This document shows, piece after piece, positions 1 to 64,000 of a stretch of 64,000 nt of DNA. The stretch's first letter is position 1. The number at the start of each line of letters is the position of its first letter. Made by a program: the position numbers and the translations under genes. The notes under the pieces are model-generated. The model ran no database searches and was not told the origin of the DNA. It worked only from the letters and a program-made list of their open reading frames with translations. Where the stretch lies: positions 1 through 64,000 of IMG/VR virus record IMGVR_UViG_3300009506_000011. One strand, given 5' to 3'. Origin of the DNA: a virus.

Positions 1-1360
1 CCTCGCGGTGCCAGCCATAGAGCAGCACCTTCTCGCCAGACTCGACGAGCATGCGAACGAAGGCTGCCACGCATGGCGCCTTGGCGATGCCGGTTGCCTG
101 CCGTAGCTTGATATCGAGCTGGCCGGCGGCGAGCATACGGTCGCCCTTGTTTGCCTCCGTCTGCGCGAGGACAACCTTTGCCAGCTCGATCGCTGCGCCT
201 GCCGCGCGGTCCAGGATCGTGGTGTCCGCGGAGATGTGGTGGGGAACCTTGGTGAGCGCCGGCAGCTCCCGGCCGACGTCCTTGCGCGTGCGCCGCAGCA
301 TGAGCCCGGCGTCCCGGAGGTATGAGCCGAGCGCCTTCGGGTTTTTGACCGGGTGCTTGTCACCCCAGCCGCACCACTCCTGATCGAACTCGCTCCAGCT
401 GCCAAGCGCACCGGGCTTCAGCACATGCATCACGTTGAACATCTCGGAGCCGTAGTTGTAGACGGGGGTGGCGCTTAATCCCATCCGCACGCAGCAGCCT
501 TCCGATAGAGCCTCAGCCGCGGCGTACTTGAGGGACCGTTCGGCACCTTGCGATGCGATACCCCTGACGCCGGCGCGGCGCAGCTCCTGGCACTCGTCGA
601 AGACAACCGAGCGGATGACAGGCGCGAGCGTCGCGGCCCAGCCGCTGAGCTTCGAGTAGCTGGTGATGATGACGTCTGGCATGGGATCAGCCACAAGCCG
701 CAGCTGGCCGTCGTCGCCGATCGGCCTGTCGCTCAACGCGTAGGGCGTAGTGCCCTTGAGGATGTGCGTTTTGAGCCTCGGCGCGAAGCGGTTGATCTCC
801 CTCTCCCATTGCGTCGGCAGATGCGTCAGCGTGACCACCAGCGCCGGCAGCGTTTTGGGGTCCGTGAACAGGCCGATGGCTGCCGCGGTCTTGCCCAGGC
901 CCACCTCGTCCGCGCAGAGCAGGCAGCCTGTTTCGAGCGCGATGGCCGTAGCGACGCGCTGGTACTCGCGCAGCGGGATTGCCAGGTCAAACTCTGGCGG
1001 CGCGCGCCGGGCGCTGAGCAGCTCCTCCACAGCCGCGACGCTCTCAACGTGGCGCTGCGCCATGCTGACCAGCTCGGGGCAGAGCCGCATGGGAAACAGC
1101 TGCGTGAAAACCTGCAGCTCGCGCGCCGTCTCCGGGATGGCGCTTATGCGGATGCGCTCCCTAGACCGATGGCCGAGGCCGCCAAACCAGCGCTTGAGCC
1201 GGAGCACGATGTGAGGCCGGGTGCTGACGACGAACTGGTGCTTCTTGCGGTCGTAGGTGATCTCACCCTTCTCGCCGCAGGTGCAGCTCGCCTCCTTCGG
1301 ATACCAGCTCTGACAGAGGCTGCACTGCCAGGCACCCATTGAGACAGGCGCGTCAAACAT
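1..1360 (-). CDS. SNF2-family DEAD/H helicase, C-terminus beyond the window
   Basis: The reading frame is open from ATG at 1360 to the window edge. An N-terminal zinc-binding-like stretch (CSLC...CTCG) is followed by a helicase core: Walker A ADEVGLGKTAAA (about 902-925) and a Walker B/DEAD-type box FDEC near 600-610. These are SNF2/superfamily 2 motifs, which couple ATP hydrolysis to movement on DNA. Only the first about 450 residues are present, so the C-terminal helicase lobe is cut off. It is the last visible gene of a leftward operon and overlaps its upstream neighbour by 8 nt. A phage role in replication or recombination is inferred; a defence or anti-defence role is possible. Confidence 0.85.
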   Translation of the reverse strand, partial: MFDAPVSMGAWQCSLCQSWYPKEASCTCGEKGEITYDRKKHQFVVSTRPHIVLRLKRWFGGLGHRSRERIRISAIPETARELQVFTQLFPMRLCPELVSMAQRHVESVAAVEELLSARRAPPEFDLAIPLREYQRVATAIALETGCLLCADEVGLGKTAAAIGLFTDPKTLPALVVTLTHLPTQWEREINRFAPRLKTHILKGTTPYALSDRPIGDDGQLRLVADPMPDVIITSYSKLSGWAATLAPVIRSVVFDECQELRRAGVRGIASQGAERSLKYAAAEALSEGCCVRMGLSATPVYNYGSEMFNVMHVLKPGALGSWSEFDQEWCGWGDKHPVKNPKALGSYLRDAGLMLRRTRKDVGRELPALTKVPHHISADTTILDRAAGAAIELAKVVLAQTEANKGDRMLAAGQLDIKLRQATGIAKAPCVAAFVRMLVESGEKVLLYGWHRE

Positions 1361-1784
1361 GTGAGCCCACCAGGCCAGGAAGCCGCACAAGCAAAAACAG
1401 CGGCCCGGCGCCGTAAAGCTCGGCGCAGAGGTCGTATGCCTCCGTCTCGTGTCCCCATACCCAGTGATCGGGACGCACGCCGAGATGAAGCGCCCAGCTC
1501 TCGGTCCAGAGTGTCAGCAGGCCAGCTTGCCCGGTGCCGAGTCGCGTTCCCCTCATCATGTCCCCCCCCCTGAAAAGAGCAGCGGCAAGGCACCACTCCC
1601 GATTGCGGTGAGCGCTCCACACCCAGACGCGCGGCTCGGTCAGGTTGTGGCGGTTCTCCTCGATATACCGCTCCGCCGCCTCGCGGGTGAAGCACGCGAC
1701 CACAAAGCGCCAGCGGTCGATGTAGCCGACGCGCTCCCAACCGCGGCTCTCCGCGTACCAGCTATCACCGCGTTGCTCGTGCAT
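1353..1784 (-). CDS. hypothetical protein
   Basis: This 143-residue protein is rich in Trp and Arg (WYAESRGWERVGY, HWVWGHETEAYDL). The start at 1784 (MHEQRGDSW) is chosen because the upstream part of the open frame is out-of-phase low-complexity sequence. It overlaps the DUF488 gene by 20 nt and the helicase gene by 8 nt, so the three are probably translationally coupled. I do not recognise the family; the N-terminal half may be a small alpha/beta domain. Confidence 0.6.
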   Translation of the reverse strand: MHEQRGDSWYAESRGWERVGYIDRWRFVVACFTREAAERYIEENRHNLTEPRVWVWSAHRNREWCLAAALFRGGDMMRGTRLGTGQAGLLTLWTESWALHLGVRPDHWVWGHETEAYDLCAELYGAGPLFLLVRLPGLVGSHV

Positions 1785-2268
1785 CCCAAACGGAGAACGG
1801 CTCCCGGCCGCGCCGAAAGTCAGCGTCGATGGCGCACTGCAGCTTGTGCGCCTCAATCTCGAGCCACTGGTAGCCGTCATGGTAGAGGTGGCAGACGGAG
1901 CCAAAGGGCAGCTGCATCGCGATAGCGTGGTGTCGGTGGCAATCCCGCGGGTGCTTCTCGAGGCAAAGCAGCAGTAGGTTCCCCCTGCTGGCTTCGCGGC
2001 TCTCAAGCCAGTGTAATCCCCGCTTGCTCACGATGCCCGGCAGCGCTTTGGTTTGGTTGCCGAGCGCGTCGGACATGCTCAGATAGTTGGTGCCGAAGCG
2101 TCGCGCGAGGGCTCGCTCGCATACCTCTGGTCGCCACCGCGACGAAGGTCGCGCCCGTACGTCGACGATGAGCGCCTTGAGCCGCGCACGCACCTCCGCC
2201 AGCTGCTCGAGCTTGAGCGCCGGAAGGCGCGGGGACTTCTGGCTGCCATAGCCGATGGTGTAGATCAT
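1765..2268 (-). CDS. DUF488 domain protein
   Basis: A 167-residue protein with the DUF488 signature: N-terminal TIGYGSQ, then VDVRARPSSR, and LLLLCLEKHPRDCHRH with a conserved Cys-His cluster near residues 105-115. DUF488 proteins occur in bacteria and phages without a proven function; the Cys and His residues suggest a rhodanese-like or metal-binding role. The ATG at 2268 lies just behind the DHH gene, in the same leftward operon. Confidence 0.85.
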   Translation of the reverse strand: MIYTIGYGSQKSPRLPALKLEQLAEVRARLKALIVDVRARPSSRWRPEVCERALARRFGTNYLSMSDALGNQTKALPGIVSKRGLHWLESREASRGNLLLLCLEKHPRDCHRHHAIAMQLPFGSVCHLYHDGYQWLEIEAHKLQCAIDADFRRGREPFSVWDARATR

Positions 2269-2274
2269 GGTGTC

Positions 2275-2730
2275 CTATGCAAGCGGCGAGCGTTGTAGAT
2301 GCGCCTCGGCCACGTCGCTGATCCGCGAATCGGGCTTCGGCGCGTCGTTGAAGATGGCGATCTCAGGCGCGAGCCGCAGGCATCCCCGCTCTGCGATATC
2401 GCGAGCGCGCCGCGGCCGATGAGCGAAAAGGCTCTGGCCCAAGAGTCCGCGACTGCTGGCTGCGCACAGCTCGCGAGCACCGCTGTGATGATCAAGCACG
2501 ATAGCGCCGGCAGCCACGAAGACGTCGACCTTGGCCGGCGGCGGCGTCATGTCGACGAATAGGTCAGCCGGTCCCGGCTCGAGAGCGTCACGCTCCGGCC
2601 CGTAGGCTACGGCGACGACCTCGGCGCCTGGTATGGCGTCGGCAGCAATCATTGCAGCGGCAGTGCCGTCTGCGCAGTCGCGATGGGTGATGATGCGCTT
2701 GACTTGCTTGATGGCTTCTATTGGAATCAT
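2275..2730 (-). CDS. DHH-superfamily phosphoesterase, apparently short
   Basis: The N-terminal half has DHH phosphoesterase motifs: ITHRDCADGTAAAM, LFVDMTPP and VLDHHSGAR, containing Asp and His residues that bind two metals in this family (RecJ, NrnA and phage relatives). At 151 residues it is shorter than a complete DHH-DHHA1 enzyme, and the last about 60 residues do not clearly continue the family pattern. It may be a minimal single-domain version or truncated. ATG 2730 sits 6 nt behind the -10 of a recurrent phage promoter, so the mRNA is probably leaderless. Confidence 0.7.
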   Translation of the reverse strand: MIPIEAIKQVKRIITHRDCADGTAAAMIAADAIPGAEVVAVAYGPERDALEPGPADLFVDMTPPPAKVDVFVAAGAIVLDHHSGARELCAASSRGLLGQSLFAHRPRRARDIAERGCLRLAPEIAIFNDAPKPDSRISDVAEAHLQRSPLA

Positions 2731-2736
2731 GACAAC

Positions 2737-2769
2737 GCCGTATCACAGAACGCCCTGCTAGTCAACTAG
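2737..2769 (-). promoter_or_regulatory. leaderless-type promoter with palindromic operator
   Basis: CTAGTCAACTAG lies at 2758-2769. On the minus strand it carries TTGACT (2765-2760); a 17-nt spacer leads to TACGGC (2742-2737), with 6 nt to ATG 2730. The same spacing recurs at about ten other places in the window. Confidence 0.7.
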
Positions 2770-3192
2770 CTAAAGCGCAAAACCGAGGTAGTGGACGTGG
2801 AGCCGCTTGCCACCAAGCTCGCGCGGGATCTGGGCGTGCTGCGCTCGGGTGGTGAGCAGGATCAGCTCGCGCACCTCGGGGTAGTAGGCATAGCGGAGCA
2901 GCTGCCTGGTGACCGCTGTGACCGCGCCAGCGACCTTGACCTCGATACCGATGCCCCGCGGCTTCGGCGGTCCGCGAAACGGTAGCATAGCGCGCAATGC
3001 GAGCCGTTGCTGCTCCTCGGGAGGTACCACGAAGAAGTCGATCCGGTCCTGCTTCAGCTGGAACTCGCGTAGAAAGTGAATGCCCGCTTCGCGAAGCACC
3101 ACGGCAATCCCCGCTTGCAGCTCGGCTTCGTTGCTGTGGTTGAAGCGCCGGCCTTCGAGCGCGAGCTTGATGCGGTCAATCATGCCATTCAC
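2770..3192 (-). CDS. PD-(D/E)XK nuclease-like protein
   Basis: A 140-residue protein whose pattern fits a minimal PD-(D/E)XK fold: an early Glu in NEAELQAGI, then DRIDFFV and, after a loop, GIGIEVKVAG, giving a D-x(n)-ExK arrangement, followed by a helix (TAVTRQLLRYA). Such domains occur in phage resolvases and repair nucleases. Enzyme activity is inferred from motif spacing only. It overlaps the neighbouring gene by 4 nt. Confidence 0.6.
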   Translation of the reverse strand: MNGMIDRIKLALEGRRFNHSNEAELQAGIAVVLREAGIHFLREFQLKQDRIDFFVVPPEEQQRLALRAMLPFRGPPKPRGIGIEVKVAGAVTAVTRQLLRYAYYPEVRELILLTTRAQHAQIPRELGGKRLHVHYLGFAL

Positions 3193-3488
3193 CAGCTGTT
3201 GTAGAAGCGAACGACCTTGACGTTCGGATGGGCGGCCATTAGCTCGGCGAGGTCCACTTGGTAGCCTTGGCGGTAGTCATCGCTCCACTCGCTCACCCCG
3301 GGCGCGATCTGCAGTCCCGTCAGGTCAACCTCGCGGCCACAGGGATCCGGCTCTTCACCGCCGAAGAAGTCCTCCACCTCTTCCGGCACCGGGACGCCGG
3401 CGGCAAGGCAGGCATCGCGTGCGTCGCGCATGGCGCGCCACTTCGCGTCGGGCGGAATGAAGCCGACAACGTGCGTGGACATGCTCAT
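3189..3488 (-). CDS. conserved phage hypothetical protein
   Basis: A 99-residue protein starting MSMSTHVVGFIPPDAKW. It resembles a small acidic protein common in tailed phages (VGFIPPD...WRAM...DACLAAGVPVPEEVEDFF) whose function is unknown. It overlaps both neighbours by 4 nt in the leftward operon that begins at 4481. Confidence 0.7.
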   Translation of the reverse strand: MSMSTHVVGFIPPDAKWRAMRDARDACLAAGVPVPEEVEDFFGGEEPDPCGREVDLTGLQIAPGVSEWSDDYRQGYQVDLAELMAAHPNVKVVRFYNSW

Positions 3489-3838
3489 GGCCGCCTCCCG
3501 GCTGCTGCGGCGGCCGCGACCTGCGCAGCGCCTTTCTGCAGCTCCTTGAGGCGGCGGACAGCGCTCCGCTCAGCCGTGGCGCGCTCGCCCGGGTAGGCCA
3601 GCATCTCGCGGATCAGGCCGTGCAGGAGACGCTCACTCACAGTGGCGCCGGCAGCTGCAGCGGCTGGCTCGCGCAGCCGTTCGGCCCAGCCGCGCGCTCG
3701 CTGGACGAACGCCTCGTTCTGCGCGCGAGCCGACAGCTCCAGTTGGTGGACCGCCGCTCGCGCCACGTCACGCTCCCTGATGGCGTCTTCGAGCCGCGAC
3801 TGCGCCGCGGCCGCCTCTCCTATCGGATCCGGGTTCAT
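3485..3838 (-). CDS. hypothetical helical protein
   Basis: This 117-residue protein starts MNPDPIGEAAAAQ; the ATG overlaps the upstream stop as TGATG. It is Ala/Arg/Glu-rich and probably a continuous helix or coiled coil (SRLEDAIRERDVARAAVHQLE). I do not recognise a family. Confidence 0.6.
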   Translation of the reverse strand: MNPDPIGEAAAAQSRLEDAIRERDVARAAVHQLELSARAQNEAFVQRARGWAERLREPAAAAAGATVSERLLHGLIREMLAYPGERATAERSAVRRLKELQKGAAQVAAAAAAGRRP

Positions 3839-4314
3839 CACGCCACCCTGCCGAAGTACGCTTCTGCAGCCTCGCGCAGCTCCTGGTAGTAGCCGGGCCA
3901 CGCCTCCGCGCTCCGGATGGCGGCGATGAGACGGTCACGAGAATCGCCGCACGAGGCTGCCCGGACGCTCGCCAGCTCCCGGAGCAGCTGAGCCGTCAGC
4001 TCGACGAGGTGCTCCCGGCGGCTCAGCTCGTGCGGATTCCCCTGCTGCGGCATCGTGGCCACCTGCCGCGCGATGCGTTCGATGTCATCGGCGGTCGCCT
4101 CATCGCGCCACCGTTGCAGCGTGTTGAGCGCCGGCGCGCCGGGTTCGGCCGCTGCCGGCTCGAGACAGCATGCCTTGACATGCGTGCGGAGAACCTCACC
4201 GCCTACTCCCCAAACGACGACGACATCTCCGTCCTTGTCCTCGTCGGAAGCGGCCACCATGAGCGGCCCCGTCCCCGTCTTCAGCCTGACAACCCTACCC
4301 TTCAGCCTTTGCAT
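3838..4314 (-). CDS. hypothetical protein, beta-barrel-like N-terminus
   Basis: The 158-residue protein starts MQRLKGRVVRLKTG at 4314, behind a purine-rich GAGGTGAGAG site. Its first 50 residues alternate like a small beta-barrel (GRVVRLKTG..., DGDVVVVWGVGGEVLRTHVKACCLEP); the remainder is helical. The start lies inside the end of the small zinc-ribbon-like gene. Function unknown. Confidence 0.6.
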   Translation of the reverse strand: MQRLKGRVVRLKTGTGPLMVAASDEDKDGDVVVVWGVGGEVLRTHVKACCLEPAAAEPGAPALNTLQRWRDEATADDIERIARQVATMPQQGNPHELSRREHLVELTAQLLRELASVRAASCGDSRDRLIAAIRSAEAWPGYYQELREAAEAYFGRVA

Positions 4315-4481
4315 TCTCTCACCTCTGCGCAGCTCCTGGTGTCGCCCATCAGCATGGCCAGCATGGCCAAGCCGCAGCGGCGACACTTGGACGAAACCGA
4401 AACCTCAGCCGAGCCCGGCTTCCTTGGCCAGTCGTGATCCGGCCACTCGTGCGGCGCCAGGCTCTCATCTTGCTCTGCCAT
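4302..4481 (-). CDS. small zinc-ribbon-like protein
   Basis: This 59-residue ORF starts MAEQDESLAPHEW. It has CRRCG and, after 14 residues, CAEVREC, a spacing that could bind zinc. The start is supported by its position exactly 6 nt behind a -10 hexamer of the recurrent promoter (4488-4520). It would be the first gene of the leftward operon 4481 to 2770. Confidence 0.5.
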   Translation of the reverse strand: MAEQDESLAPHEWPDHDWPRKPGSAEVSVSSKCRRCGLAMLAMLMGDTRSCAEVRECKG

Positions 4482-4487
4482 GCCGGC

Positions 4488-4520
4488 ATGGTGCCATGGC
4501 TTGGCTTGCTAGTCAACTAG
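4488..4520 (-). promoter_or_regulatory. leaderless-type promoter with palindromic operator
   Basis: CTAGTCAACTAG at 4509-4520 holds TTGACT (4516-4511). A 17-nt spacer leads to CACCAT (4493-4488), then 6 nt to ATG 4481. The site lies between this leftward operon and the rightward late genes and could affect both. Confidence 0.6.
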
Positions 4521-4571
4521 TAATTGCCAGACAGCTGGGCAGCGCCGCCGGACGGCTCCTACCCTTCGGAC

Positions 4572-5879
4572 ATGTCCTTCGAGCCGAGCTTCCCCTACTC
4601 CTCCGTCGCCGTTGCCGCGCAGCGCGAGCCTGTCGCCAGGGCGCTGAGCAAATGCATGGCCATGGGCGTGCTGAGCCTCGTCGACCCCGAGGCCGGCGCC
4701 ACCGACGATCTGAAGGCTGCTACCGCCACCATGGCAACGCCGGTCGTCTGGACGGCGGCCGACCTAGAAGCGGCTGGCCTGGTCAAGCTCTCCGCACACG
4801 GCTCCCGCGCGCTGACGTTCACCACCGGCGGCGTCACCCCCTCGGACGCGCCGGCTTCCGTGACCATCACGGGCAAGGACAGAGACGGGGCGCCGCTGAC
4901 CGAAACGGTGCTGCTGAGCCAGGTGGCCGGCACCGTGCCGAGCCTCAAGTGCTTCAGCGGCGACGAGCCGACGCTGAGCTTTCCCTCCGCCGACGGCGTC
5001 GGTGCAACCATCGCCGTGGGCATCGCCGACAAGTTCGGCCTGCCGTGCAAGATCAAAAGCCGCGGTGGCTACCCGGTGCGCTTCGTCGAGCTCGCCGACG
5101 GGGACATCGTCTCAACTGGCGGCGCCTCCGCGACCGCCGTTAACCAAGCCGAGACGGCGACCAACCAAGCCGAGACGGCGACCAACCAGGCAACCACCAT
5201 CGTGCGCCACGAGCCCTTCGCGGGCGTCGTGGCGCCGGCGACGGCGCTCGGGACCATAGACGAAGGCGCGGCCAGCGCCAGCGCCTCGACGCAGCCGGGA
5301 CATCCGCAAACTCTGGACGTGGCCTTTGACGCCGGCTGGGAAGGCGGCGACATCACGATCACCGGCGTCGGCCCGAACGGTCTGGCGGTCAACGAGACCT
5401 ACATCGCAAACCCCGGCGCGACAGTCACCGGCGCCAAGGCTTTTCTCAGCATCGACGCGAACGGGATCGTCAACAGTGCTCCGACCAGCACCGGCGACGC
5501 CGCCACCGTCCAGACCGGAACTGGCATCGGCATCGCGGCCGAGGGGACGTCCGTCTTCCTCAAGCTGACCGTCAACGGGGTGGCGGAGGCATTCAGCGCA
5601 ACCGACACCACGAACAGGACGTTCGATCCCACCACGGCGCCCGACGGAACGAAGTTCTACGAGGTCTGGTACAGCGTCGACCACAACCACCTTCAGGATG
5701 CGCACAACCACCTTCAGGATGCGCACAACCACACCCAGAACGCACACTCGCACAGCGGCTCCGAGGCAACCGTCGCTTCCGTAACCGCCTCGCCGCCATA
5801 CGGCGCCTACACGCCCACCACGGTGCCAGACGGCAGCGTCGACTTCGTGCTGGTGTTCGAGCAGGATCCACAGGTCTGA
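4572..5879 (+). CDS. virion fibre-like structural protein with HxH repeats
   Basis: First gene of the late operon, about 435 residues from ATG 4572; a TTG at 4524 is possible but weaker. TACCCT 6 nt before the ATG could be a -10. The protein is Thr/Ala/Gly-rich and probably beta-structured. It has a heptad-like repeat (NQAETAT three times, about residue 195) and a C-terminal run of H-x-H units (DHNHLQDAHNH repeated, about residues 375-400). In other phage fibres and spikes such HxH arrays bind iron in trimers. A surface fibre or head-associated spike is inferred. Confidence 0.7.
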   Translation: MSFEPSFPYSSVAVAAQREPVARALSKCMAMGVLSLVDPEAGATDDLKAATATMATPVVWTAADLEAAGLVKLSAHGSRALTFTTGGVTPSDAPASVTITGKDRDGAPLTETVLLSQVAGTVPSLKCFSGDEPTLSFPSADGVGATIAVGIADKFGLPCKIKSRGGYPVRFVELADGDIVSTGGASATAVNQAETATNQAETATNQATTIVRHEPFAGVVAPATALGTIDEGAASASASTQPGHPQTLDVAFDAGWEGGDITITGVGPNGLAVNETYIANPGATVTGAKAFLSIDANGIVNSAPTSTGDAATVQTGTGIGIAAEGTSVFLKLTVNGVAEAFSATDTTNRTFDPTTAPDGTKFYEVWYSVDHNHLQDAHNHLQDAHNHTQNAHSHSGSEATVASVTASPPYGAYTPTTVPDGSVDFVLVFEQDPQV

Positions 5880-6169
5880 TGGTGGTTCATCGCTATACGG
5901 GTCAGCATGTGCTGGCCCACTTCGACGCCAACCGGACGACGACGCCCGGGATCGATGGCGTCGTGGCTCTGCAGGCCGAGTTGCTCCGCGCAGTAGAGCA
6001 CGTCGTAGCACTCCACTTCGAGCCATCAAATCAGCGGCCAGCCTGCTACTTGCGAGCAGCCGTCGTCGAGGCCGAATCGGCAGAAGAGCTAGCAAAGCGT
6101 ATCCGAGCAACATGTCGCCGGAACGGCGTGGAATGCAGTTGTGAGATCGAAGGGGAGGCCGATGCCTGA
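5879..6169 (+). CDS. hypothetical small protein of the head operon
   Basis: A 96-residue protein starting MVVHRYTGQHVLAHFD, with ATG overlapping the preceding stop (TGATGG). It has two Cys near the C-terminus (NGVECSCEIEGE). No family is recognised. Coupling to the fibre gene and the protease gene (8-nt overlap) suggests a structural or assembly role. Confidence 0.6.
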   Translation: MVVHRYTGQHVLAHFDANRTTTPGIDGVVALQAELLRAVEHVVALHFEPSNQRPACYLRAAVVEAESAEELAKRIRATCRRNGVECSCEIEGEADA

Positions 6170-8222
6170 TCCCGAGCGCGCCATCTGGTGCGGCGGCGTC
6201 CGGCTGGACGCTTCCGCCGTCACCACCGAGGACGAGAAGCCGCTCATCTGGGTCCCCGTCGCGGAGACTGGCGCGTGGGAGGGCCACTCGGCTGGTGAGT
6301 TCGAGCTGACAGCCGAGATCTTCAAGCAACTGCAGACGAACCTGCGGCGCCACCCCTCCTACCGAGCCGAGCCGAAGCCGCCGGACGGCCGGGTGATCCA
6401 GTGGGATTTTCACCACGCGAGCGAGGAGCACTCTTCGTTTATCGCAGTGGAGGGAGCGCCGGCGCAGGGCTGGGTATACGACGTCGCGCTCGGCAGCGAG
6501 CTGCCGGTCGCGGAGCTGAGTGAGAAGGCAAGAGCCGGCCTCGCAGCGAAGCAGGCGCAAGGTGTCGAGACCTTTTGGACGCTGACCGAGTGGCTGCCCC
6601 GAGCGAAAGGCTACGTCGAGGACGGCTCCTACCAGTGGGCGAGCATCGCGATCTGGCCGGACACCACCGACCCGAAGACAGGTGAAAACATCGGCTGGTA
6701 CATGTCCAGCGTCGCGCTCACCAACGATCCCTTCCTGCAGGGCATGCTGGAGCTGTCGATCGCCGCCATGCGCAGTGCGGCGCTCCAGCACCGCCACGTG
6801 CGGCTCTCGCTGCCTGTCTGCCTCTCAGATCTCCAGGTAGCACTCGAAGACGTCTACACCCTGTTCAGCTCCTGGGAGAGCTGCATGGCCAAGATGAAGG
6901 AGCAGGGGTACGACACCGAGAAGGCCGAAAAGGTGTGCGGCAGCATCTGCGGACAGCGCCTTACCTTCAGCTTCGATCAGTGCGTCAAGGACGTGATGGC
7001 GCAGGGCAAGAGCGAGGAAAGCGCTCAGAATATTTGCGGTGCGGCGCACCAGCAGAAGAGCGCCAAGCGCCGGCTCTACCGCTACTACGACCCCTGGGAT
7101 GTTCCGATCACGACCGCGGATGCCTTCCAGCGGCTCAAGGACATCTTCGAGCTGGGCGAGCTTGCGTCAGTAGTCGACGTGGCCGGACAGCTCGCGAAGC
7201 TCAAGGCGTACGCTGCCGGTGAGACGCCACCGCCGGGCGTCGACGCCGCACAGTTGATCCAGCAGATCCGCCAGCTGCTACAGCTGGAGCTGCTGACGGA
7301 TACCGAGACCATCCTCGCCAAGTGCGAGGAGCTGCTCGCCAAAGTTGCCGCTGAGCCGGCACCGGCCCTCACGAGAGAACCCATGCCTGATCCCGTTCCC
7401 ACCTCCGACTCTCTGCTCATCGCGCTTGCCAAGCGTCTCGGTGTGCCCAGCACTCCGGCCGACGTGGAGCGCGTCATCTTCGAGCGCCTGCAAGCTGGCG
7501 AGGACGCGAAGATGAAGCTCCGCGAGCTATTCACGGCGCTCGGAGTGGAGGATCCCGAAGCCGCCGTCGCGCAGCTCGCCGACTGGTGCAAGAAGATCGC
7601 GCAGCTCGAAGAGCTGATCCCGGAGGTCGCGTCCCTGCGCACGACCCAGGCCGAGACGGAGGACGCGAGCCTCGAAGAGGACATGGCCATGGCCGCGCAG
7701 CGCCTCGGCCAGGGCTGGGAAACGGTCAAGGACGCGATCCGGGTTTTCCGCGGCGGCGAGATCAGGCTCGATCCGAAGGCCGAGGACTTTCCGAAGCAGC
7801 TCGCGGCGCGGCAAGCGGCGCGGAAACGCTTCCTCGAGAAGTTTCCCCGGCCGCCTGTCGGGCAAGAGCACCTGTTCACGAGCATCGCCACCGTGCCGAG
7901 CGCCAAGCCGGGGGCCCCAGCTGCCCCGCAGCAGCTCGCTCGTGCGCAGGTCGGCGCAGACGGCGTTCTGCGTCTCGTGGCTCCGGCGGCCGCTCCCGGT
8001 AACGTCCTCGCGCCGCCACCGCCGCCCGGCGACGGAGCGGTCGATCTGGCAGCTCTCCGCGCCGAGGTGGAAGGCTACGACGGCCCCAACCTCGGCGCCA
8101 AGTGCATCGCCTACGTTCAGGCTAAGGCCACGGCCGCAGGCAAACCCCTCTCCTTCGAGGCTGCCCACGAGAAGGGCAGCATCCTCGCGGGCCAGCTGAC
8201 AGGCCGGCTCGCCGTCGCCTGA
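6162..8222 (+). CDS. I-like capsid maturation protease with C-terminal scaffold
   Basis: A 686-residue protein from ATG 6162, six bases downstream of AGGGGAGG. Residues 1-200 resemble the Mu I-like protease family (GSYQWASIAIWP, then WYMSSVALTNDPFLQGM), which cleaves scaffold and capsid during head assembly. Residues about 230-300 contain two Cys-bearing repeats (SCMAKM...VCGSIC and QCVKDV...NICGAAH). The last 280 residues are helical and charged, as in internal scaffolds, and an in-frame ATG at 7383 may start a separate scaffold. Its place before the decoration and capsid genes fits. Confidence 0.85.
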   Translation: MPDPERAIWCGGVRLDASAVTTEDEKPLIWVPVAETGAWEGHSAGEFELTAEIFKQLQTNLRRHPSYRAEPKPPDGRVIQWDFHHASEEHSSFIAVEGAPAQGWVYDVALGSELPVAELSEKARAGLAAKQAQGVETFWTLTEWLPRAKGYVEDGSYQWASIAIWPDTTDPKTGENIGWYMSSVALTNDPFLQGMLELSIAAMRSAALQHRHVRLSLPVCLSDLQVALEDVYTLFSSWESCMAKMKEQGYDTEKAEKVCGSICGQRLTFSFDQCVKDVMAQGKSEESAQNICGAAHQQKSAKRRLYRYYDPWDVPITTADAFQRLKDIFELGELASVVDVAGQLAKLKAYAAGETPPPGVDAAQLIQQIRQLLQLELLTDTETILAKCEELLAKVAAEPAPALTREPMPDPVPTSDSLLIALAKRLGVPSTPADVERVIFERLQAGEDAKMKLRELFTALGVEDPEAAVAQLADWCKKIAQLEELIPEVASLRTTQAETEDASLEEDMAMAAQRLGQGWETVKDAIRVFRGGEIRLDPKAEDFPKQLAARQAARKRFLEKFPRPPVGQEHLFTSIATVPSAKPGAPAAPQQLARAQVGADGVLRLVAPAAAPGNVLAPPPPPGDGAVDLAALRAEVEGYDGPNLGAKCIAYVQAKATAAGKPLSFEAAHEKGSILAGQLTGRLAVA
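7383..8222 (+). CDS. possible nested in-frame scaffold protein
   Basis: ATGCCTGATCCC at 7383 repeats exactly the first 12 bases of the full-length gene (6162). It is in frame and would give a 279-residue protein equal to the helical C-terminal part. In Mu the protease gpI and scaffold gpZ are nested in this way. The upstream Shine-Dalgarno is weak (GAGAG), so internal initiation is inferred from the family analogy. Confidence 0.4.
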   Translation: MPDPVPTSDSLLIALAKRLGVPSTPADVERVIFERLQAGEDAKMKLRELFTALGVEDPEAAVAQLADWCKKIAQLEELIPEVASLRTTQAETEDASLEEDMAMAAQRLGQGWETVKDAIRVFRGGEIRLDPKAEDFPKQLAARQAARKRFLEKFPRPPVGQEHLFTSIATVPSAKPGAPAAPQQLARAQVGADGVLRLVAPAAAPGNVLAPPPPPGDGAVDLAALRAEVEGYDGPNLGAKCIAYVQAKATAAGKPLSFEAAHEKGSILAGQLTGRLAVA

Positions 8223-8246
8223 TCCCGAGCAGTTCGAGCATCAATT

Positions 8247-8672
8247 ATGGCAACCAGCTACGACCCTCGCGCCCGCGTCCCCGATCGGGGGGTGCGCGGC
8301 ATGTACAACCCGAGCACCACGGTGACGATCCCGAAGGAGCGCTTCGTCTGCCCGGTCAGCTCCGGCGGTGAGCACATCCAGCTGCCGCCGGACACCGGAA
8401 CCGTGCTGGCCGGCGTGACGATGCAGGACATCCCGCCGCTCACCTGGGGCGACGTGCAGACGACCGGCACCGCGCGAGTCGCGGCCGCCGGCGCGCTGGC
8501 GACGCCCGGGACCCAGGTCAACGGCGACACGGCCGGGAAGGCGCAAGCCGCCACCGCCGGTGCCGGCGCCAACTACGCCGTGGGCGGGCAAACCCGCTCC
8601 GTGGCCGGAGCCGCAAACGACGTCGTGGAGGTCGAGCTGCTCGGCCTCGGAACCCTGCAGCAAGGAGCATGA
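8247..8672 (+). CDS. capsid decoration/cement protein candidate
   Basis: A 141-residue Gly/Ala/Thr-rich protein between protease and capsid genes. It resembles small DUF2190-type decoration proteins (VLAGVTMQDIPPLTWGD, then TGTARVAAAGAL), which bind the outer head shell. The assignment rests on position, length and this motif. Confidence 0.6.
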   Translation: MATSYDPRARVPDRGVRGMYNPSTTVTIPKERFVCPVSSGGEHIQLPPDTGTVLAGVTMQDIPPLTWGDVQTTGTARVAAAGALATPGTQVNGDTAGKAQAATAGAGANYAVGGQTRSVAGAANDVVEVELLGLGTLQQGA

Positions 8673-8673
8673 G

Positions 8674-9858
8674 ATGCCTCCCCAGATGATTCAGCTGACG
8701 ATGGCCGGAAACGGCGGCGGCCTGCCGGCGGGCACGATTCTTTCTTTTCCGGTCGATCACTGGCAGCAGTTCGACGAGCGGGGCTACAACGGCGCCGTTC
8801 AGGTGCAGCTGCCGAACGGCAAGACCGAGAGCCTGCGGCTTAGCCTTTCGCCGTCCGATGTCCACGCACCGGAGGAGCTGCCGAACTTCATCGCGGGCTA
8901 CAGCGCCGGCCCCTACTGCGCCGACCAGGCCAGCCCCGTCATCCTGGTCGACCAGGTAAGCGACGAGTACCGGACGCACACCGACCACGCCTTCCGGCGC
9001 GTCGAGTGCAAGACGAGCCAACAGGGCGCCGTCGCAGAGGTCGACCCCGAGACGAGCCTGACGCCATACCGGACCGTCGTCCGCGCCTGTGGCAGCTTCA
9101 TCCCGACTCGGACGGAGCAGGTCGGGACCAAGGGATTCAAGCCTCGGCAGGCGTCTGGCAAGCGCGTCAAACGCGTGCTGTCGGCCGACCGGGAGATCGA
9201 CGTGTTCGGCCCAAACGGCGTCATCGGCAATCCGGCCAACTTCGATGCGGCTCTGCAGGACATCCTGCCGCCGCTCGAGCGTTGGGGTGATCTGGAAGGG
9301 AAAAACCCCGGCGCCAACGCCGATCCGCTGGCGGACCTCGACAACATCATCACCAACTCGTGGCAGGCGCCCACGGATATCTGGATGAACGGCCTGGTGG
9401 CCAGGGTGTTCATCAAGTTCCCGAAGGTGCTGGACCTCATCCGCGGCACCTACGGCGACCAGGCGCAGACGCAGCTGAACGCCGTGCGCGGCGCCGGCAA
9501 GACCATCGTCACCTTCGAGATCCTGGGCTACCCGCCCATCCACGTCTGCACTGCGAAGATCAAGTGGACGTCGACTGCGGCACCCACGTACATCCTCGGC
9601 AACCACGTGGTCCTCACCACCCGGCCCATGGGCCAGAACGGCGAGCTCGTCACCAGCATGATGGACGACGAGGAGATCGCCACCACCGTCACCTTCCGGA
9701 TGCGCGAGGCGTCTGGCACCGGCTACAACACCCGCGAGTACTTCGTGGAGAGCCGGGGCCACCTCGGCGGCACCATGATCGTCGCCTCACAGGAGGACGT
9801 CGCCGTGGTCATCGCGCCCAACGTCGGCGGTTTCATCGGCGACGTGCTGCAGGCATAA
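8674..9858 (+). CDS. major capsid protein candidate
   Basis: A 394-residue protein with start 8674 chosen from CAAGGAGC six bases upstream. It lies directly after the decoration gene and ends with a beta-rich segment (EYFVESRGHLGGTMIVA, then VAVVIAPNVGGFIGDVL) common near the C-terminus of phage major capsid proteins. The central part (NIITNSWQAPTDIWMNG) fits the HK97-fold backbone helix region. Length and position agree with the shell subunit of Mu-like and other myophages. Confidence 0.75.
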   Translation: MPPQMIQLTMAGNGGGLPAGTILSFPVDHWQQFDERGYNGAVQVQLPNGKTESLRLSLSPSDVHAPEELPNFIAGYSAGPYCADQASPVILVDQVSDEYRTHTDHAFRRVECKTSQQGAVAEVDPETSLTPYRTVVRACGSFIPTRTEQVGTKGFKPRQASGKRVKRVLSADREIDVFGPNGVIGNPANFDAALQDILPPLERWGDLEGKNPGANADPLADLDNIITNSWQAPTDIWMNGLVARVFIKFPKVLDLIRGTYGDQAQTQLNAVRGAGKTIVTFEILGYPPIHVCTAKIKWTSTAAPTYILGNHVVLTTRPMGQNGELVTSMMDDEEIATTVTFRMREASGTGYNTREYFVESRGHLGGTMIVASQEDVAVVIAPNVGGFIGDVLQA

Positions 9859-9867
9859 GGAGGCAAC

Positions 9868-10419
9868 GTGGCAGCCAGCATCATCGAGAAGAAAGCGGCG
9901 GACGCGCAGCGCAAGCGGGATGCTCGCGCCAAGGCGGCTGCCGCAGAGACGGCCGCGGCGGAAGCGGAGGCGGCGGAGAAAGCCGCCGTCGCAGCGGCCG
10001 AAAAGGCCGCCGCCATGAAGAAGCGCGCCGATGCGCGTGCCGAGGCCGAAGCGGCCGAAACCGACGCCTTCGAGCCGCCAACTCCGGAAGAAGCGGCTGG
10101 CTTCAAGGCATGGTGCGTCCGCAACACCATCACGCCGCCGGGGCCCAAGCTGGCGCGCCAGCTCTTCATGCGGTGGAAGCGAACCAACGGCAACGCAGCC
10201 GAGACCAGCGAGGCAGCGGCCAAAGAGGTCAAGCGGTGGACGGTGATCCACTCCTGCCGCTACTACGACCGGAGCGGGGAGCGTCGTCGGGCTCTGGCGG
10301 GCAAGCCCATCGACGACATCGATCCGAGGGACGCCGCGTCCTTGCGGCGCCGCGGCCACATCGAGCCTTACCAGGAGCCGAGCAAGCCCGGGCTGAGCCC
10401 GGTTGCGGCCACGGGGTGA
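9868..10419 (+). CDS. hypothetical protein with Ala-rich coiled coil
   Basis: A 183-residue protein from GTG 9868, behind a consensus AGGAGG. Residues 1-65 are almost entirely Ala, Glu, Lys and Arg, probably one long helix. The C-terminal half is compact (KAWCVRNTITPPGPKLA, HSCRYYDRSGERR). It could be a head-internal or head-tail linker protein; no family is recognised. Confidence 0.65.
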   Translation: MAASIIEKKAADAQRKRDARAKAAAAETAAAEAEAAEKAAVAAAEKAAAMKKRADARAEAEAAETDAFEPPTPEEAAGFKAWCVRNTITPPGPKLARQLFMRWKRTNGNAAETSEAAAKEVKRWTVIHSCRYYDRSGERRRALAGKPIDDIDPRDAASLRRRGHIEPYQEPSKPGLSPVAATG

Positions 10420-10423
10420 TCCC

Positions 10424-10903
10424 GTGGCGCACCTCATCGGCCAGAGCGACATCGAGGACGTCATCGGCGTCAAAAAGCTCGTTGAGCACGCCGATGACGA
10501 CGGTGACGGCGTCGCCGATGCGAACGTGATCGAGAAGCTTCTCACCAAGGCCGACGACTACGCCCGCAACGCCCTCAAGCCCGGGTTCGGCACAATAGCT
10601 GCCATCGACGACCTCGTGTCACACGATGCGGCGATCCGCAACGACATCACGGAGCTGGCCATCGGTCTGCTCGGGCGGCGTCGGGAGCAGATGCTCGGCG
10701 AAGACGGCCAAAGCGCTTACGCCAAATGGTTCGATCCGGCGCACAAGCGGCTGGTGGCAATCGGCCGCGGCGCAGGGCGCTCGGCGGGCGAGGAGCAAGC
10801 TGGCCAGAACCAGCTTTTGCCGACGCGCATCGTGCCAGACGACCGGGAGCTGATGTTCGGCTCGCCCCAGGGCTCACCCTACCCGACGAGCGGGGGTTTC
10901 TGA
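10424..10903 (+). CDS. DUF1320 (Mu gp36-like) head-tail protein
   Basis: A 159-residue protein from GTG 10424. It has the pattern of the DUF1320/Mu gp36 family: N-terminal DIEDVIGVKKLVEHADDDGDG, then ADDYARNALKPGFG and DITELAIGLLGRRREQM. Members sit between the capsid and tail-completion genes and are thought to be head-completion proteins. Confidence 0.7.
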   Translation: MAHLIGQSDIEDVIGVKKLVEHADDDGDGVADANVIEKLLTKADDYARNALKPGFGTIAAIDDLVSHDAAIRNDITELAIGLLGRRREQMLGEDGQSAYAKWFDPAHKRLVAIGRGAGRSAGEEQAGQNQLLPTRIVPDDRELMFGSPQGSPYPTSGGF

Positions 10904-10904
10904 T

Positions 10905-11324
10905 GTGGAGTACTTCGACGTCAGCGTCGATGCCTCAGAGATCCTCGGCCTCATCGAGGTCTACGAGGAGCGCGGCGGCAATCTCGAGCCGGTCATGGCC
11001 GTCATCGCCGAGGACTTCGTCTCGGCCGTCAACGACGAGTACGACACGGAGGGTCGGGGCAAGTGGCCGCCGCACGCCGCAAGCACGTTGCGCAAGCGCC
11101 GCGCCGGCGGGAAAGGCGCTCGGCTCATGCAGGATACCGGCGTCCTCGCCGCATCCACCGAGCCGAACTACGGGCCAAACTTCGCCGAGGCAACGACGGG
11201 CGTCGAGTACATCGTTTTTCATCTTGACGGTGGCCCCATCATCCCGCAGCGGAATCCCTTCGACCTTGAGGAGGACGTCTTTGAGACGGCGGTAGACACG
11301 CTGCTCGAGTACGTCGTGGAGTAG
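10905..11324 (+). CDS. gpG-like virion morphogenesis/tail completion protein
   Basis: A 139-residue protein from GTG 10905, almost touching the DUF1320 gene. FVSAVNDEYDTEGRGKWPPHAASTL, split here as DEYDTEGRGKW and PPHAASTL, followed by RLMQDTGVLAAS, matches Mu gpG/phage virion morphogenesis proteins (substrate of the form W.pl...T...K...LL.dTG.L..S). These act at tail-to-head joining. Confidence 0.75.
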   Translation: MEYFDVSVDASEILGLIEVYEERGGNLEPVMAVIAEDFVSAVNDEYDTEGRGKWPPHAASTLRKRRAGGKGARLMQDTGVLAASTEPNYGPNFAEATTGVEYIVFHLDGGPIIPQRNPFDLEEDVFETAVDTLLEYVVE

Positions 11325-11326
11325 CC

Positions 11327-11914
11327 ATGGCAGCCATCTCACAGCCGAACGGCGTCGGTCAGCACCGGACCACCGAAGCACCCGCCGGAACGCAGAAGCT
11401 CATCAACACGGCGGTGACAGCCTGGCACGCCGCGTTCGCGGGCGGCGCCGGAGACTTCGATATCAGCGCCGGCTTCAGCCAACCGAATCCACTGGAGGCC
11501 GACCGCATCCCGGAGCTGCACCTCACCGCCGGCGGCACGCCGGGCACCTACACGATCACCGGCACCTGGAACGGCCGAGCCCGCACCGCCGAGCTTGAAA
11601 CTGTCGCCGATGCCACCGTCCGCGCGGACGAGCCATTCGACGAGATCACCCGCTTCCAGGGCCCCGATCCCGGCGCTGGCAAGGCGGTCACGCTGAACAA
11701 GGGCGACAGCTACTTCAGTCCGCCGACGCGCTGGATCTGGACTGGTGAAGCCGGCGGTGTCATCGGCGTCCAGCTGAAGGACGAGCCCGCCGCGAACCTC
11801 AAAGCGGTGACGCTGCCGGCGTCTCTCGACTGGCATCGAGCAGCTGTCAGGGTGCGGGCGAACGACGGCAGCGCGCTCGCCACCACGCTCACCAAGCCGA
11901 TGGCTGTCTGGTAA
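11327..11914 (+). CDS. hypothetical virion protein
   Basis: A 195-residue, beta-rich, Thr/Ala/Gly-rich protein without recognised family (TPGTYTITGTWNGRART). It sits between the gpG-like gene and a large gene before the sheath, so a structural role in the connector or tail is likely. Its stop overlaps the next start by 1 nt. Confidence 0.6.
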   Translation: MAAISQPNGVGQHRTTEAPAGTQKLINTAVTAWHAAFAGGAGDFDISAGFSQPNPLEADRIPELHLTAGGTPGTYTITGTWNGRARTAELETVADATVRADEPFDEITRFQGPDPGAGKAVTLNKGDSYFSPPTRWIWTGEAGGVIGVQLKDEPAANLKAVTLPASLDWHRAAVRVRANDGSALATTLTKPMAVW

Positions 11915-12870
11915 TGACGGGCGACACCTTTAAGATCCTCCGCTACCTGATGGGGATCCTGCGGCCCCTCACCGGTGACATCGCCCGCGGCGCCGTTCGC
12001 GCCGCCGCGGTGACTGGCCAGATCACGGTGCCGAAGAGCAGCTTTCTGATCCCGGTCATCGAAAGCGCCGTCGGTGGCCGGCAGCTTGTCCGGGACCTCG
12101 TCTACCGGACCACCGAGGAGACGGTGGTGCCGGCGTCGGGCGCCCTGATCCCCGTTGCCAGCCTTCTCGGGGGCAAGCGTCACAACCTGCCGAGCGGCGC
12201 CACGATGCGCTGGGATCCGCCTCTGCTCGGTTTGCAGCCGATCGTCACGCTCGAAGGCAACCTCGTCGACGGAGCAGACGCCGAGCTGACAAGCCCCGGC
12301 GGCGTCGCTCGGATCCTGCCGAGCGACAGCTCGCTGCCGAGCGTGATCGAGCTGGTGAAGACACACGCCGATCAGCTGCCGGCAATCCTCGTGAGCAACG
12401 CGGGCTTTGACGCCTCTGACTGGAACCTCGGCAGCGACTTCGCCACCGCGGACCGCTGGCTGATCTACGTCTGCGTCGGGACGAAGGTCACGGGCGATAT
12501 CGCCGAGGTGAAGCAGGGCCTCGATATCCAGGACGCGATCCGGGGCCTGCTGAGCATGCGCACGTCGTTCTATGGCGACGTCTTCAGCGACCCGATCGAG
12601 GTGCGCAGCGGCCGATTCTTGGGCAACGTCCGCGGCTTCCCCTTCAGGATCTACGAGACCCGCGCGGTGACCGGCTACCGAGACTGCCGCGTCGAGCACC
12701 GCGCCGTCGAGGGAGTCGGGGACTACAGCCGCTGGCTCAAGACGTCTTGGGCGTTCCTGGTCGGCACGCCGTCGCCGCTGCCGGTGGTACGCGGCGCCGT
12801 CTATCCCCAGGGCCAGAGCTTCTCCACGGCGTTCGACGCGGACGCCTTCACGAGCGGGGGAGGAGATTGA
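11914..12870 (+). CDS. hypothetical virion protein (gp37/tail terminator position)
   Basis: A 318-residue protein occupying the place of the tail terminator (gp37-like) before the sheath in Mu-like phages. It is larger than usual for DUF1834 and I see no decisive motif. It has a long beta-rich centre (VSNAGFDASDWNLGSDF, TADRWLIYVCVG) and ends SFSTAFDADAFTSGGGD. Function is inferred from gene order only. Confidence 0.55.
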   Translation: MTGDTFKILRYLMGILRPLTGDIARGAVRAAAVTGQITVPKSSFLIPVIESAVGGRQLVRDLVYRTTEETVVPASGALIPVASLLGGKRHNLPSGATMRWDPPLLGLQPIVTLEGNLVDGADAELTSPGGVARILPSDSSLPSVIELVKTHADQLPAILVSNAGFDASDWNLGSDFATADRWLIYVCVGTKVTGDIAEVKQGLDIQDAIRGLLSMRTSFYGDVFSDPIEVRSGRFLGNVRGFPFRIYETRAVTGYRDCRVEHRAVEGVGDYSRWLKTSWAFLVGTPSPLPVVRGAVYPQGQSFSTAFDADAFTSGGGD

Positions 12871-12880
12871 CCGCTTTACG

Positions 12881-12910
12881 ATTCCCGCCGATTCCCGCCG
12901 ATTCCCGCCG
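12881..12910 (+). repeat. three tandem 10-bp repeats
   Basis: ATTCCCGCCG occurs three times without interruption in the 87-nt gap between two late genes. No hairpin or open frame explains it. Confidence 0.8.
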
Positions 12911-12957
12911 CGGCGTGAATTGACGCCGCAACACCCGTTACCCAGGAGCCCCATTTA

Positions 12958-13356
12958 ATGACGATTTGGACCGAAGGACCCACGAACAGCTGGAAGCCCG
13001 ACGACGGCGAGGAGATCCGTTTTGCCGTGTTGCGGATCGTGGAGCGCGTACCCGTGAAGGGTTGGTATGTCAGGCACTACGAGCTGGCACTCTTCTTCTT
13101 CAACTCGGACAAGCAGGAGCCGGGCATCGACCCCGTCCAGTACCCGGACAACCTCAACAAGTTCTGCGACAGCTACCTCGATCATGAGCGCAACGGCATT
13201 CTCACGCTCGTGACGCGGGGCGCGCGGCGCTGTCGCTTCATTCGCTACGAGCGAATTGAGGATCAGGACGTCCGCGACGCCGCCGCTGTCACGGCTTGGT
13301 TCATGGAGCTGCCGGAGGAGAAAACCGATGCGCGCCCCCGGCGACCTGCCTCTTAG
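12958..13356 (+). CDS. stand-alone copy of the gpN-like N-terminal domain
   Basis: A 132-residue protein clearly related to residues 1-145 of the protein at 19970. Shared blocks are GPTNSW, YELALFFFN, KQE.GID, QYPDNLN.FC, TLVTRG and the C-terminal DAAAVTA.F pattern. The larger paralogue lies after the tape measure, where the Mu gpN gene lies. This short copy precedes the sheath genes and lacks the second domain. It may be a tail or connector protein that arose by duplication. Confidence 0.75.
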   Translation: MTIWTEGPTNSWKPDDGEEIRFAVLRIVERVPVKGWYVRHYELALFFFNSDKQEPGIDPVQYPDNLNKFCDSYLDHERNGILTLVTRGARRCRFIRYERIEDQDVRDAAAVTAWFMELPEEKTDARPRRPAS

Positions 13357-13360
13357 TCCA

Positions 13361-13382
13361 CGGTGGCCGTTCAAGGCCACCG
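13361..13382 (+). terminator. 8-bp hairpin after the stop codon
   Basis: CGGTGGCC and GGCCACCG form a perfect 8-bp stem with a 6-nt loop (GTTCAA), 5 nt after the stop at 13356. There is no following T tract, so it may be a weak terminator, an RNA stabiliser or a processing site. Confidence 0.45.
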
Positions 13383-13541
13383 CTCGGACTCGAACCGGGA
13401 TCTCCGGGGCTCGAACCAGGCTGGCACGCTCGGCGCGCGCCGTCAACAGTCCCCTCTACCCAGATGCGGTAGCATCGGACGAGCTGCCGTGGACTGGCTT
13501 CCCGGCCTTCCGCGGCTCTGTCTATCCAGGAGCTTTGAGCC
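13383..13541. other. 159-nt gap with tRNA T-arm-like motifs on the minus strand
   Basis: No convincing gene. The minus strand has two T-arm-like segments (GGTTCGAGTCC near 13390 and GGTTCGAGCCC near 13411) and a D-arm-like GGGTAGAGG. No 7-bp acceptor stem could be paired, so a functional tRNA is not called. A Shine-Dalgarno (AGGAGC) for the next gene lies at 13530-13535. Confidence 0.4.
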
Positions 13542-13853
13542 ATGGCTGAGCTGCAGCTGGTGTGGGCCTTCGGCGTGGGAGCCATTTTCGGCGCGGCGCT
13601 CGTCTACGCGGACACGCGGCAGCCCGTCGCCGAAAATCCGCACCGAGAGTGTGGCCGCTGCGGCCGGCCCCCGACCGCCGAGGGACACGATGCCTACCTC
13701 GGCACGCTACCCGGGGTCATGAACGCGTGCTGCGGACACGGTCAAGCCAACGAGGCGTACGTGCAAAGAGAGGACGGCAGCTCCTATTCCGGCGAGGCAG
13801 CTATCGCATTCCAAGCTCGAGAGTCAGTGCCAGCCGGAGGCGACGATGGCTGA
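13542..13853 (+). CDS. small membrane-anchored Cys-rich protein
   Basis: A 103-residue protein. An N-terminal hydrophobic segment (LQLVWAFGVGAIFGAALVY) is followed by CGRCGRPPTAEGHDAYLG and PGVMNACCGHG, a Cys pattern seen in small phage and bacterial proteins of unknown role. It probably sits in the inner membrane with the Cys-rich domain folded around zinc. Confidence 0.6.
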   Translation: MAELQLVWAFGVGAIFGAALVYADTRQPVAENPHRECGRCGRPPTAEGHDAYLGTLPGVMNACCGHGQANEAYVQREDGSSYSGEAAIAFQARESVPAGGDDG

Positions 13854-14370
13854 CGTTGAACGGAGCCTCGCCGACATCCTGGCCGACCTGGCCGACAACT
13901 CGGACTGGGCGATCGACGCGCCTCAGGTCCGGCAAAGCGTGATCAGCGCACTCGGCGGCTACGGCCAGCTGTCTGTGGTGAACGGCACGACGCCGCAGAC
14001 GCTTGACGGCAGCGTTCAAAAGCTCACCGGGTTCACCGGCGCCCTGCCAGCGGACCCGAACGGCAACGTTGTGCCGAACGTGCTCAACCAGCACATGACC
14101 GTCGCGGTGGCGGGCGTCTACCAGGCGCACCTCAACGTTCAGCACTCCGTCGGCGCCAGCGTCAAGGCGGAGCTGGGGGTCGCGGTGGACGGAACGCCGA
14201 CCGTCATCCGCATGGAGCGAGACATCGACGTGCCCCGGATCGGCGAGCACTGCTCCGGCATGATCGAGGTCACGGCTGGGCAGGCCGTTTCTGCCTATGT
14301 GAAACTTCTCTCAGGTGCCGGCACGATCACGGTGAAGCACGGCACCCTCTGGATCAAGCGAGCTGGGTGA
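13846..14370 (+). CDS. hypothetical virion protein, jelly-roll-like
   Basis: A 174-residue protein. Residues 70-174 alternate beta strands (HMTVAVAGVYQAHLNVQHS, then TITVKHGTLWIKRAG) in a pattern reminiscent of C1q/TNF-like jelly-roll domains found in phage surface proteins. The N-terminus is helical. It overlaps the previous gene by 8 nt and the next by 1 nt. Confidence 0.55.
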   Translation: MADVERSLADILADLADNSDWAIDAPQVRQSVISALGGYGQLSVVNGTTPQTLDGSVQKLTGFTGALPADPNGNVVPNVLNQHMTVAVAGVYQAHLNVQHSVGASVKAELGVAVDGTPTVIRMERDIDVPRIGEHCSGMIEVTAGQAVSAYVKLLSGAGTITVKHGTLWIKRAG

Positions 14371-14531
14371 TGACCGAAAAAAGCGGCGGCGGAAAGAGCG
14401 GCGAGATTTTTGATGTGGAGACGGCCTGGCAGAAATTGGTCACAGCGCGGAAAGCGCGGATCGCTCGCGAGGAGGAAGAGGGGCCAGACCCAGATAGCCC
14501 TACCTGTACCGGCCTAACGGTGGCATCATGA
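14370..14531 (+). CDS. small charged protein
   Basis: A 53-residue ORF (MTEKSGGGKSGEIFDVETAW) whose ATG overlaps the previous stop and whose stop overlaps the next ATG (ATGA). Tight coupling on both sides is the main support. Function unknown. Confidence 0.5.
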   Translation: MTEKSGGGKSGEIFDVETAWQKLVTARKARIAREEEEGPDPDSPTCTGLTVAS

Positions 14532-15109
14532 CCGAGCCTGCCTCCCACCCCTTCGTCAAGTACGTCAGCGCCGTCACCGGCCATCACGTCGAGCGCTACG
14601 GCACCGGCACTGTCATCGGCGGGCGCCGACAGCCAGCGCCCGCCGGGACCGGTAGCCTCGACAGAAACGCCGTCTCGCTGGAGGAGCTGCTCAGCCAGCG
14701 GGGCGCCGGCAAGCTCGAGATCGACGAGAGCGCCATCGTGACCCTGACCGCCGACGAGTGGGCGAAGCACTGGCAAGCCTACGAACGAGCGCTTCGCAAA
14801 GGCGCGCTGCGGGAGCGAAAGCCCGCCGAGTACTGGGAGAAAGTCGATGCGGAGCAGCGGCTTGCTGACGCTGTGAAGGCACTGGAAGCCGTCGCGCCCG
14901 GCGCTGCCGCCAAGCTCGCCGAGCTGACGGAGGACAGCATCAGAGCCGCGCTGGACGCTGTGACGGCGGCCGAAGAAGGCGCCGCGCCTGTGGACCTCGG
15001 CGGCTCGGCACCGCCAGCGGGAATGCTGCCGGCTGTCGCCGAGCCGCTTCGTGGTCTGGACGAGGGGATGAGAGCGGCGCTGCCGCGGCTGGAGGACGAG
15101 CATGGTTGA
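14528..15109 (+). CDS. hypothetical late protein
   Basis: A 193-residue protein, helical and acidic after residue 45 (AIVTLTADEWAKHWQAYERA; EYWEKVDAEQRLADAVKAL). It overlaps the sheath gene by 8 nt. Its place just before the sheath suggests a tail assembly or connector protein; the family is not recognised. Confidence 0.6.
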   Translation: MTEPASHPFVKYVSAVTGHHVERYGTGTVIGGRRQPAPAGTGSLDRNAVSLEELLSQRGAGKLEIDESAIVTLTADEWAKHWQAYERALRKGALRERKPAEYWEKVDAEQRLADAVKALEAVAPGAAAKLAELTEDSIRAALDAVTAAEEGAAPVDLGGSAPPAGMLPAVAEPLRGLDEGMRAALPRLEDEHG

Positions 15110-16628
15110 GGTCGCTGTTGCGCCGAGCGTGCGCAGTCCGTTCTTCTACCTCCGGGTGAACCTCGCGGCGGGCGATACGTCGCCCGGCACTGCGGCGCTT
15201 CGCGCGCTGCTCATCTGTCCAAAGGCGGCCAGCGGGACGATCACGCCGGACACACAGGTGGCCGAGTCGGTGGCTGGGGAGGCGGCGGTCTCAACGCTGC
15301 TCGGAGCCGGCACGCCGGGCCATCTGGCCGCCAAAGCCGCCTTCGTCGAAGAAGGCTTGATGCAGCTCGACGTCGTGGCGCCGACGGCCAGCGCCGGCGT
15401 ACAGGCCACCGGGACGATCCCTTTCGCTGGCGGCCCACCAACCGCCACCTGGGTGATTGACACGGTCATCTGCGGCCGGCCGATCCAGAGCCAGTGGCTC
15501 GCGGGGCAGACGTTCGGCGACGCCGCCGACGCTCACGCCGCCGCCATCAACCAGCAGACGACGGACCTGCCGGTCACCGCGACGGCGCTCGCGGGCGCCG
15601 TCACCATCACCTTCAAGGTTCCCGGCGCCTGGGGGAACGACTGCCTCTACAAAGTCACGTCCACCGGCGGCGCCGGCGGCACGCCGCCCAACGTGGCCCT
15701 AACGAGCATGACCGGCGGCACGCTCGAGCCGACGATCACGACCGCACTCGCCTCCGTCGCACGGAAAGAATACGACCTCATCTACCTCGCAGTCTCCAAC
15801 GCCGACGCGGCCGCCGCCTCCACCACGAGCGGCCCCGGCCGGCTGAAGACTCACATCGCTGGTCTCGACAGCGGCCGGCGAGCGAAGCTGCAGCAGGCGA
15901 TCATCGCGACCACCGGGACGCTATCCGCCGCCAAGGTGGGCGCCGACCAGCACAACTTCGCTCCGTTCGAGTACCTGCACAGCGAGGACGGCCAGAGCCT
16001 GCCGGCGGAGTGGGGCGGCGCAGAGCTCGGCAGCCGCATCCGCGAGGAGACGGTCCGGCCGAACACGAACCGCGCCGAGATGCCCTACCGTGCCACGCTC
16101 TACGGTCCGGCCAACCTGACGGCGGACGCGCTCACAGACATCGAGGTCGAAAGCGCGCTTCAGAGCGGGGTCACGCCCGTGGTCTACGACTCGACCGACA
16201 CACCGGCGCCAGCGCGGCCGATCACCACCTACTACAAGGACGCGGCGGGCGCTCCGGACGATCGGGTGCTGGACGTGCCAGTCGTGTCCGGCGTCTACGC
16301 ATACGCGAAGCACCTCCGGACGGCGTTGCCTCGGAAGTATCGGGGGGTTTCGGTGGTCCCCAACCAGCCGCCCGGCTCCGAGCCGCTGCCGGACGGGGTT
16401 ATCGAGGTCGGAGAGATCGAGGCAGAGGTCATCAGCCTCACGCTCGACTACATCGCCCTCGGCGTGGTCGACCGGACGACGTGGGAGACGAAGCTCGCGA
16501 ACGGCCAGATCGTTGTCCGCATCAACCCCCAGGACAGCACTCAGGTCGACGTCGAGGTGCCAACGGCCATCGTGCCGATCCTGGCCAAGCTGGGCGTCGT
16601 CGTCAATCAGGTCGGAGTGGTGAGGTAA
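15102..16628 (+). CDS. tail sheath protein (Mu gpL-like)
   Basis: A 508-residue protein. N-terminal ALRALLICPKAASGTI and C-terminal segments (SYQ-like VVPNQPPGSEPLPDGVIEV; LDYIALGVVDRTTWETKL; VVRINPQDSTQVDVEVP) fit the Mu gpL sheath family. Its position directly before a 122-residue tube protein strengthens the call. It forms the contractile outer layer of the tail. Confidence 0.8.
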   Translation: MVEVAVAPSVRSPFFYLRVNLAAGDTSPGTAALRALLICPKAASGTITPDTQVAESVAGEAAVSTLLGAGTPGHLAAKAAFVEEGLMQLDVVAPTASAGVQATGTIPFAGGPPTATWVIDTVICGRPIQSQWLAGQTFGDAADAHAAAINQQTTDLPVTATALAGAVTITFKVPGAWGNDCLYKVTSTGGAGGTPPNVALTSMTGGTLEPTITTALASVARKEYDLIYLAVSNADAAAASTTSGPGRLKTHIAGLDSGRRAKLQQAIIATTGTLSAAKVGADQHNFAPFEYLHSEDGQSLPAEWGGAELGSRIREETVRPNTNRAEMPYRATLYGPANLTADALTDIEVESALQSGVTPVVYDSTDTPAPARPITTYYKDAAGAPDDRVLDVPVVSGVYAYAKHLRTALPRKYRGVSVVPNQPPGSEPLPDGVIEVGEIEAEVISLTLDYIALGVVDRTTWETKLANGQIVVRINPQDSTQVDVEVPTAIVPILAKLGVVVNQVGVVR

Positions 16629-16632
16629 GCTC

Positions 16633-17001
16633 ATGGATCTGCACGCAGAAGGCCAGCTCTCGATCAACGGGACCCCCACTAAAAAGGCTTCCGAGGCATC
16701 GTTCCGCGCGACGAACGGCGCCAACCTGCGGCAGGCGCTAAACAACTCGCAGGCCACCGGCATCGCCTTCGGTCCTGTGGAGGTCACGTTCAGCATGACC
16801 GCGGAGGTGCCCGAACAGGGCGCCGAGTACAACATGATCCGCGCCGTCGTCAACCGGGAGCGCGGCTCGTGGCGCTTCAAGGACTCAGGCGACCGGTACA
16901 CCGTCGAAGGCGCGCTCGGAGAGGCAGAGTGGCGGACGTCAAAGGCAGACGGGGTCGTGACCCTCACTGGCAGCGGCGTCGGCATCCTCAAGCTCACCTG
17001 A
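16633..17001 (+). CDS. tail tube protein (Mu gpM-like)
   Basis: A 122-residue protein: NGTPTKKASEASFRATNG, then GIAFGPVEVTFSMTAEVPEQ and a beta-rich C-terminus. Size, beta content and location between sheath and chaperone match the Mu gpM inner-tube family. It polymerises as the rigid tube inside the sheath. Confidence 0.8.
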   Translation: MDLHAEGQLSINGTPTKKASEASFRATNGANLRQALNNSQATGIAFGPVEVTFSMTAEVPEQGAEYNMIRAVVNRERGSWRFKDSGDRYTVEGALGEAEWRTSKADGVVTLTGSGVGILKLT

Positions 17002-17034
17002 TCCCGGACGCCTGCTGCTGATACGCTAGCAGGC

Positions 17035-17718
17035 ATGAAGAAACCGAAGCCATGGCAGCGAGGCGAGGACATCGCTGCCTTTTTCCGCGGCAAATCGGCC
17101 GCGGAGCTGGACATCATCGAGCATGGCGGGCAGGCGTTCTACAGTGAACGGCTACGCCGAAAAAGCCCGCAGGACGGCCAAGCCGAGCATGTCAAGCTTC
17201 GCGTCCGCGCCGTCGGCGCCCTCGATAAGGCGCGAGCTCGGCTGCAAGCGCTGATCTGGGCACGCAAGCTCGCCGTTGAGGAGGGCTACAAGGTGCCGGA
17301 GGTGCTCACGATCGCGGAGGCAGAGGCGATCTACGGCGCCAGCTACTTCGACTGGCTCGACACGCTCTGCATTATCTCTCAGGTGGCGGTCGAGCATGAC
17401 CAGCCGGCTGAGCCCTTCTTCATGGCAGAGATGCTGGCCAAAAACTACACAGAGGCGTCCCTGTCGGCCTTGTGGGAGGCGATCTGCTTCTACACCAACC
17501 ACGAGGACATTCGCGCCGACGACCTGGACGAGGAGCAGTTCGTGGCGACGGTGCTCGCAATCGACAGAACGCGAGGTGTCCTCCCTTTACTCGCGCTCGG
17601 TGGCGGCTGTCGCGACCGATTTGTGACTTCTATGGCAAGTCGGCTTGCGAACTTTCTGACGCCCAAGTCATCCTCGCCGTCCACCGGGAAATCGACAGCC
17701 AGCCTACCCACGACCTGA
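17035..17718 (+). CDS. tail assembly chaperone, unshifted product
   Basis: A 227-residue product from ATG 17035, lying between tube and tape measure as in the Mu gp41 genes. Residues 1-185 are helical and ordered; after the slippery site at 17583 the zero frame turns Ser/Thr-rich and low-complexity. That supports a frameshift at this point giving the functional longer chain. Confidence 0.65.
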   Translation: MKKPKPWQRGEDIAAFFRGKSAAELDIIEHGGQAFYSERLRRKSPQDGQAEHVKLRVRAVGALDKARARLQALIWARKLAVEEGYKVPEVLTIAEAEAIYGASYFDWLDTLCIISQVAVEHDQPAEPFFMAEMLAKNYTEASLSALWEAICFYTNHEDIRADDLDEEQFVATVLAIDRTRGVLPLLALGGGCRDRFVTSMASRLANFLTPKSSSPSTGKSTASLPTT

Positions 17719-17780
17719 AGATCCAGAAGCTGCGTGAGCTCAGAGCCGTGATGTTCGGAAAGCGCCTCTTCGATGGCTGA
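17035..17780 (+). CDS. tail assembly chaperone, -1 frameshift product
   Basis: A -1 shift at CCCTTTA leads from the zero frame into a frame encoding RPICDFYGKSACELSDAQ and HREIDSQPTHDLKIQKLREL, ending at 17780, 8 nt into the tape-measure gene. Tail chaperones of long-tailed phages are known to be made as short and frameshifted long forms (lambda G/GT; also Mu-like phages). The coding character of the downstream frame and the exact phase of the heptamer support this; expression is inferred. Confidence 0.7.
17583..17589 (+). promoter_or_regulatory. -1 ribosomal frameshift slippery heptamer
   Basis: CCCTTTA is in the X XXY YYZ phase of the upstream frame (..C CCT TTA). The palindrome GTCGCGAC some 20 nt downstream could help form a stimulatory stem. 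Confidence 0.7.
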
Positions 17781-19968
17781 TAAGACCGCCACCGTCCGTT
17801 TCGACGTCAAAGGAGACGGCTTCCGCTCTGGGATGAACCAGGCGAAGCAGCAGGTAGTCCGCGGTTCCAAGGAGATGGGCGCGGCCCTGCAAAGTGGGAT
17901 GAACGCCGGCGCCAAGGCCGGCGTCGACAGCATCCGGAGCATGCTCGGTGCCATCAAGACAGCGGCGCTCAGCCTCGGCGGGCTCTTTGGCGGGCTGGGC
18001 ATGGCTGAGCTGGTACGCGGCTCGATCGATAGCCGGAAGCAGTTCCGCAACCTCTCCGCGGCCATCGAGGCGGGCAGCGGGCGGATCATCAAGTGGCAGA
18101 CGCTGCAGCAGCAAAGCCGGATGATCGCCAACAGGTGGGGCCAGGACAACGAGCGGCTCGGCCAGAGCTTCTCCGACATGTTCACGGGCACGAAGGACCT
18201 AAACTTCACCGCCAACTCACTCGAGACCATTGCCATCGCCGCCCGGGGTACCGGGGCTGAGGTCGAAGGTCTCAGCAAGATTGCCGGCGTCCTGAATCAG
18301 AAATTCGGGATCACCGCTCGCGAGCTGCCGGACGCCATGGCAGACGTCATTGGCGCGGCGCAGGCCATGGGCCCCGGTGGACTCGAGAAGCTCGCCGATG
18401 ACTTCGGCGAGATCGGCGGTAAGGCCAAGAGCCTCGGTCTCCAAGGGTCGAGTGGCATGAAGCAGATGCTCGGCTGGCTCGCCGTCGCTCAGCGGGAAAC
18501 AGGCCGGTTTGAGCAGGCGATGACGGCTCTGCCGCAGATCTTCGACCAGATTCTGGAGCGGACGGGCAAGGGTGGCGTGCTCACCTCCGGCGGGAAGCTA
18601 CCGATCACGATCCAGACGCTCGACCAGCAGGGGCGGCCGCGCTCGCCGGCGGACATCGTCGCCGACATCATCAGCAAGACCGGCGGACAAGCCGAGGCGC
18701 TGGGCGAGTTCGGCTTTGGCGGCGAGGGCTTGCAGACGATCATGGCTCTCGCCAAGGACTTCCAGGCCGAGATGAAGACGACAGGCGGCGACATCGACGC
18801 CGCCCGCGCCGCCGTCGCCCGAGCGCTGGAAGACGCCGCGACCAGCTCGATGGATTGGAGCCGTATCCAGGCACGCGCCGCGGAGGCGATGAAGGATCCG
18901 GAGGCCAACATCACGACCGCCATCAACAAGATGAAGGAGTCGTTCGAGGATCCTGCCATGCAAGACGCCATCGGCAAGCTCGCAGAGAATCTGCCCACGC
19001 TGGCCGAGGCCGTCGCAAATGCGGTGGAGTTCATCACCAAAAACCCCATCATGTCAGCCGGCGTGCTTATGGGCGGCGCCTCCTTGCGCGGTGGACTCGG
19101 CGCCGGTATGGGCGGTCTCGCTGGCGCATTCGATCAGGGGGGCAAGACGGCTGCCGGTGCCATCGAGCAAGCCTTGCAGTCGGGCGGCGCAACGGCGGCC
19201 GACTCGATCAAAAAAAGCCTCGGCGGCCTGCTCGGGGGCGCCGCGCCGGCGCTGGCAGTGGGAGGTGTCACAGCCGCGGTCGACCAGGCATCAAAGCTCA
19301 TCGAGGACATCGATGAAATGGAGAAGGATGCACAACGGCAGCGGGAGGAGGCGCTCGCGAACGCGGAACGCCAGGGTGATAAGTATGCCACCAGACAGGT
19401 GTCGCTGGCCGAGCGGTTGCTGAGCGGCGAGAAGGGCCGACCGGAAGACGTGTTCGCGGGCGAGACTGAGCGCATCATGCGCGACCCGAAGACGGGCAAG
19501 GCCATCGCTGTGCCAGAGATCAAGCGCGTTGCGGCTGAGGAACGGGTCAAATACCGCATCACGTCCGGCTACAGCGCCGAAGATCAGCGGCGCATAGCTC
19601 AGGGTCTGGACCCACTCGGTGAGAGGTTTGCGGAATCAGAAGGACTGCGCGGCAGTCATGGCTTTGCATCACGCGCCGAAGCGGAGAGGTGGGGGCTTTA
19701 TGGCGGCGAGATGCAACAGAGGGCGGAATCGATGGCGCCAAAGGGTTTCGACTGGGACGCCTTCGACAAGCGCATGGCGCAGGAAAAAGCCGGCGGAGCG
19801 GCCAAGCCATCCCAGCAGATGGATCAGCTCCGCGCGGCCGTTGAGGCGGGGCCAAAGCGCACACTACGCGTCGAGCTGACGAACGCCGATGCCATAGGGG
19901 AAGCCGTCGCCTCGCGCGGCGGCGCGAAGCCGGGCACGCCGCCGGCGGCCGGTTACACGGGAGGCTGA
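17773..19968 (+). CDS. tail tape measure protein
   Basis: A 731-residue protein after the chaperone. The N-terminus (TATVRFDVKGDGFRSGMNQA) and the hydrophobic Gly-rich stretch (AALSLGGLFGGLGMAELV) are typical of tape measures. Long helical segments follow, then a second hydrophobic region near residue 425 (PIMSAGVLMGGASLRGGL). It sets tail length and exits with the DNA. Using the usual rule of about 0.15 nm per residue, the tail would be near 110 nm. Confidence 0.85.
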   Translation: MADKTATVRFDVKGDGFRSGMNQAKQQVVRGSKEMGAALQSGMNAGAKAGVDSIRSMLGAIKTAALSLGGLFGGLGMAELVRGSIDSRKQFRNLSAAIEAGSGRIIKWQTLQQQSRMIANRWGQDNERLGQSFSDMFTGTKDLNFTANSLETIAIAARGTGAEVEGLSKIAGVLNQKFGITARELPDAMADVIGAAQAMGPGGLEKLADDFGEIGGKAKSLGLQGSSGMKQMLGWLAVAQRETGRFEQAMTALPQIFDQILERTGKGGVLTSGGKLPITIQTLDQQGRPRSPADIVADIISKTGGQAEALGEFGFGGEGLQTIMALAKDFQAEMKTTGGDIDAARAAVARALEDAATSSMDWSRIQARAAEAMKDPEANITTAINKMKESFEDPAMQDAIGKLAENLPTLAEAVANAVEFITKNPIMSAGVLMGGASLRGGLGAGMGGLAGAFDQGGKTAAGAIEQALQSGGATAADSIKKSLGGLLGGAAPALAVGGVTAAVDQASKLIEDIDEMEKDAQRQREEALANAERQGDKYATRQVSLAERLLSGEKGRPEDVFAGETERIMRDPKTGKAIAVPEIKRVAAEERVKYRITSGYSAEDQRRIAQGLDPLGERFAESEGLRGSHGFASRAEAERWGLYGGEMQQRAESMAPKGFDWDAFDKRMAQEKAGGAAKPSQQMDQLRAAVEAGPKRTLRVELTNADAIGEAVASRGGAKPGTPPAAGYTGG

Positions 19969-19969
19969 G

Positions 19970-20935
19970 ATGGCAGACGACCTATTCAGCGCTGGACCGA
20001 CGAACAGCTGGCAGCCTGACGGCGGCCCAAGGGTGACCTTCGCGGTCGAGACGATTCGGGAGCGCCATGTCAACCGGCTCGCTCCGCACAAGCGCTACAA
20101 CCGACCGGGGGCTCGCATCGACAACACGGGCTCCGACCCGAAGTTCTACGAGCTCGCCCTCTTCTTCTTTAACGACACGAAGCAGGAGGCGGGCATAGAC
20201 GGCGCCACACAGTATCCCGACAACCTCAACAGCTTCTGCGGCAGCTTCGACTCGCAGGAAACGGGGACCCTCACCCTCGTCACTCGCGGCCCCATCCGCT
20301 GCAAGGCCGAGAGCTACGAGCGCACCGAGACCAAGGACCTCCGTGACTGCGCCGCCGTCACAGCCGTGTTTTTGGCCGACAACGAGGACGACAGCTCCGT
20401 CGCCGACTTCCACGCCCCGAGCGCCAAGAGCATCGCGGAGTCCCTCGCCTACGCGGCGATAGCGGCCTGCGAGGACGCGGGCGTCACGAGCGCCAACCTC
20501 ATCGGCATCGGCGAGCTGACGGCGCAGCTCGTCGGCTACGCCAACTTCCCGGGCAACTTCGTCGGGGAGTACGAGCAGCTCGGCAACCAGATCGTCTCCT
20601 CGATCGCCAAGGTGGAGGAGGAGTTCGCCAAGAGCGCGGCCGATGCGACGAACGACGGCGAGACGCTGCTCACGCAGCCGGAGAAGAGCCGGGGCTTGCG
20701 AGCGCTGCGGCGGCTCGCCGACGTCATTCCCCGCATCGGCGCCGAGCAGACGGAGGACGCCGATCGCATTATCAGCGTCACATATGACGACGCCGTGACG
20801 ATCTTCGATGTGGCCGTCCGCGTGAGCCAAGATGCGGGCGAGCTGCTGGCGCTCAACCGGCAGCTTCCGGATCCGCTGCTGATCCCGCCGCGCACGCCGG
20901 TGTTCGTGCGGGATACTCAGGTGGCAGCGGCTTAG
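19970..20935 (+). CDS. Mu gpN-like tail/DNA-circularisation family protein
   Basis: A 321-residue protein in the gpN position between tape measure and gpP-like hub. The N-terminal 145 residues match the stand-alone protein at 12958. The C-terminus (SVTYDDAVTIFDVAVRVSQD, then LLALNRQLPDPLLIPPRTPV) resembles the short LysM-like end of tail proteins that contact the baseplate hub. Position and the C-terminal motif support the call. Confidence 0.65.
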   Translation: MADDLFSAGPTNSWQPDGGPRVTFAVETIRERHVNRLAPHKRYNRPGARIDNTGSDPKFYELALFFFNDTKQEAGIDGATQYPDNLNSFCGSFDSQETGTLTLVTRGPIRCKAESYERTETKDLRDCAAVTAVFLADNEDDSSVADFHAPSAKSIAESLAYAAIAACEDAGVTSANLIGIGELTAQLVGYANFPGNFVGEYEQLGNQIVSSIAKVEEEFAKSAADATNDGETLLTQPEKSRGLRALRRLADVIPRIGAEQTEDADRIISVTYDDAVTIFDVAVRVSQDAGELLALNRQLPDPLLIPPRTPVFVRDTQVAAA

Positions 20936-21368
20936 CGCCGCTCGGACTCAAGTTGCTGGCACGCCTCGGCGAGCGCGGGCAAGTGCTCGCCAAGCTTGCG
21001 CATTGCCTCAACCGTCTCTGGATTGGCGAATGCGTCCCGAGTGCGAAGGCGAGCGACTCCGGCGGCCCGAGCCGGCAAGCGCGCGCGACGCGCTGGCACC
21101 AATCGTCCGAGTGCCGCCGCAGCAGATCCCTCAAGTCGGCGCCGCGTTGCGCGTAGACCGTCAGCACCTGCCGGACGATGACCGAGCCGAGCCGCTGCCG
21201 GCGGCCGTGGTCGGGATGCCAAGCCCACCAGGGCCAGCGGTGCCGGTCCTTCCCGGCCAGCGGCGCGTACCGCGCCCTCTCGTGCTCCGAGGCGAAGCGC
21301 CAGCTCTTCAGGTCGCCAGGCAGCGCCTCGACGACGCGCCGTGCGAGGTAGCTGTCGGGTGCTCCCAT
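20932..21368 (-). pseudogene. hypothetical protein interrupted by an apparent frameshift
   Basis: From ATG 21368 one frame encodes plausible protein (MGAPDSYLARRVVEALPGDL, continuing to RRHSDDWCQRVARACRLGPP). Near 21045-21060 the coding character passes to another frame that ends TRDAFANPETVEAMRKLGEH and stops at 20932. A one-base indel would restore a protein of about 145 residues. It is the last gene of a leftward cassette lodged in the late region. It could be decay, a sequencing error or a recoding site. Confidence 0.5.
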
Positions 21369-21373
21369 GGCGT

Positions 21374-21895
21374 TCACCTGCGAGCTGGTCGCTGGCAGCG
21401 TAGCAGCTGCTGCACGGCGTCCCATAGCTCACGCTCCGTTCCGGCTCGATCGGGTCTCTCGTGGTCGAACCACCATGACCACGCCTTGTCGACCACGTTC
21501 TGCTCCGCCGCCGCTTCTTCCGCCACGGAGGGCGTTGGTAATGCACGCGATGCAGCGCCGCCGAATTGGTTGATAAAAGCATGCCGTAAATTCTCGGCAG
21601 CCATAGCCGATGCCGTGGCCAAGGACGCAGCTTGCCTTGATCGCCGCCGCAGTCTGTAGCGCGTGGTTTCTCTTGAGCCAGGGCGACCTGACTTGTAGGC
21701 GACGCGCTCCACCGCTCCAGCGTCCACGAGAGAATAAAGCACGCCTCGGACGGTGCCGCCGTGGCTAACCACTTTGCGATATAGCTCTGTGAGCACCAGG
21801 CCATCGGGGGCATCTCGGAGGGCCTGTTCGATGTCCCTCTTCACCCGGCTGATGGTGCTGGGCAGCGCTCTCGAAAATCTGGTCATTTTGGGCAT
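21374..21895 (-). CDS. winged-helix DNA-binding protein
   Basis: A 173-residue protein. Residues 15-75 (IEQALRDAPDGLVLTELYRK, then GGTVRGVLYSLVDAGAVERV) look like a winged helix-turn-helix with a beta wing; the remainder is Ala-rich and helical. It is probably a transcriptional regulator. ATG 21895 overlaps the preceding stop (TGATG) within a leftward cassette antisense to the late operon. Confidence 0.6.
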   Translation of the reverse strand: MPKMTRFSRALPSTISRVKRDIEQALRDAPDGLVLTELYRKVVSHGGTVRGVLYSLVDAGAVERVAYKSGRPGSRETTRYRLRRRSRQAASLATASAMAAENLRHAFINQFGGAASRALPTPSVAEEAAAEQNVVDKAWSWWFDHERPDRAGTERELWDAVQQLLRCQRPARR

Positions 21896-22254
21896 CACGC
21901 CACCTCGGTCTCGGCGATCCAGAAGTCGGGCGGGCCGAAGTCCTTGACGCCGGCGGCGGCGACCGCTGCAACAACGCGGCTCCAGCCGTCCACCGCCGCG
22001 TCGTAGCGCTCGCTGTAGGTCACCGGGATGGCGGACACCTGCACCGTTGCGAGGAACGGCACGCCGTCCCTGCCGCTCGCGCCCACGGCCAGCCAGAAGC
22101 CGGCCAGGTGATACGGCTTTTCGGCATCGATGTAGGCGAGGTAGGCACCGATGCGACTCAGCTCGTCGTCGAGGTCGCTGTAAAGCTCGTCGTCCTCGTC
22201 GTTCAGGTTCTCGATCTTCGCTCCGAAGAGCACCCCATGCGTCATCTGTCCCAT
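21895..22254 (-). CDS. hypothetical protein, first gene of a leftward cassette
   Basis: A 119-residue protein, start at ATG 22254 (MGQMTHGVLFGAKIENL). The open frame could be extended upstream only through a TTG that is itself the -35 box; ATG 22254 lies 7 nt behind the -10. It is acidic at residues 18-35 and contains FWLAVGASGRDGVPFLATV. The family is unknown. Confidence 0.65.
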   Translation of the reverse strand: MGQMTHGVLFGAKIENLNDEDDELYSDLDDELSRIGAYLAYIDAEKPYHLAGFWLAVGASGRDGVPFLATVQVSAIPVTYSERYDAAVDGWSRVVAAVAAAGVKDFGPPDFWIAETEVA

Positions 22255-22261
22255 GGCTAGC

Positions 22262-22290
22262 TGGCTAGCAAAGGCTAGCTGGCTAGTCAA
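22262..22290 (-). promoter_or_regulatory. leaderless-type promoter
   Basis: TTGACT (22290-22285), a 17-nt spacer and TAGCCA (22267-22262) lie 7 nt before ATG 22254. The region also has repeated CTAGC units (GCTAGCTGGCTAG) and only half of the CTAGTYRACTAG palindrome. Confidence 0.65.
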
Positions 22291-22332
22291 GCCTCGTGTG
22301 GGCCGCGACGCGCCGCCGCGCTACCATGAGCC

Positions 22333-23463
22333 ATGGCAAGCCGCCGTCCCGATGTCATCCGCCTCCAGACGCCTGCCGGCTTCATCGCTGGCTTCGAGTC
22401 CCTCGAGGTGGTGAACGACATCGCTGGCATCTCTGAGGCGATCATCCGCTTCGGCGACGATCGCAGCTGGGGCTACCTCGTGCCGCTCATTTCTCCAGGG
22501 AACGAGATCACCGTTTTTTTGAACCAGCGGCCGCGGCTGAAGGGCCGCGTCGAGATCACGGAGCCGACCGCCGAGGTGGGCAGCGGCACCGTCTTTCAGC
22601 TGAACGTGCGGACCAAGAAGGCGGACGCCCACGTCGCCAGCGCCGAGCCGGTCACCGTACAGGACGTCAGCGTCGCCGACTTCGGGATTTCGCTTTACGA
22701 GCAGATTGGTCTGACCAGGGCCAACTTTCGTTTCGCCGAGTTCGCCGACCGGGACCTGATGACCGGCAAGGCCGGCGGCGCCGCTCCGCCGCTCGACTTC
22801 GAGACGATCAAGCCCGACCAGGCGAAGGTTCAGCCGCCGGAGACGATCGCCGACTGCTTCGAGCGGCACCTCCGCCGCTTCCGCGCGACCCACTGGGACG
22901 GGCCGACGGGCGAGATCCTGGTCGGCCGTCCGGACGACACGCAGCCGCCGCTCTACCGGCTGCAGTGCAAGCGCGGGCCGACCGCCAAGGCGAACAACGT
23001 GCTCAGCTGCCGCCGGATCATCGACTGGTCCGAGGTCCCCAGCCAGGTCACCGTCTACGGCCAGACGCACGGCAGGGACGTGGCTAGCTCCCAGTTCAAG
23101 GCCGTCGCCGTCAACGACGTCGTGGCGGACGTGGCGGCGCGGACGGGGCACTTCCGGCGCAACGTCATCGTTCAGGACCAGCAGGCGAAGAGCATCGAGG
23201 AAGCGCAGCGGACGGCCACCCGCGAGCTCTCCGCCCGCCGCCGGCGGCAGGACGCCTGGGAGCTGACGGTGGACGGCTGGAGCTACTGGAACGGCAACGA
23301 GCAGATCAACTGGGCAAACAACACCACCGTCGACATCGACGTCGAGCCGCTCGGCGGTCCCGTCGGCCGCTTCCTGATCGTCCGGGTACAGCTGCGGCTC
23401 ACGCTTGACGGCGCTGCCGTGACGGTGATCACGGTGGTGGCGCCGGGGATCTGGGTGCTGTAG
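22333..23463 (+). CDS. baseplate hub protein (Mu gpP/gp44-like)
   Basis: A 376-residue protein with a gpP/gpD-type hub pattern: DVIRLQTPAGFIAGFESLEV, ISPGNEITVFLNQRPRLKGR, RTKKADAHVASAEPV, and C-terminal ARRRRQDAWELTVDGWSYWN. It follows the gpN-like gene and precedes the spike gene, as in Mu. It forms the trimeric centre of the baseplate. Confidence 0.75.
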   Translation: MASRRPDVIRLQTPAGFIAGFESLEVVNDIAGISEAIIRFGDDRSWGYLVPLISPGNEITVFLNQRPRLKGRVEITEPTAEVGSGTVFQLNVRTKKADAHVASAEPVTVQDVSVADFGISLYEQIGLTRANFRFAEFADRDLMTGKAGGAAPPLDFETIKPDQAKVQPPETIADCFERHLRRFRATHWDGPTGEILVGRPDDTQPPLYRLQCKRGPTAKANNVLSCRRIIDWSEVPSQVTVYGQTHGRDVASSQFKAVAVNDVVADVAARTGHFRRNVIVQDQQAKSIEEAQRTATRELSARRRRQDAWELTVDGWSYWNGNEQINWANNTTVDIDVEPLGGPVGRFLIVRVQLRLTLDGAAVTVITVVAPGIWVL

Positions 23464-23549
23464 TCGCAGCCCGCGGAATCGAACCGCGACACTTCCCCAC
23501 CTAAGAAGGACAGTGCCAAGCGCCAAATGCAGGCGCCTCCAGGACTGCG
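23464..23549 (-). ncRNA. 86-nt tRNA-like RNA
   Basis: Antisense to the late operon, in the gap after the hub gene. The acceptor CGCAGTC pairs 7/7 (one G-T) with GGCTGCG, the T-arm CGCGG-TTCGATT-CCGCG pairs 5/5 with a canonical T-loop, and the discriminator is A. Between them are two hairpins: GCGCC-TGCATTT-GGCGC and a longer stem with one bulge and an 11-nt loop. A normal D-arm and a clear anticodon are not seen. A minus-strand promoter (23618-23650) lies about 65 nt upstream. It may be an odd class II-length tRNA or another RNA with a tRNA shape. Confidence 0.5.
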
Positions 23550-23617
23550 TGTTGCGCGAGATGAAGGCCAGGCCCTGGTGCCGACACTACTCGATGCCGT
23601 GTCCGTCGCGCAGATGA

Positions 23618-23650
23618 TCCGTAGCAGGACTCGGCCTGCTAGTCAACTAG
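23618..23650 (-). promoter_or_regulatory. promoter facing the tRNA-like RNA
   Basis: CTAGTCAACTAG at 23639-23650 carries TTGACT (23646-23641); a 17-nt spacer leads to TACGGA (23623-23618). Unlike the other sites no ATG follows at 6-7 nt. Transcription would start near 23611 and run into the tRNA-like element. Confidence 0.55.
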
Positions 23651-23686
23651 CGTTGCCCGTGAAACGCTAGCGTGCTAGTCAGCCGT

Positions 23687-24136
23687 ATGGCATGCAGATA
23701 CCCAAACCCCTGCGATTGCTTTATTTGCAGGCCCGACGGCCTACTTGCCGCGGCGCGGCGCCGGCCCACGCCAGGACAAGACCCCGTGGCGGATATGGCC
23801 GAGCCGGTGACGTTCGCCGCGCAACCGCCGGACTGGGCGAGTCAGAGCGACGACCCGCTCGCCGACCTTGCAGCGGCGGAGGGTCGGCTTGGCCCGGCAC
23901 CGCGACCGATCATCGTGCCACGCGCCTTCGCCGACGAGCATGGCGCGGCGCTGCAGCGGCTCGGCGCCGAGCTGGTCAGCATCGACGGGATGCCCTATCA
24001 GCCGCCCGCGAAAAGCGAGGAAGAGATCGCTGAGCAGATCGCTGGCTACGAGCGCGGCGTGCAAGCGACCACAGCGCAGCTGCTTGACGTCTTCAGCCAG
24101 CTCGTCATCGCGGTCGCGCCAGCGCGGACCAGCTAG
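23687..24136 (+). CDS. hypothetical protein with N-terminal Cys motif
   Basis: A 149-residue protein starting MACRYPNPCDCFICRPDG (four Cys, possibly zinc-binding), with an acidic, Pro-rich linker and a C-terminal helix (EEIAEQIAGYERGVQATTAQ). It lies between hub and spike genes on the late strand. Function unknown; a baseplate-associated role is possible. Confidence 0.55.
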   Translation: MACRYPNPCDCFICRPDGLLAAARRRPTPGQDPVADMAEPVTFAAQPPDWASQSDDPLADLAAAEGRLGPAPRPIIVPRAFADEHGAALQRLGAELVSIDGMPYQPPAKSEEEIAEQIAGYERGVQATTAQLLDVFSQLVIAVAPARTS

Positions 24137-24283
24137 CCTGTACCCGGCCTCGTAGCCTGGTGTGCTCATGCTAGCTGCACACCGGCCGAGTCGCGCCTCA
24201 GCGGACAGGCCGGCAGCGAGGCAGCTCCTAACATAGGTTGCTAGCAGGACGCTCCGCCGCCGTCAACGTGGTAGACTCGGCGC
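24137..24283 (+). promoter_or_regulatory. putative late promoter motif in a 147-nt gap
   Basis: GCTAGCAGGA at 24240-24249, then 22 nt, TAGACT (24272-24277), 6 nt and ATG 24284. The same arrangement with identical spacing precedes the gene at 28332, suggesting a second promoter class or an activator site for re-starting late transcription. Confidence 0.5.
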
Positions 24284-25156
24284 ATGTCAGCAGGCAACCG
24301 GATGATCGAGCTGGGCCGCGTGCTCGCGACCAGCGTTACGCCCACGAACCGAGCGATCCTCGGCAACATCGGCTCCCTCGGCGACGATAATACCGGCGAT
24401 CAGGGCGATATTGGCAACGATGAGCGCTTTTTCACCCATCCCGTCTACTGCCGGCCGCTCGGCCACGTGAAGGAGGAGGACGCCACGCCGCTCAACCCGG
24501 CGGGCGTCTGCGAGTCGGTCATCATCCGATCGGCGGACGAGGTCTATCCCATCGGCTACCGCGACCTGCGCCTCAGCCGGCTGGTGAACCCGATCGAAGG
24601 CGAGGTGGGGATCGTCGGCTACCAGGGCGGTTTCATCAGCCTGCGGCCGAACGCGGACGGCGACGGGACGAACTTCCTGCTCTACGGCGCCCGACGGGGA
24701 ACTGACGGCGAGGTGGAGGCGGCCAGCTCGATCGCCATCGACTCGACCAGCTCTCAGAGGCAGATCCTGCTTCAGCACGAGCTCGGCCAGACGCTCACGC
24801 TGAACAAGGACGGGGGCGTCGTCATGGCCAACGCCGCCAACGACGCTTGGCTTGAGGTGAATCCGGACGGGATCTCGCTGAACGGCAACACCGCGATCAC
24901 CGGCGCCGTCCGCGAGGTGACGGTGGGCGATCCGCTGTCGGCGCAGAACGTGGCGCTGGCGCCGGACCTGATCACCTTCGTCCAGAACGCCGGCCCGACC
25001 TTGACGGCTCTCATGACGGCCGTCAACGTGCTGGCGCCGGGGACGTTTACCCCTGCGCAGATCACGGCCATGGCCAACGCCTTCGCGCCGTACGTGGCCG
25101 CGACAACCGTCCAGTCGACGATCCTCAAGGCATCGCCCTTCCTGCCATCGCCGTGA
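24284..25156 (+). CDS. baseplate spike protein (Mu gp45/gpV-like)
   Basis: A 290-residue protein with the gp45 spike layout: N-terminal OB-like region, beta-helical middle (QTLTLNKDGGVVMANAANDA; DGISLNGNTAITGAV) and a C-terminal helical tail. Trimeric spikes of this type pierce the outer membrane or cell surface. It lies after the hub gene, as expected. Confidence 0.75.
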   Translation: MSAGNRMIELGRVLATSVTPTNRAILGNIGSLGDDNTGDQGDIGNDERFFTHPVYCRPLGHVKEEDATPLNPAGVCESVIIRSADEVYPIGYRDLRLSRLVNPIEGEVGIVGYQGGFISLRPNADGDGTNFLLYGARRGTDGEVEAASSIAIDSTSSQRQILLQHELGQTLTLNKDGGVVMANAANDAWLEVNPDGISLNGNTAITGAVREVTVGDPLSAQNVALAPDLITFVQNAGPTLTALMTAVNVLAPGTFTPAQITAMANAFAPYVAATTVQSTILKASPFLPSP

Positions 25157-25368
25157 GCAGCTGCGCCTTCCCGCCGATCCAGCCGCCAGGCTTCGCGCCG
25201 CCGGGCTTGCCCGGCGTGCCGGCGCTTCCGCCGACGCCGACGCCGCCTGACTACCCCGGCCTGCCATTCCCACCGATCCAGCCGCCAGGCTTCGCGCCGC
25301 CGGGCTTGCCCGGCGTGCCGGCGCTTCCGCCGCAGCCGACGCTGGACTGTCCGCTTGACGCGCCGTGA
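25153..25368 (+). CDS. short Pro-rich repeat protein
   Basis: A 71-residue protein from GTG 25153 (GTGA overlap with the spike stop). It consists of two identical 20-residue Pro/Gly-rich blocks (PIQPPGFAPPGLPGVPALPP) joined by a short linker, and has three Cys/Pro-rich ends. It is probably unstructured or collagen-like. Its function is unknown. Confidence 0.5.
   Translation: MSSCAFPPIQPPGFAPPGLPGVPALPPTPTPPDYPGLPFPPIQPPGFAPPGLPGVPALPPQPTLDCPLDAP
25174..25332 (+). repeat. 60-bp perfect direct repeat
   Basis: Positions 25174-25233 and 25273-25332 are identical in DNA as well as protein, separated by 39 nt, which suggests a recent duplication. Confidence 0.85.
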
Positions 25369-25389
25369 GAACGGCAGCACCTTCTCGCC

Positions 25390-25926
25390 ATGCGCAAGCT
25401 CGCTCCGTTCCTCCTCCTTGCTCTCCTCCTTCCGCTGATCGCCGCCTGGGACTTCGGCATCGAGCACCGGCACCAGCCGCTGCTGCTCGGCGACGCTACA
25501 GGCTGGGAGCACGACCGCGCTACCCTCGTCCAGACCGGGACGGGGCAGGTATGGCTCGAGCTGCCGCAGCTCTACGACGGCGAGACGCTCGGCTACGTCG
25601 AGGTACGTTACCAGGGCGGCGCCGGCCACACGAGCAATCCGGTCGGTCTCGGGATCGTGACGCCGCGGCTCGACGTCTACCACGTCGACCGCGACGGCAA
25701 GGAGACGAAGCTCTGCTGGGGGCAGGACGATCCGCATCAGAGCCCGGCCGCCTACGAGCAGCCGCACAGCGTCTACGCCACCGGCTGCGAGCACGCCGTG
25801 GACCCCGCGAGCGGCCGCATCGTGGCGCGGTGGTCAGGCGAGTTTACGGAGGGGTGGTACGACGGTGGACCAGCTGACTTTCACCTCGGTGCTAAGGTAC
25901 TGTCGATCACGACCGTGACATACTAG
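25390..25926 (+). CDS. secreted hypothetical protein
   Basis: A 178-residue protein with a signal peptide (MRKLAPFLLLALLLPLIAA) followed by a beta-rich domain (QVWLELPQLYDGETLGYVEV) with two Cys (KLCWGQ; TGCEHA) that could pair outside the cytoplasm. An exported phage protein in the late operon could alter the cell surface or superinfection. Its 3' end overlaps the convergent gene by about 90 nt. Confidence 0.6.
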   Translation: MRKLAPFLLLALLLPLIAAWDFGIEHRHQPLLLGDATGWEHDRATLVQTGTGQVWLELPQLYDGETLGYVEVRYQGGAGHTSNPVGLGIVTPRLDVYHVDRDGKETKLCWGQDDPHQSPAAYEQPHSVYATGCEHAVDPASGRIVARWSGEFTEGWYDGGPADFHLGAKVLSITTVTY

Positions 25927-26337
25927 CTCGAAGCCCATCATGAGGTACTCGACGCCGGGGACCGGGTAGCCACAGCACTGCGGTCGGTTGACGCCGCCCA
26001 TCAGCATCCGCGCAGATTGCCGCAGAAGCTGGTCGTAGCTGGGTCCGCCGCCTGGCCGGTTGTCCTCCGCCGCGCGGGGACCTAGGACGCGGTCGCACCG
26101 GCTGCACCGCCACGCCGGCGCCACCACGGAGGACGTCTCGCCTTCGCCGATTCCCCAGTCAGCGAAGAGCCACCACCGGTAGGGGTTTCTCAAGTCGGCG
26201 GGATAATGCTGCCGGGCCGCGTGTAGCTGCCGTGGCGATGGTCGCTTCGGATGCGTCTGAGCGTAGAGCTTCAGCGAATCCCGAGGCGATAGCACCGTGT
26301 ACCGCGTGCCGCTCGGCGTCAGGACCTTGTAGCTCAT
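25834..26337 (-). CDS. hypothetical protein with zinc-ribbon-like Cys pairs
   Basis: A 167-residue protein starting MSYKVLTPSGTRYTVLSP at 26337 (overlap with upstream stop). It has CSRC, then CCGYP 45 residues later, a possible zinc ribbon. The last about 30 codons lie over the convergent secreted-protein gene. Function unknown. Confidence 0.6.
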   Translation of the reverse strand: MSYKVLTPSGTRYTVLSPRDSLKLYAQTHPKRPSPRQLHAARQHYPADLRNPYRWWLFADWGIGEGETSSVVAPAWRCSRCDRVLGPRAAEDNRPGGGPSYDQLLRQSARMLMGGVNRPQCCGYPVPGVEYLMMGFELVCHGRDRQYLSTEVKVSWSTVVPPLRKLA

Positions 26338-26783
26338 GGGTTTCGGATCCGGTTGTCGGCGCGGCCTGGCCGACTCGTGCGGAACGTCAGCTCGACGCAC
26401 GGCTCCCGCCACTCGTCGCCGTGGCCGTTGTTGCCGAGCTTGACGAAGCGGCCGGTCTTAGGCCGGCGGAAGCCAAAGGCGCAGCTATGTCGGGAGTGCC
26501 AGGACCAGAACAGCTCTAGGCCGAGCAGCTTGTGCTCGTGCATGTCGAACGCCCAGCGACGAAGCTCCTCGTGCCATACTTGCCATGGCCAGCCGTCCCT
26601 GGTGGTAATCGCCAGATCCAGGAATGGCTCGCGCAGCAGGTCGCCCCGGTGGCCTAGCCTGACTCGCCGGATGCCGACGGCTCCGCCGTGGCCGTCATGC
26701 CAGAACCAGTACAGCTCATGAGGGCCAAGCTGGTACTCGTGATTGTCCCAGCCCCAACGGCGCAGCCGCTCACGCCAGCTCAT
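26334..26783 (-). CDS. protein with internal Trp/His-rich duplication
   Basis: A 149-residue protein built of two related halves: LRRWGWDNHEYQLGPHELYW...FWHDGHGGAVG and LRRWAFDMHEHKLLGLELFW...SWHSRHSCAFG, each followed by REPFLDLAI or REPCVELTF. The pattern suggests a tandem beta-domain. No known family recognised. Confidence 0.6.
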   Translation of the reverse strand: MSWRERLRRWGWDNHEYQLGPHELYWFWHDGHGGAVGIRRVRLGHRGDLLREPFLDLAITTRDGWPWQVWHEELRRWAFDMHEHKLLGLELFWSWHSRHSCAFGFRRPKTGRFVKLGNNGHGDEWREPCVELTFRTSRPGRADNRIRNP

Positions 26784-26874
26784 GGCACCCGACTCTGTAC
26801 TTTCGCAGCTCGGCCTTCTCCTCGTCTGTCAGATCCGGCAACTCAAAGCCCCATCGATCAAGCAACCGTTTCAT
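26770..26874 (-). CDS. very small protein
   Basis: A 34-residue ORF (MKRLLDRWGFELPDLTDEEK...) linking the DUF1643 gene (4-nt overlap) to the Trp/His-rich gene (14-nt overlap). Coupling on both sides and a sensible composition support it; the role is unknown. Confidence 0.45.
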   Translation of the reverse strand: MKRLLDRWGFELPDLTDEEKAELRKYRVGCHELA

Positions 26875-27425
26875 GGCCACCTCGTCAGCTGGACATCGTC
26901 CGGCACTCGTGCCTTGCTCCGGGCGAGCGGATGCTTCGGGCTTCCGTCGCTGTTCTTGCCGAGGCACCACAGCTCGCGGCGCTCGTCTCGGCGCAGCGGC
27001 GCGGCTAGCCGCTGGCGGATCGACTCGCCGCGCTCAAGCGTCCACGGCTGCAGCAGTGCGCCCCAGGCTGCCACCACAAGCTCGGCTGACTGCGCGGCTC
27101 GCAGGACGTGGTAGTCATTGTGGACGCCCACAGCGGCCAGCAGACCGCGCTGCTTGATGGTCCGCTCGACCACCGCCGGATCGGTGGCTCGGAGAGCGAA
27201 GAGATTGACGACGATCAGGCTGCCGAATCCCCACCGGCGGCTGAAGCGGATGCAACGGCGGATCGTTGGATCGTCTTGCTCCGCGTCCGCGGTGGATGGA
27301 TTGCACATGATCCAGCAGACGACCGGCCCGCCGCCGCCGCACGGTCGCACGAGGGTCCAGCGGTAGCGTCCGCAGCCGCTGATCCCGGCACCGTAGCCGA
27401 CGGCGAGCGTGAGCTGCTGTGTCAC
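26871..27425 (-). CDS. DUF1643 domain protein
   Basis: A 184-residue protein with the DUF1643 signature: VVCWIMCNPSTADAEQDDPT, IRRCIRFSRRWGFGSLIVVN, LFALRATDP. The family is common in phages and mobile elements but uncharacterised. GTG 27425 overlaps the upstream stop (GTGA) in the leftward cassette starting at 28243. Confidence 0.85.
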   Translation of the reverse strand: MTQQLTLAVGYGAGISGCGRYRWTLVRPCGGGGPVVCWIMCNPSTADAEQDDPTIRRCIRFSRRWGFGSLIVVNLFALRATDPAVVERTIKQRGLLAAVGVHNDYHVLRAAQSAELVVAAWGALLQPWTLERGESIRQRLAAPLRRDERRELWCLGKNSDGSPKHPLARSKARVPDDVQLTRWP

Positions 27426-28243
27426 GACCGCCGCCGCTCCCGGAGAGCAAGTTCGATTTTGGCGTGTGCGGCGTCGGCATCATGTCGGCTTCGGATGCCA
27501 CCTAGTAGCGTGGCGTAGTCAGCCTCTGCCGGCGCGGCGTGGCCGCTCGCGAGCACGTCCTCTGGCTTCAGCCGCACCAGCAGTTGGGCGCACAGCTCCG
27601 TCGCTCCTTCGCGTCCCAGCTCTGTGATGAGGCGCTGTGCGGTGGTCTCGGGGTCCGTGACGAGGTCCGTGGGCGTCTGGCCTTCGAGGTGGAGACTCAC
27701 CTCGAAGGCTGCTAGGTGGCAGTCATCGCATGCATCTGACAAGCGCTCGTGACAGACCAGCTCGGAACGGATCTGCTCTATCCTCTCTGGCGTGCACTGG
27801 GATATGACATCGTTGCACGGTTCAGCGGGGGCCGTCTCTACTGTCAGCCAGGCGATGAGATCTCCCAGGTCAGCGCCGATCCAGTCGGCCGCCGCCCACA
27901 TCGGCTCCGGCTCGCCAACTTCGAGTAGGACGGCCGTCGGCTTGTCTGCGCCGATGGCGTAGCCAAGCTCGAGGTGAGCGCTCCGGCCGCACGGCATGAC
28001 GAGCACCAGCGCGTCGCAAGATTCGAGCGCCTGCATATCGCAGACGAAGCTCCGCTGGGCGATGGGGTGCTTCAGCGCCTCGACGACCTCCTCTGCCGAC
28101 CAGCTCTCCCAGGCTGGATCAATATCCGACCAGTGGAAGTCAGCGTGGGTGCGGAAGTCGTAGACATCGTTGCCGGCGGCGCGCAGCGCCTGAACGACGC
28201 CGGGCTGTCGCGGATTTCTCCAGCTGCTTGCAACATAGATCAT
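27422..28243 (-). CDS. nucleoside 2-deoxyribosyltransferase-like protein
   Basis: A 273-residue protein. Residues 1-130 follow the deoxyribosyltransferase/TIR-like Rossmann pattern: IYVASSWRNPRQPGVVQAL, DALVLVMPCGRSAHLELGYA, KPTAVLL. These enzymes exchange or cleave bases of nucleosides; related folds also degrade NAD in defence. The C-terminal half is helical and Cys-containing with no recognised domain. The ATG is 6 nt after a -10 box. Confidence 0.7.
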   Translation of the reverse strand: MIYVASSWRNPRQPGVVQALRAAGNDVYDFRTHADFHWSDIDPAWESWSAEEVVEALKHPIAQRSFVCDMQALESCDALVLVMPCGRSAHLELGYAIGADKPTAVLLEVGEPEPMWAAADWIGADLGDLIAWLTVETAPAEPCNDVISQCTPERIEQIRSELVCHERLSDACDDCHLAAFEVSLHLEGQTPTDLVTDPETTAQRLITELGREGATELCAQLLVRLKPEDVLASGHAAPAEADYATLLGGIRSRHDADAAHAKIELALRERRRS

Positions 28244-28249
28244 GCCCCG

Positions 28250-28282
28250 ACACTACAGCACCTGCGCCGCCTAGTCAACTAG
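28250..28282 (-). promoter_or_regulatory. leaderless-type promoter with palindromic operator
   Basis: CTAGTCAACTAG at 28271-28282 carries TTGACT (28278-28273). After 17 nt comes TAGTGT (28255-28250), then 6 nt to ATG 28243. Confidence 0.7.
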
Positions 28283-28287
28283 TAACT

Positions 28288-28325
28288 GCTAGCAGGATAG
28301 CCCCGGCGGCGGCCGGCGGTAGAAT
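28288..28325 (+). promoter_or_regulatory. putative late promoter motif
   Basis: GCTAGCAGGA (28288-28297), 22 nt, TAGAAT (28320-28325), 6 nt, ATG 28332. It has the same spacing as the motif before the spike gene and re-starts the late operon after the leftward cassette. Confidence 0.5.
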
Positions 28326-28331
28326 TGGCTC

Positions 28332-28760
28332 ATGGTCTTCATCCCGCCGTGTGGCGTCTCGCCGCTGTCCGCCTACGTGCTCGGAGCGGCGGTGCCAGCG
28401 CCAGACAGCCCCCCGGTGTACCGCGCGGACGCCTTCGACCTGGCGACCGGTGAGCTGGCCAGCGTGGTCGGCGGGATCGACCCCACAGACGCCGCCGTGC
28501 AGGACGCGTTCACGATCCGGCGCGGCTCGGGCGCAGTCACCGAGGGCGGCCACGCGTTCGACGCGATCAAGCACAACGAAGACCAGACGCCCCGGCGGCT
28601 GCAGGATGAGGCCGGCGTCATCTTCAAGCCCTTCGTTGAGCGCCGGGACGTGGACCTCCTTCGGAGCAGCACGAAAAGCGGAGCAGCCGATCACCAGGAG
28701 CTGACGGTCGAGTACTACAACCGCGCCCGAGCCCAGAAGGAGACGGTGAGGCCGGCATGA
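28332..28760 (+). CDS. baseplate wedge protein (Mu gp46-like position)
   Basis: A 142-residue protein between spike and baseplate J genes, as in Mu gp46. TIRRGSGAVTEGGHAFDAIK and a C-terminal EVEYYNRARAQ-like end (ELTVEYYNRARAQKE) fit the gpW/gp25-like wedge size class. The call is mostly positional. Its stop overlaps the next ATG by 4 nt. Confidence 0.6.
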   Translation: MVFIPPCGVSPLSAYVLGAAVPAPDSPPVYRADAFDLATGELASVVGGIDPTDAAVQDAFTIRRGSGAVTEGGHAFDAIKHNEDQTPRRLQDEAGVIFKPFVERRDVDLLRSSTKSGAADHQELTVEYYNRARAQKETVRPA

Positions 28761-30313
28761 CGATCGAGGCTCGAGCGGTCGAGCGCGCCTTCCCGCTCTA
28801 CGACCTCGGCGCGCTCGAGGCGGAGATGCTCGCCAACTTCAGGGTGGGACTCCGCGAGCTGCCGAACCCAGACACCGGCCTGCCGTTCACAGAGCGCGAG
28901 ATCGCCACCACGACGGCGCGGCTGTCGCGCTACTGGCGCGAGGCGAGGGCGCTGGATCTGGCCCTCCAGGGCGGGCAGCAGCGTGCGCTGTACCTCGCCG
29001 ATCAGAATCGCATCGATCGCTCATCCTCGCTCTATCTCACCTCCCACCACGGGTCGACGTGGGGCGAGGCGCCGCTCGCGGCGGTCGGCGGTAGCGGTCT
29101 CGTCTCCGCCGTGGCCGAGCCGGGTGCGATCTTTCTCGGCAGCACAACGATCCCAGACCCGGGAGCGACGCAGTGCACCCGAAACGGCCTGACCTACCAG
29201 GTCCTCTTCACCGTTGTGACGCCGTTCGGCGGCTCGGCGGAGCTCACGCTGAAAGGCGTGGACACAGGCCAGGAAACGAATCTCAGCCCCGGCGACGTGC
29301 TCCAGTGGTCGGCCAACAAGCCGGGCGGCGCGCAGGCAACGTGCACGGTGACGCAGCAGTTCAGGGGTGGGGCGCCGAAGGAGAGCGCCGGCCAGTTTGC
29401 CAAGCGGCTGCTCGCGCGCATCGCGCACAAGCCAGCAGCGGGCAACGATGCGCAGATGCGAGCCTGGGCGCGCGCCGCGACCGTCGCCGTAGAGGACGCC
29501 TTCGTCTACTCCTGCGCCTTGCATGCCGGAACGACGGTGGTGTGCGTGACACAGAAGCGCGGCGGAGTCCCGGGTCCGGATGGCAGGATCCCATCGATCG
29601 GAACGCTCACGGACGTGACGCTGTACCTCGTACCGCCGGGGTCACCGGTGGTGCCGGCAAACCCGCTGATTCTGGTCACGCTGCCCACCAAAGAGCCGGC
29701 CGCGCTACAGATTGGCCTGTCGCTGCCGTTCGGGCAGGCAGCCGGCTGGAAGGACTTCGAGCCCTGGCCGCCGGCGCTGTGCACCGTGTCCTCGGTCGCC
29801 TCCCCGACGGAGTTTCAGGTGCAGACGCTTTCCTCGCCGCCGGCTGGCGTACCGGCGCTGATGGCCTGGGTGGAGTCCCTGTCCCGGTTTGAGCGGCTGC
29901 AGGTGCAGTCCGTCACCATCGACAGCTTCCCCTTTTTCGACGTGGTGCTGAATGCGGCGCCGACGTCTCCTATTGTCGAGAATCAGGTCATCTCGCCCGC
30001 GCTGTTCACGGACGCCAGGCAGCTGCTCCTGGGCGAGACGATAGAGGCGTACTTCGACAGCCTCGGGCCGGGCGAGGTGGTGAACCTGGCCACCGACACG
30101 CGAGCACACCGAGCCTACCGTTTCCCAGAGCCGAACGAGGAGTATCCCCAGCGCGCCGGCGCGGGCATCCTGGCCTGGCTTCAGGACGCCTTCGGCGCCG
30201 CGCTTGCTGACAGCACAGCAAGCGGCGGCGGCACGCCGCCTATTCCCGCAGACCCCAGCCTCGGACCGGCAATGATGGTGCCGGGCTCCGTCTTTATCTA
30301 CGCGTTGACCTGA
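28757..30313 (+). CDS. baseplate J-like protein (Mu gp47-like)
   Basis: A 518-residue protein. Features of the baseplate J family are visible: GLTYQVLFTVVTPFGGSAEL, GGAPKESAGQFAKRLLARIA, ARAATVAVEDAFVYSCAL, VTLYLVPPGSP. These proteins form the outer wedge ring around the hub. The position after a gp46-like gene agrees. Confidence 0.8.
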   Translation: MTIEARAVERAFPLYDLGALEAEMLANFRVGLRELPNPDTGLPFTEREIATTTARLSRYWREARALDLALQGGQQRALYLADQNRIDRSSSLYLTSHHGSTWGEAPLAAVGGSGLVSAVAEPGAIFLGSTTIPDPGATQCTRNGLTYQVLFTVVTPFGGSAELTLKGVDTGQETNLSPGDVLQWSANKPGGAQATCTVTQQFRGGAPKESAGQFAKRLLARIAHKPAAGNDAQMRAWARAATVAVEDAFVYSCALHAGTTVVCVTQKRGGVPGPDGRIPSIGTLTDVTLYLVPPGSPVVPANPLILVTLPTKEPAALQIGLSLPFGQAAGWKDFEPWPPALCTVSSVASPTEFQVQTLSSPPAGVPALMAWVESLSRFERLQVQSVTIDSFPFFDVVLNAAPTSPIVENQVISPALFTDARQLLLGETIEAYFDSLGPGEVVNLATDTRAHRAYRFPEPNEEYPQRAGAGILAWLQDAFGAALADSTASGGGTPPIPADPSLGPAMMVPGSVFIYALT

Positions 30314-30795
30314 TGGCACTACCCCCCGCACGTCTCACGAAGGGCGATCTCGGCGGCGTCAAAGTCGACGAGGGAACACCGACCAACAACCAGAAGTACC
30401 ACCTCGGCAGGGAGATCAACCTGTCGAATGACCTTGTCGTGGGCATGAACCTCACCACGCCGCGCACTCTGGTGCTGACGGAGTGGGACGATCCGGACAT
30501 GGTCGTGCTGTTCTCCGGCGAAACCTGGGATCCGGAGGAGGCGGCTGTGCCGACCGTCACGCGGCCGACCGGTGCGGGCAAGTACGTCATCGAGTACGCC
30601 GCCAGCTACACGGACTACGACGGCAACGAGATCGCGCCGGCGCTCATCGCCGCAGACGTCGCCATTCAGGATCTCAACACCGCGCTGCGCGCTCGGGCGA
30701 AGGTCCAGGCGGATGGCCGGACCGTCGATGTCTGGATCTGGGACAAGGACACGAACGTCTTCACCGACGCGCGGGTGCTGGTGACGGTGTACTGA
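30313..30795 (+). CDS. hypothetical tail/fibre protein
   Basis: A 160-residue beta-rich protein (HLGREINLSNDLVVGMNLTT; GKYVIEYAASYTDYDGNEIA) with overlapping start and stop codons on both sides (TGATGG). It lies between baseplate J and a gp48-like gene. It is probably a structural baseplate or fibre component; no family is recognised. Confidence 0.55.
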   Translation: MALPPARLTKGDLGGVKVDEGTPTNNQKYHLGREINLSNDLVVGMNLTTPRTLVLTEWDDPDMVVLFSGETWDPEEAAVPTVTRPTGAGKYVIEYAASYTDYDGNEIAPALIAADVAIQDLNTALRARAKVQADGRTVDVWIWDKDTNVFTDARVLVTVY

Positions 30796-31511
30796 TGGGC
30801 AGCCTCAACCCGCTCAACCCGCTGCCGATGCATCTCGGCGGCGATCCGGCCCCGGCTGAGAGGGTCTGGCGCATGCTTCGCAAAGCCCTCGGCCGCACGC
30901 GCCTCGGCCGCGGTCGTGAGGTGGCGGGGCCGGTCGGCGGTATCGAGGATCTCTGGCGGCAGTGCAAGGCCCGCGCGGTGGCCAAGGTCGAGCAGCTCGT
31001 CGAGCTGGCGAGCGAGCAAGCTTGGCCAGACCGCGCAACCGTTCATATCCCGGTCTACGAGGAGCAGCTCCACATCTCGCCCGTGGGCAACGAGGAGCAG
31101 CGCCGGCAGGTCGTCGCGGCGCGCGTGACGAAGCAGCTTTACGCCGTCATCCCGGATCTGCAGCGTGAGCTGCAGGAGATCGATCCGGGTCTCAGCGTGG
31201 TCGTGCCGCCGGCCGAGCAAGCGACGGTTTTCCACCACGGCAAAAGCTACGCCGGCCGGCCCTACAACGGGAGCTACGGCACGCGCTACGCCGCCTACGC
31301 CCCGAACTACAGCACCCACTTCAAGGTGTACGTGCTCTGGAGCGGGCTTCCGAGCGGCCTCCCGGACGAGTACACGCTCGACCGCGTGCGCCGGCACCTG
31401 AACGAGGTGCTGCCGAGCTGGTTCGACTTCGTCATTTCGAACGGCGCGGGCTTCTACCTCGATGGCGGCGTCGACGGGACGAGCCGGCTGGACTTCACCT
31501 CGTTCGACTAG
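30795..31511 (+). CDS. distal baseplate/tail protein (Mu gp48-like position)
   Basis: A 238-residue protein after baseplate J, where Mu carries gp48. Residues 50-130 (EDLWRQCKARAVAKVEQLVE; THFKVYVLWSGLPSGLPDEY; LNEVLPSWFDFVI) suggest an alpha/beta domain ending in a beta-rich tip (GAGFYLDGGVDGTSRLDF). The call is positional. Confidence 0.5.
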   Translation: MGSLNPLNPLPMHLGGDPAPAERVWRMLRKALGRTRLGRGREVAGPVGGIEDLWRQCKARAVAKVEQLVELASEQAWPDRATVHIPVYEEQLHISPVGNEEQRRQVVAARVTKQLYAVIPDLQRELQEIDPGLSVVVPPAEQATVFHHGKSYAGRPYNGSYGTRYAAYAPNYSTHFKVYVLWSGLPSGLPDEYTLDRVRRHLNEVLPSWFDFVISNGAGFYLDGGVDGTSRLDFTSFD

Positions 31512-31519
31512 GAGCAGCG

Positions 31520-32242
31520 ATGGCCAACTTTTCACGCGTCAACCCGCTCGGCTGGGCGATCTACGAGAAGCTCCTCGCGGCGCAGATGAACCAGCTGGAC
31601 ATCAACATGACGCTCGCCGTCAATGGCCAGGGCTCGACCCATACGCCGCTTGAGGACATTGTCCTAAAGGGACCGTTTGGTCTGAGGCTTGAGGACAGCC
31701 AGCTCAAGTACGAGGACGATCGAGTCGTGCCCCGGCGGCAGCCGATGAACGGCGCCATCTTCGACAGCGGCGAGTGGGAGTGGTCCGTTAATGGGGTGCA
31801 GCTGCGCCAAGGCAGCACGGCTGATAGCGGAGCATGGCTGCGGCTTTACCTCACCAATCTGCCGGACGGCGGCAAGCTCACGTCGGTCACGGTGTCTTGG
31901 GATGGCCCATCCGGTCACAGCGCCGATCCAATCCTCGGCCCAGGGCCCCCGCCGTTCCTGATCGATTTGCCGCGGCTCGAAGTGTATCGCGCCGCGCAGG
32001 ACGGCACTGTCTATTCTCTCGGTGTTGCGATCGACAACGTGGTCACGCGCGCTCTCTATCAGGAGTCACACGAGATCACGGTCACATGCGGCGACCACGT
32101 CATCGACCTCGTCAACAACGCCTACTACATCCGCTTTCGGGGCGAGTATGATCCGAGCCCACCGTTTGGCGACTTCCTGCCGTTCGGTCTCCTAGAGGCC
32201 ATCAAAACGAGCTGCAAGGTGTCAGCTCAAAGCGAGTACTGA
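31520..32242 (+). CDS. hypothetical fibre-like virion protein
   Basis: A 240-residue protein behind AGGAGC. The N-terminus NPLGWAIYEKLLAAQMNQLD looks like an attachment helix; the remainder is beta-rich (SVNGVQLRQGSTADSGAWLR; LTSVTVSWDGPSGHSADPIL). A tail fibre or receptor-binding part is inferred from the end-of-operon position and composition. Confidence 0.55.
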   Translation: MANFSRVNPLGWAIYEKLLAAQMNQLDINMTLAVNGQGSTHTPLEDIVLKGPFGLRLEDSQLKYEDDRVVPRRQPMNGAIFDSGEWEWSVNGVQLRQGSTADSGAWLRLYLTNLPDGGKLTSVTVSWDGPSGHSADPILGPGPPPFLIDLPRLEVYRAAQDGTVYSLGVAIDNVVTRALYQESHEITVTCGDHVIDLVNNAYYIRFRGEYDPSPPFGDFLPFGLLEAIKTSCKVSAQSEY

Positions 32243-32613
32243 TGAGATATCTGCCGTTCATCCTGTTGGTCGGCTGCTTGGCCGAGCTGAGCGTGTCCGA
32301 CGAGCGAGCGCTCGATTGGAGCGACTGCAAGCGGTCAGAAGAGCCATGCCCAGCGCACGGCATCGCCTACGAATGCGACGCTGCGGTGGAGATCCCGGAG
32401 CACTGCGACTGGCTCGGCCAGCTCGTCTGCTGCGAGTACCTGCCGCCCGTCGACGTGTCGCTGCCGGCGCCTCCGATCGAGTGCGAGCGGCTGGACGACC
32501 CGGAGCACAAGCTCTGCCCCGTCGGCATCGCTCACACGTGTCGCGTGCTGCCGCCGCACTGCCAGTGGTCCGAGTCGGGACCGCCGGTGGCGTGCTGCAT
32601 GCCGCTGATCTAG
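32242..32613 (+). CDS. Cys-rich lipoprotein
   Basis: A 123-residue protein with a lipoprotein signal (MRYLPFILLVGCLAELS; lipobox LVGC). The mature part is two related Cys-rich halves, each with CP.GIA..C, P.HC.W and a CC pair (residues about 37-66 and 92-119). It is probably exported and lipid-anchored, perhaps for superinfection exclusion. It is the last gene of the late operon and overlaps the convergent gene by 4 nt. Confidence 0.7.
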   Translation: MRYLPFILLVGCLAELSVSDERALDWSDCKRSEEPCPAHGIAYECDAAVEIPEHCDWLGQLVCCEYLPPVDVSLPAPPIECERLDDPEHKLCPVGIAHTCRVLPPHCQWSESGPPVACCMPLI

Positions 32614-32924
32614 TCCACGGGCGCGACGTAGCAGAGCCGTCCGTGCACGCGGATCTCCCCGCTGCCGTCGCGGCGGTAGGCCGCGCTGGATGCCTCCTCT
32701 TGGCTCCGCGTCGCAGGACCAAGCGGCTCGTGCGTCGCGGCGTCGTAGAGGGTGCGCTCGATTCCAAGGCTGGCCGACAGCGCGCGGCGCAGCTCCGGGA
32801 TGCTGAGCCGCCGGCCTGACATGTGGCGGATGGTGAGGTGCATCTCGGCGAGCACGGCCACCCACTGCTCGGCCTCCAGCACGGTCACGTCCGCCATCTC
32901 GCGCTTCGTGACACGTGAGCTCAT
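32610..32924 (-). CDS. hypothetical protein
   Basis: A 104-residue protein starting MSSRVTKREMADVTVLEAEQ at 32924, overlapping the upstream stop (ATGA). The middle (IRHMSGRRLSIPELRRALSA) is helical; no family is recognised. Last gene of the leftward operon 34492 to 32610. Confidence 0.6.
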   Translation of the reverse strand: MSSRVTKREMADVTVLEAEQWVAVLAEMHLTIRHMSGRRLSIPELRRALSASLGIERTLYDAATHEPLGPATRSQEEASSAAYRRDGSGEIRVHGRLCYVAPVD

Positions 32925-33103
32925 TTCCCCACCTTGCTCGCCGGCAGGTTGTGCAACGGCAGCTCGAGGCCGCGCTCGGTCATCTCGGGACACAGCCGAC
33001 GCTGGCAACACCAGCACGTGACCTCGTGCTTGGTCGCCTCGGCGGCCGACGCGCAGCCGACCGCCGAGGGTTCGATGGGGATCCGCGATCCTGGGCAGGT
33101 CAT
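32921..33103 (-). CDS. small Cys-rich protein
   Basis: A 60-residue protein with CWCCQRRLCPEM, a likely zinc-binding knuckle. Its ends overlap both neighbours as ATGA. Function unknown. Confidence 0.55.
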   Translation of the reverse strand: MTCPGSRIPIEPSAVGCASAAEATKHEVTCWCCQRRLCPEMTERGLELPLHNLPASKVGK

Positions 33104-33534
33104 CCGTCGACTCCGTGTAGTCGACCGTCGATCGTCTCGCCGAGGTAGTCGACGCGCTCCATGTTGCCATCGTCGTCATACCAGACCAACTCGTGAGCGA
33201 TATGGAAGCTCTTGCGCAGGATTTTCTGTCCTGCGGTCCTCATTGGGCCGCCGTAGATAATGGCGTGTCGCACCATCGCCGGTGTCACTGTCTCGTAATG
33301 CGGCACCGTGAAATACCGGTGGCGTACCCTGGTTCGCGGGGCGCCGGTCGCCGAACGGCCCCGACGATGCCGGCCACACCGGAGCATCCCCTTGCCGGGG
33401 CGATTCTCGCAGCCGCACATCCATTTGGCGGTCGGCCGCTCGCTTTCAGGGATCGTCCAATAGCCAGGCTCGTGCTCGTCCCACTCATGGTGATCGCCGG
33501 GCTGGTGGGGCCGCTCCAGGCTGCAGCAGGTCAT
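33100..33534 (-). CDS. hypothetical protein
   Basis: A 144-residue protein with a His/Asp/Glu-rich N-terminus (HHEWDEHEPGYW) and a CGCENRPGKGMLRCGRHRRG segment that could bind zinc. The remainder is mixed (KSFHIAHELVWYDDDGNMER). Translationally coupled to its neighbours; no family recognised. Confidence 0.6.
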   Translation of the reverse strand: MTCCSLERPHQPGDHHEWDEHEPGYWTIPESERPTAKWMCGCENRPGKGMLRCGRHRRGRSATGAPRTRVRHRYFTVPHYETVTPAMVRHAIIYGGPMRTAGQKILRKSFHIAHELVWYDDDGNMERVDYLGETIDGRLHGVDG

Positions 33535-34037
33535 TGGCCGGCCTCGGCCAGAGCGTCCACGATCAGGACGACGGCTCGCACGTAGGCGCCGCCGTCGCCA
33601 GCGAGTGCGAGCCGGCAGGTCTCCACCAGCGCAACGTCGCAGTGCTCGGCCGCCTCCTGCTGCAGCGCTGTGATGCGGTCGTGGTCAATCGCCTCGGGGT
33701 CGAAGTCTCCGGCGTACCAGAGCGAGTAGAGCGACGAGGCGCTGCGTCGCCGGGCGCTATCCGTGGGGAGGCGCCAGCCGAAATCGAGGTGAGCGGCGCC
33801 GAGCTCGGCGACCGTCTCCCCGGTGCTGAGGTACGCCTCCCCAGTCTCCTCGGCGTACCAGGCGTAGCGACCGTCGGCGCAGCGCTTCGCGGCGAGAACC
33901 TCGACGCCGCGAGCGAGCGCCGCCTCAAAGGGACCGGTCCACTCGGCGGTGAGCTCCGCGTCCGTGTCAGGATCGCAGTAGGCGTAGGTCAGGGTTACGA
34001 CGCGGCTTGGCCGCAATGCCAGCTCGAGGGTCAGCAT
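33531..34037 (-). CDS. hypothetical protein
   Basis: A 168-residue protein from ATG 34037 (MLTLELALRPSRVVTLTYAY). It contains a short segment shared in style with other small proteins here (RYAWYAEETGEAYLSTGETV). The helical C-terminus has two Cys. Overlaps the upstream gene by 7 nt. Confidence 0.55.
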   Translation of the reverse strand: MLTLELALRPSRVVTLTYAYCDPDTDAELTAEWTGPFEAALARGVEVLAAKRCADGRYAWYAEETGEAYLSTGETVAELGAAHLDFGWRLPTDSARRRSASSLYSLWYAGDFDPEAIDHDRITALQQEAAEHCDVALVETCRLALAGDGGAYVRAVVLIVDALAEAGQ

Positions 34038-34492
34038 GACGTCCAACCTCCGTCGGCGTGAACCCATCCGCGCCGGCGCTCACCGTCGAAAACCTCGCCG
34101 TCGTAGCCGAGCTCAGCCGCGCGCGCGGCCGCGTCCTCGACGGAGCCAAAGCGCTCGTCGCTCACATCCGGCGGCGGCGCCTCGTCGTCCGGTGACGAGG
34201 TGAGCGTGAGCGCCAGGGGCAGGAGCACCACCCAGGCGTCCGGCTCACGCTGGTAGAGATCCTCGGCCATGGCATTGACCAGCTCGGCAATCTCATCGTT
34301 AGCAGCGACGCCGAAGCCATCGACCCAGCTGCGATCGGTTTCGCGGCCGACTTCAACGGTGACATCGGGCCAGCGCGCCTTGATGCGCCGCTCCAGCTCC
34401 ACGCAAAAGCGCGTGTGCGACGCCTCCAGGTCGACGCCGTCCCAGCCGTCGCCGTAAAGTGAGTCTTGCAGCTGTCCGTAGAAAATATTCAT
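34031..34492 (-). CDS. hypothetical protein, first gene behind structured RNA leader A
   Basis: A 153-residue acidic protein (MNIFYGQLQDSLYGDGW). ATG 34492 lies behind AGGAG at the end of a conserved structured leader (34493-34571). Central VNAMAEDLYQREPDAWVVLL and the C-terminal DGEVFDGERRRGWVHADGGW give no family. Confidence 0.6.
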   Translation of the reverse strand: MNIFYGQLQDSLYGDGWDGVDLEASHTRFCVELERRIKARWPDVTVEVGRETDRSWVDGFGVAANDEIAELVNAMAEDLYQREPDAWVVLLPLALTLTSSPDDEAPPPDVSDERFGSVEDAAARAAELGYDGEVFDGERRRGWVHADGGWTSC

Positions 34493-34571
34493 CGTATTCT
34501 CCTGCGGAGGGCGGCTCCGCGTGCCTCGTCAGCGCCGGCGCGACCCGGCGGACGCCTCACGGCGTTTCGGC
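34493..34571 (-). ncRNA. structured RNA leader, copy A
   Basis: It begins GCCGAAACG, then a GNRA hairpin (ACGCC-GTGA-GGCGT), CCGCCGG, a GCGCC/GGCGC region, GACGAGGCA and a final stem GCGGAG/CTCCGC that abuts the AGGAG ribosome site. CTCC of that stem could instead pair with the GGAG of the ribosome site. Two further copies lie at 37202 and 38318. Confidence 0.6.
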
Positions 34572-34634
34572 TCTTTCGAGTGTCACGGCTTTCGCCGGCC
34601 TATGGCATGGCACACCTCCTCTCCTGTGTCCCCC
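34572..34634. other. gap between leader A and the LexA-like gene
   Basis: This 63-nt gap contains no further open frame or obvious promoter. The promoter for leader A should lie here, but no good -35/-10 pair is visible. Confidence 0.4.
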
Positions 34635-35183
34635 TCACACAATGCGCTGCACGACGTCGTAGCTGACGCACGCCAGCGCGGCGATCTCGTAGCGCGTATA
34701 GCCTGCCTCGTGCAGGCAGCGGACCATCTTCTGTTGCCGAGCCGACAGCGTACCGGGGCGGCCGGTGCGCACGATCCGCCGGCCGTCCGGTCCGCGCAGC
34801 ACTCGGATGTGCCGCCGGCCAGGCCGCGCCGGTCCGAGCTCCACGTAGCCGTGCCGCTCCAACGTTTGGAGGTGCGCCATGATCTGGCCATCTCCGGCTA
34901 CCTGCAGCTGCTCGGCCAACTCACTCAGCGACGGCGAGCGACCGGCGCGCCGCTGGTACTCGATCACCAGCTCGAGCAGCTGCCGCCGGCGCTCACTCAG
35001 TGGCCGCTTCGGCGCGAAGGTGTCCGGCCGCACCAGGGTGATCGTGGAGCCGCACCGGCAGTTTCGCTGCTCGGCTACCTCGCCAGCATCGAGCAGCTCG
35101 GGGTCGACAGCGCCGACGAGCGGCAGCCGGCGCCACGCTGCGCGGCTGTAGGAGGCTCCGCAGGAGCACGTCACGGCGCTCAC
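34635..35183 (-). CDS. LexA-type winged-helix regulator with zinc-like N-terminus
   Basis: A 182-residue protein from GTG 35183 (GTGA overlap). Domain 1 has CSCG and CRCG (possible zinc ribbon). Domain 2, residues about 65-125, matches the LexA DNA-binding domain: PSLSELAEQLQVAGDGQIMA, then HLQTLERHGYVELGP. Domain 3 is a short helix-turn-helix (LSARQQKMVRCLHEAGYTRY, then EIAALACVSYDVVQRIV). There is no LexA protease domain, so cleavage-based SOS control is unlikely. Confidence 0.65.
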   Translation of the reverse strand: MSAVTCSCGASYSRAAWRRLPLVGAVDPELLDAGEVAEQRNCRCGSTITLVRPDTFAPKRPLSERRRQLLELVIEYQRRAGRSPSLSELAEQLQVAGDGQIMAHLQTLERHGYVELGPARPGRRHIRVLRGPDGRRIVRTGRPGTLSARQQKMVRCLHEAGYTRYEIAALACVSYDVVQRIV

Positions 35184-35425
35184 GCTGTCGCCTCGTAAAT
35201 AGCTCGCACGCGGCGCCAAGTCCGCTGCGTGATGCGGCCGCCGTCGCCGTCGCGATAGAACCGACGGTAGCTACCGTCGGCACGCAGCACGCCAGCGTAG
35301 CCGTGCTCGCGCGCGTATCGGCGCGCATTCGACCACGGCGATCGGCCGCCGCCACGCCAGTCGGCCAGGACCCGGATCGCGCCGGTGCGTCGCACGGTGA
35401 TGGTGATATCGATGTCGTCGCTCAT
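35180..35425 (-). CDS. small basic hypothetical protein
   Basis: An 81-residue protein from ATG 35425 (MSDDIDITITVRRTGAIRVL). Probably an AP2/integrase-like three-stranded sheet with a helix (SPWSNARRYAREHGYAGVLR), which could bind DNA, but the resemblance is weak. Coupled to the LexA-like gene by a 4-nt overlap. Confidence 0.5.
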   Translation of the reverse strand: MSDDIDITITVRRTGAIRVLADWRGGGRSPWSNARRYAREHGYAGVLRADGSYRRFYRDGDGGRITQRTWRRVRAIYEATA

Positions 35426-35427
35426 GC

Positions 35428-35883
35428 TCACTCCGCTGCGGCAGCTACGAGCTGCCGTGCAAAAGGCGCGTCCTGTGCGCCGAGGTAATCTCGCCAGGTG
35501 TCGTCCGCGGTGGGGTAGTCCTCGCTCGAATAGGCCAGGTCGTCGAGCAGGCGACCGTACTGCGCAGCGGCGGCGACCACGGCGCGCCAGGTAGCGCCGT
35601 CGGCAATCACGCGGTAGCCGGTCACGATCCACCGCACCGCGTACTCGTCGCGGTCCGGCTCGGGACTGAGGCGGCCGCTCAGCTCGACCAGCTGGTCGCC
35701 GTCCTGCACCGCCATCGAGTAGTAGCGCGTGTAGCGCGCCAGCTCGAGCAGGCTGGTGCACGCGCTCACGCCGAGCGGCTGCGTGGCCGAGGACTCGTCG
35801 TCCGCGGTCCAGCCGTCAGGACGGTGCGGATCGAGCATCGTGGCGAGCGGCTCGCCAGCGGGGTGGATGCGATAGGCAATCAC
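35428..35883 (-). CDS. hypothetical protein
   Basis: A 151-residue acidic protein from GTG 35883 (VIAYRIHPAGEPLATML). LLELARYTRYYSMAVQDGDQ and a C-terminal helix with DDLAYSSEDYPTADDTW give no family. GTGA overlap with the upstream small gene. Confidence 0.55.
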   Translation of the reverse strand: MIAYRIHPAGEPLATMLDPHRPDGWTADDESSATQPLGVSACTSLLELARYTRYYSMAVQDGDQLVELSGRLSPEPDRDEYAVRWIVTGYRVIADGATWRAVVAAAAQYGRLLDDLAYSSEDYPTADDTWRDYLGAQDAPFARQLVAAAAE

Positions 35884-36029
35884 GACTGCACCTGCCTGCG
35901 ACCGATGAGCTTGCCGCTCGGACCTACCTCGGCGCGGTAGAGCTTGCCACCGCGACGATAGGTCACTACGGTGCCTACGCGCGCGGAGGAGTAGCGGTTG
36001 GAGCGGTCGGTTTTGCTGTTGTGTGCCAT
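35880..36029 (-). CDS. small basic protein
   Basis: A 49-residue ORF (MAHNSKTDRSNRYSSARVGT, ending GKLIGRRQVQS). The SH3-like beta pattern (VVTYRRGGKLYRAEVGPSGK) and coupling to the next gene support it. First gene of the leftward operon ending at 34635. Confidence 0.55.
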   Translation of the reverse strand: MAHNSKTDRSNRYSSARVGTVVTYRRGGKLYRAEVGPSGKLIGRRQVQS

Positions 36030-36082
36030 GCCAGCCTAATGTGCACGATCTATGCCAGATGTTCGAGTCGTTGGCATAGCAC
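36030..36082. promoter_or_regulatory. divergent intergenic region with inverted repeat
   Basis: TATGCCA and TGGCATA form a 7-bp inverted repeat across about 17 nt between divergent genes, a possible operator. No consensus -35/-10 pair is clear. Confidence 0.35.
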
Positions 36083-36391
36083 GTGCCCAAGGCCACCAAT
36101 ATGATTTTTGCAGCAGCCATTGAGGCGGCGCAGCGTGAGCTAGCGCTGCGATATTACGACGATCCTGGACGCGAACCTGCGCCGGTGGAGCTGGCGCTTG
36201 AGCAGCAGCTGCTCGGCCTGCAGCGGCTCGCGACACTGTACCGCCGGCACCGGCACGATCCGGAGGCTGTAACAGCGGCGCTCGGCCTCACGGCAGCGGC
36301 GCTGCAATTACACTCACAGTGTAGAGCGCAAATCCTGCACGCGGTTTGCGCAGTCCGGCAGCTGCTAAATGCGCGGAACCTGGCGAGCTAG
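36083..36391 (+). CDS. hypothetical helical protein
   Basis: A 102-residue protein starting at GTG 36083 (or ATG 36101). It is almost wholly helical and Ala/Leu-rich (VELALEQQLLGLQRLATLYR; LTAAALQLHSQCRAQILHAV). Function unknown. Confidence 0.5.
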   Translation: MPKATNMIFAAAIEAAQRELALRYYDDPGREPAPVELALEQQLLGLQRLATLYRRHRHDPEAVTAALGLTAAALQLHSQCRAQILHAVCAVRQLLNARNLAS

Positions 36392-36547
36392 CCATGCCAC
36401 GGTCGGCGTTCAAGCGGTCAACGCGCAATTCTTGCACCTGAACGCGGCGCCGGTGCAGGAATTGCGCGCAGCTCATAGCGCGCTATGCGACTTTCAGCAG
36501 GTTTTCGCAGCTGGATAGTTGGCACGGAACGTGCAAAATCGCCTGGC
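36392..36547. repeat. 157-nt gap with a 17-bp inverted repeat and a 14-bp palindrome
   Basis: CGCGCAATTC-TTGCACC (36422-36438) and GGTGCAGGAATTGCGCG (36452-36468) pair over 17 positions with a single T-G wobble around a 13-nt loop. CATAGCGCGCTATG (36474-36487) is a perfect palindrome six bases later. They suggest a regulatory site or RNA for the rightward genes. Confidence 0.7.
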
Positions 36548-36973
36548 ATGCGACTTTACCTCTACGACATCGATACCTGCGAAGAGCTGGCTTCCTACGC
36601 GCTGGACGGCACCAGCGAAGCTGGAATCTACAACGGCCGCCGCTACATGGACACGTGCCTCGGCTACACGATTCGCGAAGGCCGGAAGGTACGCGTCCTC
36701 CGCGCGGAGGACTTCAGCGGCCGCCGGATCGTCGCCAAGGATTGGTCGCCGTGCACTGGCGATGGCCGGCGGCGGCCTGGCGGCTGGAGCGAGTGGACGC
36801 TGCTCGTCAGCCGTGAGCGCGGCTGGCAAGGCAACGAGGCTGACGTGCCTGGCGGCACGCCGCACGCGGAGCTACCACCGCGCCTGCAGCAGCTGCTGGC
36901 TCGCGTGAAGCGCGAGAACGCCAAGCGCGGCCGAGCCTATCGGCGCGCCGTAGCCGAGGCGGTGGCGGCGTGA
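36548..36973 (+). CDS. hypothetical protein
   Basis: A 141-residue protein (MRLYLYDIDTCEELASYALD). An in-frame ATG at 36485, inside the palindrome, shares the bases ATGCGACTTT with the start used here, so the true start is uncertain. The centre (RYMDTCLGYTIREGRKVRVL) is beta-rich and the C-terminus basic. Family unknown. Confidence 0.55.
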   Translation: MRLYLYDIDTCEELASYALDGTSEAGIYNGRRYMDTCLGYTIREGRKVRVLRAEDFSGRRIVAKDWSPCTGDGRRRPGGWSEWTLLVSRERGWQGNEADVPGGTPHAELPPRLQQLLARVKRENAKRGRAYRRAVAEAVAA

Positions 36974-37200
36974 GGACCGCCTACCTGAACGTGCTGGTGT
37001 CGCCAGCTGGCCAAGCTGTCGAAGCCAACGTGAGCCGGCATCCGGCGGCGGAGCTGCCGCCGGTGCGGTACCGCACCGGCATTCACCGGCACCGGCTGGT
37101 GTTGGTGCTGGAAGGCCGGACGCTGCTCGACGCGCACGAGGCTGCCTTGCGCGCCTGCCAATCGACCGAGCTAGCGTGGCTGCTGCCACTGCTCGGATGA
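36970..37200 (+). CDS. small hypothetical protein
   Basis: A 76-residue protein from GTG 36970 (GTGA overlap). MRTAYLNVLVSPAGQAVEAN, then a strand-turn-strand (HRHRLVLVLEGRTLLDAHEA). No recognised family. Confidence 0.5.
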   Translation: MRTAYLNVLVSPAGQAVEANVSRHPAAELPPVRYRTGIHRHRLVLVLEGRTLLDAHEAALRACQSTELAWLLPLLG

Positions 37201-37201
37201 C

Positions 37202-37292
37202 GCCGAAACGCCGTGAGGCGTCCGCCGGTCGCGCCGGCGCTGACGAGGCACGCGGAGTCGCACTCCGCACTCCGCCCACCGAAAGAAACACC
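37202..37292 (+). ncRNA. structured RNA leader, copy B
   Basis: Nearly identical to copy A over its first 60 nt (GCCGAAACG, the GTGA tetraloop hairpin, GCGCCGGCGC, GACGAGGCA). The last stem is GCGGAGT/ACTCCGC, with changes on both sides relative to copy A. A second CTCCGC follows; the ribosome site here is weak (GAAAGAAA). Confidence 0.6.
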
Positions 37293-38318
37293 ATGAAGAT
37301 CCGAGTTATCGTAGACCAGAAAACCGCACTCCGAGAAGGCATCGACGCGCCGACGAGCGCCTGCCTGATCGATATCGATCCTGCCGAGCTGACGGAGGAG
37401 GAGCGCGAGGTGCTCGCGTCCCTGCTCGCGTCCAACCACGACACCACCGCGTCGACACTGCAGGCCGCGTACGGTCAGTACCGCCATCTCGAGGTGGTGT
37501 CGCAGGACCTCGGCGGACTTCGGCGCGGCCTCGCCGATCTGATCGCCTGGCGTGACCAGGTGCAGGCCGAGTGCATCGAGAAGCGTCGCGAAGCGGACGA
37601 TCGGATCGACGCCGCCATTGCAAACCCGCCGCCGCCGCGCCGGCAGCTGGTCCGGCTGTCCGGCGGCGGCGTCATCGACGCCTACAGCGAGGACGAGACC
37701 ACGATGGCGCTGGAGCTGCCGAGCGCGCCGGCGCCCGGCTACCTGCCTCACGCCTCCGAGGAGGCGCAGGAGCGGCTGTCGGCCGCGCGGCGCGCTGTCG
37801 ACTTGGAGGAGGCGCGGCTGCGCGAGGCTGCGCGACCGGAGCTTGAGCGGCTCGTCGCCGCTCGCGACGAGAAGCGCCGTCTCGCCGAGGAGGCGAAGCA
37901 GGCCGAGTACAACGCCGTCTACCAGCGCCTGCCGGTGATCCTGCGCGAGCGGCACAGAGCCGGCTACGCCTCTCCTGGCGAGGTCCGACTTGCCTTCCAG
38001 CAGCAGGTGCTGGCCGACACTGGCCAGGAGCTGGATCCTTGGTGCACGGCCGAAAATGCCAGCTCCGGAGAGCTGGCATGGCTGAGCAACGACGAGTTCC
38101 TCGCGCTCCAGCGCGCTCGCGCGGCTGCGCCTCCCGGCGCCACAGTGACGCCGGCGCTGATTTGGCTGAGCGAGCGGAGGCCAGCCACCGAGGCGGAGCT
38201 CGACGACGACCTGGCCGACGAGGACGACGAGATCGAGGAGCGCATCGACGAGAGGCGCGTGTTTCTCGTGCGGTGGACGGTCGGCGGCGTGCCGATCACC
38301 GCCGTCGTGCCCATGTAG
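37293..38318 (+). CDS. hypothetical coiled-coil protein behind leader B
   Basis: A 341-residue protein from ATG 37293 (MKIRVIVDQKTALREGIDAP). Residues 155-205 form a long charged helix (ARRAVDLEEARLREAARPEL); residues 300-325 are acidic; the end is beta-rich (VFLVRWTVGGVPITAVV). It may be an internal or DNA-associated protein. The longest gene in this small-protein region; no family recognised. Confidence 0.6.
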   Translation: MKIRVIVDQKTALREGIDAPTSACLIDIDPAELTEEEREVLASLLASNHDTTASTLQAAYGQYRHLEVVSQDLGGLRRGLADLIAWRDQVQAECIEKRREADDRIDAAIANPPPPRRQLVRLSGGGVIDAYSEDETTMALELPSAPAPGYLPHASEEAQERLSAARRAVDLEEARLREAARPELERLVAARDEKRRLAEEAKQAEYNAVYQRLPVILRERHRAGYASPGEVRLAFQQQVLADTGQELDPWCTAENASSGELAWLSNDEFLALQRARAAAPPGATVTPALIWLSERRPATEAELDDDLADEDDEIEERIDERRVFLVRWTVGGVPITAVVPM

Positions 38319-38409
38319 CCGAAACGTTGCCGCGCGAGCGGCGGCGTCCACCGGTAGCACCGTGTGCCGATGATGGCAGAGCGAGGTAGCTCCTCGCAGG
38401 AGGACAATC
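38318..38409 (+). ncRNA. structured RNA leader, copy C
   Basis: Shares GCCGAAACG, CGTCCACCGGT and a GATGATGGCA block with copies A/B. The first hairpin is longer (ACGTTGCCGC-GCGA-GCGGCGGCGT, ten pairs with two G-T) but keeps the ACG...CGT base and a GNRA loop. The last stem is GCGAGG/CCTCGC. CTCCT of that stem can instead pair with the AGGAG ribosome site 3 nt away. Leader begins inside the upstream stop codon. Confidence 0.6.
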
Positions 38410-38943
38410 GTGATCATCACCACCTCGGCGGTCACCGCCGATCCCAACGACACCTATCAGCCGTACCGGATGCGGCTCGCTTTCGCGCCGTCAGGCCAGT
38501 ATGCCGGCAGCTCCGCCACGCTGGATCTGATCGCCTATTACTCGGAGTACAGCGACACACACGAGCTGCACGGTCCCTACTGGCAGCTCGAATGCAACGC
38601 CCCGGCCTGCGAGCGGCCGGCGGTTTTCCGCGGTTCGCGAGACGAGCTGGCCGAGCTAGCCATGTGGTGGCTCGCTCGATTCGCCCCCGGACCCTACGAG
38701 GTGCCGGAGGAGCTCGAGGATCTCGCGGACGACGAATCTGCGGACGGCTGGGGATGGTACATCCGCGCTTCTCTCGCCGATCTCGTCGGCGTCCCAGCAG
38801 AGGATCAGTGGCTCGACCGGCGCGAGGCTGGCCGCGACGAAGAGTGTGACTGGCTCGCCGCGTCGGTCAACGACATGGCCGGCTGGCTACGCGGAGCCTA
38901 CGACAGCGCTGGCATGAGCCGTGCCTATGAGGTGCGGTCATGA
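38410..38943 (+). CDS. hypothetical protein behind leader C
   Basis: A 177-residue acidic protein from GTG 38410, 6 nt after AGGAGGA. It is Trp/Tyr/Asp-rich (DLIAYYSEYSDTHELHGPYW; LEDLADDESADGWGWYIRAS) with two Cys near CNAPACERP. No family recognised. Confidence 0.6.
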   Translation: MIITTSAVTADPNDTYQPYRMRLAFAPSGQYAGSSATLDLIAYYSEYSDTHELHGPYWQLECNAPACERPAVFRGSRDELAELAMWWLARFAPGPYEVPEELEDLADDESADGWGWYIRASLADLVGVPAEDQWLDRREAGRDEECDWLAASVNDMAGWLRGAYDSAGMSRAYEVRS

Positions 38944-39101
38944 GGCTCAGCATCATACGGCGGCGCCTGCTGCTGAGGCGCCTGCTAGAGAAAGGGTGCT
39001 CTGTGCGGCTACGCCGCATCGTCGAGCGCAACTGGAACCTGACTACGAGCTTGGCACCGTTGGTCAAACAGGATGAGCGAGGTGTGCCATGCGAGCGCTG
39101 A
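38940..39101 (+). CDS. small basic protein
   Basis: A 53-residue ORF (MRLSIIRRRLLLRRLLEKGC) with ATGA overlap upstream and 13 nt overlap with the ASCH gene. It is Arg/Leu-rich and could be an amphipathic or nucleic-acid-binding helix. Its main support is coupling. Confidence 0.4.
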   Translation: MRLSIIRRRLLLRRLLEKGCSVRLRRIVERNWNLTTSLAPLVKQDERGVPCER

Positions 39102-39703
39102 GCATCCGCCAGCCCTGGCCAGAAGCGATCCTGCGGCCACCGTCGAGGGAATTCCCCTCGCCGAAGAGGATCGAGAATCGGACGTGCCGAGATGGCACGG
39201 CCGGCCAGCCGTGCTCTCACCGCGGTCCGGTGCTGCTCCACGCGAGCAGCGGCATGGCCGCCGCCGAGCTCAGCTCGGCGCTCGACATGTGGCGAGCCGC
39301 TCGGCTCATCACCGCCAGCGCGTCCCTCGGTGTCGTGACCGCGTTGCGGCGCGGTGGTATCGTCGGCTACTGCCGCGCGCTCGGTCACCTCCGGCCAGAC
39401 GGCACGGCCGCCGTGGTCGTCGATGGCGAGCCGCGGACCATGTCCGCCGCCGAAGTGCGGCGGCGCTTTGACCTGCGGTGGTGGAGTGGCGGCCACGGCC
39501 TGCTCCTGACCGACGTTGAGCAGCTGCCTTTCGTGCCATGCAGCGGCGCCCTCAACATGTGGCAGGTGCCTGCCGAGGTGCTCCAGCAGCTCGAAACGGC
39601 CGGCCGACGGTTCGACCGCTACGGCAACCTGCTCTACCGGACTCGCGTGCGCGGACACGAGCGATGGGTGACCATTCCGCGCGATGAAAGGATTGCGTCA
39701 TGA
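39089..39703 (+). CDS. ASCH domain protein
   Basis: A 204-residue protein opening with the ASCH signature MRALSIRQPWPEAILRPP, PKRIENRT, PVLLHASSG, IVGYCRALGHL. ASCH domains have the PUA-like fold and bind RNA or modified nucleotides; some are amidohydrolases acting on N4-acetylcytidine. Phage members are common. C-terminus (FDRYGNLLYRTRVRGHERWV) is a separate strand-rich tail. Confidence 0.85.
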   Translation: MRALSIRQPWPEAILRPPSREFPSPKRIENRTCRDGTAGQPCSHRGPVLLHASSGMAAAELSSALDMWRAARLITASASLGVVTALRRGGIVGYCRALGHLRPDGTAAVVVDGEPRTMSAAEVRRRFDLRWWSGGHGLLLTDVEQLPFVPCSGALNMWQVPAEVLQQLETAGRRFDRYGNLLYRTRVRGHERWVTIPRDERIAS

Positions 39704-40389
39704 TCTGCGCCATTTGCTACTCCCCAACTTCCTACTCCCCAACTTCCTCACTCAACCCCCTGATCGTCGCGGCCGTGCGCGAGTGCGCCACGGTCGCCGA
39801 GGCTGCCCGGTGGCAGCGCCAGAGGACAGCGACGAACCCCGAGATCGTCAGCGGCTGCAATGCCTTGTGCGAGCTGCCAGGCGCCAAGCCCGGTGACCTG
39901 GTCGAGTGCTTCGGCGATGACTGGCTGCAGACCGGCGAGCTGACTGGCGTCGACGACGTGACGCAGTACCAGTGCCGTTGGCTCATCGAGCCGCGTCTGC
40001 TCGACGCTCGCGACCTTTTGCTGCGAGGGACCGAGCGGACGAGGGATCAGCTCCCGGAGCAGTACGGCGACGTCAGCGCCGCGTTGACGGTCGTCACGCA
40101 CGCGATCCTCAGCGGCGCACTGCATGACCGGGAGGCGGAGCTGCGCGAGGCATGGTCCGTCGTCGAGGAGGCATACCGGTGCGCCTGCCGCAGCACCGGC
40201 ATGGCCAACGAGGTCATGCGTGAGCAAACTCAGCCGCGCGACGAGGTGCGCTCGGCTATGGCTGCGCTGCCCCGTTTGCAGTCGATGTCGGCGCTGCTGG
40301 AGCGCGCGCTCAAGTGCTGCACCGCGGCGCTACGCTTGGCACTCGGCCGCTCCGACGCCGGCCAGCTCATTGCGGAGGTGGCGTCGTGA
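39700..40389 (+). CDS. hypothetical protein
   Basis: A 229-residue protein from ATG 39700 (ATGA overlap). Its start contains a DNA tandem repeat (TACTCCCCAACTTCC, 39719-39748) encoding SPTSYSPTS. The remainder is helical (VVEEAYRCACRSTGMANEVM). Not recognised. Confidence 0.55.
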   Translation: MICAICYSPTSYSPTSSLNPLIVAAVRECATVAEAARWQRQRTATNPEIVSGCNALCELPGAKPGDLVECFGDDWLQTGELTGVDDVTQYQCRWLIEPRLLDARDLLLRGTERTRDQLPEQYGDVSAALTVVTHAILSGALHDREAELREAWSVVEEAYRCACRSTGMANEVMREQTQPRDEVRSAMAALPRLQSMSALLERALKCCTAALRLALGRSDAGQLIAEVAS

Positions 40390-40544
40390 GCGCCTGGCGC
40401 GCCTTCCAAGGCGCAAATGGCTGGTATGTGGCCTGGGAGTCGGACGATGGTTTTCACCATCAGCCGTCGTTTCCGCGGTGGCTGACGGAAGAGGAAGCGC
40501 GTCGCGAGGCGCGGCGTCGCAATGAGGAGGAGGACGAGATATGA
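40386..40544 (+). CDS. small acidic hypothetical protein
   Basis: A 52-residue protein from GTG 40386 (GTGA overlap): WRAFQGANGWYVAWESDDGF resembles a small AP2-like or WYL-like strand pair followed by a charged helix (EEEARREARRRNEEE). Confidence 0.5.
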   Translation: MSAWRAFQGANGWYVAWESDDGFHHQPSFPRWLTEEEARREARRRNEEEDEI

Positions 40545-41500
40545 GCACGCGACTATACGCAGCCGCGCCCCGGCGCGGCGTTATCCCTGGCACTGGCTGC
40601 GAGCACGCGGCCGATCCGTTGCTCGGCTGGTGCGCCGAGTGTGGCTGGGCCTGGGAGCCAGACGAGAGCCGGCTGCCAAGAGGCACAGCGGTAGGACCAG
40701 ACGAGCTGATGGCAGCGATGCTCCGCGCGCCGCTCGACCGCTGCTCGCGATGTGGCGCGAACGCATGCGCTCGAACCGGACCGAGGGTTTGGGCCGAGTG
40801 GCTCTATGAGCGGCTGGACGGCGATCTGCTCGGCGCGGCCTACTACGGTCGCAGCCAGCTCCTGCCGGCGGAGGTCTACTCCGCCTGCGAAGCGCACGAG
40901 ATGTCGGCCAGGCAGCTCGAGTGGTGGTGGCTCGAGGTCGGGGAGCGATGGCACGAGCTCGCCGACAACCCCCGAGCCCGGTGGCTCGACGATTGCCACG
41001 GTTACGGTCCGAGCTACGCGCCGCTTGGCGAGATGTACCCGGACATCGTCGCCGACGGCCACGATCCGAGCACCTGTCCGGCGTGCAGAGCGTACCTCGG
41101 CGTGCCAGAGCCGTACCTCGATCTACCGAGGTGGTGCCATGCGGCGATGGACGATGCGTATGTTGGCCACGGCCGCGCCCTGACCGCCATCGCTGCTCAG
41201 GCCGATGTGGCCGCCGCGGTCGCGGCGCGCGCCATGTCCGTCTGGCCGTACGTGCCGAAGGACCCCACGGACGGATTCTGGCTGCTCCGCGGAGAAACCG
41301 CCCGCGGCCCATACAAGGCGCGGGAGCAGGCCGAGCTGGCGGCGAAGCAGCTCGGCGGACGCGTGCGCGAAGTGCGGCACGGCTGCTGGCAGCCGGAGCC
41401 AGCGGACATGAGCGGCAGCGAGCCGCAGGTTCCGCCCGGCGCGAAGCTACCGGATGTCCCATTGGTATGCCACCGGCAAGCGGTCAGCGGGGGAGTATGA
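40541..41500 (+). CDS. hypothetical protein with several Cys-x2-Cys pairs
   Basis: A 319-residue protein. Three CxxC pairs (CAECG, CSRCG, CPAC) could form two zinc sites; the middle (LEWWWLEVGERWHELADNPR) is helical. Near residues 240-275, DGFWLLRGETARGPYKAREQ resembles a short repeat of the small proteins around it. Function unknown. Confidence 0.55.
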   Translation: MSTRLYAAAPRRGVIPGTGCEHAADPLLGWCAECGWAWEPDESRLPRGTAVGPDELMAAMLRAPLDRCSRCGANACARTGPRVWAEWLYERLDGDLLGAAYYGRSQLLPAEVYSACEAHEMSARQLEWWWLEVGERWHELADNPRARWLDDCHGYGPSYAPLGEMYPDIVADGHDPSTCPACRAYLGVPEPYLDLPRWCHAAMDDAYVGHGRALTAIAAQADVAAAVAARAMSVWPYVPKDPTDGFWLLRGETARGPYKAREQAELAAKQLGGRVREVRHGCWQPEPADMSGSEPQVPPGAKLPDVPLVCHRQAVSGGV

Positions 41501-41642
41501 CCTGGACGACGAGCTGTGCGGCGTGCCAGGCGTCTATAATGTCACGTCGCAACCGCATGATGATGGGTGGCACTATATGGTGCTCTGCCTCCCGAGCACG
41601 GCGGCGGAGCACGGATGGGAGCTGACCGACACGCCAGACTAG
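41454..41642 (+). CDS. small hypothetical protein
   Basis: A 62-residue protein (MSHWYATGKRSAGEYDLDDE) overlapping the end of the preceding gene in another frame and, by 4 nt, the convergent ABC/GNAT gene. The composition after residue 20 (VYNVTSQPHDDGWHYMVLCL) is protein-like. Moderate support only. Confidence 0.45.
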   Translation: MSHWYATGKRSAGEYDLDDELCGVPGVYNVTSQPHDDGWHYMVLCLPSTAAEHGWELTDTPD

Positions 41643-42772
41643 CTGGCGTGCCACAGCAGCCGCGCCTGCGCCACCTCCGCTGGCGGCACCGGCCCGCCGA
41701 TGTATCGGAATGACGCGGTCATCTGGGCTAAGCGGGTTTGCGTCGTTTGGTGCCGCCAGTGTATCGCGCGCCGCACCTTGCGCTCGCGCACCATCTCCCA
41801 ATTTGGCGAATGCATCCGCGACGCCACCTGCGCCGGATGGGTGGGGGTCGTGCGCAGGCCGAGCCCGTTGGTCGCGGCGATGGCGCCAATCTTGTCGCTC
41901 AGCGCTGTCCCGATGCCGATCCCCTGAAAGTCTGGCAGCACGACCGTCCGGCTCGTGCGCCAGGTGTTTTTGACGTATCGGTGGGGGAATGGCATCACGC
42001 CGCAGAAGGCTGACGGGGCCCCGTCAATGAGCCCCATGAAGCACTTGGCAGACTTGTTCAGCTCGTGCGTCAGGTAGTGATGCGGAGCGAACCACGGCCA
42101 AGCCGCATGCTCGCAGCGGACGATCTCCAGCTCGATCCGGGGCCGGGGTTGAACCGACCTCCACGTCACAAGGCCGACGTGAGGCGCTGGGCGAGGCTCT
42201 AGGATCCAATCGGGCTGCAGCCACTCGACGAGGTCATCGTGGCAGGAGACTGCCACGAATCGCCGGTTTGACCGGCGCACGTGCTTTGCGACCGCAGCGC
42301 TGCCGATCTGGGCCACCTTCCGGTGGACGACGCTGGTGTACTCGTCGATTGCCACAAGCGGCCGCGGGTCGACCAGTGCTCTGGCGAGGTTGCACCGGAA
42401 GCGCTCGCCGTTGGACAGGACCCGGAACGGACGGAGCCACGCCGGCGGCGACGAGAAGCCCACAGACGACAGAGCCCTGATGACGTTGTCGATGGGCAAT
42501 GCCTCATCAAACTCAGTGACCACGGCGCCGTCGCCCCAGTCGTAACCCTCGATCAGTGCATCGCCGAAGAGGTGCCGGGCAATGCTTGTCTTGCCGCAGC
42601 CGCTCGGGCCGGTAATGAGCCCGATGCTCCACGGCCTCGCGTCGAGGTCCACGTCAGCGCGAATCTCCACCACGCTTTCAGCGGCAGACGGGATGTCGTA
42701 CATTCCCTCCACTTGCTTCACCCGGGCCGTTCGCTCAACGCCCGTCGCAAGCCTCAGATCAACGCGCGGCAT
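41639..42772 (-). CDS. ABC-type ATPase fused to a GNAT-like domain
   Basis: A 377-residue protein from ATG 42772. N-terminal ATPase: Walker A GPSGCGKTSIAR (residues about 55-66), signature-like VLSNGERFRCNLARAL, Walker B PLVAIDEYTSV and a His after VAVSCHD. The C-terminal 170 residues are GNAT-like: WFAPHHYLTHELNKSAKCF, RTVVLPDFQGIGIGTALSDK. This fusion is known from phages and actinobacterial islands. Because Mu Mom, a DNA-modifying enzyme, also has a GNAT fold, a role in base modification is possible but unproven. Confidence 0.75.
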   Translation of the reverse strand: MPRVDLRLATGVERTARVKQVEGMYDIPSAAESVVEIRADVDLDARPWSIGLITGPSGCGKTSIARHLFGDALIEGYDWGDGAVVTEFDEALPIDNVIRALSSVGFSSPPAWLRPFRVLSNGERFRCNLARALVDPRPLVAIDEYTSVVHRKVAQIGSAAVAKHVRRSNRRFVAVSCHDDLVEWLQPDWILEPRPAPHVGLVTWRSVQPRPRIELEIVRCEHAAWPWFAPHHYLTHELNKSAKCFMGLIDGAPSAFCGVMPFPHRYVKNTWRTSRTVVLPDFQGIGIGTALSDKIGAIAATNGLGLRTTPTHPAQVASRMHSPNWEMVRERKVRRAIHWRHQTTQTRLAQMTASFRYIGGPVPPAEVAQARLLWHAS

Positions 42773-43377
42773 GGCCAGCCCAGCTCCTCCAGCTCGCGCA
42801 GCTTTTCGAGCTGGTCCTCTTCGCCCTCGCACTCGACGACGATCGCGAACTGCTTCTGAGCGTCGCCCTGCCTGCGTCGCTGCTTGTTTCGCTCCTGGCT
42901 CTTGTCTGGCTCAGGCTCGATCTCAAGGCTCAGCAGCTGAGCGAACTGCTCCTCCGCGAACCCCAGGTCGAGCGCGTCGCTGACGTCCAGCTCGATGGGG
43001 CGAAGCGCCTCTGCCAGCGCCTCGTCCGTCCAGCTGCCCCGGCGCGTGTAGAGCTGCACCGTCAGCCGGCGCGCCTCGGCCTCGGTGATCCCGTCGAGGT
43101 AGACCGCCGGGCCTTCGAGCAGTCCGACGTCCAGAGCGCAGGTCCAGCGCTGCTCGCCGTCGATGATGACGTTGCGCTCCTCACCCTTTTCGTCCGTGCG
43201 CCAGACGAGCAGCGCCTGCGAGCTGAGCCAGCCCTCCTTCATGAAGCCAGCCTTCATGCTCTCGCGCTCCAGCTCGGTCATGGTGTTGCCATTCCAGCCG
43301 TTGGGCCGGAGCTTCGTCAAATCAACGATCTCAGTCTTGCCGCGGACGTGCGGCTGTCGCTTGCGCTTCTTCGCCAT
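42754..43377 (-). CDS. ParB-like nuclease-domain protein
   Basis: A 207-residue protein. IVDLTKLRPNGWNGNTMTE, LVWRTDEKGEERNVIIDGEQ and RWTCALDVG fit the ParB/sulfiredoxin fold, in which IDGEQRW corresponds to the catalytic G-E-x-R-x-W/H region. Phage ParB-like proteins are nucleases, ATP/CTP-binding proteins or partners of modification enzymes. Start behind GGAGGAGAG. It overlaps the ABC/GNAT gene by 19 nt. Confidence 0.75.
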   Translation of the reverse strand: MAKKRKRQPHVRGKTEIVDLTKLRPNGWNGNTMTELERESMKAGFMKEGWLSSQALLVWRTDEKGEERNVIIDGEQRWTCALDVGLLEGPAVYLDGITEAEARRLTVQLYTRRGSWTDEALAEALRPIELDVSDALDLGFAEEQFAQLLSLEIEPEPDKSQERNKQRRRQGDAQKQFAIVVECEGEEDQLEKLRELEELGWPCRALI

Positions 43378-43627
43378 CTCTCCTCCGTCGAGCCATTGCT
43401 CGTACCGCCGCCAGCCGACGCTCGCGGTCGAGCTGCCAGCGGATCGGCGGATACAGCCTCGCCCATCGCTGTACCGTGCTAGCTGGCCAAGCTAGCTTTG
43501 CCATGTCGCCCCCGGCGCGGCGGATGGCGGCCATGACGAGGCGCCTCGCCGCCGCCTCCCCACGCCTCAGCCGCGCGCCGAGGGACCGGCCGCTGTCAGC
43601 CACTGGAGCTGGCCAGGACGGCATCAT
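43331..43627 (-). CDS. small basic DNA-binding-like protein
   Basis: A 98-residue protein from ATG 43627 (ATGATG overlapping the upstream stop). LVMAAIRRAGGDMAKLAWPA, then STVQRWARLYPPIRWQLDRE looks like a helix-turn-helix of the phage Fis/terminase-small type. Overlaps the ParB-like gene by 47 nt, so the two are coupled. Confidence 0.55.
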   Translation of the reverse strand: MMPSWPAPVADSGRSLGARLRRGEAAARRLVMAAIRRAGGDMAKLAWPASTVQRWARLYPPIRWQLDRERRLAAVRAMARRRRDGEEAQATAARPRQD

Positions 43628-44499
43628 GCCGCGCAGAGCCCCCACGCGACGCAGCTCGGCGTCCCCTCAAAAAACCAGTCGTGCTGCCGGCCGCCGCGGC
43701 TCGTCCGCGCCCAGCTCACCGCCTCGTCGATCGGCCGGTTGGTGCTCTTGATGTCGTCGTCGCGCCGGGCAAGCTCGGCCTTGGTCAGCTGCCGGGAGAA
43801 CATCGTCGGCGGCGTCAACCCGAGGCTGTCGAAGGTCTCTCCCCGCGCCTCATAGCGAAGGCGCGCCGCCTCTTGGACGTCGGCCTCGAGCTGCCGGATC
43901 TCGTCGATGCGCGCGGGATCCAGGTCCGCTACCAGCCGGATCGCCGCCTTGCCAGAGCAGACACAGGGCCAGCAGCCGACACGCTCGGCGCCTTGCAGGT
44001 AGAGAGGGTTGGGCGCCAAACCGTGCCGGCGGTGGATCGCGATGACCTCGTCCTTCGTCCAGTCGATGATCGGCCGCCATACCTCGACATCTCCCCACGC
44101 CAAACGACCGCGTGGCACGTCACGCTCCGGCAGCTTCGCGCGGCGGCGGGACTCCTCGCGACGCACGCCTACCGCGTTGACGACGTGATCATCAAACCGT
44201 GCCATCCAGGCCGCCATCGGCTCAAGCTTGAGTGTGCGCGTACACCATCTCATGCGGGGCGTACGGCTGGGAAACATGCCTTTCTTGCGGCACCAGTCGG
44301 CAAAGCCGCCGCCGGGCGAGCGCACCACGTCGATCTGGCCGAGCTTGTCCTGCAGCGGTCCCAGCACGTACTCGACGGTGGACGGGTGCTCCCATCCCGT
44401 GTCGGCGAAAACCCGCAGGTGCTCGATGCCTTGCTCCAGCAGGTAGAGGCACGCAGCGGCGCTGTCCTTGCCGCCGCTCACGCTCACAATCGTGGTCAC
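43624..44499 (-). CDS. PAPS-reductase/ATP-pyrophosphatase family protein
   Basis: A 291-residue protein from GTG 44499. PP-loop VSVSGGKDSAAACLYL (residues 5-20), then RVFADTGWEHPSTVEYV, WCTRTLKLEP, GVRREESRRRAKLPE, IIDWTKDEVIAIHRRHGLAP and a Cys pair GCWPCVCSG. These features match the phosphoadenosine phosphosulfate reductase/DndC-like group, which adenylate or reduce sulfur compounds and often modify nucleic acids. Co-operon with ParB-like and ABC/GNAT genes suggests one modification pathway. Confidence 0.85.
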   Translation of the reverse strand: MTTIVSVSGGKDSAAACLYLLEQGIEHLRVFADTGWEHPSTVEYVLGPLQDKLGQIDVVRSPGGGFADWCRKKGMFPSRTPRMRWCTRTLKLEPMAAWMARFDDHVVNAVGVRREESRRRAKLPERDVPRGRLAWGDVEVWRPIIDWTKDEVIAIHRRHGLAPNPLYLQGAERVGCWPCVCSGKAAIRLVADLDPARIDEIRQLEADVQEAARLRYEARGETFDSLGLTPPTMFSRQLTKAELARRDDDIKSTNRPIDEAVSWARTSRGGRQHDWFFEGTPSCVAWGLCAA

Positions 44500-44783
44500 T
44501 GCACCCCCGGCAGATGAAGCAGCAGCCGCAGCCAGGCCGGGGTTCGGCGCGCTTCCCGCGCCATCCGCGCTCGTCTGGCTGGACTGCTGTCCGTCAACGC
44601 CTCATGCCAGCACTGTCGCCGCCGTTGCAGCTCCTGGCGGACCTTGAAGGTAAGCCACGCTTCTAGCCACTTGAGCAGCGCGCCAGCACGCGGTCCGCGG
44701 TTTTCTAGACGCGGGCGGGAATCGAACCCGCCCCCGGGACTGGAACCCGGGGCCCGCCATCGGGCCGCGTGCTGGCGCTTCAT
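44496..44783 (-). CDS. possible leaderless ORF over the tRNA-like element
   Basis: A 95-residue frame from ATG 44783, 6 nt after a good -10 box. The first 35 residues (RWRAPGSSPGGGFDSRPRLE) are what a tRNA-like sequence gives when translated; residues 35-95 (LLKWLEAWLTFKVRQELQRR) look protein-like, and the stop overlaps the PAPS gene start (GTGA). Either this is a real small protein or the transcript start serves the RNA alone. Confidence 0.35.
   Translation of the reverse strand: MKRQHAARWRAPGSSPGGGFDSRPRLENRGPRAGALLKWLEAWLTFKVRQELQRRRQCWHEALTDSSPARRARMAREARRTPAWLRLLLHLPGVQ
44680..44778. repeat. 14-bp perfect inverted repeat enclosing the tRNA-like element
   Basis: GCGCCAGCACGCGG at 44680-44693 is the exact reverse complement of 44765-44778, with 71 nt between. 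Confidence 0.85.
44708..44771 (-). ncRNA. compact 64-nt tRNA-like RNA
   Basis: On the minus strand five paired parts join with no spare nucleotides. They are acceptor CACGCGG/CCGCGTC (6 of 7 pairs), a D-like hairpin CCCG-ATGG-CGGG, an anticodon-like arm CCCCGGG-TTCCAGT-CCCGGGG (loop would read CCA, tryptophan) and a T-arm GCGGG-TTCGATT-CCCGC. The normal D-loop and variable loop are missing. It is in sense orientation with the PAPS/ParB operon, and a promoter starts transcription about 12 nt upstream. Confidence 0.5.
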
Positions 44784-44789
44784 TCTGCC

Positions 44790-44818
44790 ATGCTAGCGTG
44801 CTAGGCGGCAGACGTCAA
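44790..44818 (-). promoter_or_regulatory. leaderless-type promoter of the PAPS/ParB operon
   Basis: TTGACG (44818-44813), 17 nt, TAGCAT (44795-44790), 6 nt to ATG 44783. CTAGCACGCTAGC lies in the spacer, like the spacer of the csf promoter. Confidence 0.65.
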
Positions 44819-45132
44819 GCCTTCCAGGCGCGGGCCGAGATCTCGCAGCTGTCGCCGCCGGGCCACACGGTGGCGGTGCCGTGGTAGGTCGCCGAGATCT
44901 GCTCGTCGCCCAGCCGGTGCGTCAGGACCAGGGTGCCGTCCACCGGGATCTCGTCTGCGCACGGCGGTCCCTCGGTGACGTCGCAGCGGACCGTGGCCGA
45001 GCCGTCGGAGTGGTCGAGTGTGACCGCCGCGTCCAGCGACAGCGCCGGCGGAAGCTCGTCTCGCCACCGACGGCGGATCTGCACCATGGCCTCCAGCGCC
45101 AGCCAGAGCGCCACAGCGAAGGCCGATCCCAT
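44815..45132 (-). CDS. membrane-anchored hypothetical protein
   Basis: A 105-residue protein: an N-terminal membrane segment (MGSAFAVALWLALEAMV) and a beta-rich domain with two Cys (TVRCDVTEGPPCADEIP; GGDSCEISAR). The Cys positions suggest a periplasmic or exported domain. ATG overlaps the upstream stop. Confidence 0.6.
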   Translation of the reverse strand: MGSAFAVALWLALEAMVQIRRRWRDELPPALSLDAAVTLDHSDGSATVRCDVTEGPPCADEIPVDGTLVLTHRLGDEQISATYHGTATVWPGGDSCEISARAWKA

Positions 45133-45866
45133 CAGGCTCTCGACCTCCGGCGGATCAGCACCTGGAGCAGCTGAAGGAGAACGGCGCCCGTCATGCAGGC
45201 GTTGATCGCGACGACCTCGGACCAGACCTCGAGCAGCGTTCTGCCGGTCGCCCACGGAAGCGCGGCGGTCGCGATCGAGCCGGCCAAGAGAGCAATCGCG
45301 CAACCGGCCGCCGGCGATGGCGCCGGCCGGCCGCTGTCAAAAAGCCAGCGGCGCAGGTAGAGCAGGGACACGAGCAGGCCGCCCAGCTCAACGGCGTAGT
45401 AGAGCGAGAGCAGGTCATCGCCTCGAAGCTCCGGGTAGGCGACGACTACGAACAGCCACAGGCCGAGTCCAGCCGCGGCGACAGACCACCACGAATAATT
45501 TGTGATTTTGAGCCACATTGTGACAGGGTTCGGGCCACTTGTGCTCATGGTTTTCGCGGAATCATTGGAGTTGCACCGCGAATATTTCGGAGCAGAAAAG
45601 ACACACACTGCCAGCGCCGGCAGCGCGAGGATCGAAGCGAGGTACAGGCCCGCTTCGCCATGGCGAGCTGCCAGCCCCCAGCCGCTGCGGACGTCGTCCG
45701 TCGGCGGCTGCGCCGCGCTCAACGCAAGCCTCAGAAGGTCGAGGACGACGACGATCCAGAGGTACCACGCCACCGGCCTGACGCGGCTGTCCCGCCGAGC
45801 GGCCGCCACAGCGGCAACGCCCGCGACGCCAGACAGCGCCAGCAGGCTGACGTGGAGCACGGTCAT
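45132..45866 (-). CDS. polytopic membrane protein
   Basis: A 244-residue protein with about seven hydrophobic segments (VSLLALSGVAGVAAVAAA; VAWYLWIVVVLDLLRLALS; AGLYLASILALPALAVCVF; WWSVAAAGLGLWLFVVVAY). It resembles small GGDEF-less seven-helix sensors only loosely; no family is recognised. Paired with the anchored protein downstream, it may act at the cell envelope. Confidence 0.65.
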   Translation of the reverse strand: MTVLHVSLLALSGVAGVAAVAAARRDSRVRPVAWYLWIVVVLDLLRLALSAAQPPTDDVRSGWGLAARHGEAGLYLASILALPALAVCVFSAPKYSRCNSNDSAKTMSTSGPNPVTMWLKITNYSWWSVAAAGLGLWLFVVVAYPELRGDDLLSLYYAVELGGLLVSLLYLRRWLFDSGRPAPSPAAGCAIALLAGSIATAALPWATGRTLLEVWSEVVAINACMTGAVLLQLLQVLIRRRSRA

Positions 45867-45869
45867 GGC

Positions 45870-46097
45870 TCAGCCGCGAAGCTTCCAGAGCGCCAGCGCC
45901 GCGTCCGGGTGGACGATAACGCCGGCGAAGTCGGCGGAGTCGTAGGTGACCTGGCGGCCCTCGACGTCGCACGGCAGCTGCTCGCCCCGGTGAAGCTCGG
46001 GATCCTGGTAGATGACGAGCTCACCTCCGTCGATCGTGGGCTTCCAAGGGTTGGGTGGTGTTCCTCCTGCTGGCATGACCGGAAGATAGCCGGTCAT
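45870..46097 (-). CDS. small hypothetical protein
   Basis: A 75-residue protein (MTGYLPVMPAGGTPPNPWKP); ATG 46076 is an alternative start. It contains DGGELVIYQDPELHRGEQLP and ends LALWKLRG. First gene before the membrane protein pair. Confidence 0.45.
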   Translation of the reverse strand: MTGYLPVMPAGGTPPNPWKPTIDGGELVIYQDPELHRGEQLPCDVEGRQVTYDSADFAGVIVHPDAALALWKLRG

Positions 46098-46142
46098 GAG
46101 CACCGGGGCTAGCTGGCGGCCGCCTCATATCCACGAGCCGGT

Positions 46143-46376
46143 TCATGGGCTGATCGTCCAATTGCAGAACGGATCGAAGCGATCACCCTTTGGGCCGCGG
46201 AAGAAGCAAAACCAGTGACCGATGCCGTGGCGGCCATAGCGCACCTTCTCGGCACGCTCGTAGCACTTGAGCGCGTCACCATCGCGCCCGAGCCGTGCGA
46301 GTCGGCTAGCCTCGCGATAAAGGCCATCGCAGCGAAATTGCTGCGTGACGATGTGCAGCTTGGTCCGCCTCCGCAT
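46143..46376 (-). CDS. small hypothetical protein
   Basis: A 77-residue protein (MRRRTKLHIVTQQFRCDGLY; then HWFCFFRGPKGDRFDPFCNW). The start lies 6 nt behind the -10 of a recurrent promoter. Its centre (EASRLARLGRDGDALKCYER) resembles one tetratricopeptide-type helix pair. Confidence 0.6.
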   Translation of the reverse strand: MRRRTKLHIVTQQFRCDGLYREASRLARLGRDGDALKCYERAEKVRYGRHGIGHWFCFFRGPKGDRFDPFCNWTISP

Positions 46377-46382
46377 CCCACT

Positions 46383-46415
46383 TGCCTACCACGGTCGGCT
46401 CTGCTAGTCAACTAG
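46383..46415 (-). promoter_or_regulatory. leaderless-type promoter with palindromic operator
   Basis: CTAGTCAACTAG at 46404-46415: TTGACT (46411-46406), 17 nt, TAGGCA (46388-46383), 6 nt, ATG 46376. The palindrome also ends 1 nt before the start codon of the divergent gene at 46417. Confidence 0.7.
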
Positions 46416-46416
46416 C

Positions 46417-46911
46417 ATGCGATGCCCAAAATGCGGCGAAGCCGCCGAGCTGCTCAAGAAACCGTGCTGCGAGGACGCGTGGTCTGACCACGTGGTCGAC
46501 CACCCAAACGAGGCCGTCGCGGCGCTCCAACGGGGAGACTACGGAGGCGCCGCCAAGGCCGCAACCGAGCAGCTGGCGGTGGCCTTCGCCGTCATCACCG
46601 CAGCTGACCTCGCCAGCGGCGCTTCGCATCTGAGCGAGTTTCTTGTCTCGGGACGGGGCATCGCTCAAGTAACCTCTGCCGGACCGGTGGAGGCGCGGCT
46701 CGTGGCGAAGCTCAGAGCGAGCATCGGGCGTACCGCCGGCTCCGTCGTTTCCCGCGACGAGCAGCACACCGTCATGGCTGTGCTGCGGGTCAAGCTCGAC
46801 TGGCGGACCAGGCTCCGCGCGCTTTGGCGTGGTCGGCTCGCCATCGAGACGTCTGTCATGACGGAGCGCCTGCCCGGTCGCGCCTCCTGGAGCTGTCGCG
46901 TGGTAGGCTGA
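46417..46911 (+). CDS. hypothetical protein with N-terminal zinc ribbon
   Basis: A 164-residue protein opening MRCPKCGEAAELLKKPCCED (three or four Cys ligands). The rest is helical (EAVAALQRGDYGGAAKAATE; AVAFAVITAADLASGA). It starts immediately after the CTAGTCAACTAG operator without room for a ribosome site. It may be regulated oppositely to the leftward gene. Confidence 0.55.
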   Translation: MRCPKCGEAAELLKKPCCEDAWSDHVVDHPNEAVAALQRGDYGGAAKAATEQLAVAFAVITAADLASGASHLSEFLVSGRGIAQVTSAGPVEARLVAKLRASIGRTAGSVVSRDEQHTVMAVLRVKLDWRTRLRALWRGRLAIETSVMTERLPGRASWSCRVVG

Positions 46912-46914
46912 GCC

Positions 46915-47301
46915 ATGCCGGATTTTCAGCTCAAGCCCATCGGCTCCGAGGTGGTCGACTGGGACGATCCCGCGACGACGGACACGCCGAGCCGGCTCAA
47001 CCCGGTGGTGCGCCACCCGCACAAGTATCACCGGATCTTCCGAAACTTTCCTCTCACGATCAAGGCCATCGTGGACGGCATCGAGGGACCCGCGGATGGC
47101 GCACTCGGTGGCCGGCTCTTCGCTTGGAGCTGGGTGGTCACGCGGGAGTCTGGCTACGCGCCGCCGATTCCGACGTCTGCCGGCTTCAGCAGCACGGTGG
47201 TTTTCCCGGCCTTCCACTTCCTCACCGGCCACTACGAGCTGCTGTGCTCGCGGCCTGACGGTGGCGCCGTAGGCGTCACCTTCGAGATCGAGGACACCTG
47301 A
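46915..47301 (+). CDS. hypothetical beta-rich protein
   Basis: A 128-residue protein (MPDFQLKPIGSEVVDWDDPA; GGRLFAWSWVVTRESGYAPP; VVFPAFHFLTGHYELLCSR). The pattern resembles an immunoglobulin-like or PKD-type surface domain. The last 70 nt overlap the convergent phosphatase-methyltransferase gene. Confidence 0.5.
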   Translation: MPDFQLKPIGSEVVDWDDPATTDTPSRLNPVVRHPHKYHRIFRNFPLTIKAIVDGIEGPADGALGGRLFAWSWVVTRESGYAPPIPTSAGFSSTVVFPAFHFLTGHYELLCSRPDGGAVGVTFEIEDT

Positions 47302-47990
47302 GACGGCCGGCCCCACTCATAGAGCGCAATGGCCAACGCCCCTTCAACGGTCAAGCCCGAAACGCGCCCCTGCATCGGAATGGTCGCGTAGCGAACCGGT
47401 AGTCCCCTGGGAAGCCCAGAGCTTTCCCCGCCGAGCAACAGCGTGTCAACTGTCTCGAAATCAACGCCATCGAGCGAGTTCAGGGTGCCGGTTTCCAACG
47501 CTAGCACCCCGTTACCGACTGGCAGTTTATCGATGCCAGCGACATCAACGCGCCCCTTCGCGCCGTAGAGGTTGCCGCTCAACCCACCAGCGCACCTGTG
47601 GGTAAGCAAGCTGCGCACGCCGAACGCCTCACAGGTCCGAACGGCGCGGTTGAGGTTGCGGCCGACGCGGTGCAGCACAACGCGTCCCACGGTGCACATG
47701 GTCAGCAAGCGGACCAGCAAGCCGGTACGGTCACGGCCGTGAAAGCAGTGCACGAGCAGCGGCCTGCCAGCCGACAGGGCGACGCTAAGCGCTGCTTGGG
47801 CTCCAGCGCCGCTGTAGCTTACTGGACTCTTCCGGTAGCCAATGCCGGCGCTGAGGCAGGCGCGCTCGACGACTGGCCTTGGTCGTTGCGTCAGGTCCAG
47901 TACGGCCTGCCCACCGGCGGCAGCAAAAGCAACGATATCTCTGCGCCTTGGCAGAGCTGAGCGCCAGATCCCTGGTAGAAACTCCTTCAT
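47232..47990 (-). CDS. dual-specificity phosphatase-like domain fused to SPOUT methyltransferase-like domain
   Basis: A 252-residue protein. Residues 1-100 look like a dual-specificity phosphatase: LDLTQRPRP, then HCFHGRDRTG (Cys82 and Arg88 in CX5R). Residues 105-230 show SpoU/TrmH motifs: RNLNRAVRTCEAFGV (motif 1 with the conserved Arg), TLLLGGESSGLP (motif 2) and IPMQGRVSGLTVEGALAIAL (motif 3, Thr where Asn is usual). SPOUT enzymes of this kind methylate ribose 2'-OH in RNA. It ends the csf operon and overlaps the CysH-like gene by 4 nt. Confidence 0.7.
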   Translation of the reverse strand: MKEFLPGIWRSALPRRRDIVAFAAAGGQAVLDLTQRPRPVVERACLSAGIGYRKSPVSYSGAGAQAALSVALSAGRPLLVHCFHGRDRTGLLVRLLTMCTVGRVVLHRVGRNLNRAVRTCEAFGVRSLLTHRCAGGLSGNLYGAKGRVDVAGIDKLPVGNGVLALETGTLNSLDGVDFETVDTLLLGGESSGLPRGLPVRYATIPMQGRVSGLTVEGALAIALYEWGRPSQVSSISKVTPTAPPSGREHSSS

Positions 47991-48748
47991 GTCGTTCCGT
48001 CTATGACTTCGCGATCTCCGCAGATTTCACGTAGCAGGTCTGGGTAATAAGCCAGCTCCCACTCAACACGCCCGAAGCCGGCACCTCGCTTGCCGCCTAG
48101 GCTCGCAACCCTGATCTTGCGGCGGTCAAAGAGTCCGCCTCGGGTCATAGCATAGGCAGGGTGGACAGGAAGCTTGTGCTTGTAGAGGTACGCGAAGACG
48201 TCTTCTGGCTGCCACCATCCAATCGGAGCGCAAGTGTGGGCCGTGGCGATGCCGTAGAACTTCATCCGCATGTTCCGGCCGCTGCTCTCCTCCCCTCGAA
48301 TGCCGGATACGTGGCGCTCGCCGTAGCGTTCGCGAGCCAGCGCGAAGCCGCGTTCAAGCGTCCCCTTTGCATGCCAGCCGTCGGAATCGCGTAAGCAATG
48401 CACGACGATCTCATCATACGGTAGCGGATACTTGCGCAGGAATCGGTCTCGGACCTCGCCACACTCCGGCGAGCATATGGGCTCAACGCGCACCCAAACA
48501 AGGGGCAGCCGCACCGTCTCACGATAGAACAGGCGCCACGCCAGGTGCGCCGCTACCGTTGAGTCCTTGCCCCAGCTCACACCGACGTAGCAGGGGCCTG
48601 ACTGTGCGAACTTGTGCAGCTCCCGGATGGCCTTCTGCTCCTTGCGCTCCAGTGCCCTGAGCCGAGCGCGCAGGTGGTCCTCACGCTCGCACGTCTTCCA
48701 ATGCGCGATGTCGTCTGAGCGATGTCGTGGCGAGGGAACAAGGGTCAT
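47987..48748 (-). CDS. CysH/PAPS-reductase-like protein of the csf operon
   Basis: A 253-residue protein. PP-loop YVGVSWGKDSTVAAHLAW (SWGKDS for the usual SGGKDS), then RYGERHVSGIRGEESSGRN, WWQPEDVFAYLYKHKLPVHP and a C-terminal RIRVASLGG-like block (RRKIRVASLGGKRGAGFGRV). CysH-like ATP-pyrophosphatases accompany type IV-B CRISPR-Cas loci, where their substrate is unknown. The ATGA overlaps with both neighbours tie it to the csf genes. Confidence 0.8.
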   Translation of the reverse strand: MTLVPSPRHRSDDIAHWKTCEREDHLRARLRALERKEQKAIRELHKFAQSGPCYVGVSWGKDSTVAAHLAWRLFYRETVRLPLVWVRVEPICSPECGEVRDRFLRKYPLPYDEIVVHCLRDSDGWHAKGTLERGFALARERYGERHVSGIRGEESSGRNMRMKFYGIATAHTCAPIGWWQPEDVFAYLYKHKLPVHPAYAMTRGGLFDRRKIRVASLGGKRGAGFGRVEWELAYYPDLLREICGDREVIDGTT

Positions 48749-49161
48749 GCCGCGCTAACCACAATCCGACCAAAGCCGAAGGCCGTGCGTCCACCGAGCC
48801 CCGGCCCATTGGCAGCGCACCTCAGCAGAAACTCGCCCACGGCGTTTGTGTCCACCACCACGTGCCCAACCCAACCGGAGATCAGGCCATACTTACCGCC
48901 CATGTCGACGACCTCCTTGCGGCTGTCGTGTGAGATCACTTTGAGCATGAGGCTGTCCCGGTCGAAGCTGTCCACGCCGACGCGCTCGGGCAGCTCGGTG
49001 GCTAGGGCCGCGGTCAGGGACGTCTGCGTCGGCTGGATTCTCAGTGTGGCCCTGCCGGTGGACTGGATGACGACAGGCGTCAGGGCGTCGATCCGCAGCT
49101 TGCGATGACCTCGTTTGGAGACGCGCGGGTACCGCGGTCGCCAGCAGGCGCCGAACCCCAC
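48745..49161 (-). CDS. Cas6/RAMP-like C-terminal part
   Basis: From GTG 49161, 138 residues. KYGLISGWVGHVVVDTNAVG and the Gly-rich end GPGLGGRTAFGFGRIVV match the C-terminal ferredoxin-like half of Cas6-type RAMP proteins, which cut CRISPR RNA. Reading the upstream gene in the -1 frame at about 49160 would join it to residues 85-180 of that gene, giving one full RAMP. Independent translation is also possible. No catalytic His is certain. Confidence 0.55.
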   Translation of the reverse strand: MGFGACWRPRYPRVSKRGHRKLRIDALTPVVIQSTGRATLRIQPTQTSLTAALATELPERVGVDSFDRDSLMLKVISHDSRKEVVDMGGKYGLISGWVGHVVVDTNAVGEFLLRCAANGPGLGGRTAFGFGRIVVSAA

Positions 49162-49703
49162 CTCGACGGGCGCCTGAACAGCTCCGCTCCGACGCGCCGC
49201 TGCTCGTACAGGGCCCGTGCGGCCTCGGCATCACGAACGTAGATTGCCCAGCCGATGCCGCGCCTGTGGGGCAGCAACGCCCATTCTGGCCAGCGCTGGT
49301 GCTGCAATCCGAGCAGCGTGGTCATGAGCCCATGAAGGGCGCGTGTGTTGCGGTGGTCAACCGGCCAGCGCGGCTCTGGCTCGATGAACAGCTCGAAGCC
49401 CAGGCCCGGCATGTAACCGGCATACGGCGGAGCTCCGAGCAGCCAAGGCTGACGCTTGCTGCAGCCTCGCTTCGCTGCGCACCATCTGGCATTGCGCGCC
49501 CGAGCACTTGCCACAGACCGCGGCGTCGCCAGCTTGGAACGCTGCCGGCGCTTCCCTTGGCAAACCGGGGCGCCGCAGGTCTTCTGGTGCTTGCCCCTGG
49601 GCACGAATGGGGCCTCGCAGACTGCGCATCGGTACGTTGTGGAGATGCCGTCGGCGGTAGTGTAAACCTCAGCTTGGGACTGCACAGAGCTGCTCCTTGG
49701 CAT
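49080..49703 (-). CDS. zinc-finger plus RAMP-like N-terminal part
   Basis: A 207-residue product. Residues 25-60 form a zinc-finger-like domain (CAVCEAPFVPRGKHQKTCGA, PVCQGKRRQR). Residues 95-180 (GFELFIEPEPRWPVDHRNTR; ALLPHRRGIGWAIYVRDAEA) look like the N-terminal half of a Cas6-like RAMP. After about 49160 this frame becomes low-complexity while the -1 frame continues as the Cas6-like C-terminus. A frameshift is therefore suspected. Confidence 0.5.
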   Translation of the reverse strand: MPRSSSVQSQAEVYTTADGISTTYRCAVCEAPFVPRGKHQKTCGAPVCQGKRRQRSKLATPRSVASARARNARWCAAKRGCSKRQPWLLGAPPYAGYMPGLGFELFIEPEPRWPVDHRNTRALHGLMTTLLGLQHQRWPEWALLPHRRGIGWAIYVRDAEAARALYEQRRVGAELFRRPSRWGSAPAGDRGTRASPNEVIASCGSTP

Positions 49704-50319
49704 GTGCCCAGTAGGGGTACGTCAACGTGCGGTAGGCCATCTGCGGGTCAGCTAGGCCCGGCCAGTCGGGTGGCAGTGAGCGAAGCGGGCGCCCGTCGCG
49801 CACCACCGGGAAGCCGTCCCACGGCTCGCATGGCTCGACCGACCAGCGGCGGACCTTGCCCAGTCCAACGCCGCGCTTCTTGCCGAGATAGCTGATGATG
49901 GCGAGCAGCTGCGCAATCTCGACGCGCTCGCCGATACACCACCAGCACATGGCGTCGTTCACCATGTGCTGCCCCTCGAGCGGCAAACGATAGCTCTTGC
50001 AGGGGCCAGCGCTGATGAGGACCCGCCGAAGCTTCGCGTCGCCCATGGCCTGCGCCTCGGCGAGTGGAAAACGGCGGTTGACCCACCGGCGCTCCACGCA
50101 CTCGACCTCGGAGACGCTGAACGACGCGAGGTGAAAGCGGCCGTCTGGCTCGCGCTCAATCGGGATCTCGATAGGCTGCACATCGGCAGCGCTGAGCGGC
50201 GGCGGCATCCCGTCCCGACGCGCCACCGCAGCGGCAAGCAAGGCGTCGATGGCCAGCGGTCCGCCGGGGAGCGCGATGGGGCCCAGCAGCTCGGCGGTGA
50301 TGATGAGCGGCTCAGGCAT
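49669..50319 (-). CDS. csf3: Csf3-like (type IV Cas5) protein
   Basis: A 216-residue protein with the Csf3 layout: N-terminal AELLGPIALPGGPLAIDALL, then AGPCKSYRLPLEGQHMVNDA, CIGERVEIAQLLAIISYLGK and KRGVGLGKVRRWSVEP, and a final GRPLRSLPPDWPG. Csf3/Cas5 caps the 5' end of guide RNA in type IV effector complexes. It overlaps csf2 by 8 nt and the zinc-finger gene by 35 nt. Confidence 0.8.
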   Translation of the reverse strand: MPEPLIITAELLGPIALPGGPLAIDALLAAAVARRDGMPPPLSAADVQPIEIPIEREPDGRFHLASFSVSEVECVERRWVNRRFPLAEAQAMGDAKLRRVLISAGPCKSYRLPLEGQHMVNDAMCWWCIGERVEIAQLLAIISYLGKKRGVGLGKVRRWSVEPCEPWDGFPVVRDGRPLRSLPPDWPGLADPQMAYRTLTYPYWAHAKEQLCAVPS

Positions 50320-51298
50320 TGACCGACCGGAGGAACTCGGCGATGCGGTCCTTCCGCTTCGCCACGTGGCTCCTGAACAGCGAGCCTACCTGCTCAGCGA
50401 GCGCGGTTACGTCTACCGGGGTCAGCTCGGCGGTCGTCACGAAACGGACGTCCTGCCCGGCTACGACGCGGAGCAAGCCGTGTCCGGTGCCGCGTTTGCC
50501 GCCCACCCGAGCGTTGGTCAAAAAGGCCGCCATGGCCACCTGAAACGTATCGAACTGCAGGTCGTCGTAAACGGTTGCCTCGCATGCCCAGGAAAAGCAG
50601 CTCCCTTGTGCGACACGCTCAAAGCGGCGCGGCATCATGCTGGACTTCTCGCGCTCCCTCCCGACTGCGTCGCCCTCGGCGCTGGCTTGCTCTGAGGCGG
50701 TGAGCCGGCGGTTGATCTCGACCTGATCTCCGACCGGAAGCAGCCGACGCTTTTGCGGGCTGAGGGTCGGATCCATGCGGGTGCGCTGGACCTCCTCGAC
50801 GTGGGCCCGGCAGGTGTCCAGCTCACCGAAGTGCTCGGCCGCGAATGCCAGGGCCCAGCTTGGGACGTAGCGAACCGACTCCTCGCAGATGAGCGTCGCG
50901 TCCTCGACGACGAGCTGGCCGGGAATGACGCGGTTGTCTGAGCAGCCACCGAACAGCGTCATGCTGGGCACGAGCTCGCACAGCTCCCGGTAGCGGTCCA
51001 GGTTGATGGTGCCAGCGGAGCCGCGGCCTGTGACCATGCCGCCGGCGAAAAGCAGGCGCAGCGCCGCCTCTGAGAGCTTCTCTTCGCCCAGCAGCTCAGC
51101 GGCCTCGAGAAGGGCATAGGCCGCTGCCTCGCGCATCCCGTGGCGCATCGTGTCGCCGGTGATGATCGGCACGTGGGCCCAGCCGCCGTTGTGCCGGAGC
51201 TTCCGGCGCATGATGACCGCCTCGTTGCCGATTGTTTCCTCGTGATGAGCAATCGGCAGCGCCGCCTCAAGCACGCACTCATATCGCTTCAGTCGCAT
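50312..51298 (-). CDS. csf2: Csf2-like (type IV Cas7) backbone protein
   Basis: A 328-residue protein from ATG 51298, behind GAGAGGTAGAG. It has the Cas7 pattern of Csf2: LPIAHHEETIGNEAVIMRRK, HVPIITGDTMRHGMREAAAY, LLFAGGMVTGRGSAG, LVPSMTLFGGCSDNRVIPGQ and a C-terminal Gly loop VGGKRGTGHGLLRVV. Cas7 subunits form the helical backbone along the guide RNA. It follows cas11 with a 20-nt overlap, the order expected for type IV-B. Confidence 0.85.
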   Translation of the reverse strand: MRLKRYECVLEAALPIAHHEETIGNEAVIMRRKLRHNGGWAHVPIITGDTMRHGMREAAAYALLEAAELLGEEKLSEAALRLLFAGGMVTGRGSAGTINLDRYRELCELVPSMTLFGGCSDNRVIPGQLVVEDATLICEESVRYVPSWALAFAAEHFGELDTCRAHVEEVQRTRMDPTLSPQKRRLLPVGDQVEINRRLTASEQASAEGDAVGREREKSSMMPRRFERVAQGSCFSWACEATVYDDLQFDTFQVAMAAFLTNARVGGKRGTGHGLLRVVAGQDVRFVTTAELTPVDVTALAEQVGSLFRSHVAKRKDRIAEFLRSVNA

Positions 51299-51740
51299 CT
51301 CTACCTCTCTTATCCCAGCACTGCAGACATTGTCCCATCGGCGGAAGATCATAGGACATGACCAATCCGCACGTTTTGCATGTACGTTTCCTGCTTTCGG
51401 CAGCAAGCCGAGCCATGGCCATCAGCAGGCCGTACTCCCGCTCAACTAGGTCGAGCCATTCACCGGCAGCTCCCAGCTCCCCGACAGCGGCGCCGAGGTC
51501 AACCAAAGCCCGGCAGCCATCCTTGCCGAGCGTCGGAAGCTGCAGCCCCCGCTGCATCGCCGTCGCCCACTCGTCCGGGCTGGCCGTCCGTCTGGCGGCG
51601 CTCAGCATCCTGTTCTGGATTTGCTCCCAGTGCTTCAGCGGGCTGCCGCCGGCGGCAAGGTAGGCCCTTCGCAGCTCGAGCAGCAGCTCCACGGTCTTGG
51701 TTCGCAGGCTTTCGCGCTGCTTTTCGTCCAGCCTTGGCAC
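51279..51740 (-). CDS. Cas11-like small subunit candidate with C-terminal zinc motif
   Basis: A 153-residue protein from GTG 51740, 6 nt behind AAGGAGG. The first 115 residues are helical (SLRTKTVELLLELRRAYLAA; WATAMQRGLQLPTLGKDGCR), like Cas11 small subunits. The end holds CKTCGLVMS and CLQCWDK, a zinc ribbon that is unusual for Cas11. It starts inside csf1 in another frame and precedes csf2, the position of cas11 in type IV-B loci. Confidence 0.6.
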   Translation of the reverse strand: MPRLDEKQRESLRTKTVELLLELRRAYLAAGGSPLKHWEQIQNRMLSAARRTASPDEWATAMQRGLQLPTLGKDGCRALVDLGAAVGELGAAGEWLDLVEREYGLLMAMARLAAESRKRTCKTCGLVMSYDLPPMGQCLQCWDKRGRDATEAI

Positions 51741-52485
51741 GCTTCGCCTCCTTTTCTGCGGCCATGCGCCGCTTGACTTGGTCCTCGTCGCGCTGCGCCA
51801 GCCACAGCGCCAGCGCGAACCATCCGCCGCCGCGCAGCTGTCCGCCTTTGGCCTCGAAGCGCTGCAACGTCTCGCTGCACAGCTGCCAGGCGCGCGCCTC
51901 GTAGCGCCCCGTTTCAAGCTCGGCTTTGGTGGCGCCAGCAGTCAGCAAAGACGCCAGCTCGTCAACAAGCGCCCATCCAGCCTCGTCGCCGGGAAGCCGG
52001 ATCCTGGTCTCGTCGAACAGCACCCAGCCGCCGGGACCAGGAGGGTTCACCGGGGTCCACGGCAACACGTGTTTCTGGCCGCTGTCGGCGATGGCCGCAA
52101 ACCAAACGCCACGGTGTGGCCGCCGGAGAAACTCAAGCACGACGGGCTTCTCGCCCTTGCTCGCGTTCAGGTACCGCGGCTCAGCCGCCGCGTCGTACAG
52201 GTGGGAGTAGTTGCGGTAGTTGCCGCCGAGCTTCTTACCGGGGGCTGGGGGGCGCCCGGGGACCGGGGAAAGCCTGGCACAGAAGTAGACGCACGGCTCG
52301 CAGACCCATTTGCTCTCTGGACAGCGAACGCGGTTTTGGCCTGTGAAGGTTGAGCCGTTCCACAAGCTGACTGGCTGGCCCCGTGTCAGCGAGGCGGCGC
52401 AAAGCCAGCAGCGACCATCGGCCGGCGCGCAATCGGTGTGCATCGGAGCGCCGAGGTGGTGGTGCAGCAGGCGCGTGGCGCTCAT
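51499..52485 (-). CDS. csf1: Csf1-like (type IV Cas8) large-subunit protein
   Basis: About 328 residues from ATG 52485; start supported by a -10 box 7 nt upstream. MSATRLLHHHLGAPMHTD and a zinc finger GRCWLCAASLTRGQPVSLWN...FTGQNRVRCPES, KWVCEPCVYFCA match Csf1, which has two CxxC pairs. The middle (HRGVWFAAIADSGQKHVLPW; GWVLFDETRIRLPGDEAGWA) is beta-rich. The last 80 residues overlap cas11 in another frame and are low-complexity, so the natural end may differ. It is the first gene of the csf operon. Confidence 0.75.
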   Translation of the reverse strand: MSATRLLHHHLGAPMHTDCAPADGRCWLCAASLTRGQPVSLWNGSTFTGQNRVRCPESKWVCEPCVYFCARLSPVPGRPPAPGKKLGGNYRNYSHLYDAAAEPRYLNASKGEKPVVLEFLRRPHRGVWFAAIADSGQKHVLPWTPVNPPGPGGWVLFDETRIRLPGDEAGWALVDELASLLTAGATKAELETGRYEARAWQLCSETLQRFEAKGGQLRGGGWFALALWLAQRDEDQVKRRMAAEKEAKRAKAGRKAARKPANQDRGAAARAAKGLPCRRRQPAEALGANPEQDAERRQTDGQPGRVGDGDAAGAAASDARQGWLPGFG

Positions 52486-52492
52486 GACGGGC

Positions 52493-52521
52493 ATCCTGCC
52501 AGCCGCTAGCGTGCTAGTCAA
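52493..52521 (-). promoter_or_regulatory. leaderless-type promoter of the csf operon
   Basis: TTGACT (52521-52516), 17 nt, CAGGAT (52498-52493), 7 nt to ATG 52485. The -35 lies in CTAGTCAA, half of the recurrent palindrome. Confidence 0.65.
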
Positions 52522-52568
52522 GGAAAACCGACAGAGCCTGACGCGGCTGTCTGGCCTACTCTGTCCAG

Positions 52569-52931
52569 GTGCCAGATCCGCGCTACACGCCCTACGATGA
52601 GCTGTCGGCCCATTGGGTCGGCGCTGAGGCTCTCAAGCTCTCGCTTGTCGACCCCCTCTCACCGCTGCGGGCCAACGTCCCGATCGATCTGGCAGTCGAC
52701 TACAGCGGCGCCGGGGAGGAGGGCGTGACGCTGCCGCTCGAGCAGCTGGTCGTCGGTCCCTCACCGGAGAGCTTCCGGCGCCACGTTCACCGCCGGCAGA
52801 CGCCGAGCATCATCACGTTCACGCCGCCGCAGGGCGGACGCCACATCGTCACGCTCCGCCAGATTGGCGGCGACAAGCTCTTCGGCAAGCTGGCCGTAGA
52901 GGTGGAAGGAGAGCTTCTGGATGGGAGCTGA
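52569..52931 (+). CDS. hypothetical structural protein
   Basis: A 120-residue protein from GTG 52569, with TACTCT 6 nt upstream as a possible -10. Beta-rich (VPIDLAVDYSGAGEEGVTLP; SIITFTPPQGGRHIVTLRQI). It overlaps the fibre-like gene by 11 nt; probably a partner or adaptor of that protein. Confidence 0.55.
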   Translation: MPDPRYTPYDELSAHWVGAEALKLSLVDPLSPLRANVPIDLAVDYSGAGEEGVTLPLEQLVVGPSPESFRRHVHRRQTPSIITFTPPQGGRHIVTLRQIGGDKLFGKLAVEVEGELLDGS

Positions 52932-54702
52932 GTTCAGCATCGAAGGCAGCGTCTCGGGCTTTTCACCGTACAGCGACGTCGGCAAGGACATCGAGCCGGG
53001 CGAAACCGTCACGCTCAAGCTCGAGAACCCCGGGACCGTATCGCAGGTCCGCTTCGATATCGAGTTCAAGTCGACGAGCTACGTCCCGAGCATCACGCTC
53101 TCCCCGCCGAGCGGCATGCCCGCCAAGCCGAGCGACGACGTCACCTTCGTGGCGCCGGTGGACGTCGTGGCCAGCTACAAGATCCGGTGCATCACCGGCG
53201 ACGGGACGGCTGACGGCGCGGTCAAGAGCCGCATCGTGGCCATCCGGAGCGCCATCGGGCTGCGGCACGTCATCGTCACGGAAAGGGACGAGTACCAGCG
53301 GCCTTACGGATGGGCGGAAGCCATCAACGAAACGGTCGACCAGACGGTGGCAGCGGTCGGTGGCGACATCACAGGCCCCGGCGCGTCGACGGATGGCGCT
53401 ATCGCCACCTGGAACGGCGCCAGCGGCAACCAGCTGCGCAACAACTCGCTGGCGATCATCCCGCCCGGCACCGGCCGGCTGCAGCTCACCGAGCGGATCG
53501 AGCTAGGTGACAGCCCCACGGACAATGGTCTCAACTTGGAGCAGCTGTACGGCGTGAGCTGGAACACCGAGCTTGGAGCGGCTCGCGCCATCGGGATCGA
53601 GAACGGCACCGATCTGACCATCGGCGACGTGACCAACATCGACTACGTTCTGCTGCAGGCGAAAGCCTCGAAGGCGGTGAACGTGGACATCGGCGGCACC
53701 ACCGAGCTGGCGGTGGAGACGGGCCGCGCTCGAGTGTCGAACGAGCTGAAGCTGACGGGCAAGCTCAAGATGGGGCCGACGCCCCCGGACGGCACCGGGA
53801 TCAACCTCTCGACCACGCAGCCGATCACCGGGGAAACGGTGGCGCCGGATGCTGGCCAGGCGCACATGATGAGCGTCGATGCGAGCAACCGGCTGCTGCT
53901 CGGCGAAAATGGCAACCTCGGCGATGTGTACATCCGGACAAGGACCGGCAACAACGTTTATGTCGAGATCGGCGGCGCCAACAAGCTCACCGTCGGAAGC
54001 TCGCTTGTCAGCGTGTCGTCAAGCCTGAGCATCGGCGCTGTTCCGGCTCCGAGTGGCACCCTTGCTCTGCCCAAGACCGCTTCGGTGCGCGCGTCGAATC
54101 AGGGTGAGGATGACTACGTGCCGATGATTGCCACAGACGCGGGAGATCAGCTGCTCCTTGGTGGCAACTACGTCGGCAACAAGGGCATGCGGCTCGACGT
54201 CCAAACCGGCTACATCATCGCTGCAGCTATCGCCGGGACAACAGAGCTGTCTGTTGAAGCTGGCAAGGTGGTCGTGGTCCACAATCTGGAGGTGCAGGGG
54301 GGCGAGGCGTGGGTGCCGCTTGAGCCTATCTACTACGAGATGCTCACGACGCGGATCACGACAAACGATGTCGACTTGGAAGATATCACCGGCGCATCCG
54401 TGGCCGTTACGTTGCCAGCGGAATGCCGCCTCATCTGCGAGATGCACTGCCAGACCTCGGCGGGCACCACCTCGTGCACCGGTCTCTGGGCAATCAACAT
54501 CAATGGCGTGGACAAGACGACGATGGGGCGCACCATGTCCGGCGTCAGCGACATCGGCTCTGTGAGCGTGATGGCATCGGCTGATCTGGCCGCTGGCGGA
54601 CCGTATACGGTCAAGGGTCGCCACCGACGCGCCGGTGGAGCTGGCACTGTGCAAACCGAGAAGGTCCAGCTCATCGTCCGAGTTTACGTCAAGCCAGTCT
54701 GA
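52921..54702 (+). CDS. fibre/surface protein with repeats
   Basis: A 593-residue protein. The N-terminus is immunoglobulin-like (ETVTLKLENPGTVSQVRFDI), then GDITGPGASTDGAIATWNGA, a phage fibre motif, and repeated short units (AVNVDIGGTTELAVETG; VYVEIGGANKLTVGS; IIAAAIAGTTELSVEAGKV) likely forming a trimeric beta-helix. The C-terminus is a jelly-roll-like domain. A receptor-binding fibre is inferred although it lies far from the tail genes. Confidence 0.7.
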   Translation: MGAEFSIEGSVSGFSPYSDVGKDIEPGETVTLKLENPGTVSQVRFDIEFKSTSYVPSITLSPPSGMPAKPSDDVTFVAPVDVVASYKIRCITGDGTADGAVKSRIVAIRSAIGLRHVIVTERDEYQRPYGWAEAINETVDQTVAAVGGDITGPGASTDGAIATWNGASGNQLRNNSLAIIPPGTGRLQLTERIELGDSPTDNGLNLEQLYGVSWNTELGAARAIGIENGTDLTIGDVTNIDYVLLQAKASKAVNVDIGGTTELAVETGRARVSNELKLTGKLKMGPTPPDGTGINLSTTQPITGETVAPDAGQAHMMSVDASNRLLLGENGNLGDVYIRTRTGNNVYVEIGGANKLTVGSSLVSVSSSLSIGAVPAPSGTLALPKTASVRASNQGEDDYVPMIATDAGDQLLLGGNYVGNKGMRLDVQTGYIIAAAIAGTTELSVEAGKVVVVHNLEVQGGEAWVPLEPIYYEMLTTRITTNDVDLEDITGASVAVTLPAECRLICEMHCQTSAGTTSCTGLWAININGVDKTTMGRTMSGVSDIGSVSVMASADLAAGGPYTVKGRHRRAGGAGTVQTEKVQLIVRVYVKPV

Positions 54703-55967
54703 GCGCCGCTCGCGCGCTCCAGGTCCCTCTTGACGGCCTGCAGAAGGTTGTGTAGCGCGCGCTTCGTCCACCGCCTCGGGGGCGTGCTGATAACACCATC
54801 GAGGTTGGCTATGATGCGCTCAATCTGCTCGATGAGCTGGCTCATTCTCAGGGGCTGGAAGCCGTGCAGCGCTTGCTTTGCGCGCCGATAGGCGCGGGTG
54901 AGGGCGGGGTCAATGCCTTGGGTGGTGATCGGCCACTGCGCGACAGCTCCGACGAGCGGCGAGAGCGCGGCGAAGCGGTCGGAAATGCTCTCAGCTTGCG
55001 CTTTGAGGCTTGCGCTGCCGAGGCCAGGCGCAAGCCCGGCCAGGACGACGGACGCCTCCTCAATGGCCTTGTGCTCAGCGCTGCGGATGTGCTCCCAGGC
55101 CGGTTGGCGCTTGTCGAAGACGGCCGCCTCGAGCGCGACGAGGCGGCCCACTACCTGCGCGATGTCCGTGCGAGCAAAGAGCTGCTCGGGCTCGGCGTGC
55201 TCACGGATCTGGCGGATGACGGTCGCGAGATCCATCGTCATCCGTTTCTCAAGGCCGCCGTCGCGAGGGTGAGCCGGGCGGGCCAGCGCTTTCTCCCAGG
55301 CGTCGCAGGCGCGCCAGAGCTGCTCAGCAAGCGTGCCTCTTGCCGCGGCCCGGATCTCGGCGCCTTGCATGCCGGGGCCGCCTGGCAGTCGCTCGTCCGC
55401 GCAGCCGTCGCAATCGCCGCCACCGGCAGCGCATTCCGCCAGCGGTTGGTTCCTGTAGCAAAGCTCCGGCCTTTTCGGAGCGACCTTCGCGGCAGGCATG
55501 ACGTCCCGGCGAGTCACCTCGATCAGGTCGATGCCTTCTGTCTTTCCGGTCAGCTCTCGCAAGCGTCGACCAGCGGTCAGCAGCTCCCCACGTTCACGCT
55601 CGCGTGCGGTTATGTGCCTGGTGATGGCTGCAATGGCGCCGATGGCGTCCAGCGGGATTTCGGACAAGCCAACGGCCTCCTCCAGCTGGCGGATCCACCA
55701 TGCGTCGCCGTGCATCCCGGTCATTCGCACCGTGAGGCGGCCGAGCACGTCCTCGATTGGGCTGGTTGCTGAGACGTCCTTGAAATCACAGGCGCCGACA
55801 ATCTGGCTGCACCACCAGGCATCGCGGTCGTGCAGCTCGCCAGCTGGTGGCTGCAGGCTCTGATATAGCGCCTGCACCACCGAAAGAGGCAGCGTCACCA
55901 GGAGGTCATGCGTGCCTGCCGCTTTGATTGCTTGGTGGAGTCGCTCGGAGAGATCCAGAAAATTCAC
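54684..55967 (-). CDS. hypothetical protein coupled to the recombination operon
   Basis: A 427-residue protein from GTG 55967 (GTGA overlap). WWCSQIVGACDFKDVSATSP and MTGMHGDAWWIRQLEEAVGL are mixed helical; a Cys cluster CYRNQPLAECAAGGGDCDGC lies near residue 190; the C-terminal 180 residues are helical. It may be a nuclease or scaffold partner of the ATPase upstream, but no motif proves this. Confidence 0.6.
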   Translation of the reverse strand: MNFLDLSERLHQAIKAAGTHDLLVTLPLSVVQALYQSLQPPAGELHDRDAWWCSQIVGACDFKDVSATSPIEDVLGRLTVRMTGMHGDAWWIRQLEEAVGLSEIPLDAIGAIAAITRHITARERERGELLTAGRRLRELTGKTEGIDLIEVTRRDVMPAAKVAPKRPELCYRNQPLAECAAGGGDCDGCADERLPGGPGMQGAEIRAAARGTLAEQLWRACDAWEKALARPAHPRDGGLEKRMTMDLATVIRQIREHAEPEQLFARTDIAQVVGRLVALEAAVFDKRQPAWEHIRSAEHKAIEEASVVLAGLAPGLGSASLKAQAESISDRFAALSPLVGAVAQWPITTQGIDPALTRAYRRAKQALHGFQPLRMSQLIEQIERIIANLDGVISTPPRRWTKRALHNLLQAVKRDLERASGAQTGLT

Positions 55968-57493
55968 GACACCACCTCCGCGGTCCCGTCGTCCACGTAA
56001 ATGGTGCACGTCTCCTCGGGGGTCCGAGCGACGCGCTCGATGATCACGACAACGCCGCGATCTTCTGCACGCTGTCGCAGTGCGGCGAGCGCCTCGGCGT
56101 CGAAGCGGTCGTCGCGCATGATGACGAGCCCGATGTGCGTCGCCTGCTTGAAGGCCACAGTGAGAGCCGCCTCCCATTGCTCACGGTGGCTGGCCACCTC
56201 GATCGGTCGGCCGTGGATGGTGATGCCGTTCTCGTCGAAGCCGAGGCCGTCGGGCAGGTCCGCCTCGGCAAGCTGCTCGTCCTTCTCGGCCTGGATCTCT
56301 TTGAGGCGTTGTTTCAGCCGGGCCACCTCCTGGCGTCGAGCCTCGAGCTTCTTCTTGGTGGCGAGATAGCTCGCGCGCCCGTCCACCTTGCAATTGATTG
56401 CCTCGGCGCCGCTGATGTCTGCGAGCGTGGCGGTATCGTCCTCCCGCACGAAGGCGGCGATGGCGTCTCGCGTTGCAGCGAGCTGCTGCGCAGCAGCCTC
56501 GGAGGCGGGTGCCAGGGCCGCCTTCAGCTGCTTCTCGTGCCAGGCCAGCTGCTGGTTTAAGCCAGCCTCGCCGACGCACCGAAGCAGCACCCGGTGGGCG
56601 TCATTGGCAGCCGCAACGGCCTGCTGCGCTACGTGTTTGGCGTCGGACAGCTGCTGCTTCGCCTCGGCCAGCTGCTGCTCCAGCTCCGCCACGCGCTGCT
56701 CCAGCGGCGCAACCGGCGCTCGCGCGTCTGTGAGGGTCACGCGAGCCTCGGCCAGCACGCCGAGCTGAGCCTCGCAGGCATCGAGCGCAGTTTTCCGCTG
56801 CTCGGCCGCCTTGAGGGCAGCGGACAGATCGGTCTCCTTTCGGTTGTGCGCCAGCTGCCGCTGAAGCTTCTCGGTGAGCGCCTTGACGTCACGGCGATCC
56901 GCCGGCGCGTCCTCGAGCGGCGGCAGCGCTCGGAGCTGGCCCTCGAGGTCCGATACGACCTTGTTGACCTCGGCGCGGTGGGCATAGACCTCGTCCCTCT
57001 CCCGGTCCAGCTTGTCCCAGTCGAGCTTCGCGACCTTGCGCAGAATAGCGCCTTGCTCGCGCCGGCCGGCGGGCGTCTTGCCGAGGTCCAAGAAGGCGGC
57101 GGGATCCACGGCGCCACACTTCGCCCAAAGGCTCTGCAGGAGCGTCTCGGCCGACTTCGTGACGCGCTCGCCGGGGGAATGACCTGGCGCACCGATGACC
57201 TTGAGGGTGCGCTTCAGGGTACCATTGCGCTCCAGCTTCCAGGTCCGCTCTACGACCATGTCTTGGTCGGTGTAGATGGTGACGCTGGCGAAGCTCGCGT
57301 CGCCGTGTAGCAGGTCTGGCGGCTCGGCAGCCTTGCCCGCGAGGCAGGTCTCGATCGCTCGGGTAAGCGAGGTCTTGCCTTGCTTGTTGCGACCCGCGAC
57401 GATCTCGAGCGCGCCGCCCTTGAAGGTCAGGTCGCAGCCCCTAAGCCGCATGAAGTTTTCGATCTGGACGCCGGTGATGAGCATGGGCTTCAT
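55964..57493 (-). CDS. SbcC/RecF-like AAA ATPase
   Basis: A 509-residue protein. Walker A IVAGRNKQGKTSLTRAIETC (residues about 31-50), then a long coiled coil (VAELEQQLAEAKQQLSDAKH; LKQRLKEIQAEKDEQLAEAD) and a C-terminal ATP-binding half ending GVVVIIERVARTPEETCTIY. The layout matches SMC/SbcC/RecF-type repair ATPases of phages. It is upstream-coupled to recT by a 4-nt overlap. Confidence 0.75.
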   Translation of the reverse strand: MKPMLITGVQIENFMRLRGCDLTFKGGALEIVAGRNKQGKTSLTRAIETCLAGKAAEPPDLLHGDASFASVTIYTDQDMVVERTWKLERNGTLKRTLKVIGAPGHSPGERVTKSAETLLQSLWAKCGAVDPAAFLDLGKTPAGRREQGAILRKVAKLDWDKLDRERDEVYAHRAEVNKVVSDLEGQLRALPPLEDAPADRRDVKALTEKLQRQLAHNRKETDLSAALKAAEQRKTALDACEAQLGVLAEARVTLTDARAPVAPLEQRVAELEQQLAEAKQQLSDAKHVAQQAVAAANDAHRVLLRCVGEAGLNQQLAWHEKQLKAALAPASEAAAQQLAATRDAIAAFVREDDTATLADISGAEAINCKVDGRASYLATKKKLEARRQEVARLKQRLKEIQAEKDEQLAEADLPDGLGFDENGITIHGRPIEVASHREQWEAALTVAFKQATHIGLVIMRDDRFDAEALAALRQRAEDRGVVVIIERVARTPEETCTIYVDDGTAEVVS

Positions 57494-58419
57494 GCTGCAC
57501 CGCCTTCCTTGGCCGGCGGCGGAATCATCTCACCGTCCGGGCTCAGCTCCCAGCCGGCGGCGATCTCCTCCGGCGTCAGGCCGCTCGTAGGAGTGGACGG
57601 CTCCGCCGGAGTGTCTGGCTCGCTCACCTCGATGCCGTGCCGCTGGATAGCATCGGCGATTTGCGCGTCGATCAGCTCGACGGGCCGGCGCGCGTCCTCG
57701 ACAGCCATGGCGCGGGTCAGCAGCTGGTCTTCGGTGTCTGCCGGCGCCAGCTTGAGCACCTGCCGAACGGCCGTCTTTTTGAACATTTCCTCTTCCCAGT
57801 TCTTCCACGGGGAAAAGTCGCTGTCGCTGCCGCGGTTTACGTCGCGGCGCTTAATGACCTCGGCCCGGGACAGGACCCTGAACATCGGCGTCGTATCGCC
57901 CCTTACCTGCGCCGTGCCATAAGCCCACGATATGGGCCGGGTGTGACGCTCGGGGTTAGTCAGGTCGGGAATGTGCCGTATGTGCCGGTTGGTGCCTAGC
58001 TCGTAGTAAAAGTCGTCGCCAGCGTACACCACCTCGCCGGCGATGTCGGTGACCAGGCCGGAGCGACGCGCCAGCACGCACAGGCCCCGATAGTCGATGA
58101 TGGCAGTGCATTCCAGCACGCGGCCCTTCTTGAAAGGCACGAGCCAGACTCCGCCAGCCATGCTCGGCATCAGGCCAAGCTGTGCCGTGGTGAGCAAGCA
58201 GATGAAGAAGCTGCCGGGAGTGCATAGTGCCAGCTTTGGCTCCTTGGTCACTGCCGTCATGGTGGCGCGGAGAAACCGCTCTACGCCCATCTGCCGCGGG
58301 ACGGCGTTTTTGATCTGCGGCTCCATCCGCTTGATGAGGCCCCGTAGCTCGGTCGCGGGGTCCTTATCTCGCTTTTGAATCTGTCCGTTTGGGGCCGTTT
58401 GGGGCGTTCTGCTAGCCAT
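57490..58419 (-). CDS. recT: RecT single-strand annealing recombinase
   Basis: A 309-residue protein with RecT-family features: RFLRATMTAVTKEPKLALCT, GSFFICLLTTAQLGLMPSM, VWLVPFKKGRVLECTAIIDY, RGLCVLARRSG, and EEEMFKKTAVRQVLKLAP. RecT anneals complementary single strands in phage recombination. The acidic Pro-rich C-terminal tail follows. It is adjacent to the YqaJ-type exonuclease (8-nt overlap), as expected for a two-gene recombination system. Confidence 0.9.
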   Translation of the reverse strand: MASRTPQTAPNGQIQKRDKDPATELRGLIKRMEPQIKNAVPRQMGVERFLRATMTAVTKEPKLALCTPGSFFICLLTTAQLGLMPSMAGGVWLVPFKKGRVLECTAIIDYRGLCVLARRSGLVTDIAGEVVYAGDDFYYELGTNRHIRHIPDLTNPERHTRPISWAYGTAQVRGDTTPMFRVLSRAEVIKRRDVNRGSDSDFSPWKNWEEEMFKKTAVRQVLKLAPADTEDQLLTRAMAVEDARRPVELIDAQIADAIQRHGIEVSEPDTPAEPSTPTSGLTPEEIAAGWELSPDGEMIPPPAKEGGAA

Positions 58420-59419
58420 GCTTCTTTATCCTCAATGGTCTACTGGTTGACGGCTTCACCACCTGGGCGACAATGTGCTGCCGGCCAAGCTCTTTGGCGA
58501 AGTCGTGATGGTTCCCCGGCGGCGTCACCTTGACGTAACCGGAGCGCTCCTGCGTTCGCAGGGTGATCTGAAAGTCGGCGACGAAGCCGCGTTCAGCGGC
58601 GCCCATCGCAAGCCGAATGCGCGCCTCGCTTGCTCGGAGTGCTGCCTCGGTGGTCCGCGCCTCGGCGCGGAGCCGCACAATCTCGTCGGCGTAGCAGGCG
58701 AGGTCCTCGGACAAGACGACCTCGCTGCCATCGTCCTCGGGGTAGTGGCGCGCGATGGCACGGGCGGCCGACTCGCTGCCGTCTGGCTCCGGCGGGTCCC
58801 GGTCGATGACGCGCTGCCAGAAACGCTCACCGTGCCAGATGATGCGGCGGATCATCCGCTCGTCCCGTGGGATGTCCTGCCAGACGAAGCGCGCGCCGCC
58901 GATGAGGCAGGCGATGGCGCCGCGGCTGGCCCCCGTAACGAGCAGCTGGTGCTGGACCTGGATGAAGTACGGCTCCGGCGCACCATCCGCCCAGTCGGCA
59001 ATCTGGTAGGCGGAGTGCGTCTTGGCTTCGAGGGGTTGCCATCTGGCCTTGTTCGCTGCTACTTCCTCGATGCTCAAAAGCTCGACTTCGCTCGGCTCCA
59101 GCGTCCAAGCATCCAGCGTGCATTGCGCCCAGGGATGCTCACGGCTCCGCAGCAGCTGGCCGCTCGGCCGCACGAGCCGCCCGGTGCGCTCGCCGAAGGT
59201 TTGGATGATGATGGGCTCAAGCTTGTGGCCCCACTCGATCGCCTCGACGTCCGACGGGTCGACCGGCGGGATCTCGCCCATCTTTTCGAGCGCGAGCTCG
59301 TAGGCGCTGCGCCACTTGCTCAGGCCCATGACCGCCGCCATCTCGGAGGCGCCAATGCCGGCGGTGCGCTTCTCGAGCCAGTCCTCGCGGTCGTCGCAGG
59401 GGATGACGTCGTAGGTCAT
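58412..59419 (-). CDS. YqaJ-like phage exonuclease
   Basis: A 335-residue protein with the YqaJ/lambda-exonuclease pattern: REDWLEKRTAGIGASEMAAV, WGHKLEPIIIQTFGERTGRL, CTLDAW, PLEAKTHSAYQ and QVQHQLLVTGA, giving the D-x(n)-E-x-K active site and the conserved Gln. It degrades one DNA strand so that RecT can load. Confidence 0.9.
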   Translation of the reverse strand: MTYDVIPCDDREDWLEKRTAGIGASEMAAVMGLSKWRSAYELALEKMGEIPPVDPSDVEAIEWGHKLEPIIIQTFGERTGRLVRPSGQLLRSREHPWAQCTLDAWTLEPSEVELLSIEEVAANKARWQPLEAKTHSAYQIADWADGAPEPYFIQVQHQLLVTGASRGAIACLIGGARFVWQDIPRDERMIRRIIWHGERFWQRVIDRDPPEPDGSESAARAIARHYPEDDGSEVVLSEDLACYADEIVRLRAEARTTEAALRASEARIRLAMGAAERGFVADFQITLRTQERSGYVKVTPPGNHHDFAKELGRQHIVAQVVKPSTSRPLRIKKHG

Positions 59420-59757
59420 GGCTGCCCCATGAGGCGGGGCTCGCGCTCGGCGAGCAGGTCCCTATCGCTAAGCCCCATGAGGCGCCGCTGATCGTCTTCG
59501 GTGACGGGTCCTGAGAAAGGTATGGGGTCGGCTGCGACAAATCCCAGCTGCTCCATTGCTCGAGCGGCGCGTGGCGCCAATGGCAGGTCGGCGCCACACT
59601 GCAGCGCCGCATAGCCGGAGCCGCCGCACCAGCCGCACCGACCAGCCTGCGGCTGCCAGCCTTTGGCGGTGAAGACGACCGGGTACGCCTTGTGACGCTT
59701 GCGCCAGCCTCGTCGCCACCGCCGGAAGGAAAGACCGGTTAGAACGAGGCTGATCAT
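59416..59757 (-). CDS. small hypothetical protein
   Basis: A 113-residue protein. KGWQPQAGRCGWCGGSGYAA is a zinc or redox knuckle; the C-terminal helix RRLMGLSDRDLLAEREPRL follows. ATGA overlaps join it to the exonuclease gene. Confidence 0.55.
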   Translation of the reverse strand: MISLVLTGLSFRRWRRGWRKRHKAYPVVFTAKGWQPQAGRCGWCGGSGYAALQCGADLPLAPRAARAMEQLGFVAADPIPFSGPVTEDDQRRLMGLSDRDLLAEREPRLMGQP

Positions 59758-60092
59758 GGCGCCTCCAGTGGAGGCATGTTCGGCCCCGGTAGCGGCGGCT
59801 CAGCCGGCTCTTCTCCGACCGACATCGTAAGGCCCCGGTTCCACGCTCGGCCGGCTTGCCTGCGGACGATGGCGCGCCGTTTCGCCTCCCGCGCTGCCTC
59901 GGAATCGGTCTCGCGCAGAGCCACGATGGCCGCGTCGGCGACGAGCCGGGCGGTTGCGCACGAGTCATCGTGCAGAGCGAACGACGGAGACGACGGCCGC
60001 AGCTCGGTGTCCTCGAATGGCCACAGGCAACCGAGGAAAAGAATCACCAGACCGCCAGGCCCGGCGCGCTTGCACAGCTCATCCAGCGTCAT
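59754..60092 (-). CDS. small hypothetical protein
   Basis: A 112-residue protein (MTLDELCKRAGPGGLVILFL). Hydrophobic N-terminal stretch, helical middle (EAAREAKRRAIVRRQAGRAW). It overlaps the Cro-position gene by 14 nt. No family recognised. Confidence 0.5.
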   Translation of the reverse strand: MTLDELCKRAGPGGLVILFLGCLWPFEDTELRPSSPSFALHDDSCATARLVADAAIVALRETDSEAAREAKRRAIVRRQAGRAWNRGLTMSVGEEPAEPPLPGPNMPPLEAP

Positions 60093-60267
60093 CGCTCACC
60101 TCGTTCGGATCCCTGAAGCCCAGCGTCGCCAGCGCCTCGCGGATCCTCGTCTTGCTGTTGTCGTTCACGGCGTCGCCCGAGAGGTACCGCCGCACCGTCT
60201 GCGGCGACACAACCGCCTTGGCGGCGACTCGGACCACGTCATGGCTAGATGTCACATCGGGTTGCAT
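60079..60267 (-). CDS. LacI-type HTH protein in the Cro position
   Basis: A 62-residue protein: VRVAAKAVVSPQTVRRYLSG, then KTRIREALATLGFRDP, a LacI-type helix-turn-helix with hinge-like helix and no ligand domain. It starts the leftward recombination operon and lies divergent to the XRE repressor. Six nt separate a -10 box from ATG 60267. A Cro-like role is inferred. Confidence 0.75.
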   Translation of the reverse strand: MQPDVTSSHDVVRVAAKAVVSPQTVRRYLSGDAVNDNSKTRIREALATLGFRDPNEVSDDAG

Positions 60268-60273
60268 GGTGCC

Positions 60274-60347
60274 AATTGAGCACAGCCGGTTAGGGTTGTC
60301 AACAGAAAAGTGACTAGTTGACCGCTTGTCCAGTAGTTTGCTAGTAT
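60274..60347. promoter_or_regulatory. divergent promoters of the genetic switch
   Basis: Leftward: TTGACA (60302-60297), 17 nt, TCAATT (60279-60274), 6 nt to ATG 60267. Rightward: TTGACC (60318-60323), 18 nt, TAGTAT (60342-60347), 6 nt to ATG 60354. An imperfect copy of the palindrome (CTAGTTGACC, 60314-60323) lies between the two -35 boxes. Confidence 0.75.
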
Positions 60348-60353
60348 CTGGAC

Positions 60354-60698
60354 ATGCCTACCCCCACTCCCCTCGGCCGGCGTCTGAAGCTGGCTCGGCT
60401 GATGACCTTCCCGCCGGTGCCGGAGGCCGGACCGGAGCCGGCGGCTGGCTGGCAACGTGTCAGCCAGCGGGAGCTGAGCCTGATGGCCGGTCGGTCTGAC
60501 GGCCTCGTCGGTCACCTCGAAGGGGGCCGGACGAAGGACTCGACGGTTGAAACCACGACGCGGCTCTGCGCGATCCTGGGCATCACCACCGACTGGCTCG
60601 CCACCGGCAAGCAGCCGGCGCATCCTGGCGGCGGCGAGCTGAACGCCGAAATCGTCAACCACGCCGTGCGAGCCACACGAACGACGGAGGCGGCGTGA
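60354..60698 (+). CDS. XRE-family phage repressor
   Basis: A 114-residue protein. LGRRLKLARLM and, after a 20-residue insert, QRELSLMAGRSDGLVGHLEG form the XRE helix-turn-helix; VETTTRLCAILGITTDWLAT completes it. There is no peptidase domain. Leaderless start as in lambda cI. It is the likely binder of the CTAGTYRACTAG palindromes, which is inferred from location only. Confidence 0.75.
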   Translation: MPTPTPLGRRLKLARLMTFPPVPEAGPEPAAGWQRVSQRELSLMAGRSDGLVGHLEGGRTKDSTVETTTRLCAILGITTDWLATGKQPAHPGGGELNAEIVNHAVRATRTTEAA

Positions 60699-60775
60699 TG
60701 CCCGGGGAACTGCCGGATGACGTGATGCGCCGGCTCTGTGAGGCAGATCCGCTGGCGGACTTGAAGAGTCGGTGA
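60698..60775 (+). CDS. 25-residue peptide
   Basis: ATG 60698 overlaps the repressor stop (TGATG): MPGELPDDVMRRLCEADPLA then DLKSR. It could be a small partner or a chance frame. Confidence 0.35.
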   Translation: MPGELPDDVMRRLCEADPLADLKSR

Positions 60776-60795
60776 TCGAGCAGGCGGTAAGCTTA

Positions 60796-60828
60796 CTAGT
60801 TGACTAGCGATGCGCGCCGCGGTAGTCT
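60796..60828 (+). promoter_or_regulatory. early rightward promoter with palindromic operator
   Basis: CTAGTTGACTAG (60796-60807): TTGACT (60800-60805), 17 nt, TAGTCT (60823-60828). Here a 17-nt leader with GGAGGTGA precedes ATG 60846, unlike the leaderless copies. Confidence 0.7.
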
Positions 60829-60845
60829 GTCGTCGGAGGTGACCG

Positions 60846-61133
60846 ATGGCGACGATGAGCGAGCTGGGCTTTACCTGGTACGGACGCGAGAATAACGGCG
60901 GCTGGCGCTTCGATGTGCGGCTGCGGGATCCGGCGGTTCGAGCTGCGCAGCTGGAGCGCTGGAGCGAGGAACGAAAGGAGCGTTGCCGGGCCCTGATCCG
61001 CCGGCCGCACTGCAAGCGGCCGCGCAAGCTGAAGCTCCTTCGGCGGATATATGGCGGGCGACAGCAGCTGCCACCCGACGTGCAGCAGCTGGACGGCCAG
61101 CTCATGAACCGGCATGCACGGCGTGCGCTATGA
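60846..61133 (+). CDS. basic hypothetical early protein
   Basis: A 95-residue protein (MATMSELGFTWYGRENNGGW), Arg/Lys-rich in the middle (RRPHCKRPRKLKLLRRIYGG) and perhaps DNA-binding. First gene of the rightward early operon. Confidence 0.6.
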   Translation: MATMSELGFTWYGRENNGGWRFDVRLRDPAVRAAQLERWSEERKERCRALIRRPHCKRPRKLKLLRRIYGGRQQLPPDVQQLDGQLMNRHARRAL

Positions 61134-61249
61134 GCTGGCTACGAGACGAGTACGGCGAGGTCAGCTGGCTATTCGCCGGGATCGTCGCTCTGGCGCTGCT
61201 GATCACCGAGGAAGGCGTAGCCGTTTGCCGGTGCAGAAGGCAGCCGTGA
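61130..61249 (+). CDS. single-span membrane peptide
   Basis: A 39-residue protein: MSWLRDEYGEVSWLFAGIVA, then LALLITEEGVAVCRCRRQP. One membrane helix with a Cys/Arg end. ATGA overlap upstream, GTGA overlap downstream. Confidence 0.5.
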   Translation: MSWLRDEYGEVSWLFAGIVALALLITEEGVAVCRCRRQP

Positions 61250-61344
61250 TCTGCCTACGTTGCCAGGAGACGGGTGTGCTCGTCCCGCGCCTGCGCGAGC
61301 GGCTGCTCGCCGTCATCATCGCAGCGGCCTGGAGGGGATGCTGA
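61246..61344 (+). CDS. 32-residue CxxC peptide
   Basis: GTG 61246: MICLRCQETGVLVPRLRERL, then LAVIIAAAWRGC. Overlaps on both sides (GTGA, TGATG) support translation. Function unknown. Confidence 0.4.
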   Translation: MICLRCQETGVLVPRLRERLLAVIIAAAWRGC

Positions 61345-61715
61345 TGAAGCTCATCTACGTGGCCGGCCCCTACCGGGCCGCAAACCACTGGCTCATCGAG
61401 CAGAACATCCACCGCGCGCGTGAGCTTGGCGCTCGCCTCGCCCAGCTCGGCGCAGCGCCCCTGATCCCGCACGCAAACACGGCACACTGGGACGGCCTTT
61501 GCTCGGACGAGTTCTGGCTCAAGGCTGGCATCGAGATGCTCCGGCGCTGCGATGGTGTCGTGCTTGTCAAGGGGTGGTCGGAGTCCCGGGGCACGTTGGC
61601 CGAGGTTGATGAGGCTCACCGGCGCGGACTACCGGTGCTTGGAAAGCCGAGCCCGCCAGACGATATCCTCGCGGAGTGGCTGGCACGCGTCCGCAAGCGA
61701 GCGATGCGACCATGA
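61344..61715 (+). CDS. DUF4406/deoxyribosyltransferase-like protein
   Basis: A 123-residue protein behind GGAGGGG. MKLIYVAGPYRAANHWLIEQ, NIHRARELGARLAQLGAAPL, LIPHANTAHWDG, CDGVVLVKGWSESRGTLAEV match the DUF4406/nucleoside 2-deoxyribosyltransferase fold common in phages. It may act on nucleotides; substrate unknown. Confidence 0.8.
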   Translation: MKLIYVAGPYRAANHWLIEQNIHRARELGARLAQLGAAPLIPHANTAHWDGLCSDEFWLKAGIEMLRRCDGVVLVKGWSESRGTLAEVDEAHRRGLPVLGKPSPPDDILAEWLARVRKRAMRP

Positions 61716-61981
61716 GCGCCACAGACGCCATCCTTCAGCAGCACCTGCTCGACGCGCCGGCGGGCCTCGAGCTGTCCTGCTCGCGGCTGCTCGAAGGTCG
61801 CTACCACGCTTGCTGGGTCGGCTCCCTCCAGAATGGCATGCGGATCGCCGCGCTCGGGATGGGGCCGACTCGCGAGGCCGCCATCGTCGCGGCGTCGCTC
61901 ACGCTTGAGCGAGCGCTGCTCTGCGATGCCGCCTCCGACCTCGGCAACCTTGGCGTCTGGCTACCGCGGGGACAAGCATGA
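61712..61981 (+). CDS. hypothetical early protein
   Basis: An 89-residue protein (MSATDAILQQHLLDAPAGLE) with a strand-helix pattern like a small double-stranded-RNA-binding or DUF2591-type domain (CWVGSLQNGMRIAALGMGPT; REAAIVAASLTLERAL). ATGA overlaps both ways. Confidence 0.55.
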   Translation: MSATDAILQQHLLDAPAGLELSCSRLLEGRYHACWVGSLQNGMRIAALGMGPTREAAIVAASLTLERALLCDAASDLGNLGVWLPRGQA

Positions 61982-62748
61982 GCCTCTTCGACCAGGGGCC
62001 GGGGCGGGAAGCGCTGCTCGCCGCTGTCGAGGGTGTCCACCAGGCTGACGCGGTGGAGTGGCTCGCGGGCCTGCCGCCGGAGTCTGTCGACCTGGTCATC
62101 ACGGACCCGGCCTACGAGAGCCTCGAGAGGCATCGGGCGCACGGCACGACCACGCGGCTGAAGCACTGGTTCCCCATCTTCCCCAACGCGCGCTTCGCGG
62201 AGCTGCTGGCGCAGGTCTACCGCGTCCTGCGGCCGGACAGCCACTTCTACTTTCAGTGCGACGAGGAGACGGCGGACGTGGTCAAGCCGCTCGGGCGCGC
62301 CGCCGGCTTCAGGTTCTGGAAGTCGCTCATCTGGGACAAGGTGGATCTCGGGATGGGGTATCACTACCGGTGCCGGTGCGAGCGCATCCTGTTCTTCGAG
62401 AAGGGCAAGCGGAAGCTCAACGACCTCAGCGTGCCAGACGTGCTGCAGTTCCGGCGCGTGCGCAACGGCTCCCCCACCGAGAAGCCCGTGGAGCTGTACG
62501 AGGTGCTGGTCCGGCAGAGCTCCGAGCGAGGTGAGGTCGTGGCGGATCCGTTTCTCGGCTCCGGCGCCTGCGGCGAGGCCGCGCTGCGGCTCGGCCGGCG
62601 CTTCGGTGGCTGCGACATCTCGGAAGCGGCGGTCGGCTGCGCCACGGTCCGGCTTGCCCCGTGGTTCGTCGCTAGCCGATTTCGCCAGCCGGTCCACATC
62701 TCCGGGGCATTGGCGAGCGCCGGTTTGCTGCCAGACGAAAAGGCTTGA
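61978..62748 (+). CDS. site-specific DNA methyltransferase
   Basis: A 256-residue amino-methyltransferase of the beta order: catalytic VDLVITDPAYESLERH (motif IV, DPAY) near residue 40 and SAM-binding DPFLGSGACGEAALRLGRRF near residue 185. It methylates adenine N6 or cytosine N4. No restriction partner is adjacent, as usual for phage orphan enzymes that protect from host restriction or regulate. Confidence 0.9.
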   Translation: MSLFDQGPGREALLAAVEGVHQADAVEWLAGLPPESVDLVITDPAYESLERHRAHGTTTRLKHWFPIFPNARFAELLAQVYRVLRPDSHFYFQCDEETADVVKPLGRAAGFRFWKSLIWDKVDLGMGYHYRCRCERILFFEKGKRKLNDLSVPDVLQFRRVRNGSPTEKPVELYEVLVRQSSERGEVVADPFLGSGACGEAALRLGRRFGGCDISEAAVGCATVRLAPWFVASRFRQPVHISGALASAGLLPDEKA

Positions 62749-62773
62749 CGGCACTGGACGAGTTGTTCACGAT
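62745..62773 (+). promoter_or_regulatory. leaderless-type promoter
   Basis: TTGACG (62745-62750), 17 nt, CACGAT (62768-62773), 6 nt to GTG 62780. The -35 overlaps the methyltransferase stop. Confidence 0.55.
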
Positions 62774-62779
62774 GTCCTC

Positions 62780-62989
62780 GTGAAAACTACGAGCAACGCG
62801 CGTCACGTTGACGTCCCGATGACGGGCACTTTTTGGCGGTACCTGAAGGAGCTACGTCAGCGGCTCGGTACATCGAGCTGGGCGGAGACATTTCGAGCCG
62901 CTGTCCGTGAAGCGGTTGATCGGCGGCGAAGAGAGGACGCTGAGGCAGGTCGTCACCTATCCTTGGTAGGGGAGCCAGAGCAAGACTGA
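62780..62989 (+). CDS. small ribbon-helix-helix-like protein
   Basis: A 69-residue protein from GTG 62780: HVDVPMTGTFWRYLKELRQR, then LGTSSWAETFRAAVREAVDR. The strand-helix-helix pattern suits a CopG/Arc-type regulator. Its stop overlaps the initiator ATG. Confidence 0.6.
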   Translation: MKTTSNARHVDVPMTGTFWRYLKELRQRLGTSSWAETFRAAVREAVDRRRREDAEAGRHLSLVGEPEQD

Positions 62990-64000
62990 TGGCCCGCGGC
63001 CGCATGCTTCTCAAGTCGCTGAGCCTTTGTGGCCAGCTTGCCGATCTGTCAGACGACACGGCACGACTGCTCTTCTGCATGTGCGTCCCACACCTTGATC
63101 GGGAGGGACGTTTGCAGGGCGATCCCCGGCGTCTCGCGGCGACCGTGTGGCCGCTGCTGCACGGTCCGCAGCCGACCGCACGAGCGCTGGCGGAGCTCGT
63201 TGAGCAGCGACTCGTCGCCGTCTACGACGATGAGCGCGGTCAGACTGTCGTTTGGTTCCCGGCCTTCGAGCGCTCACAGCCTGGGCTCCGACGGGACAGA
63301 GAGGCGGAGAGCAGCTACGGTCCGCCGCCTTCGTGCGAGCCCTCTGGTTTGGTGCCTGCGTGGCTGCGGGAGTACTCCGGACCTACTCCGGAGCAATCCC
63401 GCGGTGGTCCGGAGTACTCCGGAGTTTTCCCGGAGTACTCCGGACCTACTCCGGAGCAACCCGAGCTAAGTGTTCGAAAGGTGGAAACTCCGGAGTTTTC
63501 CCGGAGTACTCCGGGAGTGCTCCCGCCTAAATCAAAGGAAAGTAAAGGAAGGGAGGTTGCCGCGCGTGCGCGCGTAGCAACCGCCGCGCCACCACCACAA
63601 CAGGAGCAGGCGGTCTGCGAAGGGTGCGACGATATCGCCGAGTGCGGTGCCGATGGTGTGCCAGTGGGATGGGCGGATGGGCTCTGCCCCGAGTGCCAGC
63701 GCCACGACGTGAGCCAAACCGCCGGCTACCTCCAAAGCATCAAGAACCAAGGAGCCAAGCCAGCGCCACCGTCCAAGCTCGGAACGGCACCCATGAACCC
63801 GGTGGCGCGCCAGCTGGCGGAGCATATTAGGACTCACCGGCGCTTCGATGGCATCGACGCTGGCGAGATCGGCAACAGCAACGCTCACCTCGTCGAGACG
63901 GGTGGCAAGTCGCTAACCTGGCTGAAGGAGGCGATCGACGAGTGCAACCGGGACGCCGGCTCAGCCGCCGCCGCCAGGCGGCCCTGGTCCGACGATGTCC
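62989..64000 (+). CDS. replication initiator-like protein, C-terminus beyond the window
   Basis: The frame is open from ATG 62989 to the edge (337 residues). MLLKSLSLCGQLADLSDDTA, then RLLFCMCVPHLDREGRLQGD, PRRLAATVWPLL is the winged-helix start common to phage replisome organisers (DnaD/lambda O-like). Residues about 125-175 are encoded by iteron-like DNA (EYSGPTPEQ repeated). A CEGCDDIAEC...CPEC zinc motif follows. Confidence 0.7.
   Translation, partial: MARGRMLLKSLSLCGQLADLSDDTARLLFCMCVPHLDREGRLQGDPRRLAATVWPLLHGPQPTARALAELVEQRLVAVYDDERGQTVVWFPAFERSQPGLRRDREAESSYGPPPSCEPSGLVPAWLREYSGPTPEQSRGGPEYSGVFPEYSGPTPEQPELSVRKVETPEFSRSTPGVLPPKSKESKGREVAARARVATAAPPPQQEQAVCEGCDDIAECGADGVPVGWADGLCPECQRHDVSQTAGYLQSIKNQGAKPAPPSKLGTAPMNPVARQLAEHIRTHRRFDGIDAGEIGNSNAHLVETGGKSLTWLKEAIDECNRDAGSAAAARRPWSDDV
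63371..63552 (+). repeat. iteron-like repeats and AT-rich block, candidate origin
   Basis: AGTACTCCGG occurs at 63371 and the palindrome CCGGAGTACTCCGG near 63410, 63430 and 63501. ACCTACTCCGGAGCAA recurs at 63381 and 63444, and CTCCGGAGTTTTCCCGGAGT at 63417 and 63489. An A-rich block (63528-63552) follows. The arrangement inside an initiator gene resembles the lambda origin in gene O. Confidence 0.65.

Follow-up and report, generated by a model that had tools for sequence, protein, structure and literature searches.

The three leaders that precede the genes starting at 34492 (minus strand), 37293 and 38410 (both plus strand) almost certainly belong to a known class, the type II hammerhead ribozymes. 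We call them copies A, B and C; the window analyzed is a stretch of 64,000 nucleotides (positions 1 to 64,000 of virus record IMGVR_UViG_3300009506_000011), and the full 84-kb record carries tail sheath, tape measure, baseplate J and RecT-like genes, which point to a contractile-tailed phage. Read 5′ to 3′, all three leaders have the order GCC-GAAA-C...G-TC-(hairpin)-CYGAYGA-(T)GGC; this is the hammerhead core in the type II arrangement. The core nucleotides C3 U4 G5 A6 N7 G8 A9 and G12 A13 A14 are exact in A and B, and C has one deviation (U4C) and an extra U. The A15.1-U16.1 pair and a C at H17, the predicted cleavage site (A...UC), are found in all three copies, and stems I and III are loop-closed with stem II open, both in the alignments of the three copies to the covariance models described below (R1 and R2) and in the minimum-energy folds of A and B. 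The class is ordinary, and the new detail is modest. An earlier note on this DNA had described a set of three structured leaders, and its landmarks are present: the only three occurrences of GCCGAAACG in the window are at these leaders, and CGTCCRCCGG, GAYGA(T)GGCA and a final hairpin ahead of the start codon all lie where that note had placed them. The note had recognized no known class and held that a match to a known family would speak against it; since the leaders are type II hammerheads, such a match exists.

The assignment draws on Rfam and on models built from other phages. The curated cut-off of RF02276 (Hammerhead_II) is 37 bits, and a permissive threshold was used to see the leaders, all three of which score under that gathering cut-off; with Rfam's own cut-off there was no match anywhere in the window. 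The top three Rfam matches of the window at the permissive threshold were the three leaders, all to RF02276, with 31.1 bits for A, 28.4 for B and 27.1 for C. The 37-bit cut-off is a database threshold and not a structural feature. When the 84-kb record was searched with this single family, the E-values were 7.6e-6 (A), 3.9e-5 (B) and 8.8e-5 (C); only these three stood out, the next match having E=0.09. Model R1, made from 47 short-loop copies with normal cores and with the window excluded, recovers B with 58.2 bits (E=1.3e-12) and A with 51.4 bits (E=7.5e-11), and still finds C with E=1e-3. Model R2, made from 34 sequences carrying C's own core, again with the window excluded, recovers C with 37.9 bits (E=4.4e-8), a score that owes something to the shared core letters, which were the criterion by which the R2 sequences were fetched. 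The leader set picked out in the earlier note therefore stands well above chance, with single-genome E-values of 8e-6 to 9e-5 for RF02276 and of 4e-8 to 1e-12 for the other-phage models. The folding-energy z-scores of the leaders are unremarkable, which we attribute to the GC-rich sequence.

Copy A (34523-34571, minus strand) is supported by RF02276, R1 and its minimum-energy fold. It consists of stem II GCC/GGC, stem III ACGCC-GTGA-GGCGT and stem I CGCCGG-GTCGCG-CCGGCG, together with GAA, C17 and the core CTGACGA; stem III is the GNRA-looped hairpin that the earlier note had seen, with the same sequence in B. From the H17 position in the alignment, cleavage is predicted between C 34551 and C 34550, which would place the new 5′ end 58 nt ahead of the ATG at 34492, the start of a 153-aa gene (34031-34492, minus strand) with no significant family match. 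A downstream hairpin, GCGGAG/CTCCGC (34504-34520, minus strand; sequence and fold), directly precedes the Shine-Dalgarno (SD) sequence AGGAG (34503-34499), and its CTCC could pair with the SD instead. Copy B (37202-37249, plus strand), supported by the same three lines of evidence, is near-identical to A, with stem II GCC/GGC, a GTGA loop on stem III, stem I CGCCGG-TCGCG-CCGGCG and the core CTGACGA. Its predicted cleavage site, C 37222/C 37223 at the H17 position, would give a 5′ end 70 nt ahead of the ATG at 37293, and its downstream hairpin is GCGGAGT/ACTCCGC (37252-37268, plus strand; sequence and fold). For both A and B the minimum-energy fold of the full leader is the hammerhead junction. 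B follows an open reading frame of 76 aa (36970-37200, plus strand) that has no match in PHROGs or PADLOC and whose TGA stop (37198-37200) ends one base ahead of stem II; it is followed by a gene of 341 aa (37293-38318, plus strand) without a family match. Relatives have a fourth pair in stem II that is missing from A and B, and in these two copies a pseudoknot between loop I and the tail would amount to a possible CGCG/CGCG pairing. A search of viral contigs for the exact A/B-type pattern found none.

Type II hammerheads are plentiful in IMG/VR, where one operon often has several, and among the matches listed in a scan with a hammerhead pattern there were contigs with up to eight matching copies in a few kilobases. 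Across the fetched loci we parsed at least 404 distinct copies, versus 3 in reversed sequences; the survey was seeded by sequence patterns, so that frequencies are approximate and counts are minimum values, and gene starts and stops at these loci come from our own open reading frame calls. The earlier note had read the leader stems as paired with compensatory changes and proposed looking for covariation in further homologues. A and B alone offer little such evidence because they are near-identical, and the hairpin pairs quoted in the note (GCGGAG/CTCCGC and the like) fall 3′ of the conserved element, but the ribozyme stems do covary in relatives. In 47 short-loop copies (window excluded), 98.9% of cells are paired, and there are 155 two-sided changes versus 41 in shuffles; 0 of 500 shuffles reach the covariation score, and slid controls are far lower. 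This covariation is no product of the stem filter, since 328 of the 350 matches to a primary-sequence pattern, none picked for stems, pass the stem test, and in most of the listed failures the stems are still there but interrupted by a mismatch or bulge. The relatives fall into two subgroups. A pseudoknot between loop I and the tail is found in 81-88% of long-loop relatives, versus 23-27% with exchanged tails, and in 10% of short-loop relatives, versus 6% with exchanged tails; A and B belong to the short-loop subgroup (loop I of 5-6 nt). The RF02276 cut-off passes just three copies at locus L018 and zero at locus L009, though these fit the motif, and the Rfam model recognizes the long-loop subgroup and mostly misses the short-loop one. 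Close relatives, unannotated and several per 8 kb, occur in two cultured Streptomyces phages (phiRKBJ001 and Wentworth), and matches are also present in host genomes, among them those of Streptomyces, Planctomycetota and Proteobacteria.

Copy C (38318-38377, plus strand; RF02276 and R2) is a type II hammerhead with a variant core, CCGATGA+T, in which U4C is accompanied by an extra U inserted after A9, ahead of G10.1. Its stem III, ACGTTGCCGC-GCGA-GCGGCGGCGT, is the third GNRA-looped hairpin of the earlier note, and its stem I, CACCGG-TAGCA-CCGTGTG, has a bulged U. Stem II begins with the G of the upstream TAG stop (38316-38318). Cleavage is predicted between C 38348 and C 38349 from the H17 position in the alignment and would leave a 5′ end 61 nt ahead of the GTG at 38410, where a gene of 177 aa without a family match begins (38410-38943, plus strand). 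A downstream hairpin, GCGAGG/CCTCGC (38381-38397, plus strand; sequence and partial fold), directly precedes the SD AGGAGG (38398-38403). The minimum-energy fold of C differs from the hammerhead, and a pseudoknot between loop I and the tail is not evident. Because of the bulged stem I and the lack of a clear pseudoknot, low activity is quite possible, and C may be slow or dead. The leaders could be relics that inherited the fold but have lost cleavage in at least one copy, most likely C, a reading that we consider possible but doubtful. It would fit the U4C change, the extra U, the bulged stem and the unclear pseudoknot of C, as well as the missing fourth pair in stem II of A and B, and a viroid hammerhead with U4C has considerably reduced activity in vitro while still supporting infection (PMC3088659). 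Against it, the cores of A and B are intact, and the core of C is not private decay but a recurring phage variant. The exact C-type core string stands in a hammerhead context in 47 IMG/VR stretches, 40 of them distinct sequences after stem checks; this set has 161 two-sided changes versus 56 in shuffles, with the loop I/tail pseudoknot included, and 0 of 500 shuffles reach its covariation score, slid controls being far lower. The extra U without U4C is very common in relatives, C4 without the extra U also exists (15 of 17 pattern matches pass the stem test), and C4 is present in about 9% of the copies found incidentally. A coupling between the two changes was considered and rejected: the raw counts of 47 versus 17 stretches suggested it, and it vanishes among incidental copies (2-3 with the extra U, 6 without). 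We found no description of U4C and an inserted U in one type II phage hammerhead in the open-licence literature.

Each leader, once transcribed, would cleave itself directly 3′ of the C that follows stem III. The upstream mRNA would then keep the stem III hairpin at its 3′-end, and the downstream mRNA would have a 5′-hydroxyl and open with the stem I hairpin, 58-70 nt ahead of the next start. At B and C, the terminal hairpin of the upstream RNA would stand just beyond the upstream stop codon, and cuts at both sites would free the 341-aa gene, which the two copies flank, as a one-gene mRNA. Cutting would turn a long phage transcript into separately stable and separately translated gene-length pieces, and the hairpins presumably protect the new RNA ends. 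Because the products would end in hairpins and the ribozymes are placed between genes, cutting into gene-length pieces is the best reading; processing of polycistronic phage mRNA between genes is thus the probable role of these leaders, and cleavage by A, B and C in vivo is predicted from their sequences. Tandem prophage hammerheads of this kind have been tested for cleavage, and mRNA processing was proposed for them (Perreault 2011; PMC3088659).

The placement of the relatives bears on this role. The ribozymes lie in sense orientation to the genes: a long upstream frame ends within -12 to +3 of stem II in 277 of 398 copies, versus 12 of 377 when the opposite strand is read. After related flanks were clustered, 125 of 183 still abut the upstream stop. 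The 5′ slack to the stop has a median of 1 nt, whereas the SD stands a median of 15 nt away. When a gap is longer, the added length falls on the 3′ side alone (r 0.95 versus 0.15 on the 5′ side), and the start codon lies a median of 27 nt past the ribozyme. All copies are on one strand at 65 of the 67 multi-copy loci. Most relatives are therefore anchored to the upstream stop codon, a rule that we did not find in Perreault 2011, where "stop codon" has 0 occurrences (PMC3088659). This anchoring, with its tight 5′ and loose 3′ spacing, is what one would expect if the hammerheads were active and served mainly to control translational coupling, with ribosomes that terminate at the abutting stop covering stem II and GAA and delaying cleavage until upstream translation ends. 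We regard that main role as unlikely, since the Streptomyces phage copies at loci L324/L325 do not all abut a stop and copy A, which sits ~60 nt past a LexA-like gene (34635-35219), is not stop-anchored, and since genome compactness and a hairpin placed just past the stop would give the same placement. A broader speculation, to which we assign still little weight, is that phage type II hammerheads are translation-aware cutters gated by terminating ribosomes, with the slow core (U4C and the extra U) serving slower or conditional cutting.

The earlier note had also proposed that the last stem competes with the ribosome site, as in a riboswitch. In such a scheme, the leaders would be of a new ligand-controlled kind, with access to the ribosome site governed by the last stem. 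The CTCC(T) of this hairpin in A and C could indeed pair either with the hairpin's own 5′ arm or with the SD. This much of the proposal is visible in the two copies; B is without the competition, and the arrangement is not conserved in relatives. Among 349 relatives, 10% have a 6-bp hairpin in the tail, versus 6% of shuffled tails, and 2.9% have a CTCC anti-SD there, versus 2.6%; with both at or near the shuffled level, we rejected the idea that this hairpin belongs to the element. The hammerhead fold and core fully account for the conserved part of the leaders with no need of a ligand, the downstream genes have no common metabolic theme, and Rfam gave no riboswitch matches in the window. The evidence offers nothing in favor of ligand sensing, and we consider a riboswitch extremely improbable. 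MRNA processing by hammerheads remains our preferred reading.

The analysis disposes of a false lead toward a riboswitch, and it shows that the RF02276 cut-off misses a common short-loop phage subgroup. The purpose of phage hammerheads, a long-open question, becomes easier to test through three results, namely the stop anchoring, the recurring U4C-plus-U core and the copies in the cultured Streptomyces phages. Viral contigs yielded no relatives of the 177-aa and 341-aa proteins, and Rfam gave no HDV-like match in the window. Theta ribozymes, which are HDV-like and found in gut phages, are likewise small self-cleaving RNAs in phage genomes, but they have a different fold and are reported to be linked to tRNA-based recoding (PMC10879173). 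The closest likeness is to type II hammerheads (RF02276; PMC3088659), which share with the leaders the open stem II, the hairpin stems I and III, GAA and CUGANGA, the A15.1-U16.1 pair, cleavage after C (predicted here) and the occurrence of several copies between phage genes. A and B differ from that family model in their loop I of 5-6 nt, in belonging to a subgroup mostly without the loop I/tail pseudoknot and in their low Rfam score, and C differs in U4C and the extra U after A9. The core-variant phage hammerheads of Perreault 2011 and the viroid U4C hammerhead cited there resemble C in their deviating core bases, and some of these natural hammerheads are still active (PMC3088659); C, a type II phage hammerhead, is distinguished from them by carrying both U4C and an inserted U.

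Among phage type II hammerheads, a common subgroup with a short loop falls below the cut-off of the Rfam Hammerhead_II model (RF02276). This subgroup is represented by loci L009 and L018 and the short-loop group; its stem II is 4 bp, and the outer pair of that stem covaries between G-C and A-U. Arrays of 5 to 11 hammerheads per few kilobases, each confined to a single strand, occur in the phage contigs L018 (3300038412_000035), L079 (3300036851_000550), L010, and L124.

Directly upstream of copy A, the minus strand encodes a protein with a LexA-type DNA-binding domain (34635-35219), a possible phage regulator. The same strand also encodes a fusion of an ABC-type ATPase with a GNAT acetyltransferase domain (41639-42832; phrog_11143, E=8e-93) and a phosphoadenosine phosphosulfate reductase-like protein (43624-44499), which, with a nearby ParB-like/DNA methyltransferase-like protein (42754-43377), possibly acts in DNA modification. 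The minus-strand segment 44707-44772 gave weak tRNA-like Rfam matches under the cut-off (mascRNA, 26 bits; tRNA-Sec, 22 bits) and no tRNA by ARAGORN.

Several unannotated type II hammerheads also lie before genes in each of two cultured Streptomyces phages, phiRKBJ001 and Wentworth (L324: 3998-4051, 3075-3129, 2275-2340, and 1-57; L325: 3998-4051, 2468-2533, and 160-214), providing handy material for laboratory testing; one hammerhead in each phage has the C4 core.
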